From: Chryseosolibacter histidinae
Lineage (GTDB): Bacteria > Bacteroidota > Bacteroidia > Cytophagales > Cyclobacteriaceae
Length of the DNA stretch: 64,000 nt
Direction of reading: 5' to 3'
Assembly: GCF_018598225.1 (NCBI RefSeq)
Contig: NZ_JAHESF010000005.1
Span: forward strand, 186,001 to 250,000
The notes under the pieces are model-generated. The model was given only the letters and a program-made list of their open reading frames with translations. It was not told where the DNA came from and made no database searches. Positions 1-64,000 of this stretch are shown in pieces (the first letter of the stretch is position 1; each line of letters opens with the position of its first letter). The position numbers were made by a program, and so were the translations under genes.

Positions 1-62
1 GCGGTCCCCCGGCCATGCTCTTCCGTATAGACTACGGATTAAGCAATTAACATTTATCATTT

Positions 63-3000
63 ATGACACAATTTTACAGGCTTTGCGGGGTATGGGCTGC
101 GGCTTTGTTGCTGGCATTTTCCGCCAGTGCGCAAAGTACGTACTATGTAAAGGCGAACGCGTCGGGAAGTAACAACGGTACCTCCTGGACCAACGCTTTC
201 ACAGACCTTCAGCGCGCTATCGATGTTGCCGTGAGTGGCGATCAGATCTGGGTGGCGGCTGGAACGTACAAACCTTCTAAAGACATGGCGGGCAGCACAA
301 CGCCTGCCGATGCGCGTACCAAAACGTTCGTGATCAAAAACGGTGTAAAGCTCTATGGTGGTTTTGCGGGAACAGAGACCACACTGGGTCAAAGAAATGA
401 GACCGTCAACGCTACGATCCTCAGCGGTGATATCAATGGCAACGATGGCGGCGACTTTGTCAACAACGGTGAAAATGTGTACCACGTGATGGTGGCCAAT
501 GCCATCACTACTGAAACAGTGCTGGACGGCTTTATCATCACCGGTGGTAATGCCAACCTCACCTCGGCGTTCCTGGGTATGAGCTACGGGCATCAGTATG
601 GCGGCGGTCTCATATCGAGTCAGGTGAACACAAACCTGGCCGTGACACGTTGTATCTTCAGAGGCAACTATGCAGGTTTCGGCGGCGGAGCCATGCAATT
701 GTATTATTCGGCGCCCGTCATCAGCGGTTGTGTGTTTGCAGGGAACAGTGTGAGTAACAGCTATGGCGGCGCCATTTATTTTGAGCATGGATCACCCGTG
801 ATCGCCAGCAGTGTTTTTACGGGCAACAAGTCAGACTACCAGGGTGGTGCACTGTATATTTTTAATTACTCCGATCCTGTGATCGTCAACAGCACATTCA
901 CCGATAACTATGCCAAGGTGAACGGTGGCGCGATCTACGTAAGAAATAGCTGTACCGTTGATATCAGGAATTCCGTTATCTGGAACAACACCGGTGGCGG
1001 CACACAAGCCGTTGCGAATGAGGGTATTGCCGTGATCGGTGTCACCTACTCTGATGTGCAGGGCGGTTACACAGGCACTGGCAATATCAACATAGATCCT
1101 GCTTTTCACAACGCTTCGGATGCTGACGGCGCAGACAACCTTTGGCGCACTGCAGATGATGGATTGGCGCTGCGTGCTGCTTCACCTTTAGCTAATACGG
1201 GAAGCAACGCCGCCATCCCTGCAGGCGTCACCACCGACATTCTTGGCAATGCGCGGATCCTTAATACCACAGTGAACATGGGCGCTTATGAAGCACTTCT
1301 TCCCGCGGTACGTTACTATGTCAACGGATCGGCATGGGTAAACGGCAACGGATCATCATGGTATAATACTTTCAACAACCTTCAAAGCGCAATTGATGTT
1401 GCCGTGAGTGGCGACGAGATCTGGGTGGCAGCCGGAACATACAAACCTACGAAAGATATCACCGGCTCCGGATTTCCTGCCGATGCACGCACCAGAACCT
1501 TCCTGATCAAAAACGGCGTGAAGCTTTATGGCGGTTTCGCGGGCCTGGAGTCAACGCTCAACGAAAGAGATTTTACGGCTAATCCCACCGTGCTCACCGG
1601 CGATATGTGGGACAATGATGAAAGCAACTTTATCAACAATGGCGAAAATGTTTATCACGTCACGACGGCCAGTGGCATTGTATCGCCCACGGTACTGGAT
1701 GGCTTCATCATTAAGGGCGGCAACGCCAACCTCACCGCGGCATTTCTGGGTATGTCTTACGGACATCAGTACGGTGGCGGTCTCATCTGCAGCCAGGTGA
1801 ACACGAACCTGTCGGTGACGCGTTGTATCTTTAAAGACAACTATGCAGGCTTCGGTGGCGGCGCCATGCAATTATATTATTCAGACCCTGCTATCACCGG
1901 CTGTGTGTTTGCAAATAACAGTGTAAGCAACAGCTATGGTGGTGCAATGTATTTTGATCACGGCTCTCCGGTGATTGCCAACAGTGTTTTCACAGGCAAC
2001 AAGTCGAGCTACCAGGGTGGTGCGTTGTATATTTTCAATTACTCCAGTCCCCTGATCGTTAACAGCACGTTCACCGGTAATTATGCCTACGTTGACGGCG
2101 GCGCTGTGTATATGCGGAACACCAGCACGGTCAACCTGAAAAACGCCATCATCTGGGGCAACACCGGCGGCGGCGCACAAGCCATTGCCAATGAGGGCAG
2201 CGCTACGGTCAACGTCACTTATTCTGATGTGCAGGGAGGTTACACCGGCGCAGGGAACATCAACGCCGACCCTGCCTTTGCTCAGGGCGATGATGCCGAT
2301 GGATACGACAACCTGTGGTTCACACTGGATGACGGTCTGGCTTTATTGAGTGATTCTCCCGCAGCCAATACCGGAAGTAATGCTGCGATTCCCGCAGGTA
2401 TCGCAACGGACATCCTGGGTAATAACAGGATCGTGAACACCACGGTGAACATGGGTGCATACGAATTGCTCAGGCTGACGTCTTCTGTGGCACTTACAAA
2501 CACATCAACTGTTTATGATGGCACCCCGAAATATGTAGATGTTATTACGGAACCTGCCGGGCTCACGGCATTGATATCGTACAACAGGGATGGACACGAC
2601 GTCAGCGATCCTGCAGATGCCGGTGTATATCAGGTGACGGTGGTGATCGATGATGCCACCCATGGCGGTATAAAGACTGGTACACTAACCATTGCCAAAG
2701 CAACGGCGACCATCCGTTTTGAGAACCTCGTTCATACCTATGATGGTGAAGAGAAATGGGCCGATATTATCACCACACCTGAAGGCCTGCCCGTAAGAGA
2801 GGTCTATACCCAGAACGATGAGGAAGTAAGTGTCTACAATGCCGGCACGTATGAACTGACAGCCACCATCCAGGATAATAACTACGAGGGTACGGCTGTT
2901 GAAACTTTCACGATCAACAAAGCTCCTGCAACTTTGAATGTAAGCGGGCTGGAATATGTCTACGATGGCATGGCAAAAACAGTAACAGTTACTTCCGGTC

Positions 3001-4160
3001 CGGCAGACTTCGAAAACATTACCGTGACCTTCAGGCAGGATGGAAACATTGTAGCGCAGCCCGTAAATGCCGGCAGCTATGAAGTGGAAGCAAAACTGGA
3101 GAATGCCAATTATGCGGCCACCGTGAGTAAAACACTCGTGATCGCCAAAGCCAGCCAATCCATCACCTTCAATGCGCTTACCCCAAGAACCTTTGGTGAT
3201 GCACCCGTTACACTTGACGCCACCGCTTCATCAGGGGCAACGGTGACCTACACCAGCAGCAATACCGCAGTGGCTACTGTCAGCGGCAATCAGCTTACCC
3301 TTGTGGGTGCCGGAACAACGACGATCACGGCCATCCAGGCAGGAGATCAGAACCATGGCGCGGCGGCCAATGTTGAGCGTGCCCTTACCGTGACCCCGAA
3401 ACAACAGTCGATCACATTTGATGCACTGCAGGAGCGTACGATGGGTGAGCGCACTTTTTCAATCGTGGCATCTGCTTCTTCGGGCTTGCCTGTGACATTT
3501 ACGAGCAGCAACCCTGCGGTGGCTACTGTTAGTGGCAACACCATCACCCTGGTGGGTGCGGGTACTACCGTGATCAAAGCAAACCAGTCCGGCGATTCAC
3601 GTTATGCCAGTGCCCAGGGCGTTGAAAGAACATTGACAGTCCGTAAGAGAACACAGTCGATCACTTTCTCGGCGCTTACTGAAAAGATCCTGGGTGAAAC
3701 AGACTTCCAGCTTGCAGCCACTACTTCATCGGGGCTTGTTATCAGCTATGCGAGCAGCGACCCGGCCGTGGCTACGGTAGTTGGAAACACCGTTACCTTG
3801 CGTGGCGCAGGAGAGACCACCATCACGGCTACGCAGCAGGGTAATGCGCAGTTCGACGCTGCCACCCCGGTAAGTCAGACTTTGGTTGTGAGGCTGGTGA
3901 CGGGCATCGAAGCAGGTTATGATAATGCTGTAAAAGTGTATCCCAATCCGGTGATCGACCACATCACGGTAGAAAGCCATGGCCCTGACAATATTTTCAG
4001 CGTGCGCGATGTCACCGGCAAGGTGGTGCTCAACCCGAGCGCTTTGCTCTCTGACGGAAAGCAGCATACGCTGGACCTTGGCAGCCTCACAAGCGGCGTG
4101 TATTACCTCAGCATCAGCACAGGAAAAAGTATCGTCTCCAAACGTATCGTTAAAAAATAA
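63..4160 (+). CDS. T9SS-secreted right-handed beta-helix / MBG / Ig-like surface protein
   Basis: A 1365-residue secreted protein. Residues 1-24 form a signal peptide ending at SASAQ. Residues about 27-410 and 418-800 are two very similar copies of a right-handed beta-helix module with DGFIITGG, YGGGL and GGGAMQLYYS strands, each ending with a choice-of-anchor-like segment. Residues about 805-1050 carry three MBG-type domains (VYDGTPK, TYDGEEK, VYDGMAK). Residues about 1050-1275 carry three Ig-like repeats with the core TSSNPAVATVSGN. The C-terminus (about 1280-1365, VYPNPVIDHITVES) matches a type A T9SS sorting domain, so export through the type IX system to the cell surface is expected. The role is inferred as adhesin-like or polysaccharide-binding; no catalytic motif is visible. 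Confidence 0.93.
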   Translation: MTQFYRLCGVWAAALLLAFSASAQSTYYVKANASGSNNGTSWTNAFTDLQRAIDVAVSGDQIWVAAGTYKPSKDMAGSTTPADARTKTFVIKNGVKLYGGFAGTETTLGQRNETVNATILSGDINGNDGGDFVNNGENVYHVMVANAITTETVLDGFIITGGNANLTSAFLGMSYGHQYGGGLISSQVNTNLAVTRCIFRGNYAGFGGGAMQLYYSAPVISGCVFAGNSVSNSYGGAIYFEHGSPVIASSVFTGNKSDYQGGALYIFNYSDPVIVNSTFTDNYAKVNGGAIYVRNSCTVDIRNSVIWNNTGGGTQAVANEGIAVIGVTYSDVQGGYTGTGNINIDPAFHNASDADGADNLWRTADDGLALRAASPLANTGSNAAIPAGVTTDILGNARILNTTVNMGAYEALLPAVRYYVNGSAWVNGNGSSWYNTFNNLQSAIDVAVSGDEIWVAAGTYKPTKDITGSGFPADARTRTFLIKNGVKLYGGFAGLESTLNERDFTANPTVLTGDMWDNDESNFINNGENVYHVTTASGIVSPTVLDGFIIKGGNANLTAAFLGMSYGHQYGGGLICSQVNTNLSVTRCIFKDNYAGFGGGAMQLYYSDPAITGCVFANNSVSNSYGGAMYFDHGSPVIANSVFTGNKSSYQGGALYIFNYSSPLIVNSTFTGNYAYVDGGAVYMRNTSTVNLKNAIIWGNTGGGAQAIANEGSATVNVTYSDVQGGYTGAGNINADPAFAQGDDADGYDNLWFTLDDGLALLSDSPAANTGSNAAIPAGIATDILGNNRIVNTTVNMGAYELLRLTSSVALTNTSTVYDGTPKYVDVITEPAGLTALISYNRDGHDVSDPADAGVYQVTVVIDDATHGGIKTGTLTIAKATATIRFENLVHTYDGEEKWADIITTPEGLPVREVYTQNDEEVSVYNAGTYELTATIQDNNYEGTAVETFTINKAPATLNVSGLEYVYDGMAKTVTVTSGPADFENITVTFRQDGNIVAQPVNAGSYEVEAKLENANYAATVSKTLVIAKASQSITFNALTPRTFGDAPVTLDATASSGATVTYTSSNTAVATVSGNQLTLVGAGTTTITAIQAGDQNHGAAANVERALTVTPKQQSITFDALQERTMGERTFSIVASASSGLPVTFTSSNPAVATVSGNTITLVGAGTTVIKANQSGDSRYASAQGVERTLTVRKRTQSITFSALTEKILGETDFQLAATTSSGLVISYASSDPAVATVVGNTVTLRGAGETTITATQQGNAQFDAATPVSQTLVVRLVTGIEAGYDNAVKVYPNPVIDHITVESHGPDNIFSVRDVTGKVVLNPSALLSDGKQHTLDLGSLTSGVYYLSISTGKSIVSKRIVKK

Positions 4161-4169
4161 AGTCAGGCA

Positions 4170-4215
4170 GGAAGCAGTGAGCGGAGGATGTTTGCTGCTT
4201 CCATAATCTTTTTAA
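4170..4215 (+). terminator. Intrinsic terminator after the T9SS protein gene
   Basis: Inverted repeat GGAAGCAG (4170-4177) / CTGCTTCC (4195-4202), followed within a few bases by a T-rich stretch at 4208-4213. It lies ten bases after the stop codon of the T9SS gene. It also overlaps the longest possible start of the next frame, which argues for a later start of that gene. Confidence 0.6.
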
Positions 4216-4247
4216 CAATGATGAACTACATTCAACAATTGCAATAT

Positions 4248-4682
4248 ATGCGCAGGTCTGTTTACATGCTGGCAATCATGATCAGTGTGGTGTACCTCTC
4301 CGGTTGTGATGGCGGCGACGAGCCCGGTGCGCAGGAGATCTTTATGGACAAGCTCGCAGGATCATGGACCCTGCGCAGCGGAAGAGTTACGGTAAATGAT
4401 GTGGACGTAACAGGCGCATTCAAAGAACTCGCGATCACCTTTAATAAAGATATGAGCTATAACGTAACGAACCCGGCGGCATCGCTCTGGCCCCAATCCG
4501 GAAGCTTTACACTGCAACCCTCTGATGCGGACGCGCTGTTCAATATCGTACGCGACGATAACGTTGTGGTGGCTGTCAAAGAGCTTACCGCCACAACGGT
4601 GACCCTGGCGATGCAGTACGCTCCTCCCGGGGGACGTGTTAAAAGTGTTGGCGGTCAGTATGTATTCAAGATGAACCGGTAG
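4248..4682 (+). CDS. Putative lipoprotein, lipocalin-like
   Basis: Small lipoprotein of unknown function. From Met 4248 the protein begins MRRSVYMLAI and reaches a lipobox LSGC with the Cys at residue 20, a normal length for a lipoprotein signal. Starts at 4188, 4218 or 4221 are open too, but 4188 falls inside a terminator hairpin. The body has the pattern seen in Bacteroidota lipocalin-like proteins: an early GSWTLRSG strand, then alternating strands, ending in GGQYVFKMN. Probably faces the periplasm on a membrane anchor. No partner can be named. Confidence 0.75.
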   Translation: MRRSVYMLAIMISVVYLSGCDGGDEPGAQEIFMDKLAGSWTLRSGRVTVNDVDVTGAFKELAITFNKDMSYNVTNPAASLWPQSGSFTLQPSDADALFNIVRDDNVVVAVKELTATTVTLAMQYAPPGGRVKSVGGQYVFKMNR

Positions 4683-4690
4683 GCACCAGG

Positions 4691-4716
4691 TGGAACGGAG
4701 AGTCTTCACCGTTCCA
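4691..4716 (+). terminator. Possible terminator hairpin
   Basis: Perfect 8-bp stem TGGAACGG / CCGTTCCA with a 10-base loop, nine bases after the preceding stop codon. No strong T run follows, so it may be a transcript-end stem rather than a full intrinsic terminator. Confidence 0.35.
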
Positions 4717-4798
4717 TCATCCAAAATTTCCGCTGGCCGATTCTTTAGTTTGATCTTGTTTGCCAAAAACGCATCTTGGTACACACGATATAAACCCT

Positions 4799-5485
4799 AT
4801 GAAAAAAATACTTGTGCTGATCATCCCGGCTTTGCTCCTTTTCTCCTGTCTCGATGACGATGCATTCCCCCGGATCGAAAACATCACGAAGGGTGGTAAA
4901 TGGACCCTGAAGATCGGGAGCACACCTGAAGAGGTTTACAGCCAGCTCCAGGAATTTGCCATAGACAAAGTGTTTGACTTGGCCGTGGTTGGCCGGAACT
5001 CGTTTTCAAAACCGGAGCAGGTTCGCGACCTGTTGCCTTTCTATAACTCCATTACCCTCCAGAATCCCGCGTCAGGGCGGATCGACCGGGCCATTTTTTA
5101 CCTGGACCAGGACAAGGTAAGCAGGATCGAGGCAGGTGGCGGAATGCCTGAAGAAGTGTTTCAATGGCCACTGGAGGTTTCCGATGGTGTCAGCATCCTC
5201 GGCGGCGATCCGCTGGATGTGTTGTACGACAAGCTGGTGACGATCTATCAAATGCCTGCCTACAGCAACTACCAGATCTATTTGCCAAACAAGACACTGA
5301 ACAAACCTTTCGATCCCGACATGGCCAACTACGAGCAATGGAATTTTTCCTTCGAGACAGAAGTACGCCCAAACGTCCGCGGCAGATCTAACGTTACCCT
5401 GTACTTCGGCAACGGCGTGCTGAAAAAGATCCACCATGAATACAATGAAGCAACGGTATATATAGATGTGCAGCAAGTGAATTAG
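4799..5485 (+). CDS. Hypothetical lipoprotein
   Basis: Predicted lipoprotein of 228 residues with no recognised family. The start at 4799 gives MKKILVLIIPALLLFSC, a clean lipobox with the Cys at residue 17; the open frame extends upstream to 4760 but the added residues would spoil the signal. The mature part is soluble, rich in aromatic residues, and shows no obvious motif. The preceding lipoprotein gene lies 116 bases upstream on the same strand with a hairpin between them, so the two may be separate transcription units. Confidence 0.78.
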   Translation: MKKILVLIIPALLLFSCLDDDAFPRIENITKGGKWTLKIGSTPEEVYSQLQEFAIDKVFDLAVVGRNSFSKPEQVRDLLPFYNSITLQNPASGRIDRAIFYLDQDKVSRIEAGGGMPEEVFQWPLEVSDGVSILGGDPLDVLYDKLVTIYQMPAYSNYQIYLPNKTLNKPFDPDMANYEQWNFSFETEVRPNVRGRSNVTLYFGNGVLKKIHHEYNEATVYIDVQQVN

Positions 5486-5519
5486 TCACGGGTGATTCTT
5501 GCCTGAACTCACATACGCT

Positions 5520-5629
5520 AAGTCCCGGTTAGGGCGACGTCATTAGTTAAGAAATCAACTAAAGGTTAACAATCCCCCAGCCCTGAAGGGGCTGAATGTC
5601 AATATCCATGGGTAAAGCCCATGGATATT
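5520..5629. repeat. REP-like palindromic element (three short hairpins)
   Basis: Intergenic cluster of palindromes. A GTCCCGGTTAGGG-type stem lies at 5520-5541. CAGCCC-N5-GGGCTG is at 5578-5594. A perfect 12-bp stem AATATCCATGGG / CCCATGGATATT with loop TAAAG is at 5601-5629. The layout resembles Bacteroidota REP elements that are moved by RAYT transposases. A near copy of the first stem recurs at 19237-19260. No RAYT gene is present in the window. Confidence 0.55.
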
Positions 5630-5732
5630 GTGTATTTGGTATTTCACGTGCCATAGGTACTCCAGATCGGGGTACTTCTGATCTGGCGCGTAGCGCATGC
5701 ACCAGATCAAGGCTCGCTTAAAAAAAAATCGG

Positions 5733-5740
5733 TACTTTTG
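5733..5740 (+). promoter_or_regulatory. Bacteroidota -7 promoter element (TAnnTTTG)
   Basis: TACTTTTG matches the Bacteroidota -7 consensus TAnnTTTG and lies 20 bases before the start codon at 5761. No good TTTG -33 element is seen upstream; an A-rich tract takes its place. Confidence 0.4.
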
Positions 5741-5760
5741 TTCACTAACCCAGCCACCCC

Positions 5761-6678
5761 ATGACGAAGCAAGCTTCACCTCACGCCATCACGCGCAGAC
5801 ATTTTTTACAAACCGGAGCACTCGTTTCCGCGTCGGCTTTTGGACTCGCCGCGCTCGCGCCCCGCACGAAGGCAAAGTTCAAAATGGGGTTGCAGCTTTT
5901 TACCGTTCGCGATGCCATGGCCCGTGATGCAAAGGGCACGCTGAAAACCATCGCTGCATTGGGCTACCAGGACCTCGAAACCTATGGCTTCGACTCCAAT
6001 AACCAGAAGTATTATGGCTTCCCCGCCAGCGACTTCAAAAAACTGCTGGAAGACCTTCAGCTCACTACCACCAGCGGACACTACGATCTTTTCCGTTTTC
6101 TCAACGCTCCTGACGATAACCTGAAGCGTTATGTCGATGAATGCATTCAGGGAGCCCATACACTCGGGCAACCGTACATCACCTGGCCCTGGCTTGATCC
6201 CGATTCCAGGTCGATCGACAAATTCAAGCTGCTTGCCACGAAGCTCAACATGATCGGTGAACAGATCCGGAAAGCTGGACTTACCCTGGCGTACCACAAC
6301 CACGATTTCGAGTTCATCGATCATGGCGGTCAGAATGGTTACACCATCGTTATGAATGAGACCGATCCAAAACTGGTGAAGCTGCAGATTGACCTCTACT
6401 GGGCTGTGCATTCTTCGCCCCTGAGTCCGCACGAGTTATTTCTGAAGCAGCCGGGACGTTTTGTGATGTGGCATGTGAAGGATATGGATAAAAAGACGCG
6501 CGACTACACGGAGCTGGGAAATGGCTCCATTGACTATAAGGTCATCCTTCCGGATGCTCCCCTTGCCGGGATGAAATACTATTACATTGAGCAGGGCGGA
6601 AATTTTGCCAAAGATTCCATGCAGAGCATTTCAGACAGCGCTGCCTTCATGAAGCAGCATCTTGAAAAATACTGGTAG
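5761..6678 (+). CDS. Sugar phosphate isomerase/epimerase family protein, Tat-exported
   Basis: TIM-barrel protein of the xylose isomerase / AP endonuclease 2 superfamily, 305 residues. The N-terminus carries a twin-arginine signal (TRRHFLQTGALVSAS), so the protein is probably exported folded to the periplasm. The barrel starts at MGLQLFTVRDAM. Metal- and substrate-binding stretches typical of the family are visible: AYHNHDFEF, QIDLYWAVHSS, WHVKDMDK and YYYIEQGG near the C-terminus. These supply the His, Glu and Asp ligands. The substrate is unknown; homologues are often sugar-catabolism or inositol-type isomerases. It is monocistronic by context. Confidence 0.88.
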   Translation: MTKQASPHAITRRHFLQTGALVSASAFGLAALAPRTKAKFKMGLQLFTVRDAMARDAKGTLKTIAALGYQDLETYGFDSNNQKYYGFPASDFKKLLEDLQLTTTSGHYDLFRFLNAPDDNLKRYVDECIQGAHTLGQPYITWPWLDPDSRSIDKFKLLATKLNMIGEQIRKAGLTLAYHNHDFEFIDHGGQNGYTIVMNETDPKLVKLQIDLYWAVHSSPLSPHELFLKQPGRFVMWHVKDMDKKTRDYTELGNGSIDYKVILPDAPLAGMKYYYIEQGGNFAKDSMQSISDSAAFMKQHLEKYW

Positions 6679-6886
6679 TAATTCCGTTGCCAGTTCATGT
6701 ACAGGTCAGCAGTAGCTACCGGGTTGCCGATAACAGCCGGTTGCAATCAATGATAGTCTGGCAACAATCCCCAATGGAGTCTTCGGTCACTTCGCGGCTC
6801 TTAAACGAAGCACTTTTTTTTGATGCGTTGACAGGAACTTTTTGCACTGACACAGGAGTTTAAGTGGAAAACTGAAACGCAAAAAA

Positions 6887-7303
6887 ATGTCTGCTCAAAG
6901 GCCGCTGGTACTTGTCGATGATGACAAGGAGGATCAGGAACTACTGTTACTCGTGTTGCGCGAACTTGGCTTTGATCACGAAATCAAATTGTTCAATACT
7001 GCTGAAGCGGCTTTAAATTTCCTGTATGAGTCAGGCGATCGGCCATTCATGATCGTGTCTGATATCAACATGCCCAGGATGGATGGAATAACCTTTAAAA
7101 AGAAGATCGAAAGTTGTAAAATTCTGCAGCCAAGACATATCCCTTTTGTCTTCCTGTCGACATCGGCAAAGTTTGTAGCGCAAACAGGAGGCCTGAACAT
7201 TCAAGGTTATTTCCAGAAAGGCAATAGCTGGCAGGAGCTACGCGAAACCGTAGAAGTTATCTTACGGTACTGGCAGCGGACACAGCACACAGCCTCAAAC
7301 TAG
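6887..7303 (+). CDS. Stand-alone response regulator receiver protein
   Basis: Single receiver (CheY-like) domain of 138 residues with no output domain. Conserved sites are visible: acidic pocket VDDDKED near residue 10, phospho-acceptor Asp in IVSDINMP (about residue 58), Ser/Thr switch in LSTSA and the conserved Lys in YFQKGNS. It is expected to act by phosphotransfer or protein-protein contact in the cytoplasm. No kinase is adjacent. It is the first of three receiver genes in a row on the same strand, each separated by 200-350 bases, so they are probably not one operon. Confidence 0.9.
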   Translation: MSAQRPLVLVDDDKEDQELLLLVLRELGFDHEIKLFNTAEAALNFLYESGDRPFMIVSDINMPRMDGITFKKKIESCKILQPRHIPFVFLSTSAKFVAQTGGLNIQGYFQKGNSWQELRETVEVILRYWQRTQHTASN

Positions 7304-7523
7304 CTTTTCGGTCAGGAAATCTTTCGCTGAACATCGCTTCCTCTTTTAATATCTCGTCTGAAAATTATACTGTTATTGCCCCGGCAGACGGCCATCTCGT
7401 TGATAAAATGTTAACAGTATGTGCTTAAAATAATTGCGGCGGGACATCTCGAAAGATAATTTTAACACACTGTAACGATTAGCAGCGGCTGAATGTTAAA
7501 ATAATGAAGGGAGAAAGCAGGTC

Positions 7524-7925
7524 ATGACAATTCTGTATATCGATGACGACGCTGATGACGCAGAGATTTTCTGCGAAGCGGTAAAAAGAATTGACCCTGA
7601 GATCAAATGCCTGATCACCGCTAACCGCCGAAAAGCTTTTGAAAAGGTGGACCCCTGTCCTGATTTTATCTTTTTAGAATACCGGATGTCTCAATTTTCC
7701 GGATTGGAAGTGGTGGAGCAGTTAGCTAAAAGTGTGTGCTTTAAGGTTTCAAGGATCATCATGTATTCAACCTTTATGAGCGACTGGGAAATGGCTGCGT
7801 GCAAAAGACTGGGAGTACACAGCTTCATACGGAAAACAGGACATTTTACTTCTTTGATCCAAATAATTAAAGATCAGCTCTTTCCCATTGATCCATCACC
7901 CGCCCCTGAAGAACTAACGGCCTGA
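7524..7925 (+). CDS. Degenerate receiver-domain protein (phospho-Asp replaced by Glu)
   Basis: Single receiver domain of 133 residues. The acidic pocket (YIDDDADDAEIF) and the C-terminal Lys (FIRKTGH) are present. The position that should read FLDxxMP reads FLEYRMS, so the phospho-acceptor Asp is Glu (GAA codon) and the following Pro is lost. The Ser/Thr switch is kept (MYSTFM). Such Asp-to-Glu receivers cannot be phosphorylated normally and may be locked or phosphomimetic; this is inference. It lies between two intact paralogues and may have arisen from them by duplication. Confidence 0.85.
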   Translation: MTILYIDDDADDAEIFCEAVKRIDPEIKCLITANRRKAFEKVDPCPDFIFLEYRMSQFSGLEVVEQLAKSVCFKVSRIIMYSTFMSDWEMAACKRLGVHSFIRKTGHFTSLIQIIKDQLFPIDPSPAPEELTA

Positions 7926-8278
7926 ACGTGCGCGGGGTAAATTATCTACACATTACTTTTGAACTGCTTTAGGACATTTGTATATATTTACTTCTGCTGA
8001 GCCCTGCATATTTTTTAATTTATAGCTGGTGGGCTCCAACGAAAAAGTCCTTATGAACTCGCGATTAGAAGGTAGAAAAACAAAGCGAAGCACATCTAAT
8101 GTACGGTCTGGCTGTGAGGCGGTCAGTTTGGCAAGCATCAATGTAAACGCGCCTACAAACTTTTTTTGAGCTGCGGACTTTCTTAAAAAAAACATTACGG
8201 CTAAACATCACTTAATGGCTGACACCATGTTGGATGAAGGCGCCGGTAATATTGCAAAAACCCTTAATAAGAAGACTT
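7926..8278. other. Intergenic stretch without a convincing gene
   Basis: 353 bases between two receiver genes. A minus-strand open frame at 7953-8195 exists, but it shows no recognisable motif or signal and is not accepted as a gene. No clear hairpin with T run was found. Confidence 0.4.
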
Positions 8279-8674
8279 ATGGTATTGTTGATTGACGATG
8301 ATAAAGATGACTGCGATATCTTTTGTGATGCTGCCAACCAGGTAAGCGAATGCAAATGCCACTGCGTTCACAGCCCTGTTGACGCTTTGTCTGTTCTTGC
8401 CAAAACTCAAAAATTACCCATCTGCATTTTCCTTGACATCAACATGCCGGTAATGGATGGGTTTGCAGTTCTCAAACAGATCAGGAGCAACCCGAAATTT
8501 TCAAACGTTCCCGTGGTGGTATACTCTACCACACCCAACCCCAATGAAGCTAAAAGAGCTTTGGCCTCCGGTGCCGACCGATTCATCAGAAAAACTTCCG
8601 ATTATAGCAGATTGGTTAGCATGCTGCGAGAAGTAAAGACGGAGCTCATTGATGGCCGGCTTGGTAATCGGTGA
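8279..8674 (+). CDS. Stand-alone response regulator receiver protein
   Basis: Receiver domain protein. The start at 8279 gives MVLLIDDDKDDC, which puts strand 1 at the same place as in the paralogue at 7524; an upstream ATG at 8234 would add 15 residues. Conserved residues are all present: DDDKDD pocket, phospho-Asp in IFLDINMPVMDG, Thr switch in YSTTPNP and Lys in RFIRKTSD. The stop codon is directly followed by a dispersed GTCCAC-type repeat. No output domain and no linked kinase, so its partner is unknown. Confidence 0.88.
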   Translation: MVLLIDDDKDDCDIFCDAANQVSECKCHCVHSPVDALSVLAKTQKLPICIFLDINMPVMDGFAVLKQIRSNPKFSNVPVVVYSTTPNPNEAKRALASGADRFIRKTSDYSRLVSMLREVKTELIDGRLGNR

Positions 8675-8710
8675 GTCTATGGTTCACAGTCCACGGACCA
8701 CAGACCGCGG
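8673..8710. repeat. Dispersed GTCCAC-type repeat, left arm
   Basis: Array of short related words (ACAGTCCACGGACCACAG) that begins at the TGA of the receiver gene. It is related to segments at 8789, 13978, 19171, 24710 and 24831. Together with the arm at 8789 it frames about 80 unique bases in inverted orientation. Confidence 0.6.
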
Positions 8711-8788
8711 CAGGATAGAGAATTGATCTCCACATTCTTTTTTATCAAATTTTTGACATCAAGACCCGGCACTGTCGGCAACTCCGAA

Positions 8789-8819
8789 CGGCTGTGGACC
8801 GTCGACTGTGGACTAATCC
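8789..8819. repeat. Dispersed GTCCAC-type repeat, right arm
   Basis: Contains GTGGACCGTCGACTGTGGAC. Read on the minus strand it matches the words of the left arm at 8673-8710, so the pair looks like imperfect terminal inverted repeats around a non-coding core. Confidence 0.6.
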
Positions 8820-8820
8820 C

Positions 8821-8828
8821 TATCTTTG
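8821..8828 (+). promoter_or_regulatory. -7 promoter element of the GlxA-type regulator gene
   Basis: TATCTTTG fits TAnnTTTG and lies 16 bases before the start codon at 8845. It directly follows the right arm of the dispersed repeat, so the repeat replaces the usual -33 region. Confidence 0.4.
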
Positions 8829-8844
8829 ATAAAAAACGAAAACA

Positions 8845-9828
8845 ATGAAACATCTCACCATACTGGTTCCCGATGGAGAGAACAATCTCAGCAGCATCGT
8901 GGGGGCTTACAAGATCTTTACCAGGGCCAACGACTATTGGAAGAAGGCCGGTAAAAAAGAATTGTTCCGGATCGAGCTGGCAGGCATCTCAAAGAAAGTG
9001 GATTTTTACAACGGACTGTTTACCGTCACACCGCAGACCCATATTTCGGCGATCAAAAAAACGAACCTCATCATCATTCCTTCGCTGAATCACAACTATG
9101 AAAAAACAGTGCAGCATAACCAAAAGCTGATCGACTGGATCGAAAAACAATATAAGAACGGGGCGGAGGTGGCCAGTATCTGCACCGGGGCTTTTATGCT
9201 GGCTTCGTCAGGTTTGCTGGATGGCAAGAGCTGCTCCACGCACTGGTCGGCAGCCGACACTTTCAGAACCAAATTCCCGCAGGTGAACCTGCAGGCCGAC
9301 AGGCTGATCACTGACGAGAATGGCATCTATACGAACGGTGGCGCATACTCCTTCCTGAACCTGATGCTCTACCTCGTAGAAAAATATTACGACCGGCAGG
9401 CTGCGATCTTTTGTTCCAAGGTATTTCAGATCGACATCGACCGGCAAAATCAGTCGGCCTTCACAATCTTCACGGGCCAGAAATCGCATGGAGATGAAAT
9501 GGTAATAAAAGCGCAAGCCTATATCGAAAGCCACCTGCAGGAGAAGATCTCCGTTGAGCAGTTGTCGTCCAGGTTCTCGGTGGGCAGGCGCAACTTCGAC
9601 AGGAGGTTTGTCAAAGCTACGGGTAACACGCCCGTTGAGTACGCGCAGAGAGTGAAGATCGAATCGGCCAAAAAAGCTTTCGAAGCCAGCCGCAAAACCA
9701 TCAACGAAGTAATGTACGACGTGGGCTACTCCGATGTAAAAACTTTCCGCGAGATCTTCAGGCGTATCACAGGAATGTCTCCGCTGGAATACAGAAGCAA
9801 ATACAACCGCGAAGCCGCGCTCCAATAA
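8845..9828 (+). CDS. GlxA-family transcriptional regulator (DJ-1/PfpI domain + AraC HTH)
   Basis: Cytoplasmic regulator of 327 residues. Residues about 1-185 form a DJ-1/PfpI glutamine amidotransferase-like domain with the nucleophile-elbow Cys in ASICTGAFMLAS and the THWSAAD motif. Residues about 220-320 form an AraC-type double helix-turn-helix (AYIESHLQEKISVEQLSSRF, VGYSDVKTFREIFRRITGMS). GlxA-type proteins sense small molecules and activate catabolic or stress genes; the target is not visible. The stop codon is immediately adjacent to the stop of the convergent permease gene, with no intergenic base. Confidence 0.92.
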   Translation: MKHLTILVPDGENNLSSIVGAYKIFTRANDYWKKAGKKELFRIELAGISKKVDFYNGLFTVTPQTHISAIKKTNLIIIPSLNHNYEKTVQHNQKLIDWIEKQYKNGAEVASICTGAFMLASSGLLDGKSCSTHWSAADTFRTKFPQVNLQADRLITDENGIYTNGGAYSFLNLMLYLVEKYYDRQAAIFCSKVFQIDIDRQNQSAFTIFTGQKSHGDEMVIKAQAYIESHLQEKISVEQLSSRFSVGRRNFDRRFVKATGNTPVEYAQRVKIESAKKAFEASRKTINEVMYDVGYSDVKTFREIFRRITGMSPLEYRSKYNREAALQ

Positions 9829-12300
9829 TTATTCGTACCGCAGCGAGTCGATCGGGTTTGCCCGTGCCGCCTGCAAGGTCTGGAAGCTCACCGTGAGCAG
9901 GGTGATCAGCAATACCGTGAGGCCGGCGGCGATGAATACAAATACTGGGATGGGTGTCCGGTAGGCAAAGCCGTTGAGCCAGTCGTTCATGAGCAGATAT
10001 ACCAGCGGCATACCCAGCACGATCGCCAGCATCACAGGCTTGATGTATTCTTTAGACAGCAGCACGAAAATGCCACCCTCGCTCGAGCCGAGCACTTTGC
10101 GGATGCCGATCTCTTTTGTACGTTGTGTTACCGTGTAGGCTGACAATCCCAGCAATCCGAGACAACCGATAGCCAGGGCTACGGCGGCGAAGGCAGTGAA
10201 CAACGTGCCGAACCGGTGCTCGTTTTTGTATTGCTGATCGAAGTAATCGTCGAGGAAGAAATAATCGAAAGGGTTTCCGGGGAAAGCTTTTTCCCATGAT
10301 GCTTTGATGTGGTCTATTGTTTCAGAAAGATTACCTGTGCTGATGCGCATGGAGTAGAATTCTCCTTCGTATTGTGTGCAAAAAAAGATCGTAGGATCCA
10401 TCGCACGTTTCAGCGACACCTGGTGATAGTCATTTACCACCCCCACCACGATGGGACTCCACGGCCATTCAGGAATGTTCAGCGTTTCTCCCACGGCAGC
10501 GGCAGCATCTTTGAAGCCGAGAAGTTTTGCGGCCGACTCCGTGATGATGGCAGCAGTGTCAGGATCGCTCGTGTACGCTTCTGAAAAAGTGCGGCCCGCC
10601 ACCAGTTTCATTTTGAATACATCGGTGAACTCATAGTCCATGCTGTTAGACCGCACGCTTACCAGCTGATCATCGCTGGCGCCGAATCTTTTTACCAGCG
10701 CTTTCCATTCGCGTTGTACACCAGGCACTGTGAACGATGCGGTAACCGATTGTATAGAGGGATCTTTTTTTAGCTCGTTGCGGAATACATCGATCTCTGA
10801 AGTGAACCCTTCCCGCTGAGGACCGATACCAGGACGTTCCACTACCAGCACCTGCTCGATATCCACACCGATGTTCCGGCTCATCATGTAGTTGAGCTGG
10901 TTGTAAACGATCAGCGTACCGGCGATGAGCACCACAGAAGCGGTGAACTGGAATACCACCAGCGACTTGCGCAGAACGATGCCGCGGCTGCTGTTCTTCA
11001 ATTTACCTTTGAGTATGACCGCGGGCCGGAAAGATGACAGCACAATGGCAGGATAAAAACCTGACAGCACCGTTCCGCCGATCCATAATAAAACCACGAG
11101 CACCACAAACCAGGGACGAAGCAGGTAGCCTGCGTCCAGTGACAACCCTGAGAGCGTGTTGAAGAATGGAAGCGCGGCACCTACAATGGCCAGCGCCACG
11201 AGGATGGAAAACAGGTTCACCAACGCAGCTTCCGTCAGAAAGTGGCTGATCAGCTGAAACCTGAAGGCGCCCATCACTTTGCGAACGCCCACCTCTTTGG
11301 CACGTTCCATTGCTTTTGCTGTTGACAGGTTGATGTAGTTGATCCACGCGATCACCAGCACAAACAACCCGATCATTCCCAGGAATCTCACGGTGCGGCC
11401 GTCGCCATTTGTTTCGGGTTCTTCAGCAAGGTTTGAATGCAGGTGAATGTCTGCCAGTGGCTGCAGTGATAATACATAATCCTGGTTTGCTTTTTCCAGG
11501 TCGGGGTTCAGCCTGTGAACAAGCCCGGGAAACTTTGACTCCAGTGCCCTGGCATCGGTGCCCGGTGCCACCTGGATAAAAGTATACATGTCGTTGCGTC
11601 GCCAGCTCTGATCATACCGCACAATGCCGTAGTTGGGCCGTGTGCCCTGCCTGGCGTACAGGGTTTTGTAAGAGAACAGGATGTCGAATTTCAAATGCGT
11701 GTTGACCGGTACAGCTTCGATCACGCCGGTAACTTTTGCCAGCTCGTTGTTGTTGTCATCGTCCTGCAGGTGCAGCGTTTTGCCCAGTGGATCTTCATTG
11801 CCGAAGTAACGTTTGGCATAGGCGGCCGTGATCACAGCGGTGTTGGGTTCCGCCAGCGCAGTGTTCACATCGCCGGCCATGAGCTTGTAACCCATCATGG
11901 GCAGGAAGGCAGAGTCGGCATAGAGGAACCGGCGCTGTTTGAAAGCAACAGGTTCGGGCTTTGCATCGTCATAGGTAATGATCACGTTGTTCTTGTAACC
12001 CATATTATAGAGCCGCGAGTAACCCGTCACTTCGGGGAATGCCGCCTTCAACGCAGGCCCGGCAGCCGGAAAATTCTCGGCGGTGGTTTTCACAAGCTCG
12101 CGGTTGCTGTAGATATCAAGGTTCAGCCTGTAGAGGGTCGACACCTCCGGCACAAAGTCTTCGTAGCTGTTCTCGAATTTAACATACTGCGAGATGAGCA
12201 TGAACACGGCCATGCCCGTAGCAAGTCCCAGGATATTGAGGGAAGCGAAAAATTTGTTCTTTAAAAAACTGCGGTAAGCCCTTGTCAGGATGGTAATCAT
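9829..12300 (-). CDS. FtsX/MacB-type ABC transporter permease (orphan)
   Basis: Inner-membrane permease of 823 residues with the duplicated MacB layout. Each half has a transmembrane helix, a periplasmic MacB-like domain and three helices of the FtsX core. The first FtsX core is marked by AKEVGVRKVMGA and the second by TKEIGIRKVLGS near residue 730. The start MITILTRAYRSFLKNKFFAS is typical. No ATP-binding subunit is encoded nearby, so the ATPase must come from elsewhere. Family members act in mechanotransmission or efflux of peptides and lipids; the substrate is unknown. Confidence 0.92.
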   Translation of the reverse strand: MITILTRAYRSFLKNKFFASLNILGLATGMAVFMLISQYVKFENSYEDFVPEVSTLYRLNLDIYSNRELVKTTAENFPAAGPALKAAFPEVTGYSRLYNMGYKNNVIITYDDAKPEPVAFKQRRFLYADSAFLPMMGYKLMAGDVNTALAEPNTAVITAAYAKRYFGNEDPLGKTLHLQDDDNNNELAKVTGVIEAVPVNTHLKFDILFSYKTLYARQGTRPNYGIVRYDQSWRRNDMYTFIQVAPGTDARALESKFPGLVHRLNPDLEKANQDYVLSLQPLADIHLHSNLAEEPETNGDGRTVRFLGMIGLFVLVIAWINYINLSTAKAMERAKEVGVRKVMGAFRFQLISHFLTEAALVNLFSILVALAIVGAALPFFNTLSGLSLDAGYLLRPWFVVLVVLLWIGGTVLSGFYPAIVLSSFRPAVILKGKLKNSSRGIVLRKSLVVFQFTASVVLIAGTLIVYNQLNYMMSRNIGVDIEQVLVVERPGIGPQREGFTSEIDVFRNELKKDPSIQSVTASFTVPGVQREWKALVKRFGASDDQLVSVRSNSMDYEFTDVFKMKLVAGRTFSEAYTSDPDTAAIITESAAKLLGFKDAAAAVGETLNIPEWPWSPIVVGVVNDYHQVSLKRAMDPTIFFCTQYEGEFYSMRISTGNLSETIDHIKASWEKAFPGNPFDYFFLDDYFDQQYKNEHRFGTLFTAFAAVALAIGCLGLLGLSAYTVTQRTKEIGIRKVLGSSEGGIFVLLSKEYIKPVMLAIVLGMPLVYLLMNDWLNGFAYRTPIPVFVFIAAGLTVLLITLLTVSFQTLQAARANPIDSLRYE

Positions 12301-12325
12301 GTCGATAATGTTTTATTCAGCGCAT

Positions 12326-12358
12326 CTGGCTGCGCCTGTTTTGCAAAAAGGCAGCCAG
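12326..12358 (-). terminator. Possible terminator hairpin downstream of nitronate monooxygenase gene
   Basis: Stem CTGGCTGC / GCAGCCAG (8 bp, 17-base loop) lies between the permease and the nitronate monooxygenase genes, both on the minus strand. No long T run follows, so termination is uncertain; it could also sit in the permease leader. Confidence 0.3.
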
Positions 12359-12492
12359 TTTATTGCTACCCCATAAGGCGTTATCTTAAACAGATGAAAA
12401 ACAACGTTTTACAAACAGGATTTTGAAAATGACACCAGCAGGCATCGTTCCACTTCGTCCGGGTGCGGTCACCGCTTTTCGTTTGCGGGCAT

Positions 12493-13560
12493 TTAAAGTA
12501 ACTCCGCCGCCTCTTCCACCAACGACTCCATCAGCGTTTTTACATTTCTATGCTTGAGCAACGGTGCGATCTGGCCACCCCAGAAAAATACCATGTCCCA
12601 TTTCTTCTGATCGAGCGCAGCTTTTCTGAGTGACGACATCAACGTGGTCTGCAGTGGAAAGGGCAGGTGATTATCCTTACCCGCATGCGCTTCGCCTATT
12701 TTGTTGCTGAGGCCGCGGCCAAGCCTGCCCGTGAAGGCTCTGGTGAGCATCGTTTTTCGGGCAGCCTGCGAGAACAACATCTCCCGGTGAATGGGCAGCG
12801 CGTTCGATTCTTCACACGCCAGGAAGGCAGTGCCCACCTGCACAGCATCCGCACCCAACGTCATGGCTGCTGCTATGCCACGTCCGTTGGCGATGCCTCC
12901 CGCCGCGATCACCGGTATCTTTACTTTTTCGCGGATCAGCTGCAACAGCACAAACGTTCCGGTGAGAGACGACTCAGCCGACGCAAGAAAGGAGGGACGG
13001 TGACCACCTGCCTCGAAGCCCGAAGCAATGATCATGTCTACACCTGTGTTCTCCAAAGCAATGGCTTCGTCAAGCGTGGTGGCCGCGCCGGCGGTCCTGA
13101 TCCCCAATCGCTGACACTGCTCGATCACATCGGGTGGCAACGCGCCGAATACAAAGCTGAATACTTTCGGCCGGATATCCATGATCACCTGTAGCTGGTT
13201 CTGGAACCGCGAATGGAACGGTGCCGGTTTTTCAGGAAAAGGCAGTCCCGCTTCTTCGAAATACGGCCCGAACATTTGCCTGGCCCGCGCATATTGCTCA
13301 TCGCTGATCACAACACCGGATGCGTCTGTATCCGATACCCAGAGGTTCAGGTTGTAAGGGCGATTGGTGAGCGCCCTGATCTGCTTGTCCACGTCATAGA
13401 TCTCCTGCGGACTGAATGTATAAGCGCCAAAGCCGCCGAGGCCGCCCGCGTTCGATACCGCTGCCACGAGCGCCGGCGAAGAAAGACCGCCGCCAAAAGG
13501 TCCCTGCATGATCGGATAACTGATGTCCAGTAACTTTGTTGTTTTTGTGTTATACCACAT
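12493..13560 (-). CDS. Nitronate monooxygenase (2-nitropropane dioxygenase family)
   Basis: FMN-dependent TIM-barrel enzyme that oxidises alkyl nitronates, 355 residues. The start at 13560 gives MWYNTKTTKLLDISYPIMQG, which aligns with the family N-terminus; the longer open frame to 13719 would overlap the divergent AraC gene. Family signatures are IMQGPFGGGLSSPALVAAVS, SNAGGLGGFGAY, GFEAGGHRPS with the catalytic His, AAGGIANGRGIAAAMTLGAD and VQVGTAFLACEES. It probably detoxifies propionate-3-nitronate; cytosolic. Confidence 0.92.
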   Translation of the reverse strand: MWYNTKTTKLLDISYPIMQGPFGGGLSSPALVAAVSNAGGLGGFGAYTFSPQEIYDVDKQIRALTNRPYNLNLWVSDTDASGVVISDEQYARARQMFGPYFEEAGLPFPEKPAPFHSRFQNQLQVIMDIRPKVFSFVFGALPPDVIEQCQRLGIRTAGAATTLDEAIALENTGVDMIIASGFEAGGHRPSFLASAESSLTGTFVLLQLIREKVKIPVIAAGGIANGRGIAAAMTLGADAVQVGTAFLACEESNALPIHREMLFSQAARKTMLTRAFTGRLGRGLSNKIGEAHAGKDNHLPFPLQTTLMSSLRKAALDQKKWDMVFFWGGQIAPLLKHRNVKTLMESLVEEAAELL

Positions 13561-13657
13561 GGTTGAAGATTGATGTGTGAATGTCGTTGTGACTTTTTCT
13601 TTACCTTGACTTTTATTTAACAATAAATATAGGCTGCAAAGCATTACTTCGTGAAAA

Positions 13658-14719
13658 ATGTTTGTCGAAAACCTGGTCCTTGTTATTAGCTGTCTCGGCG
13701 TAGTGCAGGCCGTTCTCATATGTATTTATCTGTTCTCCGTAAGGGAAAAAAAAGGCAATATGTTCCTGGCATTGACGCTGCTCGGACTCATCATGATCGT
13801 GGGCAAGTCTGTGCTTAATAATTACATGGGGCTGCCTTCGTGGCTCCGCGTGCTCGGCATTTCAGGAAGTTTGATGATAGGCCCCTGCCTCTGGCTTTAC
13901 GGTAGATCACTGTTTGAAAAAAAGGAACCTTCAAAAAGCAATTTCAAAGCTGGCCCTGCCTTCGCCGCACAACGCTTCCATGGACCATGGACTATGGACC
14001 ATCGACTATTTCACTTAATTCCATTCGTTGTTTTCGATCTGTTGTGCTGGGCCATTCCCAACGGCGCTGATTTTACATCTTACCTGATCGCGTCGGTGGT
14101 ATTTCTGCACCTGGGCGTTTACCTGGCCGTTTGCTGGCGTCTCATCATCAAAAACCCGGAGGGCTCAAGGCTTCTGCCGTGGTACCGCAGCATCGTGATA
14201 GGCGTAACCGTGATCTGGTTTCTGTACGTTGGCATTTTTATCGGAATCATTCCCCTCTATATATTAGGTGCCGTATTCTTTTCATTTCTGATCTACGTCT
14301 TCTCGTACCTTTTATTGAAGCGGCATGTTTTTGCGCTGGAGAAATACGGCAACTCCGCCATCAGCCCCGGTACGTCAAAACAATTGCTGGAGCGGATAAA
14401 AGTGCTGTTCGAGACAAAAGAAATTTATCTCGAGAGCACCGTTTCGTTAAAAGTGGTGGCGGAGAAGCTTTCCACCAGCCCCCGAGAGGTGTCGCAGGCC
14501 ATCAACGAGCATGGTCACATGAACTTCTCTGAATTTGTAAACCATTACCGGGTGGCCAGGGCAAAGGTGCTGCTGGCTGACCCGGCCCGCCTGCAGGAAA
14601 AGATCGAGACCATTGCCTACGACTGTGGTTTTGGAAACGTTACCTCCTTCAACCTGGCTTTCAAGGCTGAGACCGGCACCACCCCTTCACAATACCGCAA
14701 CCAGTTCAGCGCGGCCTGA
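13658..14719 (+). CDS. Membrane-anchored AraC-family transcriptional regulator
   Basis: The N-terminal half (about 1-225) has about seven hydrophobic helices. The C-terminal half has an AraC-type DNA-binding domain (SLKVVAEKLSTSPREVSQAI, IAYDCGFGNVTSFNLAFKAE). This membrane-sensor AraC type is common in Bacteroidota. Residues about 107-118 (FHGPWTMDHRLF), in a loop between helices, are encoded by a dispersed repeat that keeps the frame. It is divergent from nitronate monooxygenase with about 97 bases between starts, so it may regulate that gene or the TonB-type receptor downstream. Confidence 0.88.
   Translation: MFVENLVLVISCLGVVQAVLICIYLFSVREKKGNMFLALTLLGLIMIVGKSVLNNYMGLPSWLRVLGISGSLMIGPCLWLYGRSLFEKKEPSKSNFKAGPAFAAQRFHGPWTMDHRLFHLIPFVVFDLLCWAIPNGADFTSYLIASVVFLHLGVYLAVCWRLIIKNPEGSRLLPWYRSIVIGVTVIWFLYVGIFIGIIPLYILGAVFFSFLIYVFSYLLLKRHVFALEKYGNSAISPGTSKQLLERIKVLFETKEIYLESTVSLKVVAEKLSTSPREVSQAINEHGHMNFSEFVNHYRVARAKVLLADPARLQEKIETIAYDCGFGNVTSFNLAFKAETGTTPSQYRNQFSAA
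13978..14010. repeat. Dispersed repeat inside a coding region
   Basis: 33 bases built of the words CCATGGACCATGGACTATGG and GACCATCGACTATT. They belong to the same GTCCAC/GTCCAT family seen between genes at 8673, 19171, 24710 and 24831. The length is 11 codons, so the AraC reading frame stays open. Confidence 0.65.
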
Positions 14720-14818
14720 TCACCCACAAAAGGTATTCTTTCACGCTTTTTCGCTTTAAGGATCATGTTTATTAAAGGATTCTGAGCTCGTTTGTGAGAT
14801 CCTTGCGCTAAAAACGAT

Positions 14819-17227
14819 ATGGATCGATCAATGGGAAAGTTTACAGCGGGGATACAATTTTTATTTTTGGCGCTGGCCGTGTTGCCCCTCGCCAGCCAGG
14901 CACAGGTGCAGAATAAGGTCAGCGGCAGGGTGCTGAGCCGGCAGGGTGAGCCCCTCATGGGGAATGTGGTGGCGCTCTCGGTCAAAGATTCCAGCTTTAT
15001 AAAAGGGAACAGTTTTATCGCGGGCGACTTTGAGCTATTGGAGCTGAACGCAAAAGAAGTGCTGGTGAAACTGACTTCGCTGCAATTTAAAGATACCGTT
15101 TTCAGGGTGTCATTTGTTGAAAAGGCGTCTGCAGACCTGGGCGTGATCATGGTGAATGATGGCGCGCAGGAGCTGGAAGCAGTCGAGATCGAAGGCTCCG
15201 TACCCTTGTTCAACACACGGCCCGATGGTGTTTTGCAGGTCAACGTTGCCAATACCGTGCTGGCTACCAGTAATTCGGTGAACGAGATCCTTACCCGTTC
15301 ACCAAACGTGACTGCTGACGATGATGGCATTTCCGTTTTTGGCAAGGGACAGGCCATCCTCTACCTGAACGGAAAACGCATCCCGCCAGAACGGCTCTCG
15401 GCTATTTCCGCCAGCCAGGTCAAAAGCATCGAGATCATTACCAACCCTTCGGCTATCTACGATGCAGAAGGCCGGGCCGTGATCAACATTATTACCAAAG
15501 ACGATCTGCAGGATGGCTACAGGGCCACCGTCCAGCAGCAGGCAACGTGGTCTGACTTCGCCGGCGCCATGACCAGCACCATGCTCAATCTTAATTACAA
15601 GAAGAGAAAGATCGACATTGCCGGCACGTACGATCTCAGGCTTGGCAACGACCGCGAGAAGCTCATTACATCACGGGTCCGCAGTGCCGAAGATGATTAC
15701 CTGAACTCACAGGTGCTCTGGGACCGGCGCCGGGATTATAAAAATGTATCCAATTATAGTCTCGGTGCCTCGTACGACCTCAATGGAAAAGGTTATGCTT
15801 CACTTCAGTACAATGGCTCTTATGAGAACATGCAAGATCCCACCGATAACCGTAACCATATTGTAACCGCTGATGAGAATGGCCTGTATGCCAGCCGTGT
15901 CAACAGGATGGGATTGACCCGTAACAATGCCGTGACCATGAACCTGAATACGATGCTTGATAGTTTGGGATCGTCGTTCTTTGCCGGCGGCCAGTTCTCG
16001 CATTACCGGTTTGTTGCGAACGACAACATTACCGAAAATAATGTGGTGAACGGAGAAGAAGCTTCCGCACTTTTGAGAAGCCGGCAGAACAGTGAGATCA
16101 TCATTGTTAATCCGCAGGCCGATCTTGTAAAAGTTTTTTCTGGCGGCGGCAAGCTGGGTATCGGCGCCAAGCTCAGCTACGCCAGGGCTACGTCAGACCA
16201 GAGGTTTTACAGGGCTGCCGGCGAAGACTACACGATTGACACGCAACGCTCCAACGATTTTGAATACGAAGAAACCGTACCTGCAGCCTACCTTCAATAT
16301 GATGGCATCGCTAACAGCAACGTAACCTATGGTCTGGGCCTGCGAAGCGAGTGGACACACTACAACCTGCACACTACTGCACAGGGGCAGAATACATTCC
16401 GGTCTTCTTATCTAAACCTGTTTCCCAATGCGCAGGTAAACGTAACGTTGTCTGAGCAGTTCAAGCTTCGTGCGGCCTATACCTCCCGCATTGGCCGGCC
16501 AGCGTACCAGGCACTAAGTCCCTCGCTCATTTACCAGGACAGGTATACGTCCATCGAAGGCAATCCAAAGCTGCTCCCCGAAAAGACGCACGCCCTGGAA
16601 GTGGGCGCCACTTTCAATATGTTTGACTTTGTTGCAGGATACAATTACACGATAGATCCCCTGAGTGGCGCAGCCTTACGGGGTGCCGATGAAAAAAGTT
16701 ATGTGCTGAAAAGGATCAACCTCGGTAAGGGCCATTCTTATTTTACCTCGGTGTCGGCTTCCGTCAACACGCGCTGGCTCAGCTCCGTGAATACCGTGAG
16801 CATAAATTATGGCACGCTGACGCCCGGTCAATATGACTATGAACAGGTAGGATCGAAGCCGCAGGTGTATGCCTATACCAGCAACAAGATCAACGTAGGC
16901 AATGCATTCACGGTGCATGTGCTGGCGTGGTATCTCGGCAGCAGATATTATAGCTTGCGTTATGATCAGAGCAGGTCTGTGGTCACAGTAGGTGTGGAGA
17001 AAGATCTCTTTCACAAGCTTCTGAAGTGCAGCCTCACGGCAAACGACATTTTTTTCAACAGCCACGCCGCTGGCAGCTATGCCGTTGGACAAACCTTCGT
17101 GCGCTACGACCGGTCATTCAGTACGAGTTATTTCAGGCTGGCCCTTATTTGCACCGTCGGTCAGCTGAAAAAAGTATCGTATAAAAATAAGTCAACAGGT
17201 GAAGCGGAGAACAGCCGTGCAAGATGA
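14819..17227 (+). CDS. TonB-dependent receptor-type outer membrane beta-barrel protein
   Basis: 802-residue outer-membrane protein. It has a signal peptide ending ASQAQ, then a carboxypeptidase-regulatory-like domain (VSGRVLSRQGEPLMGNVVAL, residues about 33-110). A plug-like domain follows (ILTRSPNVTADDDGISVFGK, AILYLNGKRIPPERLSAISA, IEIITNPSAIYDAEG). The barrel runs to the C-terminus and matches the OMP_b-brl_3 type. No SusD-like lipoprotein or clear TonB box is present, so it is not a classic SusC. The ligand is unknown. The AraC regulator lies about 100 bases upstream on the same strand. Confidence 0.9.
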   Translation: MDRSMGKFTAGIQFLFLALAVLPLASQAQVQNKVSGRVLSRQGEPLMGNVVALSVKDSSFIKGNSFIAGDFELLELNAKEVLVKLTSLQFKDTVFRVSFVEKASADLGVIMVNDGAQELEAVEIEGSVPLFNTRPDGVLQVNVANTVLATSNSVNEILTRSPNVTADDDGISVFGKGQAILYLNGKRIPPERLSAISASQVKSIEIITNPSAIYDAEGRAVINIITKDDLQDGYRATVQQQATWSDFAGAMTSTMLNLNYKKRKIDIAGTYDLRLGNDREKLITSRVRSAEDDYLNSQVLWDRRRDYKNVSNYSLGASYDLNGKGYASLQYNGSYENMQDPTDNRNHIVTADENGLYASRVNRMGLTRNNAVTMNLNTMLDSLGSSFFAGGQFSHYRFVANDNITENNVVNGEEASALLRSRQNSEIIIVNPQADLVKVFSGGGKLGIGAKLSYARATSDQRFYRAAGEDYTIDTQRSNDFEYEETVPAAYLQYDGIANSNVTYGLGLRSEWTHYNLHTTAQGQNTFRSSYLNLFPNAQVNVTLSEQFKLRAAYTSRIGRPAYQALSPSLIYQDRYTSIEGNPKLLPEKTHALEVGATFNMFDFVAGYNYTIDPLSGAALRGADEKSYVLKRINLGKGHSYFTSVSASVNTRWLSSVNTVSINYGTLTPGQYDYEQVGSKPQVYAYTSNKINVGNAFTVHVLAWYLGSRYYSLRYDQSRSVVTVGVEKDLFHKLLKCSLTANDIFFNSHAAGSYAVGQTFVRYDRSFSTSYFRLALICTVGQLKKVSYKNKSTGEAENSRAR

Positions 17228-17354
17228 TGTAAAATCAGCTGTTGTTACTTTCGTTTTGTTCTGCGTTCCAACCAAAATTTACCCGGGTGTGTCTTAATGG
17301 TGACGCGCGCGTAAGAATTTAGTAAATGAATCACACAAACGAACTAAAAGAATT

Positions 17355-17774
17355 ATGAAACAAACTTTGAAATTTGCATCGGTAGCCATCCTGTTGTGTT
17401 TATTTGTCTCCTGTTCGGAGCAGGATGAGAACATCAATCCCGAAGTCAGCTTAAAAGGTAAAGATGTCGGTATAGAACGTAAGTGGAGCCTCACCCATTT
17501 TGGGAAGGGTCTTGCCGGAGTTGACATCTACGAGGCAGGTGACATCATCTGGCGATTCGATTCACAGAAGAAACTTACCGTAGAGATCAACGTTGATATT
17601 TCTGGTGCAATAGTGCCCATTTTTAAAGAAGGCAAATATCCCTTTGATGTAAAATCTGGTAAGGTTGTGCTCAACAATGTTGAATATGATTACATGATCA
17701 GTGATGACGAGCTGACTATTTCCGATCACCCGGAAGTGGATGGACCGTACCTGACCTTCAAAAGTGTAAAGTAG
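17355..17774 (+). CDS. Small hypothetical lipoprotein
   Basis: 139 residues with a lipoprotein signal (lipobox FVSC, Cys at about residue 20) followed by an acidic linker SEQDENINPE. The remainder has a lipocalin-like strand pattern (RKWSLTHFGKG, KLTVEINVDI, GKVVLNNVEYDY, YLTFKSVK) reminiscent of small Bacteroidota lipoproteins of unknown function. Convergent with the TAXI-type gene, 28 bases between stops. Confidence 0.8.
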   Translation: MKQTLKFASVAILLCLFVSCSEQDENINPEVSLKGKDVGIERKWSLTHFGKGLAGVDIYEAGDIIWRFDSQKKLTVEINVDISGAIVPIFKEGKYPFDVKSGKVVLNNVEYDYMISDDELTISDHPEVDGPYLTFKSVK

Positions 17775-17802
17775 TCTTGCGACAGGTCCTGTTGCATACA
17801 AC

Positions 17803-19134
17803 TTAACGCTGTTGCTCAAACGACGCCGGGATGCTCTGTGGATGGGCACCCCGGATGTCGCCTTCCAGCTCATGGATCGCGCCATTCAGCAGGTTGACGA
17901 AGATGGTGAAAGCTTCATTGGCATCCAGATTCTCGGAGATGAGCTGCTCAAACGCATTGTTGCGGATGAGGAACAGCTCCGCCAGGTATTTGCGTTTCTT
18001 CTCCAGGTCAGTGGTCTGGCGTGCGTGATTGGTAACGTAGAGCACCTTTTGGTAGTAGCTGTCCACGCGGTCTTTTCTTCTTTGTTTCAAGTATTTGAAC
18101 AGCGTTGTCAATGCGCCGCTGGTGAGCACCAGGATGGACACGAGCAATCCGATCACTTCAGACTCGCGTTCCCAAAAAGTGGGCTGATCGCGGGTCATGT
18201 ATTTAACGGTGCCGGCGTGAAGCGGGAAAGAGAACTTGTGCGATTCAAAATCATCGTCCAGCATTCCGAACTCGAAATTCTCTTCTGAAAGTGACTGCCG
18301 GTGATCGTAGATGCTCTGCACCACATCGTGCACCACATGTGGGTCCAGGTCCTTGTGACAAACAAGCACATCATAGACCGCAAAGGTAAGCACGGGCTTC
18401 AGTGGCCATTGCCCATAGATGGCTTTCGGGATAATGAAAGGAACCGCCTTAGGGTACGCCATACAGAACCCGTCTATGATAGAACCTTTTCCCATAAGTG
18501 CAGGATCGTCGAGGCTGTAAATGGTGCCGTTCCACGAACGTAAAATATTGCGCACACTCTGGCTGTTGAGCGACGCGAAGAGGATGAGCACGTCGTATTC
18601 GTTCAGCGCTTCTGTGATGCCATCGGTATCGGAGGCGTGAATGGTGCCGATGTTGTTCGATGAGGTGCCATTTTTCTTCAGGAACTTTTCTACCACCGTC
18701 ATCTCTTCCTCCTTATCGAGGATCACGGCGGCCTTGTTGCGCGTGAGCAGATGTTGGATAGACGGCGTGGAGTCGCTCCGGGAGAGGATGAGCAGTACGT
18801 CAGGGAACAACGGCAGCAAGGTGCGCACGTTATTAAAACCTTTGCTCATCTCAACGTCATTCTTGACGATACCGAAATCGATCTTCCCCGTATTGATCAG
18901 GTCAATGATGTCGGCCTCTTTTTCAATAGAAGCGTTTTTGAAGTTAAGGGTTACACCCAGGGGAGTGATTGCTTTCTTCAGTGACGATACCGTGGGGTGA
19001 TTGGTAACCGTTTCACCAAGCTCCAGGTCAGAGATGATGGTGAAATCTTTCTTTTCACCGCAGCCGGAAACCAAAACAAGAAGTATGATGAGAAGCGTTG
19101 CCGCTTTTCGCAGGTCAAAGAGGATCAAAGACAT
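17803..19134 (-). CDS. TAXI-type TRAP solute-binding protein homologue with C-terminal membrane anchor
   Basis: 443 residues. The N-terminus is a lipoprotein-like signal (LVSGC). Residues about 30-320 resemble TAXI-family substrate-binding proteins (DIIDLINTGKIDFGIVKNDV, LPLFPDVLLILSRSD, DPALMGKGSIIDGFCMAYPK, VVQSIYDHRQSL). Residues about 325-350 form a transmembrane helix. The last 90 residues are a charged cytoplasmic tail (YLKQRRKDRVDSYYQKVL) with no known domain. No TRAP permease subunits are present, so this is probably a binding or sensing protein fixed to the membrane. That role is inferred. Confidence 0.8.
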   Translation of the reverse strand: MSLILFDLRKAATLLIILLVLVSGCGEKKDFTIISDLELGETVTNHPTVSSLKKAITPLGVTLNFKNASIEKEADIIDLINTGKIDFGIVKNDVEMSKGFNNVRTLLPLFPDVLLILSRSDSTPSIQHLLTRNKAAVILDKEEEMTVVEKFLKKNGTSSNNIGTIHASDTDGITEALNEYDVLILFASLNSQSVRNILRSWNGTIYSLDDPALMGKGSIIDGFCMAYPKAVPFIIPKAIYGQWPLKPVLTFAVYDVLVCHKDLDPHVVHDVVQSIYDHRQSLSEENFEFGMLDDDFESHKFSFPLHAGTVKYMTRDQPTFWERESEVIGLLVSILVLTSGALTTLFKYLKQRRKDRVDSYYQKVLYVTNHARQTTDLEKKRKYLAELFLIRNNAFEQLISENLDANEAFTIFVNLLNGAIHELEGDIRGAHPQSIPASFEQQR

Positions 19135-19170
19135 AGACCGAGTGGGGTTGTTCCGGTAAAGATATTAAAA

Positions 19171-19204
19171 ATAGTCCACGGTCCCACTGTCCACGGACCA
19201 AAGC
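19171..19204. repeat. Dispersed GTCCAC-type repeat
   Basis: ATAGTCCACGGTCCCACTGT and the following CCACGGACC match the dispersed repeat family. It lies 37 bases upstream of the TAXI-type gene, in what should be its promoter region. No second inverted arm is obvious; a REP-like stem follows at 19237. Confidence 0.55.
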
Positions 19205-19236
19205 AGGTTAGAGTCTATTCCAGCGCCAGGACTGGC

Positions 19237-19260
19237 AAGTCCCGTTAGGGACGACATACC
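19237..19260. repeat. REP-like short palindrome (AAGTCCCGTTAGGGACGA)
   Basis: Stem GTCCC-GTTA-GGGAC with the tail CGACATACC. A near copy is at 5520-5541, so this is a dispersed intergenic element. Confidence 0.5.
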
Positions 19261-19266
19261 ATGGCC

Positions 19267-19312
19267 AAAAAAAGATCGCCCGCCGGAGCACATTCATGCA
19301 GCGGCGGGCGAT
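19267..19312 (-). terminator. Intrinsic terminator of the lipocalin-like lipoprotein gene
   Basis: Perfect 11-bp GC-rich stem ATCGCCCGCCG (19275-19285) / CGGCGGGCGAT (19302-19312). On the minus strand it is followed by a run of seven T (plus-strand A at 19267-19273). It lies 19 bases after the stop of the minus-strand gene at 19331. Confidence 0.85.
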
Positions 19313-19330
19313 GGTTGATCAGGGCAAAGA

Positions 19331-19846
19331 TTATTTCTTTTTGAAAGCGTAAGTGCCTTTTACTTTCATGACCACCGAGGCGCCTTGCTGCGACATGGTA
19401 TAGTCATAATCCCACTTCATTTTAAGGGTGGTGCTGGTCTGTTCAACAACGGTGGCCTTCTGGGTACCATTGGCGTTGGTGATCGTGATGGTGCTGCCAT
19501 CCAGCGCCCAGGTGCCATCGATCATAAAACCTTCAAAGGGATAGTCTTGTGTAACGGTCTGTCCTGCGGTAGTGCTCGTCAGGGTCACCGTGTAGCTCCC
19601 TGTGCTGGTGAACGTGGCGGGATTATCATTGAAAGTGATAGCCATCGCCATGTCTTTTCCTTTACCAGTAAAATCGCTTTTAACCGAAATACCCTGAACA
19701 GTAGTGGTGGTGGTTCCCGCATAATCAACCGCGGTCACCGTCCACCCTCCGAGCAGGCCCTCTCTCGTGGGCTTTGGATCTTCATCCTCACTACAAGCAA
19801 AAAAAATGACCGCAAGACCGATCAGTAAAAGTTTTGTGATTTTCAT
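19331..19846 (-). CDS. Lipocalin-like lipoprotein
   Basis: 171-residue lipoprotein. The lipobox FFAC follows MKITKLLLIGLAVI. It has the pattern of Bacteroidota lipocalin-like proteins: GGWTVTAVDYAG at the start of the barrel, MAMAITFNDN, TSTGSYTVTLTS, GTWALDGSTITITN, TTLKMKWDYDY and the final strand GTYAFKKK. It is probably periplasmic and ligand-binding; the ligand is unknown. A strong terminator follows the gene. Confidence 0.82.
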   Translation of the reverse strand: MKITKLLLIGLAVIFFACSEDEDPKPTREGLLGGWTVTAVDYAGTTTTTVQGISVKSDFTGKGKDMAMAITFNDNPATFTSTGSYTVTLTSTTAGQTVTQDYPFEGFMIDGTWALDGSTITITNANGTQKATVVEQTSTTLKMKWDYDYTMSQQGASVVMKVKGTYAFKKK

Positions 19847-19981
19847 TGATACAAATTTTGTTTAAAGTGAAAGGGATTATTGAGCGACAAAGGTAACCAT
19901 TTCACAATAGCCGGCTGCAGGCATTGCGTGGAATGTCCTTCAAAATATTACATGCAAAACGATTTTCAGATAGGCAGGAGG

Positions 19982-20410
19982 TTAATGTGTGAAGTATTCG
20001 TTCAGCGACAGGTTGGTGGACACAACCTGGCCTTGCTCCGCTATGGTGTGTTGCTCCGACAGGGCAACCTCCCCATTAATTTCAACCTGAATTTGCATGG
20101 TGTAAGGTACAAACGAGGCGCCGATCTGTACAAGGGAGTTGTCTTTGAAGGTCACGTTGACCATGGTGAGATAGGGGATCTCCTGGTTCAGATAGGTTCT
20201 CTTGTAAGGCAGGTGATCGTTCGCAGACGAGTTTGTTTTGAGCTCCAGGTCCGTTCCGTATACGATCGTCTCGACCTCCGTTAGTCTATGCCTGTCGTAT
20301 GCGTCGATCACGATCTCGATGTCCGCTTTTCGGGGAAAACCGTTGGTATCGTCATCAGAACAGGCTGCCAGGAAAAATAATGCCGGGAGAAGGATCAGGG
20401 TGGTTTTCAT
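19982..20410 (-). CDS. Hypothetical small lipoprotein
   Basis: 142 residues starting MKTTLILLPALFFLAAC, a clear lipobox with the Cys at residue 17, then an acidic DDDTNG linker. The mature domain of about 115 residues looks like a single beta sandwich (ADIEIVIDAYDRHRL, YLTMVNVTFKDNSLVQIGA, YTMQIQVEINGEVAL). No family is recognised with confidence. The next minus-strand gene is 135 bases downstream, so a shared transcript is possible. Confidence 0.78.
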   Translation of the reverse strand: MKTTLILLPALFFLAACSDDDTNGFPRKADIEIVIDAYDRHRLTEVETIVYGTDLELKTNSSANDHLPYKRTYLNQEIPYLTMVNVTFKDNSLVQIGASFVPYTMQIQVEINGEVALSEQHTIAEQGQVVSTNLSLNEYFTH

Positions 20411-20535
20411 ATTTTATAAAGAGGTTGATGTTTTTGAACGTACACGTTAGCAAAATACCTGCCAGCGTTTTTAATCCACAGACCGCCGATTCTTTGATTG
20501 TCGGGTCCTTTAAGGTTGACCTCTTCCTTTTTCCG

Positions 20536-20667
20536 ATGTTAAAAAGTGGAATGGTGAAAACCATTGGCGTGGGATGGATTGTGATCATGCTCATGATGAT
20601 CGGTTTAGCGATTAGGTTACGTCAACAGGCGAAAAAGGTGATGCCGCAGGTTGATGGCACAGAATAG
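20536..20667 (+). CDS. Possible small single-helix membrane protein
   Basis: 43 codons starting ATG at 20536 (or 20551). The predicted product has one hydrophobic helix (TIGVGWIVIMLMMIGLAI) followed by a basic stretch RLRQQAKK. The helix and positive-inside tail look real, but there is no homologue I recognise, and the frame stays open upstream with unrelated residues. Treated as a weak candidate. Confidence 0.3.
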   Translation: MLKSGMVKTIGVGWIVIMLMMIGLAIRLRQQAKKVMPQVDGTE

Positions 20668-20784
20668 AAGGGAATTTTGAATATTTGTGGATACGGTAAT
20701 GTGGCTGGAAAAAATATTAAAAGTTTTGTCCAATCCCCTGACCCCGTTCGATAAGGGGTTATAAAACTAAAAAATTCACTATTT

Positions 20785-21129
20785 ATGAAAGATTTCCTAT
20801 TCGTATTCAGAACTGACTACAGCAAAATGCCCAAAGGTTCACCGGAAGAAATGCAGGCGCTGTCCAAACGGTGGATGGACTGGATTGGCGGCATCGGCGC
20901 ACAGGGTAACCTGGTAGACCGTGGCAACCGCCTTGTACCCGGTACTGGAAAAGTGGTGAAGCCCGCCAGTGTGATCACCGACGGTCCATATATGGAGATC
21001 AAAGAATCAATCGGGGGTTATACCATCGTGAAGGCAAACTCGCTCGAAGAGGCTGCCGCGCTGGCGAAAGGATGCCCCATCCTCAATTTCGGAGGTAATG
21101 TGGAGGTGCGGGAGATCTCAGCGCTGTAG
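20785..21129 (+). CDS. YCII/DGPF-domain protein
   Basis: 114-residue dimeric alpha-beta barrel protein of the YCII-related (DGPF) family. Signatures are FLFVFRTDYSKMPKGSPEEM, the DGPY motif (ITDGPYMEIKESIGGYTIVK) and a final beta strand GGNVEVREI. Proteins of this type are encoded next to ECF42 sigma factors, as here with the gene at 21181. Their biochemical role is not settled; a sensing or peroxide-related role has been suggested. A strong terminator separates it from the sigma gene. Confidence 0.88.
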   Translation: MKDFLFVFRTDYSKMPKGSPEEMQALSKRWMDWIGGIGAQGNLVDRGNRLVPGTGKVVKPASVITDGPYMEIKESIGGYTIVKANSLEEAAALAKGCPILNFGGNVEVREISAL

Positions 21130-21142
21130 TTGTATCTAAGCA

Positions 21143-21177
21143 AAATGCCTTTGTAACTTGCAAAGGCATTTGTTTTT
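21143..21177 (+). terminator. Strong intrinsic terminator between YCII and sigma genes
   Basis: Perfect 11-bp stem AAATGCCTTTG (21143-21153) / CAAAGGCATTT (21161-21171), loop TAACTTG, then G and six T. It ends only three bases before the start codon at 21181, so it could act as an attenuator for the sigma gene. Confidence 0.85.
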
Positions 21178-21180
21178 TGC

Positions 21181-22407
21181 ATGGAGCAGTCAGACCTCAT
21201 ACCCCACCTGTTCAGAACAGAGTACAGGAAGATCGTAGCGGTGCTTTGCAAGTTATTCGGTATAGACCACATCGAAACTGCGGAAGATATCGTGAGCAAT
21301 ACTTTCTTGCAGGCTTCGGAGCTGTGGGGACTGAAAGGACCGCCACCCAATCCCACGGCGTGGCTCTACGCAGCCGCCAAGAACAAAACAATCGACTACC
21401 TGCGGCGCCACGCGAATTTTGCCCAGAATATTTCGAAGGAGCTGAAGCATCTCAATTTCCCCAGTGAAGAGATCGAGGTTGATCTTTCAGACAAGAATAT
21501 CACCGACAGCCAGCTGGCCATGATCTTTGTGATCTGCCATCCCTGCAATCCTGCCGAAGCGCAGATCGGGCTTGCCCTGAACCTGCTTTGCGGCTTCGGT
21601 GTGGATGAGATCGCCCAGGCATTTCTCACCAACAGGGAAGTGATCTACAAACGACTGCAACGCGCCAAAGAAAAACTGCGGATAGAAAAAATAAAGATCG
21701 AGTCACCCGAGCTCACCGGGATCGACAACAGGATCTCGTCTGTGCTCATGACCCTCTACCTGCTTTTCAACGAAGGATATTACTCCGCCAGCCAGGATGT
21801 GACCCTGCGCCGGGAGCTGTGTATGGAAGCCATGCGACTGACGTACCTGCTTACGGAGTACCCGCAGACGGACAAACCCGAAGTGAATGCTTTGCTTTCG
21901 CTGATGTGTTTTCATGCGTCGCGGTTCGATGCCCGGCTCGGTCAGCACGGCGAAACGATCTTGTACCATGACCAGGACAGTGACCGCTGGAACCAGGAGC
22001 TGATCGCAAAAGGAGAGTACTTTCTGAACCTGGCTTCTCGCGGCAGCAAGCTCTCTAAATTTCACCTCGAGGCTGCCATTGCCTACTGGCATACCATCAG
22101 GGAAGACACCGAAGAGAAATGGGAGAACATCCTGCAGCTTTACAACGAGCTGCTCTTCCTGGAGTACTCACCCATTGCTGCGCTGAACAGAACGTATGCG
22201 TTGTCAAAAGCAAACGGAAAAGCAGAAGCCATCGCGGAAGCCGAAAAGATCAACCTCAAAGACAATCATTTGTATCATTCCCTGCTGGGAGCGCTATACC
22301 ATGGCGTTGACAATGAAAAAGCGCTGCACCATTTGCAGCAGGCAATGGCTTTGGCAAAATCAGCCAGCGACAAGAGTATTATCGCTCACAAGATATCCCG
22401 GTTGTGA
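21181..22407 (+). CDS. ECF RNA polymerase sigma factor, ECF42-like, with C-terminal TPR-like extension
   Basis: 408 residues. Region 2 is at about residues 10-80 (FRTEYRKIVAVLCKLFGIDH, AEDIVSNTFLQA, PTAWLYAAAKNKTIDYLRR). Region 4 is at about 110-165 (GFGVDEIAQAFLTNREVIYK). A long helical DUF6596-like C-terminus with TPR-like helices follows (LLFNEGYYSASQ, LNRTYALSKANGKAEAI). This layout and the YCII neighbour are hallmarks of the ECF42 group, where the extension replaces an anti-sigma factor. Its last codons were copied in the tandem duplication that follows. Confidence 0.9.
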   Translation: MEQSDLIPHLFRTEYRKIVAVLCKLFGIDHIETAEDIVSNTFLQASELWGLKGPPPNPTAWLYAAAKNKTIDYLRRHANFAQNISKELKHLNFPSEEIEVDLSDKNITDSQLAMIFVICHPCNPAEAQIGLALNLLCGFGVDEIAQAFLTNREVIYKRLQRAKEKLRIEKIKIESPELTGIDNRISSVLMTLYLLFNEGYYSASQDVTLRRELCMEAMRLTYLLTEYPQTDKPEVNALLSLMCFHASRFDARLGQHGETILYHDQDSDRWNQELIAKGEYFLNLASRGSKLSKFHLEAAIAYWHTIREDTEEKWENILQLYNELLFLEYSPIAALNRTYALSKANGKAEAIAEAEKINLKDNHLYHSLLGALYHGVDNEKALHHLQQAMALAKSASDKSIIAHKISRL

Positions 22408-22580
22408 ATCGAAGTTCTCCCTGGGGCGGAAGTTTCTTCCGGCCTTCTCTGAAACGATGAACGAAGTACAGTCCCCGATACGGAAGTTACTTCCGTAACC
22501 GAGCCCGGTTGTGGAACTAAGTTCCACATATGATAAAAAGTGGAACGAAGCGCACGGAAATAACTTCCGCGCTAGAGGGC
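22377..22580. repeat. Tandem duplication, copy 1 (204 bp, palindrome-rich)
   Basis: Copy 1 starts in the last ten codons of the sigma gene and continues into non-coding DNA. It contains four short palindromes: CGGAAGTTTCTTCCG (22427-22441), TACGGAAGTTACTTCCGTA (22479-22497), GTGGAACTAAGTTCCAC (22511-22527) and CGGAA-N5-TTCCG (22555-22569). The theme GGAA...TTCC recurs in all. The 511-base gap after the sigma gene is mostly this element and its second copy. Confidence 0.85.
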
Positions 22581-22797
22581 TATTATTGCTCACAAGATAT
22601 CTCAGTTGTGAATCGAAGTCCTCTCTGGGGCGGAAGTTTCTTCCGGCTCTTCTTTGACACGATGAACGAAGTCCAGTCCCCGATACGGAAGTTACTTCCG
22701 TAACCGAACCCGGTTGTGGAACTAAGTTCCACATTAAGAGTGGTGCTATGATAAAAGTGGAACAAAGCGCACGGAAATAACTTCCGCGCTAGAAGGG
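22581..22797. repeat. Tandem duplication, copy 2
   Basis: Second copy of the unit at 22377. It begins TATTATTGCTCACAAGATAT, a copy of the 3' end of the sigma coding region, and repeats all four palindromes without change in their stems. It carries about 13 extra bases near 22733 and scattered substitutions elsewhere, so the duplication is not recent but the stems are conserved. Confidence 0.85.
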
Positions 22798-22918
22798 TTG
22801 ATAAACGTCCCTGAAAAATTTAGCCCTGCTTCAACGGTCACACTAAACAAGGAACGACACCGTTTATTAATTTTCGTATCTTACAACGACGCACTGGACC
22901 TTAACTCACCAACCCAAT

Positions 22919-24712
22919 ATGAGCTTCTTACAAAAGAATGTACTGACGATCGCTGCGCTGTCGGTGATCATCTTTTCATGTTCAACCGATCAGAAAAAGG
23001 AAACAGACACCGCCGGCATCAAGCGCACTTTCGACAGCCTGCTGAATGCCTACCACGAAGAGCGGCTCCCGTTGTCACCACTGGAGGCTACCGTGGCGGG
23101 AGATAACCGCTACAACGCCCTGTTCCCGAACGTGATCTCCGCCGCATACATCAATCAGTTCAAAGAATTCAACGAGCGCTATCGCAAAAACCTTTCTGCC
23201 ATAGACCGCAGCAAGCTCTCCGCCGAAGACCAGCTGAGCTACGATGTGCTGGCCTGGGAATGCGACATAGCGCTGGAAGGATCCCGCTGGAAAGAAGAGC
23301 TGATGCCCATCAACCAGATCTTTTCCATGAATCTTTACATAGCCCAATTCACCAGCGGCCAGAGCATTCAGCCTTTTAAAACCGTGAAAGATTATGAAGA
23401 CTGGCTGAAACGCCTGGATGGATACGTTGCATGGTGCGATACCGCGATCGTGAACATGAAAAAAGGTATGGCAACCGGATACGTGCTTCCCAAAGCGTTG
23501 GCAAAGAAAGTAGTGCCACAGCTGGCCAGCTTTGATCATGGTCCTGTGAAAGATCATCTTTTCTTCATGCCTGCGAAGAATATGCCGGCTGATTTTTCAG
23601 CAGCAGATAAGACCCGGCTCAGCAAAGCGTATGAAGATGCCGTGGCAACCAAAGTTATTCCGGTGCACAGGCGCCTCAAAGATTTCTTCGTGAAAGAATA
23701 CATTCCCGCCTGCCGCGAAAGCTCAGGGGTCGATGCCATTCCCTATGGCAAGCAATATTATGCCTACAGGATCAAGCTTTTCACCACTACCGATCTTTCT
23801 GCCGATGAGATCTTCGCGCTGGGTAAACGTGAGGTAGACCGGATTACACAGGAGATGGAGAAGGTGAAAGATCAGGTTGGATTCAAAGGCGATATGAAAG
23901 CATTCTTCGATCACCTGAGAACAAAGAAGGAGCTGATGCCTTTTACCCGCCCGGAGCAGGTGATCGAGAACTTCAATGCCATTCACGAGAAAATGAAACC
24001 CAACCTGGCGAAGCTGTTTGATAAAACACCTAAAACGGGTTTCGAGGTAAGGCGTACGGAAGCTTTCCGGGAGGCGTCGGCCAGTGCGGAGTATAATCCG
24101 GGTTCGCAGGATGGCTCACGCCCCGGGATCTTTTATGTGCCGATACCGGATGTGAAACACTACAATGTTCTTTCAGATGAAGACCTGTTCTTGCATGAAG
24201 CCATCCCCGGCCATCATTACCAGATCATGCTGCAGATGGAGGATACGTCGCTTCCCCAGTTCAGGAGAATACTCACCTACAGCGCCTATGCCGAGGGTTG
24301 GGCCTTGTATACAGAGTCGCTCGGTAAGGAACTGGGACTGTACACCGATCCTTACCAGTACATGGGCATGCTGAGCGCCGAGATGCACCGTGCCATCCGC
24401 CTGGTGGTGGATGCGGGCATGCATACGCAGGGATGGACCCGCGAGCAGGCGATCCAGTACTCTAAAGACCATGAAGCGGAAACAGAGGAGGGTATTATTG
24501 CAGAGATCGAACGCTACATGGCAGGGCCGGGACAGGCATTGTCTTATAAGATCGGCCAGCTCAAGATCCGTGAGCTGCGTACAAAAGCCGAGCAAGCCCT
24601 GGGACCCAAGTTCAACATTGCACAGTTTCACAACCAGGTGCTGGAAACAGGCAGTGTCCCCATGAAGCTGCTGGAAGAAAAGATCAACCGGTGGATCGAG
24701 GCGAATAAATAG
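22919..24712 (+). CDS. DUF885-family lipoprotein, putative metallopeptidase
   Basis: 597 residues. A lipoprotein signal ends at lipobox IFSC. The rest matches DUF885: DQLSYDVLAWECDIALEG, EYIPACRESSGVDAIPYGKQ, SQDGSRPGIFYVPIPDV and the motif FLHEAIPGHHYQ around residue 426. Downstream comes YAEGWALYTESLGKELG. The HExxxGHH-like and EGWALYTE elements are zinc-peptidase-like, so a periplasmic peptidase role is likely, though the substrate is unknown. The final TAG belongs to a dispersed repeat. Confidence 0.9.
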   Translation: MSFLQKNVLTIAALSVIIFSCSTDQKKETDTAGIKRTFDSLLNAYHEERLPLSPLEATVAGDNRYNALFPNVISAAYINQFKEFNERYRKNLSAIDRSKLSAEDQLSYDVLAWECDIALEGSRWKEELMPINQIFSMNLYIAQFTSGQSIQPFKTVKDYEDWLKRLDGYVAWCDTAIVNMKKGMATGYVLPKALAKKVVPQLASFDHGPVKDHLFFMPAKNMPADFSAADKTRLSKAYEDAVATKVIPVHRRLKDFFVKEYIPACRESSGVDAIPYGKQYYAYRIKLFTTTDLSADEIFALGKREVDRITQEMEKVKDQVGFKGDMKAFFDHLRTKKELMPFTRPEQVIENFNAIHEKMKPNLAKLFDKTPKTGFEVRRTEAFREASASAEYNPGSQDGSRPGIFYVPIPDVKHYNVLSDEDLFLHEAIPGHHYQIMLQMEDTSLPQFRRILTYSAYAEGWALYTESLGKELGLYTDPYQYMGMLSAEMHRAIRLVVDAGMHTQGWTREQAIQYSKDHEAETEEGIIAEIERYMAGPGQALSYKIGQLKIRELRTKAEQALGPKFNIAQFHNQVLETGSVPMKLLEEKINRWIEANK

Positions 24713-24740
24713 TCCACGGTCGACAGTCCATGGTCCACAG
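24710..24740. repeat. Dispersed GTCCAC-type repeat, left arm
   Basis: TAGTCCACGGTCGACAGTCC followed by ATGGTCCACAG. Its first three bases are the stop codon of the DUF885 gene. An inverted partner lies at 24831-24857. Confidence 0.6.
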
Positions 24741-24830
24741 ATGAGTAGTGTCACATCAACTTATTGTGCCTTCTATCTTATGTGACGCATTAAGCAAGAA
24801 TGGTAGGTAAAATAAACAACCAAGACGGCA

Positions 24831-24857
24831 CGTCTGTGGTCCGTGGTCTGTGGACTC
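24831..24857. repeat. Dispersed GTCCAC-type repeat, right arm
   Basis: CGTCTGTGGTCCGTGGTCTG and TGGACTC. It matches the left arm words on the opposite strand. The 90 bases between the arms contain a GTCACAT / ATGTGAC inverted repeat and no gene. Confidence 0.6.
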
Positions 24858-24954
24858 TCAACCACACGCCCGAAGCATAGCTCCGTTTCTCAATTAGTCT
24901 TGATGTATCCTCCTGGCTCCTTACTCCTGGCTTCTGACTCCTTGCCAGAAGGGA

Positions 24955-27333
24955 TTACTCACTTCGAAGCGAGTCTACCGGATTCATATTAGCCGCGCGC
25001 CAGATCCGCAGGCTGGTAACCGTAAATGCGAGCGTAACCGTAACAGCCGTAACGATGACGAAGGCCAGCCACGGAATGTCGGTTTTCACGGCAAAGTCGG
25101 AAAGCCAGCTGTTCATCACCATGTAGGCAACCGGTAGTGCTATGACGAGTGCCACCAGCACCAGCACGAAGAACTCGCGGTTGAGCAACAATACGATCCT
25201 GCTCACGGAAGACCCCAGCACTTTGCGAATGCCGATCTCCTTCACTTTCTGGGTTACGGTGAACGATATGAGCCCCCACAAACCCATGCAGGCAATCACA
25301 ATGGCAAGGCCTGCGAACCAGGTGATGATGCTCATGCTGCGTTCTTCGCTGCGGTACAACGTGTCGAAGTTGCTATCGACAAAGAAATAGCTGAAAGGCC
25401 TCGTTGGATCGAGCGTCTTCCATTTTTTCTCGATCAGTGGAAGCACATCGGAGGGGTGGCCGGATATTTTCATCGATAGAAAATTGTTCGCCTGGTTGTC
25501 GGGCGTGCGATACACGAACATGATCGGCTCGATGGCACGTGAGAGGTTGCCGTAGTGATGATCTTCCACAACGCCTACCACCATGGTACGCCGTCCGGCT
25601 TTTTTGCCTTCAATGTCACTCCAGCCAAAAGCTTTCATGGCGGCCTCATTGATGATGGCAAAATTTCGCACCAGTGTATCGACCGGTATGATCTCGTCAT
25701 TGAAGTTCTCGCCGGCAATGAATTTTATATCGTATAATTTAAAGTAAGACTCGTCCACCAAAACTTTCATGATGCGGAAGGGCTGCTCTTCTGTCCATCC
25801 GTCGGGGCGCGTCATGGTCCAGCTCGCTGTAGAGGTGTTCGAAGGCACGATATCCGAAGCGGACACATACGAGATCCGCGAGTCCTGCAACAGCTCCCGT
25901 TTCAGGCTGCCGACACGCACACGGGCACCTTCGGGGTCCATCATGTTGTCCGTGTCCGTGGGTATCACTACAACGTTCTCCTTGTTCAGTCCCAGGTCGT
26001 GCGTTTTCATGAACTGCACCTGGCGGTAGATCACGATGGTGGCGAAGAAGAGGATCACGGAGAGCGAGAATTGCGTAACGATGAGCACACGTTTGAATCC
26101 CGTTCCTGTGGGCGTGCTCTTCAATTTGCCTTTGATCGATTCAACGGTTTTGTATCGGGAGATAAAGAACGCCGGGAAGCTGCCTGACGATACCCCGATC
26201 AGGATGAAAGCTGCCAGCATCAGCAGCAATACACGTGGTGTTGTGAGCAATTCCGTCTGGATGGTGATACCGAGGAGCTGGTTTACAAACGGAAGGCCAA
26301 GCTGCAACACGACGCAGGCTCCGGCAAACGCCACGGTGGTGAGCACAAGCGATTCGCTGAGGAACTGGCGGATCAGGGTGCCGCGCGATGCCCCCAGCAC
26401 TTTTCTTAACCCGATCTCTTTGGCCCGTTCGATGGAGCGTACGGTGGTGAGGTTGATGTAATTGACCACGGCGATCAGCACAATGATAAAGGCTACGCAC
26501 AACATGCTGTAGGCGGTGCGGTTAGACGCGGTGGTTTGATTGTGATAATTCGCCAGCGGGAGCAGCCTGAAGATCATGCGCTGCGCTGTTTCTTCGTTGA
26601 AATATTTTTTTACGAACGCCGGAAAGAGTGTCTCCAGCTTCGCAGCGTTGGCGGCATGATCCGTTGTGATGAAGGTGAGCAGAAAGGCTTCGTCCCATTC
26701 CGCCTGCCGCACCCAGTCGATGTCCATGGCAATTTCGAATGACATCACGATGTCAGGATTTACCGAAGAATTGGGCGGCACTTGCTCGAGCACTGCGGCC
26801 ACTGTGAGCTCGAAGAGTTTTCCGTTCATGGCTACACGCACGGGTTTGCCGATGGGATCGGTCGCGCCGAACAAACGTGTTGCCGCTTTAGGAGAAAGAA
26901 TGATATTTGACTTGTTCTGAAGAATGCGGTGCCCATCGCCCTGCTTCGTGGGCAGGTGAAAGACAGTGAACAGCGAAGGGTCTGTAAAAGTCACCGATTC
27001 CGAAAATTGCCGGTCGCCGATGGTGAGAAATCCCCGTTGCTCAAAGATTCGCGCTCCGTCCTTCACATCGGGATACTCATCTTTCATCGCCTGAAGCATC
27101 GGCACCCAGCTTCCGTACACCAGCTGATTGCCGCCAGGTGTGATCCGTTCTTTATAGACCAGGTAAACGTCCTGCTTATTATGCATTGAATCGAAGGTCA
27201 GCTCCTGGTAGGCATACAGCGCGAGCACCAGCGCCGAAGAGATCCCGGCCAGTAGTCCCGACATGCTGATGAAAGTGTTGGCTTTATGCTTGAGCAGGTT
27301 GCGGAGGGCGATGGTAAAATAACTGATGAGCAT
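24955..27333 (-). CDS. FtsX/MacB-type ABC transporter permease (orphan)
   Basis: 792-residue inner-membrane permease. The start at 27333 gives MLISYFTIALRNLLKHKANT, the usual beginning of this family; the open frame extends upstream to 27609 but the extra 92 residues are low-complexity and unlike any family member. The two FtsX cores are marked by AKEIGLRKVLGASRG (about residue 310) and VKEIGIRKVLGSSVS (about residue 690). Periplasmic MacB-like domains sit between helices. No ATPase is encoded nearby. Substrate unknown. Confidence 0.92.
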   Translation of the reverse strand: MLISYFTIALRNLLKHKANTFISMSGLLAGISSALVLALYAYQELTFDSMHNKQDVYLVYKERITPGGNQLVYGSWVPMLQAMKDEYPDVKDGARIFEQRGFLTIGDRQFSESVTFTDPSLFTVFHLPTKQGDGHRILQNKSNIILSPKAATRLFGATDPIGKPVRVAMNGKLFELTVAAVLEQVPPNSSVNPDIVMSFEIAMDIDWVRQAEWDEAFLLTFITTDHAANAAKLETLFPAFVKKYFNEETAQRMIFRLLPLANYHNQTTASNRTAYSMLCVAFIIVLIAVVNYINLTTVRSIERAKEIGLRKVLGASRGTLIRQFLSESLVLTTVAFAGACVVLQLGLPFVNQLLGITIQTELLTTPRVLLLMLAAFILIGVSSGSFPAFFISRYKTVESIKGKLKSTPTGTGFKRVLIVTQFSLSVILFFATIVIYRQVQFMKTHDLGLNKENVVVIPTDTDNMMDPEGARVRVGSLKRELLQDSRISYVSASDIVPSNTSTASWTMTRPDGWTEEQPFRIMKVLVDESYFKLYDIKFIAGENFNDEIIPVDTLVRNFAIINEAAMKAFGWSDIEGKKAGRRTMVVGVVEDHHYGNLSRAIEPIMFVYRTPDNQANNFLSMKISGHPSDVLPLIEKKWKTLDPTRPFSYFFVDSNFDTLYRSEERSMSIITWFAGLAIVIACMGLWGLISFTVTQKVKEIGIRKVLGSSVSRIVLLLNREFFVLVLVALVIALPVAYMVMNSWLSDFAVKTDIPWLAFVIVTAVTVTLAFTVTSLRIWRAANMNPVDSLRSE

Positions 27334-27684
27334 AGGATTCAGGTTTGAGCTCCTGCCCATACAACTAAAGTGCCCGTTAAAAAAAGCCGGAATTTCAGGG
27401 AAATAAACAGCGTTCCATTGTTGTGTACTGTCACAGGTGAACGAATGTTGTTCGGTTTCGGGATTTTGACCATGATTTCGGGATTCAGCAGGATTGTTGT
27501 GATAGCCCAGCAGGTAATTTCTTGATGTGCCGTTGCTGGTCTTCGTGCCTTGATGCGCCGTTGTTGATGTTCTCATGCGCCGTTGTTGGTGTTCTTCACC
27601 AACAACCAACCCAATACATCAGAGGGTTACATTGAAGCAGATGGAAATTGATGTTTATCTTTATATAAAAATCACTGATCGTTT
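27334..27684. other. Intergenic stretch with short imperfect direct repeats
   Basis: 351 bases between divergent genes. A segment at about 27525-27605 contains three imperfect copies of a word like TGCGCCGTTGTTGGTGTTCT. No gene was accepted here. Confidence 0.45.
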
Positions 27685-28449
27685 ATGAACCTAAGAGGCG
27701 CTATTCTGATCGGGCTTGCCCTTTGTGCCATCGTTGGTGTGTTTCTGCTGCCACCCATTTCGCAGGACCCGGCGTTTCACCAGTTTGCGGATGACAGAAC
27801 CATCTTCGCCATTCCTAATTTTTATAATGTGATGTCAAACCTTCCCTTCCTGGTACTGGGCATCATTGGCTTGTACGTTTTTTTCAGGAACAACAAACTC
27901 TCTGCAACCTCACTTGCTGTTCTTACCCTCTTCATTGGTGTAACGGGTATTGGCTTCGGTTCTGCTTATTATCATTGGCACCCCTCCAATGCTTCTTTGG
28001 TGTGGGACAGGATTCCCATGGCCATTACCTTCATGTCATTTTTTGTGATCATCATCGGTAACTACATCAACGAACGGTGGAGCTTTATGCTCCTGTTGTT
28101 GTTGCTCATCATGGGTGTGCTCAGCGTGGTCACCTGGTATTATGGCGAAGTGAACGGGCATGGCGACCTGAGACTTTACATACTCGTTCAGTTTTTTCCC
28201 ATGTTGGCCATTCCGCTACTGATCTTCATGTATCCCACGCCGCGGGCCATCCGCATCGACGTGATCGCAGCGGTTATCCTCTATGCCATCGCTAAATTCT
28301 TTGAGGACAGAGATGCCATTATCTTTAACTCAGGCGGGGTGCTGAGCGGCCATACCATCAAGCACCTGTTTGCAGCTGCGGCCGTATTCTTTATATTACA
28401 GACCGTAAAAAGAACAAACAATGTTTCTGTGAGTGGTGTAAACCGGTAA
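27685..28449 (+). CDS. Alkaline ceramidase-like membrane protein (CREST superfamily)
   Basis: 254 residues with about seven transmembrane helices. Family marks are DRTIFAIPNFYNVMSNLPF in the first third, YYHWHPSN and WDRIPMAITFMSFF in the middle, and the C-terminal His pair SGHTIKHLFAAAAVF. In alkaline ceramidases the equivalent His and Asp residues bind the catalytic zinc. It probably hydrolyses an amide in a membrane lipid; sphingolipids occur in many Bacteroidota, which fits, but the substrate is inferred. Confidence 0.85.
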   Translation: MNLRGAILIGLALCAIVGVFLLPPISQDPAFHQFADDRTIFAIPNFYNVMSNLPFLVLGIIGLYVFFRNNKLSATSLAVLTLFIGVTGIGFGSAYYHWHPSNASLVWDRIPMAITFMSFFVIIIGNYINERWSFMLLLLLLIMGVLSVVTWYYGEVNGHGDLRLYILVQFFPMLAIPLLIFMYPTPRAIRIDVIAAVILYAIAKFFEDRDAIIFNSGGVLSGHTIKHLFAAAAVFFILQTVKRTNNVSVSGVNR

Positions 28450-28491
28450 GGCATTCCGGTACCATCACTAATAAAGATCAAAACCCCTCCA

Positions 28492-29085
28492 ATGAAAACG
28501 CTGTTTTACAACACGCTGATCCTGTTCTTCATTCATCTTTGTGCAACAGACAGCCTTGCCCAAAGTTATGCGTACCCGCTCCGAAGCTTGCATGGCCCGG
28601 ACAAGAGTCCGGTTGAGCTGATCGGCCAGGATGCCGGATTTGTCGTATGGTGTTTGCAAAGTGAGTTTGGAAAGTATCAGGACCAGCATGATGTATCAGG
28701 TTCAGAAACATCAGAAACCGGTGAGGCACCGGAGTCAATATCGCTGACCTGGAAAAATGTTGTGCGAAAGGAGTGGAGCGCTCAACTTTTCGATATCCAG
28801 TTTAATGCCTCCATCAATTCATATGAGCTGGATGACGGCAACGACGGACGGACGTCGCAGATGCGCCTGTCGTTCATTGATAAACGTGGCAATGACCTGC
28901 TTCGGGGAAAAACGCCATCCAGTGTAGCGATCAGGAAATTGTTGCAGACCCTTCTTTTCCAAAGTACCAGCTATGTCAATAGCGCCAATGGTTTGAATGT
29001 AAGGGCACAACCATCCCTGACGGCGCCGGTCGTTGAAGAGCTTGGCGACAACAGCAGGGTGATCATAAAAGAGAGAACGGGGTAA
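28492..29085 (+). CDS. Secreted protein with truncated C-terminal SH3-like domain
   Basis: 197 residues with a signal peptide ending DSLAQ. Residues about 25-155 have no recognised family. Residues about 160-197 start a bacterial SH3 domain (SANGLNVRAQPSLTAPVVEE) but the frame stops after KERTG, just before the conserved Trp would come. Reading through the TAA gives WLDLRF, which suits an SH3 strand. So the gene is probably interrupted by a nonsense change, with a further frameshift leading into the frame at 29085. Confidence 0.65.
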   Translation: MKTLFYNTLILFFIHLCATDSLAQSYAYPLRSLHGPDKSPVELIGQDAGFVVWCLQSEFGKYQDQHDVSGSETSETGEAPESISLTWKNVVRKEWSAQLFDIQFNASINSYELDDGNDGRTSQMRLSFIDKRGNDLLRGKTPSSVAIRKLLQTLLFQSTSYVNSANGLNVRAQPSLTAPVVEELGDNSRVIIKERTG

Positions 29086-29288
29086 TGGCTCGACCTTCGT
29101 TTCACCTGCCTTTCCCGTTCTTTTTTTCCTCGTCTGAAAATGACAGCTTTTGGATCGCTGACGATGAGGTGATCATCCGGCTCTATAAGCTTGTTTCCTA
29201 TCATGCCGGTTTTACGAATCACAGAAACACGCTGCCCTACCAGCTACAGTATGTCAAATTGAAGATCGTTAAAAGCCCGAATGATTGA
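29085..29288 (+). pseudogene. Possible separated C-terminal part of the SH3 gene
   Basis: 67 codons whose ATG overlaps the preceding stop (TAATG). The second half looks like a genuine protein (SFWIADDEVIIRLYKLVSYH, LPYQLQYVKLKIVKS), while its first residues look like translated noise. A seven-T run near 29120 could be a frameshift site. It is either the displaced end of the upstream gene or a small translationally coupled gene; I favour the first. Confidence 0.45.
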
Positions 29289-29291
29289 ATA

Positions 29292-29744
29292 ATGACCGAA
29301 ACCAGCGTAACGATACGGAACTTCCAACCAACAGACTTAAACAGTTTGACCGGGCTGACCAATGAATTGGGGTATGTTACCACCATTGAACAGATGAAGG
29401 CAAGGATGGAAACAATCCTGTTGCTTCCTGATTACTGGACTTTTGTTGCTGTGGTTAATAACAAAGTTGTTGGGTACGTGGGAGTCAATAAGAACTACTT
29501 CTGGGAACAGGATGGATGTTTTATAAGAATTCAGGCTTTGGTGGTAAGCCAGCAACACAGGCGGCTCGGCATTGCACAGAAACTGGTCGAGACGGTTGAA
29601 ATGTTGGCAAGGCAACTCGGCGCCAGGCTGATCATACTCAACTGCGGCAACCGTGAGGAGAGACGACAGGCACATCAATTCTACCCTAAAATGGGATTTG
29701 AACCAAAATCAACAGGGTATGTGAAACGACTGATCAATGATTGA
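29292..29744 (+). CDS. GNAT-family N-acetyltransferase
   Basis: 150-residue cytosolic acyltransferase that uses acetyl-CoA. The fold marks are visible: VTIRNFQPTDLNSLTGL at strand 1, TFVAVVNNKVVGYVGV at strands 2-3, IQALVVSQQHRRLGIAQKLV with the Q/RxxGxA acetyl-CoA loop, and the C-terminal HQFYPKMGFEPKSTGYVK. The acceptor substrate cannot be predicted. It starts four bases after the preceding frame, so it may be part of the same transcript. Confidence 0.9.
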   Translation: MTETSVTIRNFQPTDLNSLTGLTNELGYVTTIEQMKARMETILLLPDYWTFVAVVNNKVVGYVGVNKNYFWEQDGCFIRIQALVVSQQHRRLGIAQKLVETVEMLARQLGARLIILNCGNREERRQAHQFYPKMGFEPKSTGYVKRLIND

Positions 29745-29814
29745 AGGTTGTTGTGCGCTGAAATATCTAAAAATCGGCTGAGAACAAGCGGGTAATCTTT
29801 TTTCCTTACTAAAA

Positions 29815-29853
29815 TGTAGAATGAACGGACTCTTTCCGTACCTTGGTTCTACA
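29815..29853 (+). promoter_or_regulatory. Nested inverted repeat upstream of PadR gene (candidate operator)
   Basis: Outer arms TGTAGAA (29815-29821) and TTCTACA (29847-29853) enclose an inner stem ACGGA-CTCTT-TCCGT (29825-29839). The element lies 12 bases before the PadR start codon at 29866 and is well placed for autoregulation. Confidence 0.45.
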
Positions 29854-29865
29854 AATTAGTAATGA

Positions 29866-30210
29866 ATGATCGAAACAAAACTCGGCGACTTTGAAGAAGT
29901 GCTGATGCTCATCATCGGGATCCTGGGAGAAGATGAATCCTATGCATTCCGGATCGCGCAGGAATTTAAGGACCAGACCGGCCGGCCAGTCTCCATCGGC
30001 GCCGTGCACTCGACCCTCGACAGGCTTGCGAACAAAGGGTTTTTGAAGTCTGAATTGCGCGAAGGCGCTTCCGACAGAGGTGCCCGTAAAAAAAGGATCT
30101 ACTCCATCACAGCACTGGGCAAACGTGTTATTAAAGAGTCCATGGAATTCAAAGTAGCCCTGTGGAAACAATATCCTGCATTCAGCGGAAAATTCAACAT
30201 GAGCATCTGA
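29866..30210 (+). CDS. PadR-family transcriptional regulator
   Basis: 114-residue winged-helix regulator. The pattern is that of the PadR family: FEEVLMLIIGILGEDESYAF, ISI-type wing IGAVHSTLDRLANKGFLKSE and RKKRIYSITALGKRVIKES. It directly precedes the permease at 30214 (3 bases between stop and start), a two-gene unit common in Cytophagales. It probably represses the operon and responds to an unknown ligand or to envelope stress. Confidence 0.92.
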   Translation: MIETKLGDFEEVLMLIIGILGEDESYAFRIAQEFKDQTGRPVSIGAVHSTLDRLANKGFLKSELREGASDRGARKKRIYSITALGKRVIKESMEFKVALWKQYPAFSGKFNMSI

Positions 30211-30213
30211 CAC

Positions 30214-32832
30214 TTGGAACAACCCGACCGAATACCGAAAGCTGCCCTGGCATTTCTGCGCCTGTTCCTCAGAAAAGACCTGCTCGATGAGGTCACCGGC
30301 GATTTACAGGAAATGTATGCACTCACCCGTAAAAAAAGATCACGGCTGGTGACGCGGCTCGTCATCTGGTATGAGGTCATGCACTACCTGCGGCCATTTG
30401 CCATTCGCAAAGCAACAATGCATTACGTAAATCCATATCCCATGTACAAAAGTTATTTGAAAACGGCTCTCCGGAATATGCTGCGAAACAAGCTCCACGC
30501 CTTCATCAATATCACCGGGCTTTCCGTAGGTATGGCCGTGACCATCACCATCGCGCTCTGGATCATTGACGAAATGACGTACGAGAAACATTTCGACAAC
30601 TATTCACGGGTGGGCCGTGTGCTTCAGAATGTAACCAATAACGGGGAGGTACAAACATGGTGGAGCCTGCCGTGGCCGCTGGCCGATGAGCTGCGCAAAA
30701 ATTATGGAACAGATTTTTCAGCAGTGGTCCTTACTTCCGGCGTCAACACGCACCTGCTTGCCACGGCCGATGAAAAACGACTGAATAAAAGAGGACTCTT
30801 TGCCGAGCCACAGTTTTCATCGGTCTTTTCATTAAAAATGCAGGCGGGTTCAGCCGACGCGCTGACAGACCAGGCATCCGTGCTATTATCATTATCTACC
30901 GCCAAAGCGCTTTTTGGCGATGCCGACCCCATTGGAGCCATGCTTACCATTGACCGCGATCAGAAGATGACCGTTAAAGTTGGCGGCGTATATGAAGACA
31001 TGCCTTCCAATTCGGAGTTTGCCAACCTTGATTTTGTTGCAGCCTGGGATCTTTTAGCCAGCGCTACCAGCTGGATCCGTACCATAGGCGATCCGTGGAG
31101 ACCAAACGCGTTTGATATCTATGTACAACTGAATGACCACGCAACATTTGAAGGCGCTTCTGCACGCATCCGCGACGCCAAGCTTAAAAAAGTGAATGAA
31201 GCGCTGGCGAAGAAGAAACCTGCCCTGTTCATTCACCCGATGAGCCAATGGCATTTATATTCAGAATTCGATAACGGCATTCAAACCGGCGGCCGCATCC
31301 AGTACGTGTGGTTGTTTGGCATAACAGGCGCTTTTGTATTGCTGATGGCCTGCATCAATTTCATGAACCTGAGCACGGCCCGTTCTGAAAAGAGGTCGAA
31401 GGAAGTTGGTATCCGCAAAGCGATTGGCTCTTTCCGTGGTCAGCTGATCAATCAGTTCTTCACGGAATCCATTCTTACGGCGTTCCTGTCGCTGGCCATG
31501 GCGGTTTTACTTGTAATGATCCTTTTACCTTCCTTTAATACCATTACCGGCAAGGCAGTAACGCTCCAGTGGCTCAACCCGCTGTGGTGGGGTGCAGGAA
31601 TAGGATTCTGCATCGTGATCGGAATTATTGCGGGAAGCTACCCGGCGTTATACCTGTCGTCCATTCAATCTGTCAAGGCGATCAAGGGTGTTAATAAGGC
31701 GGGACGGTCTTCATCGCTCTTCCGCAAAACCCTTGTCACCACGCAGTTCACCATCTCCGTTGTGCTCATCATCGGCACCACCATTGTGTACCAGCAGATC
31801 CAGTATGCAAAGAACAGGCCGATCGGTTACAACACCAACGGGCTGGTAGCGGTGCCGATGGTAAATGAAGTGCATAAACACTTTGATGCGGTGAAAGACG
31901 CGCTTGAGAAGACTGGCGCCATCGTGTCAATGGCAGAGTCTGCGTCGCTCACCACAGACCAGTCATCGAGCACAAGCCAGCTCGACTGGAACGGAAAAGA
32001 CCCGGACCTGTCAGTGGACTTCGCTACCGGAGGCGGTTCTTACGATTACGGTGCCACGGTAGGGTGGGAGATCATCATGGGCCGTGATTTTTCCCGCGAT
32101 CATCCTTCTGATTCCACAGCGCTGATCCTGAACGAAGCTGCTGTCAATTACATGGGACTGAAAAATCCTATTGGGGAAACCATTCGCTGGTCGGGTACGC
32201 CTTGCACGGTGATTGGTGTGATCAAAGACATCATCACACGCTCGCCCTACGAGCCTGTAACACCAACGTTATATTACTTGTCCACCTGGTCTGACAGTTA
32301 CTGGATCCTGCGGATCAACCCTGCAGTCAGCGCTACCGATGCGTTAGCGAAGATCGAATCAGCCTATAAAAAATATAATTCGGAGGTACCGTTCTCGTAT
32401 CAGTTCATGGACACAACTTATGCCCTGAAGTTTGGAGACGAGGAGCGTATCGCAACACTGTCTACGATGTTTACAACCCTGGCGATCTTCATCAGCTGCC
32501 TGGGTATTTTTGGATTGTCGTCGTTTACCGCTGAGCAACGTATGAAAGAGATCGGCATCAGGAAAGTGATGGGCGCCACGGTGTTCCAGTTGTGGCAACT
32601 GATCTCCGTCGATTTTGTGGTGCTTGTGCTGGTGTCAGGCGTCATTGCCATACCCCTTGCTTACTTTGCCATGTCGTCGTGGCTGGAACATTATTCGTAT
32701 CATGTCGGCATTTCGTGGTGGATCTTTACGGCAGCGATAGCAGGTACGGTGATCGTTACCATCATTACAGTAAGCTGGCACACCATGCTGGCAGCAGCAA
32801 TGAACCCGGTGAAGACGTTGAGAGCTGAATAG
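30214..32832 (+). CDS. FtsX/MacB-type ABC permease with N-terminal prefix domain, PadR-coupled
   Basis: 872 residues. The start is a TTG three bases after the PadR stop; it is chosen because the prefix domain (KAALAFLRLFLRKDLLDEVT, GDLQEMYALTRKKRSRL) would otherwise be lost. After this cytoplasmic prefix of about 80 residues come MYKSYLKTALRNMLRNKLHA and the normal duplicated layout. The FtsX cores are marked by SKEVGIRKAIGS and MKEIGIRKVMGATVFQ. No ATPase is encoded beside it. Inner membrane; substrate unknown. Confidence 0.92.
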   Translation: MEQPDRIPKAALAFLRLFLRKDLLDEVTGDLQEMYALTRKKRSRLVTRLVIWYEVMHYLRPFAIRKATMHYVNPYPMYKSYLKTALRNMLRNKLHAFINITGLSVGMAVTITIALWIIDEMTYEKHFDNYSRVGRVLQNVTNNGEVQTWWSLPWPLADELRKNYGTDFSAVVLTSGVNTHLLATADEKRLNKRGLFAEPQFSSVFSLKMQAGSADALTDQASVLLSLSTAKALFGDADPIGAMLTIDRDQKMTVKVGGVYEDMPSNSEFANLDFVAAWDLLASATSWIRTIGDPWRPNAFDIYVQLNDHATFEGASARIRDAKLKKVNEALAKKKPALFIHPMSQWHLYSEFDNGIQTGGRIQYVWLFGITGAFVLLMACINFMNLSTARSEKRSKEVGIRKAIGSFRGQLINQFFTESILTAFLSLAMAVLLVMILLPSFNTITGKAVTLQWLNPLWWGAGIGFCIVIGIIAGSYPALYLSSIQSVKAIKGVNKAGRSSSLFRKTLVTTQFTISVVLIIGTTIVYQQIQYAKNRPIGYNTNGLVAVPMVNEVHKHFDAVKDALEKTGAIVSMAESASLTTDQSSSTSQLDWNGKDPDLSVDFATGGGSYDYGATVGWEIIMGRDFSRDHPSDSTALILNEAAVNYMGLKNPIGETIRWSGTPCTVIGVIKDIITRSPYEPVTPTLYYLSTWSDSYWILRINPAVSATDALAKIESAYKKYNSEVPFSYQFMDTTYALKFGDEERIATLSTMFTTLAIFISCLGIFGLSSFTAEQRMKEIGIRKVMGATVFQLWQLISVDFVVLVLVSGVIAIPLAYFAMSSWLEHYSYHVGISWWIFTAAIAGTVIVTIITVSWHTMLAAAMNPVKTLRAE

Positions 32833-32893
32833 GGATATTCTTATATGAAGCGTGAAAGGCTACCGCAAAAAGACCGAGATAGGGTTTTCTTTT

Positions 32894-33502
32894 CTAAGCT
32901 AATTCTTCAGAGACAATTTCTATCACCTTGCCAGCTTCGGTTAAGCCGGAGATCTGAAGCGTGTCGAACCCATTCCTTTTTACTGTTCCGAAATCCATTC
33001 TGGTTCCGTCAATAAGTGTGATGTATCCATCCGCATCAACCTTATCTGCGAACTCGTCATCGTAGTCGATGCCGTTGTAAGTCGAGAGCGTTATTTCAAA
33101 CGTGTCATTGCCGTTCGGATCTTTATAAAATGTGCCGGCGACCCGGCTCTTCTGTTCCGCTGAATACTGCTCACAGAACATTGCATTATAGCCATGCTTG
33201 CAGCCGTCAAATAGAATGATCTCTTGCGCGCTGGCTGGGTCGACGGCTACAACCAATGAAGGAGCTTCTTCCGTGCCAACGATCAGATTCCGATGATGGG
33301 TATGCAACTGTCCAAAATACCTGATCCTGAATTTTGTTTGCCCGGAGGCCGTCCTAAGCTTTCTCCGCCACTCATGCTTTTGAAGATCTTCAGGCTCGCT
33401 GATCTGTTCGGTAAATCCATCGAGATAGGTTGGCCCCAAAACTCCGTTATCAGTGGTTGCAGATCTCTTTTTGCTTTTTTTGAAAAGGTCAATGAGTCCC
33501 AT
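32894..33502 (-). CDS. Hypothetical protein
   Basis: 202-residue soluble protein with no signal peptide. It starts with a short basic N-terminus (MGLIDLFKKSKKRS) and is rich in Asp and Glu further on, with many short strands (RIRYFGQLHTHHRNLIVGTE, FEITLSTYNGIDYDDEF, GYITLIDGTRMDFG). The size and acidic beta-rich nature resemble immunity-type proteins of polymorphic toxin loci, but no toxin is adjacent, so no function is proposed. It lies 37 bases downstream of another small unknown gene on the same strand. Confidence 0.7.
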   Translation of the reverse strand: MGLIDLFKKSKKRSATTDNGVLGPTYLDGFTEQISEPEDLQKHEWRRKLRTASGQTKFRIRYFGQLHTHHRNLIVGTEEAPSLVVAVDPASAQEIILFDGCKHGYNAMFCEQYSAEQKSRVAGTFYKDPNGNDTFEITLSTYNGIDYDDEFADKVDADGYITLIDGTRMDFGTVKRNGFDTLQISGLTEAGKVIEIVSEELA

Positions 33503-33539
33503 CTGTTAGAAGTTTTGTTGCTGTAACGCCAAGTACCGT

Positions 33540-33791
33540 TTAAACAATTCTTGACTCCGAATACAGGTCGTATGCCGCTACGAGCGATTCACGGCCGGAC
33601 GATGTTCTGTAACTTTCATATTCGCCGATCTCGTCGCGATGCGTTGCATAAACGGGCCGGTATGCCGATTCGTACCGGTCCCAAACCACCAGTAAATAAT
33701 TGTATCCTATTTTGTTCAGTCTGCCGTTCTCTAACCAAACATTAAAAACCTCTTCATCAAGCGATTTAGGGAAATCCGACCCGTCAAACAT
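33540..33791 (-). CDS. Small hypothetical protein
   Basis: 83 residues from Met 33791 (MFDGSDFPKSLDEEVFNVWL). A longer reading from a GTG at 33839 would begin inside a terminator stem, so it is rejected. The sequence is soluble and rich in Tyr and charged residues (YNYLLVVWDRYESAYRPVYA). It is probably co-transcribed with the gene at 32894. No family recognised. Confidence 0.6.
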   Translation of the reverse strand: MFDGSDFPKSLDEEVFNVWLENGRLNKIGYNYLLVVWDRYESAYRPVYATHRDEIGEYESYRTSSGRESLVAAYDLYSESRIV

Positions 33792-33826
33792 ATCCGTAGC
33801 GTATTGTCTTCGCCGAAATTTAACAC

Positions 33827-33855
33827 AAAAAAGGGCCACCTTCCTCAGGTGACCC
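33827..33855 (-). terminator. Intrinsic terminator of the sigma / LTXXQ operon
   Basis: On the minus strand GGGTCACCT-GAGGA-AGGTGGCCC (33855-33833, one wobble pair) is followed by six T. It lies 25 bases after the stop codon of the gene at 33880 and ends that operon. Confidence 0.8.
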
Positions 33856-33879
33856 CAGTTTACCTAATATAAACTGTTC

Positions 33880-34536
33880 CTATTTTTTCTTCAGGTTGAT
33901 AATGATCACACCGTTTTTTCCCTGTTTGCCGTATTTGTCGGTGGCCGTGGTTCCTTTCAGCACCTCCATACTCGCAATGGTATTCGGATCGAGATCGGCC
34001 GGCAGCTCTCCTGTCATCCTTTTTTCATCGCCATCAATGATCACGTACAACGGTTTTGCATCAGGGTCTTTTCCCGGTTTCACCCGCAACGACACGCGCT
34101 GATTGTCGCTCAGCGGGGCCGTGATGGATCTTTCGTTTACAAATTCATCTTTGTGCACATCCAGCTTTTCCTGCTGTGCGGGAGTGAGCAGGTTCTTCAC
34201 CTTCAGCAGCATGTCGAGCTTCATCTTCTTGATCTCGGCTTCCAGCACCAGCGACTTCTCCAACTGTGCCATCGCTGCTTTGCTATCTACTTTGCTGACG
34301 GAGATCAATTGCTCGAGCTTCACCATCATGGCATCGAGGTCCCACTTCTTGCTGTTGTAAGCTGCCAGCTCACCGTTGTAAATGCTCTTTATTTTTTCCA
34401 CCTGGTCGGCAGAGAGGCTGGCTTCTTCCCGGTACTTCAGCACCAGGTCAGGGGCATATAACTTTTGCTGAAAAATGTCCTGTGCCAGCAAGGTGTTGGC
34501 CGCAGCAACCATCATGATCAATAATAGCTTCCTCAT
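33880..34536 (-). CDS. Periplasmic LTXXQ/Spy-like protein with C-terminal TonB-plug-like segment
   Basis: 218 residues from Met 34536 (MRKLLLIMMVAAANTLLAQ, signal peptide). Residues about 25-140 are helical and contain two LTXXQ-like repeats (ASLSADQVEKIKSIYN, LLTPAQQEKLDVH), as in Spy/CpxP/CnrX-type periplasmic proteins. The C-terminus holds DLDPNTIASMEVLKGTTATD, YGKQGKNGVIIINLKKK, the core seen in TonB-receptor plug domains. It is the last gene of an operon with a sigma factor and a small membrane protein, so a stress-sensing role is likely by analogy. Confidence 0.75.
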   Translation of the reverse strand: MRKLLLIMMVAAANTLLAQDIFQQKLYAPDLVLKYREEASLSADQVEKIKSIYNGELAAYNSKKWDLDAMMVKLEQLISVSKVDSKAAMAQLEKSLVLEAEIKKMKLDMLLKVKNLLTPAQQEKLDVHKDEFVNERSITAPLSDNQRVSLRVKPGKDPDAKPLYVIIDGDEKRMTGELPADLDPNTIASMEVLKGTTATDKYGKQGKNGVIIINLKKK

Positions 34537-34551
34537 TGGATGTATCAATTT

Positions 34552-34869
34552 TTATTCAAGATCTTCTGATAAATAGTCCGTAGGCGACTCCCAGTCCGAT
34601 AGCGATTGCTCCTGCACATCCATCAGCGAATGGGTTCTGGGGGCATCCTGGTAAACGAGAATGATAACTTCACCGGGTTGTACACGCTCAACGCTGCCTT
34701 GCCGCACGAGGTAAACAACAACCACGAGCGCCGTTACCACTGCGGCTGCCGCGTATAAAAATGAAGGTAGCCTCCGGGTCTTTTTCTGTTTTACGAAAGG
34801 AGGGATCACCAGCTGCTCATCCGACTTCTTCATTCCCCTGAAAAACGCCTCGATCTTATCTTCCTCCAT
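34552..34869 (-). CDS. Small single-pass membrane protein, candidate anti-sigma factor
   Basis: 105 residues. The N-terminal 33 residues are cytoplasmic and charged (MEEDKIEAFFRGMKKSDEQL), followed by one transmembrane helix (FLYAAAAVVTALVVVVYLV, about residues 37-55) and a short periplasmic tail. It overlaps the sigma gene by 14 bases and precedes the LTXXQ gene by 15 bases. The size and position fit a membrane anti-sigma factor, but no ZAS or other anti-sigma motif is visible, so this is inference. Confidence 0.7.
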   Translation of the reverse strand: MEEDKIEAFFRGMKKSDEQLVIPPFVKQKKTRRLPSFLYAAAAVVTALVVVVYLVRQGSVERVQPGEVIILVYQDAPRTHSLMDVQEQSLSDWESPTDYLSEDLE

Positions 34870-35356
34870 GGTTTTGAATTTTTGTTTTTTCTATCAGGGT
34901 CTTCAATTGTTTCTTGCCCCTGTCGTAGTGTGTTCGTACCGTGCCGAGACCGATCTCCATCACGGTGCTGATCGCCTCCAGCGTCATGCCGTGGTAGAAG
35001 GCCAGTAACAATACCTCGGCCTGCTTTTCGGGGAGCTGCTGAAGCAGGGCTTTGTAATCCATGTCTTCTTCCGCCGGGTCGTCTGCGGGCATCGCCAGGT
35101 CACCTTCCAGGGGGGCGTGGGCCCGGGCATTACTTTGTTTCAGACTATCGATGGCAGTATACCGGATCACCGAGAACAACCAGGTGCGGAAGCCCGATCT
35201 TTCGTTAAACCGGGCGCGACCTTCAAAGATCTTCAGGTACACCATCTGCAGCACATCCCTGGCCAGGTCGTCGTTATAGTTACAGCATTGCCGTGCCCAC
35301 AGGTACGCATCCCTGTGCGTATCTTCCAGTAACTCCTCAAGCTGCCTTCTATCCAT
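34856..35356 (-). CDS. ECF RNA polymerase sigma factor
   Basis: 166 residues. Region 2 (residues about 10-80) includes LARDVLQMVYLKIFEGRARF and FRTWLFSVIRYTAIDSLKQS. Region 4 (about 105-155) includes LPEKQAEVLLLAFYHGMTLE and IGLGTVRTHYDRGKKQLKT. It is the first gene of a three-gene minus-strand operon. It probably switches on an envelope-stress response when released by the membrane protein encoded next. Confidence 0.92.
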   Translation of the reverse strand: MDRRQLEELLEDTHRDAYLWARQCCNYNDDLARDVLQMVYLKIFEGRARFNERSGFRTWLFSVIRYTAIDSLKQSNARAHAPLEGDLAMPADDPAEEDMDYKALLQQLPEKQAEVLLLAFYHGMTLEAISTVMEIGLGTVRTHYDRGKKQLKTLIEKTKIQNHGGR

Positions 35357-35537
35357 TCGACATTTACACCGGTTAGTCTGTAAGGACGGGATTTATATGA
35401 CAAGGATAAAGAAGTTTTTTTGCACAAGAGGATGGGATGTAAAAAGTTCTCGATGAGAAATAAAGTTATCTCCTCCTTTAAAAAGTTGCAACCCAAGAAT
35501 ATTTCCAATCCGCTTTGAAATGCAATTCATTTCTGTT

Positions 35538-35556
35538 TACTTTGAAATACAAAGTA
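35538..35556. promoter_or_regulatory. Perfect palindrome upstream of DoxX-like gene
   Basis: TACTTTGAAATACAAAGTA, a 7-5-7 inverted repeat, lies about 90 bases before the DoxX-like start. It is a candidate regulator binding site; the half-site also resembles part of a Bacteroidota promoter (TTTG). Confidence 0.4.
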
Positions 35557-35644
35557 CTTTTATTTATATCGTTTTCACCCTTTCATCTATTGAGGAGGAC
35601 AATAGACAGGGTAAACTAATCGTGCCGTAACTCAACTTTTGTTT

Positions 35645-36370
35645 ATGAGTATTTCAAGCAGGCTTAACCATGTATATTACGAAGCAAAGGCAAACAAATG
35701 GTATCATTATTTTGCCGTTTTCTGTCGCATCATGTTGGCCCTGGCATTTGTTATCTCGGGGCTTGTAAAAGTCAACGGAGAAAGATTCGCCGCCGGTCTG
35801 CCCGCTAACCACCCCCTGGGACAGTATTTTGAATCGCTACACCAGACAGGATACTACTACACCTTTATCGGAATTTCGCAGCTATTCATTGCTGTTTTGT
35901 TACTTATTCCAAGAACAGCACTATTGGGTGCATTGATGTATTTTCCGGTGATTCTCAACATTTGCATCCTGACGTACGCTGTTCGATTCGAAGGAACGCG
36001 TGTCACTACATTCATGTTACTGGCTAACTTATATTTATTGTGCTGGGATTACGATCGTATAAAATATTCTTTAAAATATACTTTATCATCCAAACAAGTT
36101 GAGGAGGCTGACAGCGCAGCAGGGAAAAAACTGTTGCGTAACAAATTTCCATTCCTGTTTTTCGGGAGTGTTGTTGCCGTGATAGCCGCAGTAATAATTA
36201 TTAACATGTATCTCTATGACATTCGGCCTGGCAATTCACCGGAGGAATGTATAAACGGATGCCCCGGCAACAAGGATCCAAAGGCCTGCGCAGCATTCTG
36301 TGATTGCATTTATAACCAGGGCAAACCGCTTCACGACTGCCTGACCGAATATAACAAAGCCGTGAACTGA
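35645..36370 (+). CDS. DoxX-like membrane protein with Cys-rich C-terminal tail
   Basis: 241 residues from ATG 35645 (an in-frame TTG at 35639 is also possible). Four or five hydrophobic helices match the DoxX family (FCRIMLALAFVISGLVKVNG, IGISQLFIAVLLLIPRTALL). A fifth helix (FLFFGSVVAVIAAVIIINMY) is followed by a tail of about 45 residues with seven Cys (EECINGCPGNKDPKACAAFC, DCIYNQGKPLHDC). The tail probably lies outside the cytoplasm and may bind metal or form disulfides. DoxX-type proteins are linked to quinone or thiosulfate redox; the exact role is unknown. Confidence 0.8.
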   Translation: MSISSRLNHVYYEAKANKWYHYFAVFCRIMLALAFVISGLVKVNGERFAAGLPANHPLGQYFESLHQTGYYYTFIGISQLFIAVLLLIPRTALLGALMYFPVILNICILTYAVRFEGTRVTTFMLLANLYLLCWDYDRIKYSLKYTLSSKQVEEADSAAGKKLLRNKFPFLFFGSVVAVIAAVIIINMYLYDIRPGNSPEECINGCPGNKDPKACAAFCDCIYNQGKPLHDCLTEYNKAVN

Positions 36371-36395
36371 GGGAGATGCGTGTTCAATAATGTCT

Positions 36396-36527
36396 CTATT
36401 CTTCTTTTCGCAAGACCCAAACGGTATCAACACCCAATCCCAAACCAACCGAACCAAAAGAGGAGAGAAAGCCCGAAGACTTATAATAGGCTGGCGCCAG
36501 TCTGATGAGGAACGTGGGAATAAAGTA
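36396..36527 (-). pseudogene. Possible gene remnant
   Basis: Minus-strand frame of 43 codons that ends in TAG at 36396 and lacks a start. It reads FLIRLAPAYYKSSGFLSSFG and VGLGLGVDTVWVLRKEE, which looks like the end of a membrane or outer-membrane protein. A stop codon lies directly upstream. It may be the tail of a decayed gene or chance. Confidence 0.25.
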
Positions 36528-36577
36528 TTAAATTGCGCGAATTTGAGGTTGTAAAAGCATTGTAAAACTTGATCCCA

Positions 36578-37111
36578 ATGAAGTCACTCCTGGAACGGCT
36601 GAAGCTCGTAGACTATTTGACTACAGAAATTTCAATTGATAAAAGAGAATTTGTTGAAAAGTTAAAAAAGAACATAGACCAGGGCGATACAGGTACATTT
36701 TTTTCTGCCTTCGAAGCATTCAGCTCCAGTAAAAATGAATATAAAGGCACGGTCACGCCCGACTCCTTTAAGTTAAGAAGGCGGCGAAAGATGTTCGACA
36801 TGAACAGAAGCCTGGCCATCGCTGAAGGAACCTTCAGGCAAAAGGAAAACCTGCTGGTTATAGAGGCAACCATCAGCGGATTCCGGAGCATTTTCATACC
36901 ATTCATAGTTTTACTTTTGCTATTATATGTAACAGCCGCAGTCTCTTTCTCCCTGTATAATACCGCTGGAACTTTAATGTGGTTCATGTTTCCATTTATG
37001 TTAGTGCACGCTTCATTGATGTTAGGCATTCCCTATTTTGTAATGCGAAGAAGTGTGTCCAGAATGAAGTATGAATTAGAGCGGGATTTTTATTACATAA
37101 CAAAGAACTAA
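36578..37111 (+). CDS. Hypothetical membrane protein with two C-terminal helices
   Basis: 177 residues from ATG 36578. The N-terminal 100 residues are soluble and basic (FKLRRRRKMFDMNRSLAIAE). Two hydrophobic segments follow (SIFIPFIVLLLLLYVTAAVS and TLMWFMFPFMLVHASLMLGI) with a short basic C-terminal tail. No family recognised. It is a lone gene, 207 bases after the DoxX-like gene. Confidence 0.7.
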   Translation: MKSLLERLKLVDYLTTEISIDKREFVEKLKKNIDQGDTGTFFSAFEAFSSSKNEYKGTVTPDSFKLRRRRKMFDMNRSLAIAEGTFRQKENLLVIEATISGFRSIFIPFIVLLLLLYVTAAVSFSLYNTAGTLMWFMFPFMLVHASLMLGIPYFVMRRSVSRMKYELERDFYYITKN

Positions 37112-37187
37112 CAAACCAATTTGACTTCTTAGTCGTTAATTGCCCAAAACTGTTTACTTACGCTTTGCCATCCGGTTGCTTTTTTAC

Positions 37188-37247
37188 AGGGTTGTTAGTT
37201 TAATGGCAAAACCATAGCTGAATGGGTTCGAATCCCACCACTCTACC
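37188..37247 (+). ncRNA. tRNA-like element without anticodon arm, unit 1
   Basis: Contains a D-arm-like stem GTTT-N7-AAAC (37198-37212) and a T-arm TGGG-TTCGAAT-CCCA (37223-37237) with the canonical T loop. The segment between the arms is only about ten bases, too short for an anticodon arm. The acceptor ends do not pair well, so it is not a normal tRNA. It is followed by a related unit. Reported as a possible structured or tRNA-derived element. Confidence 0.35.
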
Positions 37248-37310
37248 TTGGTAGTTTATGCCGGTTAAAACCAGTTATGAAACATTGTTCGAATCAATGT
37301 ACAGCCACTA
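37248..37310 (+). ncRNA. tRNA-like element, unit 2
   Basis: Related to unit 1 (shared GTAGTTTA and AAAACCA words). The T-arm is perfect: ACATTG / CAATGT around TTCGAAT (37282-37300). A D-like stretch GGTTAAAACC precedes it. No anticodon arm can be drawn. Together with unit 1 and hairpins at 37315 and 37380 it occupies a gene-free stretch of about 470 bases. Confidence 0.35.
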
Positions 37311-37314
37311 ATTC

Positions 37315-37332
37315 GGCAGTATGAAGACTGCC
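37315..37332 (+). other. Hairpin GGCAGT / ACTGCC
   Basis: Perfect 6-bp stem with loop ATGAAG, just after the second tRNA-like unit. No T run, so not an ordinary terminator. It suggests that the region is transcribed as a folded RNA. Confidence 0.4.
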
Positions 37333-37379
37333 ATTGTGAGAGGCACAAGTGACCTTGCGCGCTGGCTCGTGCACAACAC

Positions 37380-37425
37380 TTGCGCCAGTTTTGAGTGTCC
37401 CCATAGCTGGCGCAATCTTCAGGGT
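37380..37425 (+). other. Inverted repeat TTGCGCCAG / CTGGCGCAA
   Basis: Perfect 9-bp arms (37380-37388 and 37417-37425) with a 28-base spacer. Part of the same gene-free region upstream of the permease at 37583. Possible structured leader or operator. Confidence 0.4.
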
Positions 37426-37582
37426 GGGAGGGATGCCCGCTTATCATCAAGGCGTTATTTTTCCAGGCCCATGCAACCTTCCGCAAGCCAGTCAAGTCAT
37501 TGCCAGTGAACGATTATTTTTCGTTCTCCCTGTAACCTTTTTTTATAATAAAGTATCCTAGTTGATATAACCACCCGTTGCC

Positions 37583-39952
37583 ATGCTCAGAAACTACCTG
37601 GTTGTCACCTTCAGAAACCTGCGGAAGAACGGTTTCTACTCATTTATAAACATCGCCGGCCTCAGTATCGGCATCACCTGCTCGATCCTCATCATCCTCT
37701 GGGTAGCCGATGAAACCTCCTTTGATAAATTCCATCCCAAGGCAGACCGGCTGTACCAGGTGTGGGCAAATGCCTATTTCGACGGTCGTATCAACTCCTG
37801 GACCTCCGTTCCCCTGCCTACGGCCGATGCCATGAAACCCGCCAATGCCAACATTGTGCGCGCAGCTGTTACCGATTGGGGTGGCGACCACCTGCTCGCT
37901 ACAACGGATGATAAACGGATGAATAAACGAGGTTTTAACGTGGGTGAAGAGTTCCTCGAAATGTTCCAGTTCCCGCTCATCGCCGGCAATGCCGAACAGG
38001 TGCTGGACGACGCCAGCAACATCGTTATTACCGAGTCCACGGCCAAAGCGCTCTTCGGCGATGAAGATCCCATGAATAAGGTCATTCGTGTCGACAACCA
38101 GTTCGACCTTAAAGTTGCCGGCATACTCAAAGACATCCCTCCGAATTCATCATTCCAGTTCGATTTTCTTTTGCCCTACAAGCATTGGCATAATACCAAC
38201 GAATGGGTCAGACGAAATGAAACCAACTGGGGCAACTACTCCTTCCAGGTGTTTGTAGAGCTCAACGACGCGAAGAACAAAGCATCGGTTGAAAACAGCA
38301 TCCGCGGCATGCTTGGCGAACATGGTGAAGACAAGGAGATGAAGCACGAGTTCTTCCTTTACCCGCTCCTCCGCTGGAGACTGTATTCCAATTTTGAAAA
38401 CGGTGTAGAGCAGGGTGGCATGAGCGACTATGTTCAGCTCTTTACCATCATCGCCGTGTTTATCATTGTGATCGCCTGTATCAACTTCATGAACCTGGCC
38501 ACCGCACGAAGCGAACGCAGAGCACGTGAGGTCGGTGTTCGAAAAAGTGTAGGTTCACGCCGCCGCCAGCTCGTACTCCAGTTCATTGGCGAGTCGATGA
38601 TCATAGCTTTTATTTCATTTGTCATTGCCATACTCGCAGCGCAGTTATTGCTGCCCTATTATAACACCCTCGTCGAGAAGAAATTGTTTATCGATTACAC
38701 CAGCAAAGAATTCTGGATGTTTTCGCTTGGATTGATATTCTTTACCGGTGTTATCGCCGGAAGTTATCCCGCCTTCTATTTGTCCGGTTTCCAACCGGTG
38801 AAAGTATTGAAAGGCAAACCTACCGTAGGCAAAGGTGCCAGCCTCCCGCGAAAGATCCTGGTGACGCTGCAGTTTGGCGCCTCTATTTTCCTGATCATCT
38901 CCATGTTTGTGATCTACAACCAGATCCAGCTTGCCAAAGGCCGCGATATCGGCTACTCGCAGGAGAACCTCATCACCGTTCCGCTCAACAAAGATTATCA
39001 CGATAACCTGCAGCATCTGAAAGTGGAGCTTCTGGCTTCCGGCGCAGTGGAGTCGATGGTCCGCGTCAACAGTGCTATCACCGACATTAACTCCAATAAT
39101 TTTGTTGGCTGGCCCGGCAAACCTGAAGACCTGAAAGTGATCTTCACCACCATTGTAACCGACTACGACTGGGCCAAAACCATGGGCGTGAAAATGATCG
39201 AAGGCCGCGATTTTTCTGAAGATTTCAAATCAGACAGCATGGCCATCGTGGTCAATAAAGCAGCCGTCAAGATCATGGGCCTGAAAGATCCCATCGGCAC
39301 GGAGCTGGACCTGTGGGGAAAGAAACGCAAGCTCATCGGCGTTTGCGATGATGTGCTCATGGGCTCTCCGTACGATGAAGTGAAACCGATGTTTGCCGTG
39401 CTCGACGACTGGTGGGGCTCCATCACCATCCGGTTAAAACCGACGAAGGATCTGCAAGCGTCCCTGAAGACCGTTGAAAACGTCTTCAAAAAATACGGTG
39501 CCGCTTATCCATTCGAGTACACTTTTGTGGATGTCGAGTTTCAGAAGAAGTTCACCACCATTAACCTCACCAGCAGCCTTGCCAGCCTGTTTGCCGTGCT
39601 CGCCATTGTGATCACGGGGCTTGGATTGTTTGGGCTCGCCGCCTTTACCGCAGAGCAACGCACAAAAGAGATCGGCATCCGTAAGGTTCTTGGTGCGTCT
39701 GTCTCCAGCGTTGTGAACCTGATCTCCCGCGACTTTTCTTTCCTGGTGATCATTGCATTCGCGATCTGCGCGCCATTGTCGTGGTGGGCCATGAACAGTT
39801 ATCTTGAACGTTATACGGTCAGAACAGAAATTGCATGGTGGATCTTCCCCCTGACCGGCGCCATTGCCCTTATTTTTGCGTTGGTGATCGTGAGCACCCA
39901 GGCGTTAAGAGCCGCTCACTCGAATCCGGTGAACGCTTTGCGGAATGAATAA
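37583..39952 (+). CDS. FtsX/MacB-type ABC transporter permease (orphan)
   Basis: 789 residues without a prefix domain. Starts MLRNYLVVTFRNLRKNGFYS. Two FtsX cores are marked by AREVGVRKSVGS (about residue 315) and TKEIGIRKVLGASVSSVVNL (about residue 695). The large periplasmic MacB-like domains lie between helices 1-2 and 5-6. It resembles the permease at 30214 in the first periplasmic domain (both share the word DDKRMNKRG or DEKRLNKRG), so the two are close paralogues. No ATPase nearby; substrate unknown. Confidence 0.92.
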   Translation: MLRNYLVVTFRNLRKNGFYSFINIAGLSIGITCSILIILWVADETSFDKFHPKADRLYQVWANAYFDGRINSWTSVPLPTADAMKPANANIVRAAVTDWGGDHLLATTDDKRMNKRGFNVGEEFLEMFQFPLIAGNAEQVLDDASNIVITESTAKALFGDEDPMNKVIRVDNQFDLKVAGILKDIPPNSSFQFDFLLPYKHWHNTNEWVRRNETNWGNYSFQVFVELNDAKNKASVENSIRGMLGEHGEDKEMKHEFFLYPLLRWRLYSNFENGVEQGGMSDYVQLFTIIAVFIIVIACINFMNLATARSERRAREVGVRKSVGSRRRQLVLQFIGESMIIAFISFVIAILAAQLLLPYYNTLVEKKLFIDYTSKEFWMFSLGLIFFTGVIAGSYPAFYLSGFQPVKVLKGKPTVGKGASLPRKILVTLQFGASIFLIISMFVIYNQIQLAKGRDIGYSQENLITVPLNKDYHDNLQHLKVELLASGAVESMVRVNSAITDINSNNFVGWPGKPEDLKVIFTTIVTDYDWAKTMGVKMIEGRDFSEDFKSDSMAIVVNKAAVKIMGLKDPIGTELDLWGKKRKLIGVCDDVLMGSPYDEVKPMFAVLDDWWGSITIRLKPTKDLQASLKTVENVFKKYGAAYPFEYTFVDVEFQKKFTTINLTSSLASLFAVLAIVITGLGLFGLAAFTAEQRTKEIGIRKVLGASVSSVVNLISRDFSFLVIIAFAICAPLSWWAMNSYLERYTVRTEIAWWIFPLTGAIALIFALVIVSTQALRAAHSNPVNALRNE

Positions 39953-39956
39953 TGAC

Positions 39957-40022
39957 AACCCTTTGAGGGTTTTCAGGTGGTTCTTATATAAAGCGGGCTA
40001 CTTGTTAAACCCTCAAAGGGTT
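39957..40022. repeat. Inverted repeat AACCCTTTGAGGGTTT / AAACCCTCAAAGGGTT
   Basis: Perfect 16-bp arms (39957-39972 and 40007-40022) separated by 34 bases, between the permease and LysE genes. Each arm is itself a small hairpin (CCCT-TTG-AGGG). It may be a terminator or a REP-like mobile hairpin pair. Confidence 0.6.
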
Positions 40023-40096
40023 TGTTGATTCGTTGCTTTGCGTCCTGATTTTCTTAAATTTCGCTTTCGTGATTGACAAATAAAACCCCACCACGC

Positions 40097-40729
40097 ATGA
40101 GCGGAATTGTTAACTATGAAGCGTTTGTATTGGCCTGCATCCTGCTTAACCTCACTCCCGGAAACGACACCATCTTTATTCTCACCCGCAGCATAGGCCA
40201 GGGCAAAAAAGCAGGCGTGATCTCCGCATTGGGTATTGGCACCGGCAACATCGTGCACACGATGCTCGCTGCTTTCGGGCTTTCGCTGATCATCACACAA
40301 TCCATTGTACTGTTTACGGCCATCAAATATGCGGGCGCTGTTTACCTCATCTATATCGGTTATAAAATGATTACTGAGAAAGCGTCCCTTCATACGGACG
40401 TGATCCCAACCCATGCCGTTGATTACACCACGATTTACCGCGATGGTGTTATCACCAATGTTTTAAACCCGAAGGTCGCTTTATTCTTCATGGCATTCCT
40501 GCCACAGTTCATCGACCCTGCGATGGAAAATACTATTTTGCCGTTCCTGATGCTGGGAGCAACATTTACAACTACAGGAACGATCTGGTGCCTGATCCTC
40601 GCAACATTTTCAGCAGCGATCTTCAGCAAACTGAAAACAAACAGAAGGGCTGCCGGATATATCAACAAAATTTGTGGAATGGCACTGGTAGCGCTCGGAA
40701 TAAAAGTGGCGTTGACTGACAGAAGATAA
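40097..40729 (+). CDS. LysE-family amino acid exporter
   Basis: 210 residues with about six helices. The first helix carries the family signature LNLTPGNDTIFILTRSIGQG, followed by GKKAGVISALGIGTGNIVHT. The second half has GVITNVLNPKVALFFMAFLP. The start at 40097 (ATG) is preferred to an in-frame TTG at 40073. It exports amino acids or homoserine lactone-like molecules across the inner membrane; the substrate is unknown. Confidence 0.9.
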   Translation: MSGIVNYEAFVLACILLNLTPGNDTIFILTRSIGQGKKAGVISALGIGTGNIVHTMLAAFGLSLIITQSIVLFTAIKYAGAVYLIYIGYKMITEKASLHTDVIPTHAVDYTTIYRDGVITNVLNPKVALFFMAFLPQFIDPAMENTILPFLMLGATFTTTGTIWCLILATFSAAIFSKLKTNRRAAGYINKICGMALVALGIKVALTDRR

Positions 40730-40731
40730 TC

Positions 40732-40984
40732 TCAATCCCGCTCGCTTCTCTCTTTCACGATCTCCAAAGTATTTTTTTGAATATCGCTCATGATCAACTG
40801 GCTCCAGAGGCCACTATAAAAATTGAAGTTTGTAGAAAGCCGGAACCGGGATGTCAGTATCGAGCTCAGCCTCTATCGGTCTTGGGAATCCCATGAATTG
40901 AAATAAAGAGTTACGGTTCTCTTCTTCGACTCTTTGAATTTCTTCATCGCATGTGTTGTCAAGTTCACGTTTCAGTGCAGCTAA
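40732..40984 (-). pseudogene. Gene remnant with frameshift, family unknown
   Basis: Minus-strand reading gives LAALKRELDNTCDEEIQRVE, then FMGFPRPIEAELDTDIPVP. A one-base frame change near 40830 leads to STNFNFYSGLWSQLIMSDIQ and KNTLEIVKERSERD, ending at a TGA (40732-40734). Both halves look like one protein and there is no start codon upstream (TAA directly before). So this is a 5'-truncated, frameshifted remnant of a gene I do not recognise. It fills most of the 350-base gap. Confidence 0.55.
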
Positions 40985-41079
40985 TTAATTAAAAAGTATC
41001 GGGATTGAATAAGGCCAGCCTTTATATTTTCTGTAAATTGTATTACATGGTTTCTTCAAAAAATCAGCAGGCTAAAACT

Positions 41080-42849
41080 ATGAAAGGAAAATTATTAATT
41101 CTGCTTCTCCTGTTTTTCGTACGGGTAATCGCACAGCAAAATACTGAAACCTATCCTGTCGATCCGGCTTCTGAGGAACATGCCGGCGTGCCCAAAGGTG
41201 AGATCCTGAAGCTCACCTTTACAGACTCTAAGATATTTCCAGGCACAACCCGGGAGATCAGTGTTTACATTCCGGCACAATACAAAGCAGATAACCCGGC
41301 TTGTGTTTATGTAAACCAGGATGGCATTCAGTGGAAGGCGCCTACTGTTTTTGATAACCTGATTGCCAAACGCGAAATGCCTGTGACCATCGGTGTTTTT
41401 GTTTCGCCGGGTAAGGTGCCGGCACCGAACAACGAAGCCGTTGACCGTTTTAACAGAAGTTTTGAGTATGATGGGTTGGGAGATAGGTACGCGCGATTTT
41501 TATTAGAGGAAGTTTTTCCCTTTGTGGAAAGTCAAAAGACAGCTGACGGCAGGGCGATCCGTCTTTCAACGAATGGCAACGACCGGGCCATTGGCGGCTC
41601 CAGCAGCGGGGCTGTATGCGCTTTTACAGTTGCATGGGAGATGCCGGAACAGTTTTCAAGGGTGTTCAGTGCCATCGGTACTTATGTGGGGCTGCGTGGG
41701 GCCGACCGTTATGATATCCTGGTCAGGAAATATGAGCCCAAGCCCATCCGTGTCTTTATGCAGGACGGTTCAGGCGATCTCAACATCTACGCGGGAGACT
41801 GGTGGAAAGCAAATGAGTCGATGGAGCGCGCTTTGACCTTTGCAGGTTATGATGTGGATCACGTCTGGGGTAATGGCGGGCACAACGGCCAGCATGGTAC
41901 TGCTGTGTTCCCGCAGGCCATGCGTTGGTTGTGGAGAGATCATCCTAATCCTGTCAGGGCGGGGCAAAGCAAAAATCAGTTTCTCACAGATATATTAGCA
42001 GAAGGCAATGGCTGGGAGCTGGTAGGTGAAAATTATGGCTTTACAGAAGGCATCGCGGTAAATGCAAAGGGAGAAGTTTTTTTTCAGGATATTCCGAACG
42101 CAAAAACTTATAAGATAGGGCAGAACGGCAAACCGGAATTGTACATCAGCGATTCAAAAAAAGCAAGCGGTACAACGTTCTCAACTTCAGGCGACATGAT
42201 CACGATCACAGGCGGATGGTCAGAGCCACCCACGAAGCAGGTACACCGGTATAAGACACCAGGCGTTTACGAGGTGGTAGCTGATGAAACACCGGGTAAT
42301 GATATTACAGTCGCGTTCAACGGCAACACCTACGTCACCTCGCCCGATGGCCGGGAGCGCCCCAGTAAATTATATTTGATCAAACCCAATGGCGAAAAGC
42401 GTGTGGTGGATGAAGGGCTGAAGTTTGCCAATGGTCTTTGCTTATCCGCCGATCAGACACAACTTTATGTAACAGAGTCGGCTACGCACTGGGTGTGGGT
42501 TTACCAGGTACAACCCGATGGCACGTTATCGCACAAACAAAAGTATGGATGGCTGCATGTGCGCGATGTGGATGAGAACGCCTGGAGCGATGGTTTGAAG
42601 AGCGACCGCGATGGCAGGATCTACGTGACCAGCCTCAGTGGAATTCAGGTAATGGATCAGCTCGGCAGGGTAAACGCTATCATCCCTGTTCCAAAAACAA
42701 AAGGCCAGGCTTCCAATCTTTGTTTCGGAGGTCCGGGTTTCGATATCCTGTACGTCACCTGCCACGACAAAGTGTTCAGAAGAAAGGTAAAAGTAAAAGG
42801 CGCCAATAATTTTGAGAAGCCTGTAAAACCCAATAACCCGAGGCTGTAG
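41080..42849 (+). CDS. Secreted esterase-SMP30/gluconolactonase fusion protein
   Basis: 589 residues from Met 41080 (MKGKLLILLLLFFVRVIAQ, signal peptide). Residues about 40-285 form an alpha/beta-hydrolase of the D-type esterase family: REISVYIPAQYKADNPACVY, AIGGSSSGAVCAFTVAWEMP with the GxSxG nucleophile, and GNGGHNGQHG with the catalytic His. Residues about 300-585 are an SMP-30/gluconolactonase beta-propeller (YGFTEGIAVNAKGEVFFQDI, LKFANGLCLSADQTQLYVTE, WSDGLKSDRDGRIYVTSLSG). It probably cleaves an ester and a lactone of a plant or sugar-derived substrate in the periplasm. Confidence 0.9.
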   Translation: MKGKLLILLLLFFVRVIAQQNTETYPVDPASEEHAGVPKGEILKLTFTDSKIFPGTTREISVYIPAQYKADNPACVYVNQDGIQWKAPTVFDNLIAKREMPVTIGVFVSPGKVPAPNNEAVDRFNRSFEYDGLGDRYARFLLEEVFPFVESQKTADGRAIRLSTNGNDRAIGGSSSGAVCAFTVAWEMPEQFSRVFSAIGTYVGLRGADRYDILVRKYEPKPIRVFMQDGSGDLNIYAGDWWKANESMERALTFAGYDVDHVWGNGGHNGQHGTAVFPQAMRWLWRDHPNPVRAGQSKNQFLTDILAEGNGWELVGENYGFTEGIAVNAKGEVFFQDIPNAKTYKIGQNGKPELYISDSKKASGTTFSTSGDMITITGGWSEPPTKQVHRYKTPGVYEVVADETPGNDITVAFNGNTYVTSPDGRERPSKLYLIKPNGEKRVVDEGLKFANGLCLSADQTQLYVTESATHWVWVYQVQPDGTLSHKQKYGWLHVRDVDENAWSDGLKSDRDGRIYVTSLSGIQVMDQLGRVNAIIPVPKTKGQASNLCFGGPGFDILYVTCHDKVFRRKVKVKGANNFEKPVKPNNPRL

Positions 42850-42974
42850 TATTTAGCCTGGAGCTACAGCGCTGAAATATGACAATTCATCAACGCCAGG
42901 TTACATTCCGGTAAGGAAAATTATGGTAGAGAAGGGGTACTGACTACTTTTCGTCCATAATCCATAACCGAACT

Positions 42975-43658
42975 ATGAACTTCTCCCTTTTCCTCCGCAT
43001 CCTGCTCATCATTCATATCGCAGGTGGTACCACTGCCCTGGTAAGTGGCCTTATTTCCATGCTGACCCGTAAAGGGGGTACTGCACACCGCCGTGCCGGA
43101 AAAATTTATTGCTGGGGCATGTCAGCGGTATTCATCAGCGCCGTAATTCTCTCGCTTGCCAAGGATAATATTTTCCTGTTGCTGGTAGGTTTCTTCAGCT
43201 ACTACCTGACCGTGCGAGGTTACCGGATTTTGTACCTGAAGAACCTGCCTGCCGGTCAGAAAGCTATGGTGATAGACTGGCTGATCACCGGGCTGGCCGG
43301 ACTGTTTATCTTAGCGCTGACAGGCTGGGGTATATTTCTGCTGACCCTGGGCCATAACATGGGTATTGTAGCGGTTGCTTTTGCCTTCATCGGTAGTTTG
43401 TTTGTGCGCAAAGATATCAGGCAGTTTGTTCGCCCGCCGCAGGAAAAGATGCACTGGTGGTATGGTCACATCAGCAGCATGGGTGGCAGCTATATCTCGG
43501 CTTTAACCGCGTTCATTGTGACCAACATCCAGCTGCCGGAATATCAATGGGTGCTCTGGCTGTTGCCATCGGTTGTCGGTACGATGCTCATTCTCCGCAC
43601 CATCAGGCACTACAAGACACGTTTCAATAAACAGGCTGGCGTTGTCACTAACGCGTGA
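42975..43658 (+). CDS. DUF2306-like membrane protein
   Basis: 227 residues with about seven hydrophobic helices. The start has the pattern IHIAGGTTALVSGLISMLTR followed by GTAHRRAGKIYCWGM, typical of DUF2306 membrane proteins. A second His-containing segment (EKMHWWYGHISSMGGSYISA) is also typical. Function unknown; the conserved His residues could bind heme or metal. The stop codon is immediately adjacent to the stop of the convergent dnaE2 gene. Confidence 0.82.
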   Translation: MNFSLFLRILLIIHIAGGTTALVSGLISMLTRKGGTAHRRAGKIYCWGMSAVFISAVILSLAKDNIFLLLVGFFSYYLTVRGYRILYLKNLPAGQKAMVIDWLITGLAGLFILALTGWGIFLLTLGHNMGIVAVAFAFIGSLFVRKDIRQFVRPPQEKMHWWYGHISSMGGSYISALTAFIVTNIQLPEYQWVLWLLPSVVGTMLILRTIRHYKTRFNKQAGVVTNA

Positions 43659-46600
43659 TCACCTGAAATTCCTTCCCTCGTGGAAGATCTTTCCCTGAAT
43701 GATCTCCACTTCGCCAGCCTGTGGTTTCTTCAAAAATGGAGAAGTGGTTTCGTCCGCGCGCGACATTGGTTTCAAAGACAGATCTTCTCCGTTTGTCTCT
43801 GTGAGCTGACGCAGCAGCCTGGACAAATTATGACAACGCTTCACCACCACGTGGATCACTTCACCCTCGCGCTGCAGCTGCCCTTCTACCATCAGCAGCT
43901 TTGATTGTATGATCTCCTTACGGTATTGGTTGAACAGGCTTTGAAATACCACCAGGTTGGCACTGCCTGTTTCATCTTCAATGGTGATGAAGCAGATGCC
44001 GCTGGCGGTGCCGGGCCGTTGGCGTACCAGCACAAGGCCCGCAACTTTTACACGGTCTCCGTCTTTGGCGTCAGCCAGCTTTGACAGGGGCAGCACATGA
44101 AGTCGGTCCAGCTGCTCTCTCACAAAGCTCACCGGGTGTGCTTTGAGCGAAAGCGATGTGGTGGCATAATCATACACAACATGCTCTCCCTGCGTCATGG
44201 GAGGAAGCATGATTTTCTCAGCGGCGGCATCTTTGGATTGCTGGCCCGTGAAAAGTGCTTTGGGATGGTCTTTGGTGGATACTTCCCACAACGCCTGCCG
44301 GCGGTCGAGGCCGATGGACCTGAAAGCATCTGCATCGGCTAATCTTTCGAGTACGGTGTCTGGCAGCGCCAGGTCGCGAAGCTGGCGAATGGATGTATAC
44401 CCGTCTTTTCTGCCGTTCACCAGTATCTTCATGTCGTCTTCACGAAGGCCTTTTACCTGCCTGAAGCCCAAACGAACGGCGCAGTATTTACCATTCTTTT
44501 CTTCTAACTGGTTTTCCCAGTCAGCATAATTGATATCCACGGGACGAACTTCCACGCCATGTTTTTTTGCATCGATAATGATCTGCGCGGGCTGGTAAAA
44601 ACCCATAGGCATACTGTTGAGCAGGGCGCAGGCAAAAACATCGGGATAATAACACTTGAGCCACGATGACACATACACCAGAAGGGCAAAGCTCACGGCA
44701 TGGCTTTCGGGGAAACCGTAAGAGCCAAAGCCTTCAAGCTGCTTAAAGACCCGCCGGGCATAATCTTCTTTGTAACCGTTTTTGATCATGCCGCTGATGA
44801 GCTTGTCTTCAAAATAGGAGACTTTTCCTTTTGCCTTGAAGGTGGCCATGCTGCGGCGAAGCTCATCTGCTTCGGTCGGCGTAAACCCTGCAGCGACAAT
44901 GGCTATCTGCATGGCCTGCTCCTGGAACAACGGAACGCCTAATGTTCTTTTTAGTATCTCTTCAAGTTTTTTGGAAGGATATTCCACATCCTCTTCTTTA
45001 TTACGCCGGCGAAGATAAGGATGCACCATATCCCCCTGTATAGGCCCGGGACGCACAATAGCTACCTCGATCACCAAATCATAAAAACAATTCGGCCTGA
45101 GCCGTGGCAGCATCGACATCTGCGCCCGGCTTTCGATCTGGAATACGCCTATGGTATCGGCATGACTTATCATTTCATAAACCTCACGAACATCCTGCGG
45201 AATGTTGGCCAGCGTAAGATGGCGGCCGTGATGTTTTTTGGCGAGGTCAAAAGCCTTGCGGATGCAGGTGAGCATGCCCAATGCCAGCACGTCGATCTTC
45301 AGAAAACCGAGGGCTTCAATATCGTCTTTATTCCATTCAATACACGTGCGGTCCTCCATACGTGCATTCAAAATGGGGCAAAGGTCCGACAGCTTGCCTT
45401 GGGTGATCACAAAGCCACCGGTGTGCTGCCCGAGCTGACGCGGAAAGCCCATGAACTGTGCCGTGAGCTCCAGCACTTTTTTGATGGTGGGGTCATCCGG
45501 GTTTATTCCCTGGCTGATGATCCTGGCCCTGTCGAAACCTTCATCGGCAAAGTCCCAGATGAGCCCGGCGAGTCGATTGATGGTATCAACGGAGAGGCCC
45601 ATCGCTTTGCCTACATCCCTGATGGCCCCCTTGTGGTGCTGCTGGGTAACGGTGGCAACGATGGCCGCCCTGTCACGACCATATTTTTTAAAGATATATT
45701 GCATCACCTCTTCACGGCGCTCGTGCTCGAAGTCTACATCTATATCCGGAGGCTCGTTGCGCGCGGAAGAAATGAAGCGTTCAAACAATAAGTCAAATTT
45801 TGATGGATCTACAGAAGTGATTCCCAGGCAATAACAGACCGTGGAGTTTGCTGCCGATCCGCGCCCCTGGCAAAGAATGCCTTGCTTCCGCGCATACCTT
45901 ACAATATCATGGACAGTAAGAAAATATTCAGCATAGTTCTTCTGCTCCACAAAGGCCAGCTCATACAGAATGGAATTTTTGATCTTTTCAGGTATTGCTG
46001 CACCATAGATCTCTCGCGCTCCCTGCCAGGTGAGAAACGTTAGCTCTTCCTGCGGCGTGCGGCCATCGGTGGTGAGCTCTTTCGGATATGTGTATTTTAA
46101 TTCCTGGAGGGAGAACTGGCAGGCATCTGCAATTTCCTCTGTACGCGCTATTGCATCGGGGTATTGCCTGAAGAGGCGGATCATTTCGTTGTTGGGCTTC
46201 AGGTAACGCTCGGCGTTGGGATGGAGCCGGAACCCTGCTGTATGAATGGTGCATTTCTCCCGTACACAGGTAACAACATCCTGCAGCTCTCGGCGCAGGG
46301 GATGATGATAGTGCACGTCATTCGTAGCCACCATCGGTATTTGCAACGCTGCCGATAGTTGCCAGATCCGATGCAATAGCTTGGCGTCATCACCATTGTA
46401 TGCGCGTGAGGCCGCCAGGTAAAGGTGCTTGCCAAAAGTATCGCGATATTCTTCTAGCGCTTCTTTGAAGTCGGTGCCGAAGTCGAACATTTCATCCAGT
46501 GTGGCTGGTGGCAGTACAATGAACTTTGATCCCTGCGCATGCTGGTATACATCGGCTTTGTATAAATGGCATTCCCCTTTTTCGGCGCGCAGGTTGCCCG

Positions 46601-46880
46601 TGGTAAGCAATGCCGATATGCGCGCGTAAGCTTCAACATCGGTAGGGAAGGCCAGCAGGCTCGGACCATCCAGCAGATCGAGACGACATGCCGGGATAAT
46701 GCGTATGCCCAGCTTTTTCGCGGTAACATGCCCGCGCACAATTCCGGCAAAACTGTTGCGGTCTGTGATGGCGATCGCTGTATAACCATACGCTGCAGCC
46801 TGCTCCACAAGCTCTTCAGGATGCGAAGCGCCGCGCAGAAAACTGAAATTGGTGGTAACCTGTAACTCCGTGTACTGCAT
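43659..46880 (-). CDS. dnaE2: Error-prone DNA polymerase DnaE2 (ImuC)
   Basis: 1073-residue C-family polymerase of the translesion type. The PHP domain is at residues 1-250 (QVTTNFSFLRGASHPEELVE). The catalytic motif NEPPDIDVDFEH is near residue 383; the palm continues with GRGSAANSTVCYCLGIT. The thumb, fingers and HhH follow (AVSFALLVYVSSWLKCYYPD). A C-terminal OB fold (VAGLVLVRQRPGTASGICFI) completes it. It is shorter than replicative DnaE and lies with imuA-imuB, so it is the mutasome polymerase that extends past lesions. Last gene of the operon, 11 bases after imuB. Confidence 0.96.
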   Translation of the reverse strand: MQYTELQVTTNFSFLRGASHPEELVEQAAAYGYTAIAITDRNSFAGIVRGHVTAKKLGIRIIPACRLDLLDGPSLLAFPTDVEAYARISALLTTGNLRAEKGECHLYKADVYQHAQGSKFIVLPPATLDEMFDFGTDFKEALEEYRDTFGKHLYLAASRAYNGDDAKLLHRIWQLSAALQIPMVATNDVHYHHPLRRELQDVVTCVREKCTIHTAGFRLHPNAERYLKPNNEMIRLFRQYPDAIARTEEIADACQFSLQELKYTYPKELTTDGRTPQEELTFLTWQGAREIYGAAIPEKIKNSILYELAFVEQKNYAEYFLTVHDIVRYARKQGILCQGRGSAANSTVCYCLGITSVDPSKFDLLFERFISSARNEPPDIDVDFEHERREEVMQYIFKKYGRDRAAIVATVTQQHHKGAIRDVGKAMGLSVDTINRLAGLIWDFADEGFDRARIISQGINPDDPTIKKVLELTAQFMGFPRQLGQHTGGFVITQGKLSDLCPILNARMEDRTCIEWNKDDIEALGFLKIDVLALGMLTCIRKAFDLAKKHHGRHLTLANIPQDVREVYEMISHADTIGVFQIESRAQMSMLPRLRPNCFYDLVIEVAIVRPGPIQGDMVHPYLRRRNKEEDVEYPSKKLEEILKRTLGVPLFQEQAMQIAIVAAGFTPTEADELRRSMATFKAKGKVSYFEDKLISGMIKNGYKEDYARRVFKQLEGFGSYGFPESHAVSFALLVYVSSWLKCYYPDVFACALLNSMPMGFYQPAQIIIDAKKHGVEVRPVDINYADWENQLEEKNGKYCAVRLGFRQVKGLREDDMKILVNGRKDGYTSIRQLRDLALPDTVLERLADADAFRSIGLDRRQALWEVSTKDHPKALFTGQQSKDAAAEKIMLPPMTQGEHVVYDYATTSLSLKAHPVSFVREQLDRLHVLPLSKLADAKDGDRVKVAGLVLVRQRPGTASGICFITIEDETGSANLVVFQSLFNQYRKEIIQSKLLMVEGQLQREGEVIHVVVKRCHNLSRLLRQLTETNGEDLSLKPMSRADETTSPFLKKPQAGEVEIIQGKIFHEGRNFR

Positions 46881-46891
46881 ATCTCACTTCG

Positions 46892-48385
46892 TTAAGAAAA
46901 AAATCCGTGAAGGAACCACTGATATGTTTTATCATCGTAATGCCCGAGCCGGAACAGCCAGTACCGGCGCCCTTCTTCATCTTCAACGTGATAATAGTCG
47001 CGATGCTGACCTTGCTGCAGCCACCATTCCTGCTCGATGCGTTCGGGGCCATCAGCTTTCACGATCTTGTGCACCTTTCCCTGATGCCTGAACAGCATCG
47101 GCGGATAATCGGGTATCGGGGCGCTAACCTCGATCTTTTCAGGCACCGCTAAAAGTTGAATCGGGCGAAGCTTGTCTCTCCAAATGGTGGTGGGTTTCTC
47201 CTGGAGCGATGCAGCGGGTTTAAATGATCGCTCGGGCCAGTAATGTTCCGTAGGCAGATAACGGTGGATAGACTCTGCGCCTATCTTGCCTGCCAATCGA
47301 TCGAGCAGCTCTGACAGTCGCTCATCTTCCAGTCCACCGCCGCCTTCCCACAACTTGTCCTGCCGTGGAAAGTGATCTTCCACCTTAATCGCTTCCAGCT
47401 GGAACAGCTCAATGCCCAGCGCCGGCTCGAGCGTAGGCAGCTTAATCTCGAACAATTTGAAAAGATGCTTCACATTATGCGAGGGGCGACTGGTGGCGAT
47501 GTCTGCCTGCACTACTTTTCCATCTACACGATAACCTTTGAAGACTGCTGCACGCAGTCCCTTGTATTCATTGCGCAGCCGCAGGCATAATGTTTCGAGC
47601 AATTGCTGCAAGGCTATTTCTATTGCTGTTGCCGTAGTCACCGGCTCGAGGCAAGGCAACCGTTCCTGGTAAGGCTCCAGGGGCTGCACGGGCTGGATCG
47701 GTTCTTCTTCATGGCCGAGAGCCTGATCCAGGCGCATAATGAAGTGTTGGCCGAAACGACGCCTGAGCGAGGCGCGTGGCATTTGAATAAACTGGTTGAT
47801 GCGCCGAAGCCCGAGCTTGTGTAAACGTTCAACAACTTCCGCCTCCAGGCGCAGTGCCTCGGGTGGCAAGGGCAGCACCGCTTCAATATGCCGGCCACTG
47901 TCAATCACAAGCGGTTCTTTTCCAAAACGCGCCACAGCCCACGCGGCTCCCGGTGTATCGGCTATTGCCGCACGAACATCGTAGCCGCGTATGTTCAATC
48001 GCCTGACGATATCGGCGAGATAAGGTGCATCTCCGCCCCAAAGGTGCGCGCATCCTGTAACATCCAGCAGAAGGCCATCGGGGAGATCAACTGCAGCGAG
48101 GGGTGTGAACCGGATGCACCATTCAGCAAGGCGTTTGAGTAATTTACCGGCAAGGTCCGGCATGTCGTCAAGCACTTCCAGGTCGGGAACAAAAGCTCTC
48201 GCATCAGCCAACGCCATGCCTGCGTGCACACCTTTGATCTGGGCACAGGCATTGGCAGCCATAACCATCATTCTTCCTTGCACAGGCGCGCGCAGTACAA
48301 AAGGCATCACACGAAGCTGAGGCCGGCGGAGGGTGAACCAGTCCGTAGCCAGGTGACGGAACCATATCGAAACAAAGCGCCGCAT
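46892..48385 (-). CDS. imuB: ImuB, Y-family polymerase-like mutasome hub
   Basis: 497 residues of the DinB/Y-family fold (FVSIWFRHLATDWFTLRRPQ, LLLDVTGCAHLWGGDAPYLA, YDVRAAIADTPGAAWAVARF). The catalytic acidic residues of active Y polymerases are absent: the YSIDE-type motif reads AVDLPDGLLLDV and the first Asp is not conserved. As in known ImuB proteins, it is probably not a polymerase but a hub that links ImuA, DnaE2 and the beta clamp. It starts six bases after imuA. Confidence 0.94.
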   Translation of the reverse strand: MRRFVSIWFRHLATDWFTLRRPQLRVMPFVLRAPVQGRMMVMAANACAQIKGVHAGMALADARAFVPDLEVLDDMPDLAGKLLKRLAEWCIRFTPLAAVDLPDGLLLDVTGCAHLWGGDAPYLADIVRRLNIRGYDVRAAIADTPGAAWAVARFGKEPLVIDSGRHIEAVLPLPPEALRLEAEVVERLHKLGLRRINQFIQMPRASLRRRFGQHFIMRLDQALGHEEEPIQPVQPLEPYQERLPCLEPVTTATAIEIALQQLLETLCLRLRNEYKGLRAAVFKGYRVDGKVVQADIATSRPSHNVKHLFKLFEIKLPTLEPALGIELFQLEAIKVEDHFPRQDKLWEGGGGLEDERLSELLDRLAGKIGAESIHRYLPTEHYWPERSFKPAASLQEKPTTIWRDKLRPIQLLAVPEKIEVSAPIPDYPPMLFRHQGKVHKIVKADGPERIEQEWWLQQGQHRDYYHVEDEEGRRYWLFRLGHYDDKTYQWFLHGFFS

Positions 48386-48391
48386 ACATCA

Positions 48392-49129
48392 TCATCCTGC
48401 TTTCTTTTTCTGTTCGTGGAAGAAAGGAGGCAGCTTGTAAACAGGCCTGAATGCTCCGCGCTCCCACATGAGGTTCCAGGCACCAGGCCTGCCGTTCCTG
48501 ACGCGCAGCAGCTCAACCTGCCAGTGCGGAAAACCAACACCGGGCAGATCGTCAATGGGCTCACTGGCAAGGGAGGTGATCTTCCAGCGCGTGACACAGG
48601 CTGTAGTGCCTACGTTGCCTGCACCGCGCCTCAGAACAAAACCTGTTGCCCGGCTCTGCTCAACGGCCAGCTGAAGCCGCCGCGATGCCGTGAAGCTTAG
48701 ATCATGCACTTCACCCACCACCGCTGCCAGCGCGCCACATTTCAGCGCTTCATCCATCGCCCACAAAGCATCTTTCTCTCTTTTTACATCGATGAATATG
48801 AACTGGTCAGGCGCTATACCAAAATTTTTTAAAGCAGGCGGAAAGAGCGTTCGGGAAGTACTGATCCAGAGCGACGTTCCGCCGCTGCGCATCAAAGGAG
48901 CAAGCAGGCCTGCAATAAAACCGCTGGTAACAGCAGCATTTTCAGCTGTGGGTGATAAAAACTCATGTACAGCGCCCAATGGAAATGAAGCATTCGGAAA
49001 AGCATCTTTCACAGGTCCGAGTCCCAGATCTACGGCCGCGCTGTTCAATGGCCTGAAGCCCTGCAAAAGAAGGATTTCATTTTGCAGTTGTGAACGCATA
49101 TCCACCTTATTTGAAACCAGCGCAGCCAT
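48392..49129 (-). CDS. imuA: ImuA, RecA-like mutasome accessory protein
   Basis: 245 residues with a RecA-like core. Recognisable segments are LGAVHEFLSPTAENAAVTSG, SLWISTSRTLFPPALKNFGI and ALKCGALAAVVGEVHDLSFT, as in ImuA proteins of Bacteroidota. No intact Walker A motif is visible. It is first in the imuA-imuB-dnaE2 operon and probably helps the mutasome interact with RecA at stalled forks. The promoter region with a double palindrome lies 50-100 bases upstream. Confidence 0.92.
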   Translation of the reverse strand: MAALVSNKVDMRSQLQNEILLLQGFRPLNSAAVDLGLGPVKDAFPNASFPLGAVHEFLSPTAENAAVTSGFIAGLLAPLMRSGGTSLWISTSRTLFPPALKNFGIAPDQFIFIDVKREKDALWAMDEALKCGALAAVVGEVHDLSFTASRRLQLAVEQSRATGFVLRRGAGNVGTTACVTRWKITSLASEPIDDLPGVGFPHWQVELLRVRNGRPGAWNLMWERGAFRPVYKLPPFFHEQKKKAG

Positions 49130-49175
49130 TGTTCCATTCCCTTCCGATAATCCATTGGGTCTTGAATTATTTTTA

Positions 49176-49183
49176 CAAATATA
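49176..49183 (-). promoter_or_regulatory. -7 promoter element of imuA operon
   Basis: On the minus strand TATATTTG matches TAnnTTTG, 47 bases before the imuA start codon. The first palindrome begins nine bases upstream of it, so a protein bound there would cover the -10 to -35 spacer. Confidence 0.5.
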
Positions 49184-49191
49184 GTATGTTT

Positions 49192-49208
49192 AACTAATAT
49201 TGTTAGTT
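49192..49208. promoter_or_regulatory. Candidate SOS operator, site 1
   Basis: AACTAATATTGTTAGTT, a perfect AACTAA-N5-TTAGTT palindrome. An identical half-site arrangement recurs at 49215-49231, 23 bases further on, a spacing of about two helix turns that allows cooperative dimers on one face. Confidence 0.6.
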
Positions 49209-49214
49209 TATAAA

Positions 49215-49231
49215 AACTAAATAAATTAGTT
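49215..49231. promoter_or_regulatory. Candidate SOS operator, site 2
   Basis: AACTAAATAAATTAGTT, the second AACTAA-N5-TTAGTT palindrome. It ends four bases before the plus-strand promoter element at 49235. Both divergent promoters could thus be controlled from one double operator. Confidence 0.6.
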
Positions 49232-49234
49232 GTG

Positions 49235-49242
49235 TAATTTTG
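49235..49242 (+). promoter_or_regulatory. -7 promoter element of the divergent membrane protein gene
   Basis: TAATTTTG matches TAnnTTTG on the plus strand. The gene at 49332 would have a leader of about 80 bases. It lies beside operator site 2. Confidence 0.45.
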
Positions 49243-49331
49243 AGCTGCGGAGTAGTTTTAGCGGGCAGAAGGCTTTTTAAAGTGGAAACTGATATCTTTA
49301 ACACTATAATTTTAACCCCTAAACTAACACT

Positions 49332-49751
49332 ATGCGAGATCTCATGCTGATGGTTCACTTTATTGGTTTGTCGATGGCCTTGGGTACGGGCTTCGCCAAC
49401 CTCTTTCTGAGTATGGCTGCCGCCAAGCTTGAACCTGCCGAACGTGGCCCCTTTATGTTCAGAACCCTGGTACTGATCCGCATGGGCCACATAGGTCTTG
49501 GGTTGCTGCTGATCTCAGGATTTTATCTCATCACACCATTTTGGAAAATACTGGGACACATGCCCACGCTGATTGCCAAGCTGTGTTTTGTAACACTTCT
49601 CGTGATACTGGTTTCCATCATCACCGTCATCGCCAAAAAAGCGCAACGACAGAACAACCCGGCCATGCTCGCCAGGCTCAAACCGTTTGGCATGCTTAAT
49701 TTTTTTGTGGGCTTCACCATTGTAGTGCTGGCAGTATTGTCATTTCACTAG
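49332..49751 (+). CDS. Small four-helix membrane protein, divergent from the mutasome operon
   Basis: 139 residues with four hydrophobic helices (DLMLMVHFIGLSMALGTGFA, LIRMGHIGLGLLLISGFYLI, TLIAKLCFVTLLVILVSIIT, FGMLNFFVGFTIVVLAVLSF). The first helix has a His in a position like that of DUF2269/CopD-type heme or copper proteins, but the match is weak and no function is assigned. It shares a promoter region and double operator with imuA, so it may be co-induced by DNA damage. Confidence 0.75.
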   Translation: MRDLMLMVHFIGLSMALGTGFANLFLSMAAAKLEPAERGPFMFRTLVLIRMGHIGLGLLLISGFYLITPFWKILGHMPTLIAKLCFVTLLVILVSIITVIAKKAQRQNNPAMLARLKPFGMLNFFVGFTIVVLAVLSFH

Positions 49752-49778
49752 GCAGACACCGATTAAAGAAATAATAAA

Positions 49779-50075
49779 ATGGATAAAAAATATTTCGCAC
49801 TATACCTCCTTCCTTCACGGCCCGACTTTGCCCAAACAATGACCGATGAAGAACGGGCCATTATGATGAAACATGTGGGCTACTGGACTGACCTTATGAA
49901 CAAAGGCAAGGTGGTGGCGTTTGGCCCGGTGTTGGACCCGAAAGAAGTTTATGGTCTGGGAATTATTGCCGTGGACAGTGAACAGGAAGTAAAGGACTTT
50001 ATAACCAATGACCCGGCAGCAAAAATTAACCGGTACGAGTACTTTCCAATGAAAGCAGTCGTACCGGCTAAGTAG
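49779..50075 (+). CDS. YciI-like family protein
   Basis: 98-residue alpha-beta barrel protein. The family pattern is visible: KYFALYLLPSRPDFAQTMTD, EERAIMMKHVGYWTDLMNKG, KVVAFGPVLDPKEVYGLGII, and SEQEVKDFITNDPAAKINRY. The His in MKHVGYW and Asp in VLDP are likely active-site residues. It follows the membrane protein gene by 27 bases and probably shares its transcript. Exact reaction unknown. Confidence 0.85.
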   Translation: MDKKYFALYLLPSRPDFAQTMTDEERAIMMKHVGYWTDLMNKGKVVAFGPVLDPKEVYGLGIIAVDSEQEVKDFITNDPAAKINRYEYFPMKAVVPAK

Positions 50076-50095
50076 ATAATCACTAGGAAAGACCA

Positions 50096-50635
50096 TTACT
50101 CCCAGTCGGTATCGGTCTTCTTATATTTTATCCTGTCGCTGATCTGTTGTTCTAATACACCCAGGCAAGTAGGCTTACACCATGCCGGTTGCAGGGCAGT
50201 GCCATTATCGGTGGTACACCATCCGGTCATGTTTTCAGGTTCAGTAATTTTCTTGGTGCCGGTGTCCCCTTTCATTTTGATGTTCCGCAGGCTGGCCCTG
50301 TATTTCCCGGATTTGATCTCGAAGATCAGCTGACCTGTAAAGTTTCCGGTTTGCATGATGGTGGGTGTCGTCGCTGACGCCACTTTGAGTTTTTTAAAAT
50401 CGATTGTCATGAAGAGAAGGTCTGCGGTAACTGTTCCGTCGCCGGGTTGAATGTTGCCGATGGTGGGCACGGTCTTGAGGAATTTAACCATTTTATCAAC
50501 CGTGATGGAGTCTTCATTGAATACCTTCTGATAAATGACTTCGCCATCCGAGATCTTGAAGCTGCCGAATTGGGTCACCTGGGCCTGCAATGCGGGAGAT
50601 AACAATAAAAGGAATGCGTAAAAGAGGTTTCTCAT
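50096..50635 (-). CDS. Secreted DUF4468-like protein
   Basis: 179 residues from Met 50635 (MRNLFYAFLLLLSPALQAQ, signal peptide); a longer open frame to 50821 is rejected because its start region looks non-coding. The mature part has the DUF4468 pattern: GEVIYQKVFNEDSITVDKMV, TVTADLLFMTIDFKKLKVAS, GNFTGQLIFEIKSGKYRASL, RNIKMKGD. Function unknown; probably periplasmic. The 356-base region upstream to the next gene shows no other gene. Confidence 0.8.
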   Translation of the reverse strand: MRNLFYAFLLLLSPALQAQVTQFGSFKISDGEVIYQKVFNEDSITVDKMVKFLKTVPTIGNIQPGDGTVTADLLFMTIDFKKLKVASATTPTIMQTGNFTGQLIFEIKSGKYRASLRNIKMKGDTGTKKITEPENMTGWCTTDNGTALQPAWCKPTCLGVLEQQISDRIKYKKTDTDWE

Positions 50636-50991
50636 GTTCCGATGGTCATATTGGTTTGACGGTGAAGATACGCCATTATTACAGACGTAAAAAACGCTTT
50701 CATGGTGATTTACATACATGAAGTAAGGTTCTTTGGGTTGTTTTACTGGCGACTTTCCGTGAATAATATGCCGAAAAAGCTGCGGCAGCATTCCTGTGCC
50801 CGAGGATCTTTTTGAAGACATATCGTGATGTTCAGCGGAGAAATTCCCCCGGGGCGCATACGGTGATAAAAGGGGGAAAATCCCGTTACAATAAAATTCA
50901 AATGCCTATAATATTGTATCAGCAAACAGATATTTATATTAGGTAATGCAACAACACATTGGCTTACGGCATTGGGTACTGAATCACATAT
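50636..50991. other. Intergenic region between divergent genes, nothing else seen
   Basis: 356 bases between the DUF4468-like gene and the NarL-type regulator. It is AT-rich towards the regulator, with a CCCCCGGGG run near 50850. No gene, tRNA or clear operator was identified. Confidence 0.4.
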
Positions 50992-51633
50992 ATGAAAGTA
51001 AAAATCGGTATTGCTGACGATCAGCAGCTATTTGTTAAGTCGTTGGGCGAGCTCATCGATCGTTTCAGGAATTTTGAGACAGTGGTCGATGCGTTGAATG
51101 GCGAGCATTTGCTGGAGCGGTTGAACAGCGCGCAGCACCAGCCTGATATTATTTTGCTGGATGTGAATATGCCAGTAATGGACGGCATCGGCGCGGCCAG
51201 GTTGATTGCCGAACGGTATCCCAGTATCAAGATCGTTGCGCTATCAATGAAAGATGATGATACCACGGTGATCAATATGCTGAAAGCGGGCTGTTGCGCC
51301 TACCTGCTGAAAGATATCCATCCCAATGAGTTGGAGAAGGCTTTGGAAGAGGTACATCAGAAAGGCTTTTACAATGCCGACGTGGCCAACATCCGCTACC
51401 GGCGGCTTCTCTTGCACGGGCATTCGGCAGAGCATGTGAAATTGAGTGACAGGGAGCTTACGTTCCTGAAGCTGGCGTGCAGCGACCGCACGTACAAGCA
51501 GATCGCGGCTGAAATGAGTCTGGCGGAGCGCACCATCGATGGTTATCGTGAAGCTTTATTTGAAAAATTCAACGTGCAAAGCCGCGTGGGAATGGCCATG
51601 GAAGCTATCAGGAGAAAGATCGTTACTGTTTGA
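50992..51633 (+). CDS. NarL/LuxR-type response regulator
   Basis: 213 residues. The receiver (1-125) has KIGIADDQQLFVKSLGEL, phospho-Asp in IILLDVNMPVMDGIG and Lys in AYLLKDIHPNELEKAL. The LuxR-type helix-turn-helix (150-210) has LSDRELTFLKLACSDRTYKQ and IAAEMSLAERTIDGYREALF. It is the natural partner of the propeller histidine kinase at 53363, from which it is separated by two other genes. Confidence 0.92.
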   Translation: MKVKIGIADDQQLFVKSLGELIDRFRNFETVVDALNGEHLLERLNSAQHQPDIILLDVNMPVMDGIGAARLIAERYPSIKIVALSMKDDDTTVINMLKAGCCAYLLKDIHPNELEKALEEVHQKGFYNADVANIRYRRLLLHGHSAEHVKLSDRELTFLKLACSDRTYKQIAAEMSLAERTIDGYREALFEKFNVQSRVGMAMEAIRRKIVTV

Positions 51634-51671
51634 ATTAAAATAATTTTCTCAACCTTAAAACCCCTATTACT

Positions 51672-52052
51672 ATGGCAGTACGCTTTGATCTCAACAAAGG
51701 CCTTTGCGAGGCCCATGCAACCAACAGTCTCACCTTCAGCGAGGAGGGTAATGACCTGTTTCTCGTTCTCAGGGTGAAGATAAAAAAATCCCAGCCGTAT
51801 CCCGGAGAAAATTCCGGAGATGAAATTCAGGAGGCGTTGGCAAACGACAACATCACAGAGAATTGCCGGAGTTCAATCGACCCGGCGTACAATCACCTTA
51901 AAGGTGGCGTCTGTGAGGTCGAGATCAGAAAGAACGACCTTAAGAATATCACCGGTGACTCGACGTTGACCATCCGCGCAGACATCGACCCTAAGCTTCC
52001 ATACACCAGTTTTGGGGTCATGACTCTCCTCAAACGCCGCAAGGTGGCTTAA
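51672..52052 (+). CDS. Hypothetical protein next to clostripain-like gene
   Basis: 126 residues, soluble, with no signal peptide. The strands at the start (VRFDLNKGLCEAHATNSLTF, LFLVLRVKIKKSQPYPG) and the middle (VCEVEIRKNDLKNITGDSTL) suggest a small beta domain. No family recognised. It starts 38 bases after the response regulator on the same strand, and its end is 18 bases from the convergent C11 protease. Confidence 0.7.
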   Translation: MAVRFDLNKGLCEAHATNSLTFSEEGNDLFLVLRVKIKKSQPYPGENSGDEIQEALANDNITENCRSSIDPAYNHLKGGVCEVEIRKNDLKNITGDSTLTIRADIDPKLPYTSFGVMTLLKRRKVA

Positions 52053-52059
52053 GCAGGCT

Positions 52060-52098
52060 CGGCGGGTGCTTATGGGCAGTTCTTGGCCGCACCCGCCG
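52060..52098. terminator. Long inverted repeat at convergent gene ends
   Basis: CGGCGGGTGC / GCACCCGCCG, perfect 10-bp arms with a 19-base loop, overlapping the 3' end of the C11 protease gene. A possible bidirectional terminator; no clear T run. Confidence 0.45.
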
Positions 52099-53332
52099 AT
52101 TCCATTGATTCCATTTGTTTTACAAGCGTGCTCCAGGCATCGGTGGCTTCATAAGTTAATAACATATCTTTTTGTGGTTGCCGCGGAAAAAAACGCATGA
52201 TCTTCTGTATCAGGCTATACCTTGCAACCGGCACTTCTATCGGGCTGGAGATTGAGATGCCATGATAGGTCAGGCGTGGAGCGCTCTTAGGAAGTCCCTT
52301 ACCACGGAAGAGCCGGGGCACACATTGTTTCTCCAGCGCAAGCATTTCGTCTATCCATTGGCGCTCATCCTGCTCGGTAGTTTGCAGGTTGTTCAGGAGT
52401 GAGAACAGGTCCACCAGCTTTGGTTTCAAGTACACACCTTGTGACTGAAAGAAAGACCTCCGCAGCTCGCAAAAAATGGTGGGAAGCCTGTGCGTCAGTT
52501 TCACGGTCAGCTGTGCCAGCAATACCCCCAGCTTATCAAAATGATTGAGATTACAGGCCGACACCGCCCGCATGTTCAGGCGTACAGGAAAGGGACCGCG
52601 GGTATTTTCGTTGTCTGTAAAACACTGTATGACATAGAGCGCCAGTGCATCGGCCGGAATGCCCGGGTCATCTACCAGCTTTTGGAATAGCTTCTGATAA
52701 TCATAGTCTTCAAAACCAAGCAATGTCTGTGGAGCGATCAGGTACTCCACGTTGTGGCGCAGCGTGTACCCTGTATTGAACACCTGCATCAGGCAGTTCA
52801 TCATGATCATCAGGTCGATTTTTCTTTCTCCCATGGTCCGCGAAAGCGCCTGGCTAAGCTCTTCCATGGTAAGCACAGGCACGTTGACGTTGGACTTTAT
52901 TATTTCCGTCGGTCCCGTCGCACCGGAGAATATTCCGAACCCATTGCCATGGTCCCAGGTAAACAGGAGGTAGCGATTGGCCTGATACTTTGATAAAGTT
53001 TTCAGGACGAGAAAATTTTGCAGGTCGTCAGGTTCTGTGACCAGGAGCCCCGGCCTTTCTTCAATGATCTTGATCGCGCTGGTGCGCCCGATGTTTACCA
53101 GCTCAAAAAAATAGGTTGTGAAGTTCTTCATGTCCCGGTCAGGGATAACAAGATCAGGATTCGTTTGCAGGATAGCCTCGAGATTACCTTTGAAGAAATT
53201 GATGCAGAATACAATAGCAATGTTGTCAGGTAGAACTACGGTTGTAAGCTTGCGCAGCATCTGCACCAGGGGTCTCATCGTGTCGGTGTCGACAGCCTTG
53301 ATCAGATAGAAAACTGTCCATTCCTTTTCCAT
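52070..53332 (-). CDS. Clostripain-like (C11) cysteine protease
   Basis: 420 residues. The caspase-fold core has the catalytic His in FTWDHGNGFGIFSG (H about 128) and the catalytic Cys in IDLMIMMNCLMQVFNTGYTL (C about 180), followed by VEYLIAPQTLLGFEDYDYQK. No signal peptide, so it probably works in the cytoplasm. C11 proteases cleave after basic residues and some act as effectors in regulated proteolysis. It is divergent from the histidine kinase with only 30 bases between, so both may share regulatory DNA. Confidence 0.85.
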   Translation of the reverse strand: MEKEWTVFYLIKAVDTDTMRPLVQMLRKLTTVVLPDNIAIVFCINFFKGNLEAILQTNPDLVIPDRDMKNFTTYFFELVNIGRTSAIKIIEERPGLLVTEPDDLQNFLVLKTLSKYQANRYLLFTWDHGNGFGIFSGATGPTEIIKSNVNVPVLTMEELSQALSRTMGERKIDLMIMMNCLMQVFNTGYTLRHNVEYLIAPQTLLGFEDYDYQKLFQKLVDDPGIPADALALYVIQCFTDNENTRGPFPVRLNMRAVSACNLNHFDKLGVLLAQLTVKLTHRLPTIFCELRRSFFQSQGVYLKPKLVDLFSLLNNLQTTEQDERQWIDEMLALEKQCVPRLFRGKGLPKSAPRLTYHGISISSPIEVPVARYSLIQKIMRFFPRQPQKDMLLTYEATDAWSTLVKQMESMESAGAAKNCP

Positions 53333-53362
53333 TGTGTGGGTTATTTTTTATTTTAATGTTGA

Positions 53363-56300
53363 TTGGAAAAAAACCTGAACTATATCGCTATCGGGTGCCT
53401 GGTCTTCTGCACATCGGCCATATTAGGGCAGCCCCTTAGGACGGTAAGAGTAATTCAATATACACAAAACGAGGGCTTGAGCAGTTACTATGTTACAAAA
53501 ATCGTCCAGGACAAATATGGTTTTCTTTGGGTAGGCACCCAGGAAGGACTTAACCTGTTTGATGGTATCCGGTTCCGGATCTTCTCGGGTGAATCGGTCG
53601 AAAAGCACAACATTGGCGGTAGTTTTATTGGCGACCTTGTGGAAGACAGGAAGCGATCGCTGCTGTGGGTGGTCACGTCTTATGGCGACGTCTGTGCGAT
53701 CAACCTTGCCACCCGGATCGTTGAAAAAAAGATCTCACACGATGGCGAAGGGAAAAAATTTTCAGAGAAATGGATCCGATGCCTGCAGTTACAGGGCGAC
53801 ATTCTATGGATCTGCGGCCTCAACACCATATCGGCCTACAACGTGGAGGAAGACAGGTTCCTCGATACAGGCCCGTTGCTGCAGACCATGGCCGCGCAGG
53901 GAGAATGCAACATTGCAAAAATGGTTCGTGACAACAGCAACAGGATGTGGTTGTTCAGCGAGGGCTATGGTGTGGTGGTGATTGGTGAAGACCTGAAGCC
54001 GGTCAGGTCTTTCAATGAAGCGCAGTTTTCCAGCCCCACTCAGCAGAAATTACTCTTCCGTGAGGCGATTGTCAACGGCGATGCCGTTTATACTGCAACA
54101 AGCCGCGGCCTGTTTGTTTTCAATAGTGGAAAAAAAAACAACGCCCCGTTCTTTACAAAAGGGAATATGCCCGGCCTTTCTCACCAGCCCGAGATCCGGG
54201 CCCTTGTATTTACCGGGCCGTCTACGTTGCTCTTCTCAACCCCGTCGCGCGTATATTCTTTTGACACGGGTGTAAAAAAGATCACGGAGATCGAGGATGA
54301 GAACCCTGACAATACGGGGCTGCGGTCAGTATTCCAGATGCACTATGATTCGTTGTCAGGAAAGATTTGGGCAGGGTCTCAATCGGGCCTCAGCGCATTT
54401 ACACTTGAGGAAAGCGCTTTTCAGGCTTTTTCAAAATCACGCGTCAGCAGTACAAAGATCAAACATCTGTATGGTGTCTTGCCAGTCTCAGACCGTGAAG
54501 TATACGCCGGCGACGAGAACGGTGTTTATTGGATTGATACCCATACGCGCGAGATCGTGCGCATGGATACCAGCAGCGGAAACTTTATGCTATTCGGAGA
54601 CGCTGCTAAAAACATCTTCCTTTCCAACCTGAGCGGTCTTCACCTGGTCCGCAACAAAAAGCTTATTGCAGCGCACAAGGTCTTCCCGGAATTGCACCGT
54701 CTTGAAAGCGATCTCCTCAGCAGCGGCCTGCAGTACAACGACTCACTCATTCTTTTTGCCAGCGCTATTCAGAAAGGCCTTTATGTATGGAATAGTCAGT
54801 CGCGTTTGCTTACAACCTTTCATGGCGACTCTGCCCGCCATGCCATTCCCGGTCTGAGCATCATCAATTACCTGTTCAGGGGCGCCGGCCCCGATGTATT
54901 TGTGCTCACCGAAAAATCGGTTGTGCGTTTCAATCCTGTCACAGGCGTGCATAGTGTTCATAAGATCGGTAGCCCGTCATCAAAGGAGAATTTTAACCTG
55001 ATGGACATGTGTGAAACTGATAGAAGCTATTGGTTTGCAACCTATGGCGCCGGACTGGTTGAAACTGATAAAGACCTCAATCCAAAAGGTTTCATCACTG
55101 TGAAGCAGGGGCTGAGTAACAATTGTATATACCGGGTGTTCAATTACAACGACCGGTCTGTGATTGCAACATCTAACAACGGCTTATCGATCATCAACAC
55201 CGGCAACTATGATGTCGATAAATATTTCAAAGCCGATGGATTGCATGGAAGCGCGTTTGAGCAGCTTTGCGGCTATACACTGAACGGGAAGATCTATGCC
55301 GGCGGCGCTGACGGATTTACCATCATTGACCCGGTATATTTGTCGGTGAACAGAAGCGCGCCTGCTTTATACATGCAAAACATCAGGATCGAAACGCAGG
55401 CCGGAGCGGTAGACACCTGCAACCTGGCAATCCGCGAGATCGTTGTGCCGAACAACGTGCTGCAAACAACGCTCAACTTTAGCGCGCTCAATTACCGGAA
55501 TCCGCGGCGGGTTAGTTACCAATACAGGATCGATGAGCTGGGCGACGAATGGATCGACATCGGCAACCAGGATTTTGTGAACCTCATCGGCTTGCGCCCC
55601 GGAACGTACAGGTTCCAGGTCAGGGCTTCGAACGAAGAAGGCATACGCACCGAGCCGTTGGAGCTGACCATGACCTACCTGCCAAAGTGGTATCAGACAA
55701 TATGGTTCAGGTTGCTCCTGCTGTTGTCAGGAGGGCTGGTCATCTACGGTATTCAGTTATACCGGATCGGCCAGATAAAAAAACAACAACAGATCAGGAG
55801 GGAAATAGCCAATGACCTGCACGATGATATTGGCAGCACATTGAACTCGCTGAAGATCTTTGCACACCTTGCCCAGCATGATGCGGACAATAAAGAGCAT
55901 GTTCTTCAGATCGAAAGTTCTGTTTCAACGGCTACCGTCAGCCTCCGGGATATGATCTGGGTGCTTGATGACGACCAGGACTCCCTCTACGAGCTGATGG
56001 AGCGCATCAAAAAATTTGCGCTGCCTGTATGTATGGTCAATAGCATCAACCTCGTTACTTCAGTAGATGCTGCTTCGGGCATGCTGGTCTCCAAAAAGGC
56101 GAAGCGGAACCTGCTGCTGATTGCCAAGGAATCGGTGAACAATGCCATCAAATACGCCGCCTGCCAGAATATTCGTGTAACACTTATTCAAACAAAAAAC
56201 CTTCTTACACTCAAAGTGGAAGATGACGGAAGAGGTTTCAACATAGGAACGTTAGTGCCCGGTAAAGGGCTCGCCAGCATCCGTTACAGGGCGGGACAGA

Positions 56301-56371
56301 TCGCGTTCAAATGCGATATTATTTCAATTCCCGGAAAAGGCACAACGATCGAGTTGTCAGGGAAGGGATAA
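53363..56371 (+). CDS. Propeller-type two-component sensor histidine kinase (LytS/NarX-like)
   Basis: 1002 residues. A signal-like helix at the N-terminus is followed by about 13 Reg_prop propeller repeats (TKIVQDKYGFLWVGTQEGLN), then a Y_Y_Y domain (YQYRIDELGDEWIDIGNQDF), a transmembrane helix near residue 780 and the kinase. The HisKA_3-type box is REIANDLHDDIGSTLNSLKI, with H about 824; the HATPase domain has ESVNNAIKYA and VEDDGRGFNIG, ending in GTTIELSGKG. The start is a TTG; an ATG at 53356 is in another frame and would need one A fewer in the run of seven A at 53367-53373. Sensor for an extracellular, perhaps carbohydrate, signal. Confidence 0.9.
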   Translation: MEKNLNYIAIGCLVFCTSAILGQPLRTVRVIQYTQNEGLSSYYVTKIVQDKYGFLWVGTQEGLNLFDGIRFRIFSGESVEKHNIGGSFIGDLVEDRKRSLLWVVTSYGDVCAINLATRIVEKKISHDGEGKKFSEKWIRCLQLQGDILWICGLNTISAYNVEEDRFLDTGPLLQTMAAQGECNIAKMVRDNSNRMWLFSEGYGVVVIGEDLKPVRSFNEAQFSSPTQQKLLFREAIVNGDAVYTATSRGLFVFNSGKKNNAPFFTKGNMPGLSHQPEIRALVFTGPSTLLFSTPSRVYSFDTGVKKITEIEDENPDNTGLRSVFQMHYDSLSGKIWAGSQSGLSAFTLEESAFQAFSKSRVSSTKIKHLYGVLPVSDREVYAGDENGVYWIDTHTREIVRMDTSSGNFMLFGDAAKNIFLSNLSGLHLVRNKKLIAAHKVFPELHRLESDLLSSGLQYNDSLILFASAIQKGLYVWNSQSRLLTTFHGDSARHAIPGLSIINYLFRGAGPDVFVLTEKSVVRFNPVTGVHSVHKIGSPSSKENFNLMDMCETDRSYWFATYGAGLVETDKDLNPKGFITVKQGLSNNCIYRVFNYNDRSVIATSNNGLSIINTGNYDVDKYFKADGLHGSAFEQLCGYTLNGKIYAGGADGFTIIDPVYLSVNRSAPALYMQNIRIETQAGAVDTCNLAIREIVVPNNVLQTTLNFSALNYRNPRRVSYQYRIDELGDEWIDIGNQDFVNLIGLRPGTYRFQVRASNEEGIRTEPLELTMTYLPKWYQTIWFRLLLLLSGGLVIYGIQLYRIGQIKKQQQIRREIANDLHDDIGSTLNSLKIFAHLAQHDADNKEHVLQIESSVSTATVSLRDMIWVLDDDQDSLYELMERIKKFALPVCMVNSINLVTSVDAASGMLVSKKAKRNLLLIAKESVNNAIKYAACQNIRVTLIQTKNLLTLKVEDDGRGFNIGTLVPGKGLASIRYRAGQIAFKCDIISIPGKGTTIELSGKG

Positions 56372-56412
56372 CAACAAAGGTTGCTGTGATAACGCCCTGG
56401 TAGCGCACGATG

Positions 56413-57123
56413 TTATTGTTTGAATTCCTTCACCAGCATCTTTTTGTATTCTTCTTCTTTCCATTCAACGGTGGCGGCATGCGATGCGGCCAGGGAGTCT
56501 ACTTTTATGGAGGTGGAGAAATAACCGTCGTTGCCTGTAAGCATATATAGTGTATCCGCAGCCGCAGCTTTTGTCTTATGCTCTTTGAACGATTGTACCT
56601 TCAGCACGATGGCTTTATTCTTGCCAATGTTACCGGTGATAACGAGTGTTGCTCCGCGTTTATTTTTTACCAGCAGCCCGTCAAAGCTATCGGTGCGCGG
56701 CGCGTGGTAGTTTGAATAGATAAACGATGCGATCAGCACGATGGCCACGTAAGCTGCCGTTGCGCTGATGATTGTACGAGCCACATCCAGGTTTTTCTTT
56801 TTACTCGCGAGCGCCGCTACATAGGTTGTTTTGATGCTGCCCGGTGCCTTGTAGTCAAATTCAATGTTCTCGGGGAAAAGCGCATTGGAGGCGTATACAT
56901 GCGACGCGATCAACAGCAGATAGGGTAACGCAAAAAAAAGCCAGTGCCAACACGTGAGGTGAACAAAAACGGAAGTGGTAATGGTGGCCGCAGCATAGAT
57001 CCCCCAGAGCCAGACGCTCAGGTCTTTCAGCTGGGTTGCGGTGGTCTCTAGTTTTGTGATGGCGCCAGATACCAGCCCGGCTCCCAGCTCGAACCAGTAT
57101 TCATCGTCTTTAGGGGTGCTCAT
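56413..57123 (-). CDS. Hypothetical membrane protein
   Basis: 236 residues from Met 57123 (MSTPKDDEYWFELGAGLVSG). Three hydrophobic segments (LWGIYAAATITTSVFVHLTC, LFFALPYLLLIASHVYAS and TIISATAAYVAIVLIASFIY) are followed by a C-terminal soluble domain with strands (ATLVITGNIGKNKAIVLKVQ). It overlaps the upstream gene by four bases (ATGA), so it is translated with it. No family recognised. Confidence 0.72.
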   Translation of the reverse strand: MSTPKDDEYWFELGAGLVSGAITKLETTATQLKDLSVWLWGIYAAATITTSVFVHLTCWHWLFFALPYLLLIASHVYASNALFPENIEFDYKAPGSIKTTYVAALASKKKNLDVARTIISATAAYVAIVLIASFIYSNYHAPRTDSFDGLLVKNKRGATLVITGNIGKNKAIVLKVQSFKEHKTKAAAADTLYMLTGNDGYFSTSIKVDSLAASHAATVEWKEEEYKKMLVKEFKQ

Positions 57124-57350
57124 GACAGCTCGTTTACGTAATAGATATGCTCGTGCTGGGGATTTCCGGTACACTTCAGGTAAACCTTTTTCAAGGTAAT
57201 GGTGGATATATTGTGCATTTCCATTTCTGATTTTGTCATGGAGATGGAGTTGCCGACCTTTTTCAGGAAGGGTATTACGATCACACCTTCTCCTGGATCA
57301 TAGATCACGTCTGCCTTGCACGACTTGCATTCGAATTTTTGAATGGCCAT
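57120..57350 (-). CDS. Small protein with Cys/His zinc-ribbon-like termini
   Basis: 76 residues. It starts MAIQKFECKSCKADVIYDPG with a CxxC pair, and near the end carries KCTGNPQHEH. The four Cys/His groups suggest a zinc ribbon, possibly of nucleic-acid or protein-binding type. It is coupled to the membrane protein by a four-base overlap and follows the papain-like gene by 120 bases. Function unknown. Confidence 0.7.
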   Translation of the reverse strand: MAIQKFECKSCKADVIYDPGEGVIVIPFLKKVGNSISMTKSEMEMHNISTITLKKVYLKCTGNPQHEHIYYVNELS

Positions 57351-57469
57351 AATGTTGATTTTAAGTGAACTGATGTATCAGCGCCTGTATGGGCAAACCG
57401 GGAAGGGGAACAGGCTAACCTACAAGCCCATCCCCGCACCGGCTTTAAACTGCTAAGGGGTTTATAAGA

Positions 57470-58519
57470 TCAGATCTCAAATTCTCCGGTATCTATCCAC
57501 TCCGCTTTCAGAAGCGACCACCAGTCTACCGCCAGCTGGCGTAGCACATATTCATAGGGGATCCAACCATAACCTTTGTTGCCCCATCCAGTACCCCATG
57601 AGTTGCGGATCAGCAACGCGCCCGTGGTGGTATACCCATTGTTCCTGTTCACGATGGTAACAGTATCGTCATAGCCTGCCGCTACTACAGCATGGCCGCC
57701 CACGATCGTTTCACCCTGAACAGGGTAAGGGATCTTTCCGTCTGCGTTGCTCTGATCGATGGATGAATAACAAGTGAACCCGAACATGGCCGGTACCCCC
57801 GCGGCAAGCCACGTTTTAATGCTCTGAAGTAATGCTTCGGGAGTCACACCTTGTGCATCGTGCCTGAAATAGCTGATGGATTGATAATTTTGGGCAAATG
57901 AATAACAGAATGCCAAAGGTTCGGTATCAAAGTTATTGATGCGGTAAGGCCAGTACCGTTCGGGGCATACGCCAAAAACGGTAAGCGCTTCCATGGTGGT
58001 GCGCAGGTAGGCACCGGTGTCGCCGGTCCAGTTAAGAAGGTTGCGCGTAGCTTTATATAAGAAAAGGCGCGAGGCGTCGAGATGTGTGCCGAATGCCTTT
58101 CGTTCAAAATATTCCAGGATGCCCACGCCTGCGTTGGCAGTGCATGAGCCCAGCGCTCCCTGATCTTCTACCGGGGGGAACCATGCGGCGAGGTTGACTG
58201 AAGATGGAAGCTGCGGATCTTTGAGGATGCCCATCTGGTTTGCCATGTCCCTGATAGATCGCTTCACGCCCCTGGATCGCCTGTTGGCGCTCACTTCTTC
58301 GATGTTGGTGTGGATGCTGAAATCGCGGCAGTCCGGAAGCTCACGCAGCCATCCCATACCTTTCTGTTCCGGCGAAGGCTCTGGTGCGAAGCGTGGAAAG
58401 GGAGTGCTGGGCTCTGTGGGAAGGTGGTCCCTGACAGCAAGACGTGCCATGATCTCTTGCAGCTCAAGTACCTGATCGAGCGTCTTCATGTTCTTGTTGT
58501 TGGATTTAATTTTGCTCAT
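57470..58519 (-). CDS. Papain-like (C1) cysteine protease
   Basis: 349 residues from Met 58519. The N-terminal 100 residues form a pro-region-like part (DCRDFSIHTNIEEVSANRRS). The catalytic domain starts LPSSVNLAAWFPPVEDQGAL and has the catalytic Cys in QGALGSCTANAG (C about 126), His in VGGHAVVAAGYDD (H about 276) and Asn in LIRNSWGTGWGNKGYGWIPY (N about 306). No signal peptide, so the site of action is unclear. It belongs to the minus-strand block 56413-59883 and is the second cysteine protease within 7 kb. Confidence 0.9.
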   Translation of the reverse strand: MSKIKSNNKNMKTLDQVLELQEIMARLAVRDHLPTEPSTPFPRFAPEPSPEQKGMGWLRELPDCRDFSIHTNIEEVSANRRSRGVKRSIRDMANQMGILKDPQLPSSVNLAAWFPPVEDQGALGSCTANAGVGILEYFERKAFGTHLDASRLFLYKATRNLLNWTGDTGAYLRTTMEALTVFGVCPERYWPYRINNFDTEPLAFCYSFAQNYQSISYFRHDAQGVTPEALLQSIKTWLAAGVPAMFGFTCYSSIDQSNADGKIPYPVQGETIVGGHAVVAAGYDDTVTIVNRNNGYTTTGALLIRNSWGTGWGNKGYGWIPYEYVLRQLAVDWWSLLKAEWIDTGEFEI

Positions 58520-58597
58520 AGTCTTTATGGATAAGGTTGTGTACTTTTGACGGTGCCGGTGCATTTATGCAGGCTGGCAACCAGCTTGTTGAAACTG

Positions 58598-59491
58598 CTA
58601 TATTTTAATTTTGAACGACACGGCGTAGTATTGCTGCCACGCAAGGCCCGTCAGTGGGTCGCGCCCGCGAACAAAATCAACCCCCAGCCTTGAGGTGGCT
58701 TCACGGTCTTTGGAGAGGTTCACATAGATCGTAGCGTTTAGCAGGGGGTGATCTGTTTTTTCCTCGATGTTGTTATGGAAATCTTTGAGATACTGGAACG
58801 AAATGCTGGTGCCAAGCAACGAATAGCTTACGTTCTGCTGGGTGCCTGATATATTGACAGCGTACTGATGCTGGAGGAAGTTAGCTTCAAACACCACCAT
58901 CAGGGCGTACCGGGCAATGTTCCCGTTTTTACTTTCCGGCGACGCTTGATAGATCCTGTCATAATTGAAGCCTATGCTGGGTTTCCAGAAATACCGGGAA
59001 TCGCCATTCGAAATGATGCCACCTGTTGCTCCGGGAGCGTGCCACGTATTGGGTGTCAGACCTCCGATGACATTGGTTGCCAGCACGGGAAAGACCGTGA
59101 GCATGCCCTGTAGTTTTTCCTCCTCCTTGATCCTGTCATTATTCCAGGTTGTTGCTGCGTCAACGACAATTGCGTTCAGGAAACGTCCGCCGTTGATCAT
59201 CAGTCCGGCCTTTACGTTATTCTGTGGTTTGTCTATGATATTGTTGTAGTGCCACTCCACCATGGGCATAAATGTGGTGGTCTGATTTTCTATTCCGATA
59301 CCCAGTGCCGCATGGATGGCAATAAACTCATCCTTTTCTTCTGGAAAAGTGGCTGTGACGCTGGCTGGTTTTTCGGCTTCTTTTGTGTTTTCAAATATGG
59401 TCTTCCGCAACTTTACGGCTACCTGACCTTGAATGGTACCTGCAGATGCCAGGATGAAGACCGCCGCAATGAGGTGTACAGCATTTTTCAT
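58598..59491 (-). CDS. Putative outer-membrane beta-barrel protein
   Basis: 297 residues from Met 59491 (MKNAVHLIAAVFILASAGTI), a signal peptide. The remainder alternates hydrophobic residues in many strands (FMPMVEWHYNNIIDKPQNN, ARYALMVVFEANFLQHQYAV, NVSYSLLGTSISFQYL) and ends YYAVSFKIKI, with a terminal aromatic/basic pattern as in outer-membrane barrels. No family recognised. It overlaps the upstream gene by four bases, so the two are coupled. Confidence 0.72.
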   Translation of the reverse strand: MKNAVHLIAAVFILASAGTIQGQVAVKLRKTIFENTKEAEKPASVTATFPEEKDEFIAIHAALGIGIENQTTTFMPMVEWHYNNIIDKPQNNVKAGLMINGGRFLNAIVVDAATTWNNDRIKEEEKLQGMLTVFPVLATNVIGGLTPNTWHAPGATGGIISNGDSRYFWKPSIGFNYDRIYQASPESKNGNIARYALMVVFEANFLQHQYAVNISGTQQNVSYSLLGTSISFQYLKDFHNNIEEKTDHPLLNATIYVNLSKDREATSRLGVDFVRGRDPLTGLAWQQYYAVSFKIKI

Positions 59492-59883
59492 AGTTTTCCA
59501 TGGATTAGGTCTACACAATCTTTAACCGTCTGGCACTTGCCACACTCAGACCCTGATACCCTGTCAGGATCCTTATAAGAAGCAAGGATGCCGTTGAACT
59601 TTTCAGGCAGCACATACCTGACCTGGTCTGATGACAGGCCGATGTTGGCGATGAGGTAGTGCCTTTCCAGGATCGCGGAGGGGTCGGTGATCTTCGGCTT
59701 TATGCCCATCAATACGCGCCTGACCTTGTCCAATATTTCATTGCGCATTTCCTCGGCGCGAAGAGCGTTTGCAAGGGAATTGATGATAACGTCCTCCTCT
59801 GCCGTAGCGGAGGCTCTTAGCAGCACAAGGATTTTTTTTGTCTGCTGAGCGGTGAGTGGTACTTTAATAATAAGATCATCCAT
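59488..59883 (-). CDS. Hypothetical protein with C-terminal Cys pair
   Basis: 131 residues, first gene of the minus-strand block. It is mainly helical and charged (VPLTAQQTKKILVLLRASAT, NSLANALRAEEMRNEILDKV) with a C-terminal SECGKCQTVKDC motif. No signal peptide or family is evident. It overlaps the outer-membrane protein gene by four bases (ATGA). The promoter region is the 264 bases shared with the divergent PadR gene. Confidence 0.65.
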   Translation of the reverse strand: MDDLIIKVPLTAQQTKKILVLLRASATAEEDVIINSLANALRAEEMRNEILDKVRRVLMGIKPKITDPSAILERHYLIANIGLSSDQVRYVLPEKFNGILASYKDPDRVSGSECGKCQTVKDCVDLIHGKL

Positions 59884-60085
59884 AGGGGTGTTGGTTAGGA
59901 TTGAATTTTTGTTTTGCCTCTGCGGCCACCGGATGGGCGCAAATCATGAACAAAGATGTCAGTCTATGTTAACCCTGGTTAGCGTAAAATTCCCCTTGTG
60001 CATACCGTATTTTTCCCGTTCCAGGCATTTTGCCTGCCATGCACGCCGGCCTGTAACTCCGGGCAAGAGCCTCTCGAATGCTCTA

Positions 60086-60128
60086 TTACTTACAATTTTG
60101 TATATATATTACTTATAATTTTGTATAT
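60086..60128. promoter_or_regulatory. Two direct repeats overlapping the PadR promoter (candidate operator)
   Basis: TTACTTACAATTTTGTATAT (60086-60105) and TTACTTATAATTTTGTATAT (60109-60128) differ by one base and are 23 bases apart, about two turns of DNA. The second includes TAATTTTG, a -7 element match, 20 bases before the PadR start. Two regulator dimers could bind here. Confidence 0.6.
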
Positions 60129-60147
60129 TCGTCTTAAATAATGAAAA

Positions 60148-60474
60148 ATGAGCCGGGTTATTGGAGAATTGGAAGAGCTTATTCTATTGGCGGTCTGGAT
60201 CCTGGAAGGTGATGGATACGGCATTTCAGTAAAAAAGGAAGTGGAACGCCACACGGGCCGCTCTATATTATTGGGTGCCGTGCACATTACGCTCTACCGC
60301 CTGCAAGACAAGGGTCTGCTGGAATCAGAGCTTGGCGGCAGCTCTGAAAAGAGAGGAGACCGGCGGAAGCGACTCTTCCGGATCACTAAAAAAGGAATGG
60401 TACAGCTGCGGGCGTCGCAGGAGGTACGGCAAAAAATGTGGAGCCTGATCCCGCAACTCAAACCTGGGTCATGA
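60148..60474 (+). CDS. PadR-family transcriptional regulator
   Basis: 108 residues with the PadR winged-helix: LEELILLAVWILEGDGYGIS, VGAVHITLYRLQDKGLLESE-type wing (written LLGAVHITLYRLQDKGLLES in the protein), and RRKRLFRITKKGMVQLRASQ. Its last codon overlaps the start of the permease gene (ATGA), so the two are translated together. Probably represses its own operon through the repeats at 60086-60128. Confidence 0.92.
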   Translation: MSRVIGELEELILLAVWILEGDGYGISVKKEVERHTGRSILLGAVHITLYRLQDKGLLESELGGSSEKRGDRRKRLFRITKKGMVQLRASQEVRQKMWSLIPQLKPGS

Positions 60475-63197
60475 GCAACCAAAGATCATTCGCACGCAGA
60501 TTGGCCGGCACACTGATTGAACGGTGGGTGGGCCGCGCATACGTCGAGGAGTTTCTGGGCGACCTCGATGAAATGTATGAAGATCGCCTGGCAAGGGGAA
60601 AATTCATCGCCGAAGCAATGTATTGGGTCGATAGCATCCATCTGATCTTCGGCTTCTCGTCAACGGAAAAACAACAAAGTCATTCTATGTTTATCGGCAA
60701 CATGATCAAGATCGCCTGGCGTAGCGCGGTGCGTCAAAAGCAATTCACCATTCTTAACCTGCTAGGCCTCACGTTGGGCATCGCCACCTGCCTGGCCATC
60801 GGACTGTATGTTTACGAGGAAAGCACTTACGATTCTTTTCACGTCAATGGCGACCGGATCTACCGGATCAATCAACCCATGATCTGGGGCGACTGGAACG
60901 AGCAGCTCTCCTGTATGGGCCCTGGCATCACCGAGGCGATCAGAGCCGAGATACCCGACTTCGAAGAGGTGACAAGAATTATGTTTGCAGATGAACAGCT
61001 GATGAGCGTGACCATTGACGATCAGGCAAAGCACTTCAATGAGGCGAAATACTTTATGGCCGAAGACAATTTCTTCAAGGTGTTCACCTTCCCGTTCCTG
61101 AAGGGCGATCCCAACACCGCGTTGAAAGAAGCCAACAGCATGGTGATCACCGCTTCAACGGCCAAACGGTACTTTGGTGATGCCGACCCCATGGGTAAGC
61201 TGATCGATGTTAAATCCCCAACCGGTACAAATGCACTCTTCACGGTTACCGGCGTGCTTGCCGATGTTCCCGCGCAATCACACCTGCAGTTCGATATGCT
61301 CGGCTCACTGGCTTCTGTTACAGGATTCGATAGTGGCCGGTCAACCTGGATCTGGACCATTTTCGGCACCTACGGAATGGTGAAGGAAGGAACGGATGTG
61401 GCGGCGCTGACAAAGAAACTTCAGGCGCTTCCTCCCAAGTGGGCTGAGCCAACAACGCAGGGAGTCTTCAATCAAACATTCGAGCAATTCACAAAAGGCC
61501 AGCCATGGACAATTTATCTCCAGCCCTTACGGGATATCTACCTGGCGAAGTCGCCAACCTTCAACCGGTTTGGTCCTTCAGGCAACCCGGAGTTTGTGAT
61601 GATCTTCGGTGCTATTGGCGTGCTCGTGCTCTTGCTGTCGTCCATTAACTTCATGAACCTTTCCACGGCACGATCGAGCAACAGGGCCAAAGAAGTTGGT
61701 GTGAGAAAAGTGCTGGGCTCGGAAAAAAATACACTGGTGCGGCAGTTCATCGTCGAATCGGTTTTGTTTGTGACGGTGGGCACGGTGGCGGCATTGGCCA
61801 TTGTACAACTTTCGTTGAATGCTTTTAATACCCTGGCTGAAAAACAATTAGTGTTGCTGCCACATTTTACCAGTCCGTATTTTCTCGGGGTCATCATCGC
61901 TTTTATATTGATCGTTGGGCTTGCCGCGGGAAGTTATCCGGCCTTGTACCTGTCGGCGTTCAAACCCGCAGAAACCCTGAAAGGAAAACTAAGGGCTGGC
62001 TTCAAAGGCACCGGCATCCGCAATGGCCTGGTGGTGTTTCAGTTCACGGTCTCCATCGCGCTGATCATTTGCACTTTCTTCGTTCAGAAACAGCTGAACT
62101 ACACGCGCACCATAGATGTAGGCATCACCAAAGACCACGTGCTGCAGCTTTACAACATGCATCAGTTGGGTGAAGGCGCTGACGTGCTGAAGGCAAGGCT
62201 CGAAAACAATCCCGCCTTCACAGTGGTAGCCAAATCGGGTTTCCTGCCACCCAACGTCTGGACGGGCGACCGTTACAGGGCAGAAGGTCCGAATCAACCC
62301 GTGGTAGATCTCCACTACATGCGCTGTGACGAAAATTACCTGCCGTTGCTCCAGGCGGAGTTTATCATCGGCCGGAACTTTGATCCTGCCAACGCCGCGG
62401 ACAAATACAATATTATCATCAACGAAGAAGCTGCCAAGGTTCTGGGCTACGGATCGAAAGAAACATGGCGCGAGAATTCGCCATTGGGAAAATCCGTTGT
62501 GCAGTCGTTCGGCTCGGAAGAGAAGCTCCAGATCATCGGTGTGGTCAAAGACTTTAACTTCAACAGTGTGAAGCAAAAGATCGGGCCCTTGCTGATCATG
62601 CGCAATGACAATGACAAACACTGGAGCTACGGCGCAGGTTTTCCTTCGTACCTGTCCATGCGGCTCAACCCTGGCTCGGTCAGCAGCGGAGACGAGCTTC
62701 AGCGGATCATCGACGGAGTCAAGGCAGAGGTCGCGAAGGTAGATCCCGCCGTCACGTTCCAGTACAGTTTTATGGATGAAGAGTTCGACAACACTTTCCG
62801 TGAAGAGCGAAAGATGAGCGTCATCCTGAACCTGTTTACCGTGCTGGCGATCGTTATTGCCTGCCTGGGGTTATTCGGACTGGCTGCATTCTCCGCCGAT
62901 CAGCGAAAGAAGGAGCTGGGCATCCGGAAGCTGCATGGCGCCAGCGTTCGTCAGCTGGTGTTCCTGTTCTCGTCAGAATTCACCAAGCTTGTGGCACTGA
63001 GCATTGTGATCTCAACACCACTTGCATACCTGGCAACGGACTACTGGCTCAGCAACTTCGCTTACAGAACACCGATCAATATCTGGGTGTTTATGGCCGC
63101 AGGTGTCACGGCCATGTCGATCGCAGCCTTCACCGTTGGCTTCCAGTCATTTTCCGCGGCCAACGCCAACCCGGCGGAGGTGCTGAAGAATGAGTAG
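60471..63197 (+). CDS. FtsX/MacB-type ABC permease with N-terminal prefix domain, PadR-coupled
   Basis: 908 residues from ATG 60471, which overlaps the PadR stop. The prefix domain (RRLAGTLIERWVGRAYVEEF, LGDLDEMYEDRLARGKFIAE) takes about 75 residues. The duplicated permease body follows (GNMIKIAWRSAVRQKQFTIL). FtsX cores are marked by AKEVGVRKVLGSEKNTLVRQ (about residue 410) and KKELGIRKLHGASVRQLVFL. No ATPase nearby. Substrate unknown. Confidence 0.93.
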   Translation: MSNQRSFARRLAGTLIERWVGRAYVEEFLGDLDEMYEDRLARGKFIAEAMYWVDSIHLIFGFSSTEKQQSHSMFIGNMIKIAWRSAVRQKQFTILNLLGLTLGIATCLAIGLYVYEESTYDSFHVNGDRIYRINQPMIWGDWNEQLSCMGPGITEAIRAEIPDFEEVTRIMFADEQLMSVTIDDQAKHFNEAKYFMAEDNFFKVFTFPFLKGDPNTALKEANSMVITASTAKRYFGDADPMGKLIDVKSPTGTNALFTVTGVLADVPAQSHLQFDMLGSLASVTGFDSGRSTWIWTIFGTYGMVKEGTDVAALTKKLQALPPKWAEPTTQGVFNQTFEQFTKGQPWTIYLQPLRDIYLAKSPTFNRFGPSGNPEFVMIFGAIGVLVLLLSSINFMNLSTARSSNRAKEVGVRKVLGSEKNTLVRQFIVESVLFVTVGTVAALAIVQLSLNAFNTLAEKQLVLLPHFTSPYFLGVIIAFILIVGLAAGSYPALYLSAFKPAETLKGKLRAGFKGTGIRNGLVVFQFTVSIALIICTFFVQKQLNYTRTIDVGITKDHVLQLYNMHQLGEGADVLKARLENNPAFTVVAKSGFLPPNVWTGDRYRAEGPNQPVVDLHYMRCDENYLPLLQAEFIIGRNFDPANAADKYNIIINEEAAKVLGYGSKETWRENSPLGKSVVQSFGSEEKLQIIGVVKDFNFNSVKQKIGPLLIMRNDNDKHWSYGAGFPSYLSMRLNPGSVSSGDELQRIIDGVKAEVAKVDPAVTFQYSFMDEEFDNTFREERKMSVILNLFTVLAIVIACLGLFGLAAFSADQRKKELGIRKLHGASVRQLVFLFSSEFTKLVALSIVISTPLAYLATDYWLSNFAYRTPINIWVFMAAGVTAMSIAAFTVGFQSFSAANANPAEVLKNE

Positions 63198-63220
63198 TTA
63201 AAGCGTGAGCCGAGCTCGCC

Positions 63221-63751
63221 TCATATAATGGTTGCGCCCATGTTCATGAGTTGCAGCAAGGCACTTAAGCGAACTTCTTCTACCGTCAATGCGCCCAGCG
63301 AAGCGTGCATGATAGCACAGGCACCGGTAGCATGCGGGTCCAGTGAAACATGAAGATCACGCATAATGGCTTCGCGCGCCGTGGTGGAAACGCACCCATG
63401 TGTATAGAAGCCAACGATGAGCACAGCGTCAGTGCCGAAAGCGCTGAGCCAGTTGCCAATGTCCGAACCGGTAAAAGCACCATAGACATTTTTGTGAAAT
63501 TCCTTCTCGAGGTCATTCTCAGGCAATGGACCCAGGCCCTCATAGAATGACGCGCCCCAGGTGCCGGGAACAAAAGCAAGTGATTCTTCTGGCTTGTTAA
63601 AATGCCGCACCCAGGCGATCGGGGTTTTTGCCACGCGCGCCTCGCTCACATGTTTTTTAATGGCCTCTATCGCTGAAAGATAATTGGGTACAGGTCTTTT
63701 TCCGTTATCGGAGAATTCATTTTGTGCATCAATGACGATGAGCGCTTTCAT
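63221..63751 (-). CDS. Isochorismatase-family cysteine hydrolase
   Basis: 176 residues of the isochorismatase fold. The triad is visible: Asp in LIVIDAQNEFSD (D about 8), Lys in FHKNVYGAFTGSDIG, and Cys in GFYTHGCVSTTAREAIMRDL. Cytosolic enzymes of this fold hydrolyse isochorismate, nicotinamide or other amides; the loops here do not reveal the substrate. It lies 39 bases before an Ogt/Ada-type gene on the same strand. Confidence 0.9.
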   Translation of the reverse strand: MKALIVIDAQNEFSDNGKRPVPNYLSAIEAIKKHVSEARVAKTPIAWVRHFNKPEESLAFVPGTWGASFYEGLGPLPENDLEKEFHKNVYGAFTGSDIGNWLSAFGTDAVLIVGFYTHGCVSTTAREAIMRDLHVSLDPHATGACAIMHASLGALTVEEVRLSALLQLMNMGATII

Positions 63752-63790
63752 ATTGTTGAATTATGTTGATGCAAGGTGTGGCGGGAATCG

Positions 63791-64000
63791 TCAGCCGGCA
63801 ATCCAGTTCTTGCTGATGTTGGCTCCTTCCCAACCGATCATGGCAAGCTTGCGCACTTTGCCAAAATGATAGTTGCCCAACGAGCCTTCTTTGGTGATGA
63901 TGCGATGACAGGGGATCAGGTAAAGAATGGTATTGGCGGCAACAGCTGAGCCAACAGCCCTTGTAGCATGAGGCTGCCCGATGATCTCGGCGATCTGCTG
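63791..64000 (-). CDS. Ogt/Ada-type methylated-DNA-protein cysteine methyltransferase, partial (3' end)
   Basis: The last 69 residues of a DNA-repair methyltransferase; the 5' part lies beyond the window end. It has the active-site motif LYLIPCHRIITKEGSLGNYH, where Cys accepts the alkyl group from O6-alkylguanine, preceded by a helix (IAEIIGQPHATRAVGSAVAA) that binds DNA. Whether an Ada regulatory domain precedes it cannot be seen. The neighbouring isochorismatase-like gene may be co-transcribed. Confidence 0.9.
   Translation of the reverse strand, partial: QQIAEIIGQPHATRAVGSAVAANTILYLIPCHRIITKEGSLGNYHFGKVRKLAMIGWEGANISKNWIAG

Follow-up and report, generated by a model that had tools for sequence, protein, structure and literature searches.

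Paired CTAA-N5-TTAG sites upstream of the imuA-imuB-dnaE2 operon of Chryseosolibacter histidinae: very probably an SOS operator of an already published kind

In the 64,000-nt stretch of the Chryseosolibacter histidinae genome analyzed here (the window), two palindromes are located between imuA, whose start codon is at 49129 on the minus strand, and the divergent gene that begins at 49332, which raises the question as to which regulator binds them and which of the flanking genes it controls. The features of the locus are the following:

43659-46880, minus strand: dnaE2 (error-prone PolIII alpha), with PolIII-alpha domains
46892-48385, minus strand: imuB (Y-family-like), with an IMS domain
48392-49129, minus strand: imuA, by its operon position and the NCBIfam ImuA profile (E 1.7e-19; 70.5 bits, below the cut-off of 150)
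49176-49183, minus strand: TATATTTG, candidate Bacteroidota -7 element of the imuA promoter
49192-49208, no strand: operator 1, AACTAA-TATTG-TTAGTT, with its CTAA-N5-TTAG core at 49194-49206, adjoining the imuA -7 box
49215-49231, no strand: operator 2, AACTAA-ATAAA-TTAGTT, with its core at 49217-49229, adjoining the plus-strand TAATTTTG
49235-49242, plus strand: TAATTTTG, candidate -7 element of the divergent gene 49332
49332-49751, plus strand: small membrane protein with weak CopD similarity, below cut-off; regulon membership not supported
49779-50075, plus strand: YCII-domain (YciI-like) protein, 3' of the 49332 gene; regulon membership not supported

The names imuA, imuB and dnaE2 are backed by the order of the genes in the operon. 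A previous sequence-only reading had described two perfect palindromes with common half-sites and an N5 spacer, flanked by a minus-strand and a plus-strand promoter box, and these elements were all confirmed: both 17-mers are perfect, and TATATTTG and TAATTTTG are the sole TAnnTTTG matches within 49101-49340. The 23 bases which were said to separate the palindromes correspond to the distance between their centers, the gap between the two 17-mers amounting to 6 bases. The boxes are called candidate -7 elements on the basis of TAnnTTTG, which we take to be the Bacteroidota -7 promoter consensus. With up to two mismatches, AACTAA-N5-TTAGTT occurs twice in the window, versus a shuffle mean of 1.68 (50 of 100 shuffles reach 2); this count is not significant, and the weight rests on both sites being perfect.

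The CTAA-N5-TTAG palindrome found at imuA is one of the two SOS motifs of the Bacteroidetes described in the main-text passages of Sanchez-Osuna et al. (2021; PMC8565304), where it is bound by a phage-type HTH-S24 repressor, the "non-canonical LexA". According to these passages, the CTAA/TTAG dyads and the spacer length proved to be necessary in EMSA and the bases adjacent to the dyads did not, sites are predicted for imuA-imuB-dnaE2, among other genes, in several species, and in other Bacteroidetes the motif is bound and such genes are induced by damage (PMC8565304). Because the core, the repressor type and the target class match those published, the window site is regarded as a new instance of this operator: the pair is a functional-looking SOS operator of an already known kind, and the motif itself is not new. 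The opinion that the SOS operators of Bacteroidota are poorly described is no longer tenable, the motif and this class of targets having been published in 2021 (PMC8565304).

A repressor of this type is encoded in the same genome. A single match with Peptidase_S24 was obtained at E 0.001 or better, in a protein which also carries HTH_3 (G000 C28:37673-38452) and which has the Ala-Gly cleavage site and the Ser and Lys residues; these positions align across 30 LexA-like proteins (the retrieved part of the matches), apart from a Ser-Gly in L121. The protein scores only 24.7 bits with the canonical LexA profile TIGR00498, as compared with a cut-off of 110.95. Its gene (lexA) is divergent from dinB, with an operator pair between them, and the motif was likewise found upstream of a radical-SAM gene. 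The six exact pairs present in the genome are the following, with their center-to-center spacing:

22 bp: C45, upstream of a 125-aa gene
23 bp: imuA, mutasome operon
23 bp: upstream of a radical-SAM gene, read as SplB-like (Pfam shows Radical_SAM only)
33 bp: lexA/dinB, intergenic
33 bp: C80, upstream of a two-gene unit, the second product of which is a distant member of the 125-aa family
34 bp: C41, flanked on one side by a fragment of the 125-aa family and on the other by the start of a gene for an unknown 430-aa protein

In this 8.04-Mb genome, the signal is the pairing of the sites and not the frequency of the motif. The perfect 17-mer occurs five times, versus once for the backward control and about 0.5 times expected from base composition; the 15-mer ACTAA-N5-TTAGT (6 sites vs 10 for the backward control) and the 13-mer core (28 sites vs 91 for the control and about 125 expected from composition) are not enriched. 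On the other hand, six pairs of core sites within 60 bp were observed versus 0.006 expected for 28 random sites. These pairs, which comprise 12 of the 28 core sites, are all intergenic and have AT-rich spacers, whereas 13 of the 16 single sites are inside script-predicted ORFs, the three others being L035, L042, and L044. The first of these, a lone intergenic CTAAATATTTTAG around position 2005 of L035 (G000 C21:136454), has a fully AT spacer and is possibly a seventh, unpaired operator. Degenerate pairs (up to three mismatches) at spacings of 33 and 23 bp gave 6 and 7 extra places versus 28 and 41 in the backward controls and, being fewer than these, were taken to be chance matches and not further targets in this genome; one of these places overlaps the C41 pair.

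Short AT-rich palindromes are a generic operator shape, and the sites might be bound by a regulator of another family (MarR/TetR/HxlR-like) and not by the SOS repressor. This is highly improbable, given the exact match with the EMSA-tested motif (PMC8565304) and the position of the other pairs before lexA/dinB, the radical-SAM gene and the 125-aa family, the neighbors of which in some relatives are SRAP genes, an ATP-dependent ligase or imuA. Control of imuA-imuB-dnaE2 by the HTH-S24 repressor via a double SOS operator is the reading we retain with high confidence, on the strength of the sequence data. The search for the motif before SOS genes, which had been proposed as a check, was successful in the case of the lexA/dinB pair and not in that of recA: the recA gene of this genome has no exact core site within 1.5 kb upstream and no site with one mismatch within 200 bp, and exact core sites were found at 4 of the 20 recA loci searched, including this one. 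The main lexA orthologues have an exact upstream site in 11 out of 21 cases; at the 10 others (L106, L107, L109, L111-L117) it is absent, and a search for palindromes in the upstream regions without CTAA sites gave nothing consistent.

The conservation of the motif upstream of imuA was assessed in the taxonomic family of the window, where 21 of 148 genomes, including this one, gave an ImuA match. Exact core sites precede imuA at 13 of these 21 loci (at one of them, L018, they precede a 123-aa gene that lies upstream of imuA), and exact pairs at 22, 23 or 32 bp occur at 9. In a draw of 395 genomes from the phylum, ImuA was matched in 10, two of which belong to the same family; outside the family, an exact core site is present at all nine imuA loci (8 genomes), within 90 bp of the match start at seven loci and at 338 and 350 bp at the two others. 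The motif is widely kept before imuA, apart from the 8 family loci without it. Past the proximal exact core site, a TAnnTTTG follows at 2-10 nt in 10 of 19 imuA upstream regions and is absent from this interval in the 9 others; the 19 are the 22 loci with a site minus L018, L151, and L154, where the sites are more than 330 bp upstream.

The 8 family loci where the core site is absent (L024-L026, L028, L029, L031-L033) show another palindrome. A perfect TTTGACA-N7-TGTCAAA occurs at five of them, TGACA-N7-TGTCA was read by eye at L028, and L032 and L033 have a degenerate form only. At seven of these loci, imuA and a LexA paralogue, 43-46% identical to the LexA of the window genome, are divergently arranged; G138, the eighth genome, has its paralogue elsewhere, with TTGACA-N7-TGTCAA upstream of it. 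The recognition-helix region of the paralogues also differs from that of the main LexA in the alignment. Among four paralogues submitted to Pfam, all have the HTH, and S24 is below the cut-off in three and gave no match in the fourth. These sequence features look like operator switching after LexA duplication, and such switching events are described for other families in the passages of PMC8565304. At L030, another LexA-like gene (HTH + S24) is divergent from imuA, yet the CTAA sites have been kept.

The divergent membrane protein and YciI-like genes had been assigned to the same regulon, and conservation lends no support to this assignment: within the 1.5-kb imuA flanks of 20 relatives, neither gene turned up, and the membrane protein was matched elsewhere in 3 of the 20, none with CTAA-N5-TTAG upstream. 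The operators might nevertheless act both ways, with both genes being true SOS genes in this species, since the core of operator 2 is followed after 5 nt by TAATTTTG, an offset identical to that at the imuA promoter of relative L014, and no other exact TAnnTTTG occurs between TAATTTTG and gene 49332. Near-miss promoters (last base A), read by eye, are nearer to this gene, however, and together with the absence of both genes from the imuA flanks and the site-less homologues they make this reading rather unlikely. In this one genome, 49332 may be repressed locally, since TAATTTTG abuts operator 2.

The spacing of the operators was compared across the loci retrieved, which contain 42 distinct exact pairs with no more than 110 bp between their sites; as many of these pairs belong to homologous promoters, they do not amount to 42 independent cases. 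The spacings are 33 bp (15 pairs), 22 (9), 34 (5), 23 (3), 24 (3), and 53 (2), while 19, 31, 32, 61, and 95 bp occur once each. At 22-24, 31-34 or 53 bp, 39 of the 42 pairs correspond to about two, three or five helical turns, the exceptions being those at 19, 61, and 95 bp, and no pair is spaced at 25-30 or 35-52 bp. In the six promoters of this genome, the broad in-phase window gives p 0.003 and a narrow one a much smaller value, both windows having been picked post hoc. The lambda CI operators OR and OL are made up of sites of 17 bp, with centers about 23-24 bp apart, and are bound by cooperative pairs. The pairs described here resemble them in their phage-type HTH + S24 repressor, the size and spacing of their operators and their helical phase, and differ from them in that a spacing of 33-34 bp is also common and that the targets are chromosomal SOS genes; the phasing makes it probable that two repressor dimers bind cooperatively on one face of the DNA, as in lambda CI. 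The paired sites might also be independent, their 22/33-bp spacing reflecting inheritance and promoter geometry, since homology links the pairs upstream of the lexA orthologues (33 bp for 8 of the 10 exact ones, 53 bp for the other 2) and, largely, also those of imuA. Six promoters of a single genome sharing two phases, three of them near members of the 125-aa family, the empty intervals among the 42 pairs and the in-phase test with its post hoc window all argue against independence, which we regard as plausible while tending to doubt it.

Half of the six tandem operators of this genome, as it happens, are at members of this family, in a full-length (C45), divergent (C80) or fragmentary (C41) form. 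The C45 gene (L054 1501-1875 = G000 C45:111871-112245, minus strand) has the C45 pair upstream; the second C80 product is a 112-aa distant member (E 1.6e-7), and the C41 pair is beside a family fragment (E 1.4e-19). The 125-aa family was detected at E 0.001 in 10 of the 148 genomes, all of them among the 21 having imuA (4 of 84 genera; genus-level chance 1e-4). An exact core site is present upstream of 20 of the 22 family matches, the two without it being L072 and L075. L075 is apparently a chance match within another gene. A named-genome search, based on a closer subset of the sequences, gave 15 family loci (partly the same places as the 22), all 15 with an exact upstream site, within 130 bp at 14 of them and at 452 bp at L137, the second gene of a unit. 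The hosts include Chryseolinea, Chryseosolibacter, Pseudochryseolinea, other Cytophagales records, and one MAG labelled Chitinophaga. At these loci (L054, L055-L074, L127-L141), the operators are mostly tandem and the neighbors include imuA-imuB (L018/L138), SRAP genes (L068, L072), and an ATP-dependent ligase; up to three family matches occur per related genome, and once the family gene is the first of the imuA operon. In several genomes, a gene of about 92-105 aa is next 3' of the 125-aa gene (4373-4651 in both L127 and L128, and similar cases), and that of L127 gave no Pfam or PADLOC match. Two members of 224-228 aa (L062 1501-2187 and L072 1501-2175, gene orientation), about twice the usual length, may correspond to two tandem copies.

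No significant library match was obtained for the family when the C45 protein was compared with Pfam, NCBIfam, and PHROGs, 13 relatives with Pfam and two members with PADLOC, the best E being 0.0075 or worse and all below the curated cut-offs where given. The AlphaFold model of L127 with 13 sequences reached a pLDDT of 91 and a pTM of 0.83 (the single-sequence model was poor, with a pLDDT of 66) and matched no entry of PDB or BFVD at this threshold of E 0.001 or better. We call the family undescribed because of this lack of library matches and because no paper naming both Chryseolinea and SOS was present among the matches listed. The stem "cooperat" is absent from the main text of PMC8565304, the main-text passages mention neither helical phasing of pairs nor the 125-aa family, and no report on cooperative or phased tandem LexA operators in Bacteroidetes was found, judging by titles and abstracts, which suggests that the phased spacing of the pairs and the operator-bearing family go beyond what is in print as far as found. 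We propose that the family may act as a damage checkpoint specific to this lineage or as an accessory factor of the mutasome. The broader view that phage-type LexA reads phased pairs cooperatively in this Cytophagales lineage, and that this orphan-fold family, rather than the classical repair genes, is the commonest SOS target by operator number, is put forward tentatively, at close to even confidence.

The present analysis contributes the sites, the repressor gene, its catalytic residues, the conservation and the phasing. In the mechanism proposed, the HTH-S24 repressor would bind each CTAA-N5-TTAG as a dimer, and since the promoter of imuA adjoins operator 1 and the one facing the other way adjoins operator 2, imuA-imuB-dnaE2 would be kept off; the operators being two helical turns apart, the two dimers would probably lie on one face and cooperate. 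Upon DNA damage, RecA filaments would cause the repressor to cleave itself at Ala-Gly and leave, and the mutagenic operon would be expressed. The system resembles the Bacteroidetes regulon of PMC8565304, as given in its main-text passages, in the core and spacer, the HTH-S24 repressor, autoregulation, the lexA-like, dinB, splB, and imuA-imuB-dnaE2 targets, and the presence of more than one site at several promoters, and differs from it in that the recA of this genome has no site. With the canonical LexA boxes it shares a cleavable S24 repressor acting on error-prone polymerase genes, whereas its repressor differs in the N-terminal domain and the motif. The 8 imuA and 10 lexA loci without sites, the lack of motif enrichment and the site-less recA count against the SOS reading; the published motif, the repressor gene, the lexA/dinB and radical-SAM pairs and the conservation at imuA make the SOS-type operator claimed at the outset very probable. 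In this organism, the mutagenic ImuA-ImuB-DnaE2 operon would in this way come under a defined SOS switch, the SOS regulon is suggested to be small and built of paired operators, and a concrete protein family is named as a candidate SOS effector in a phylum where the SOS repressor was first described in 2021.
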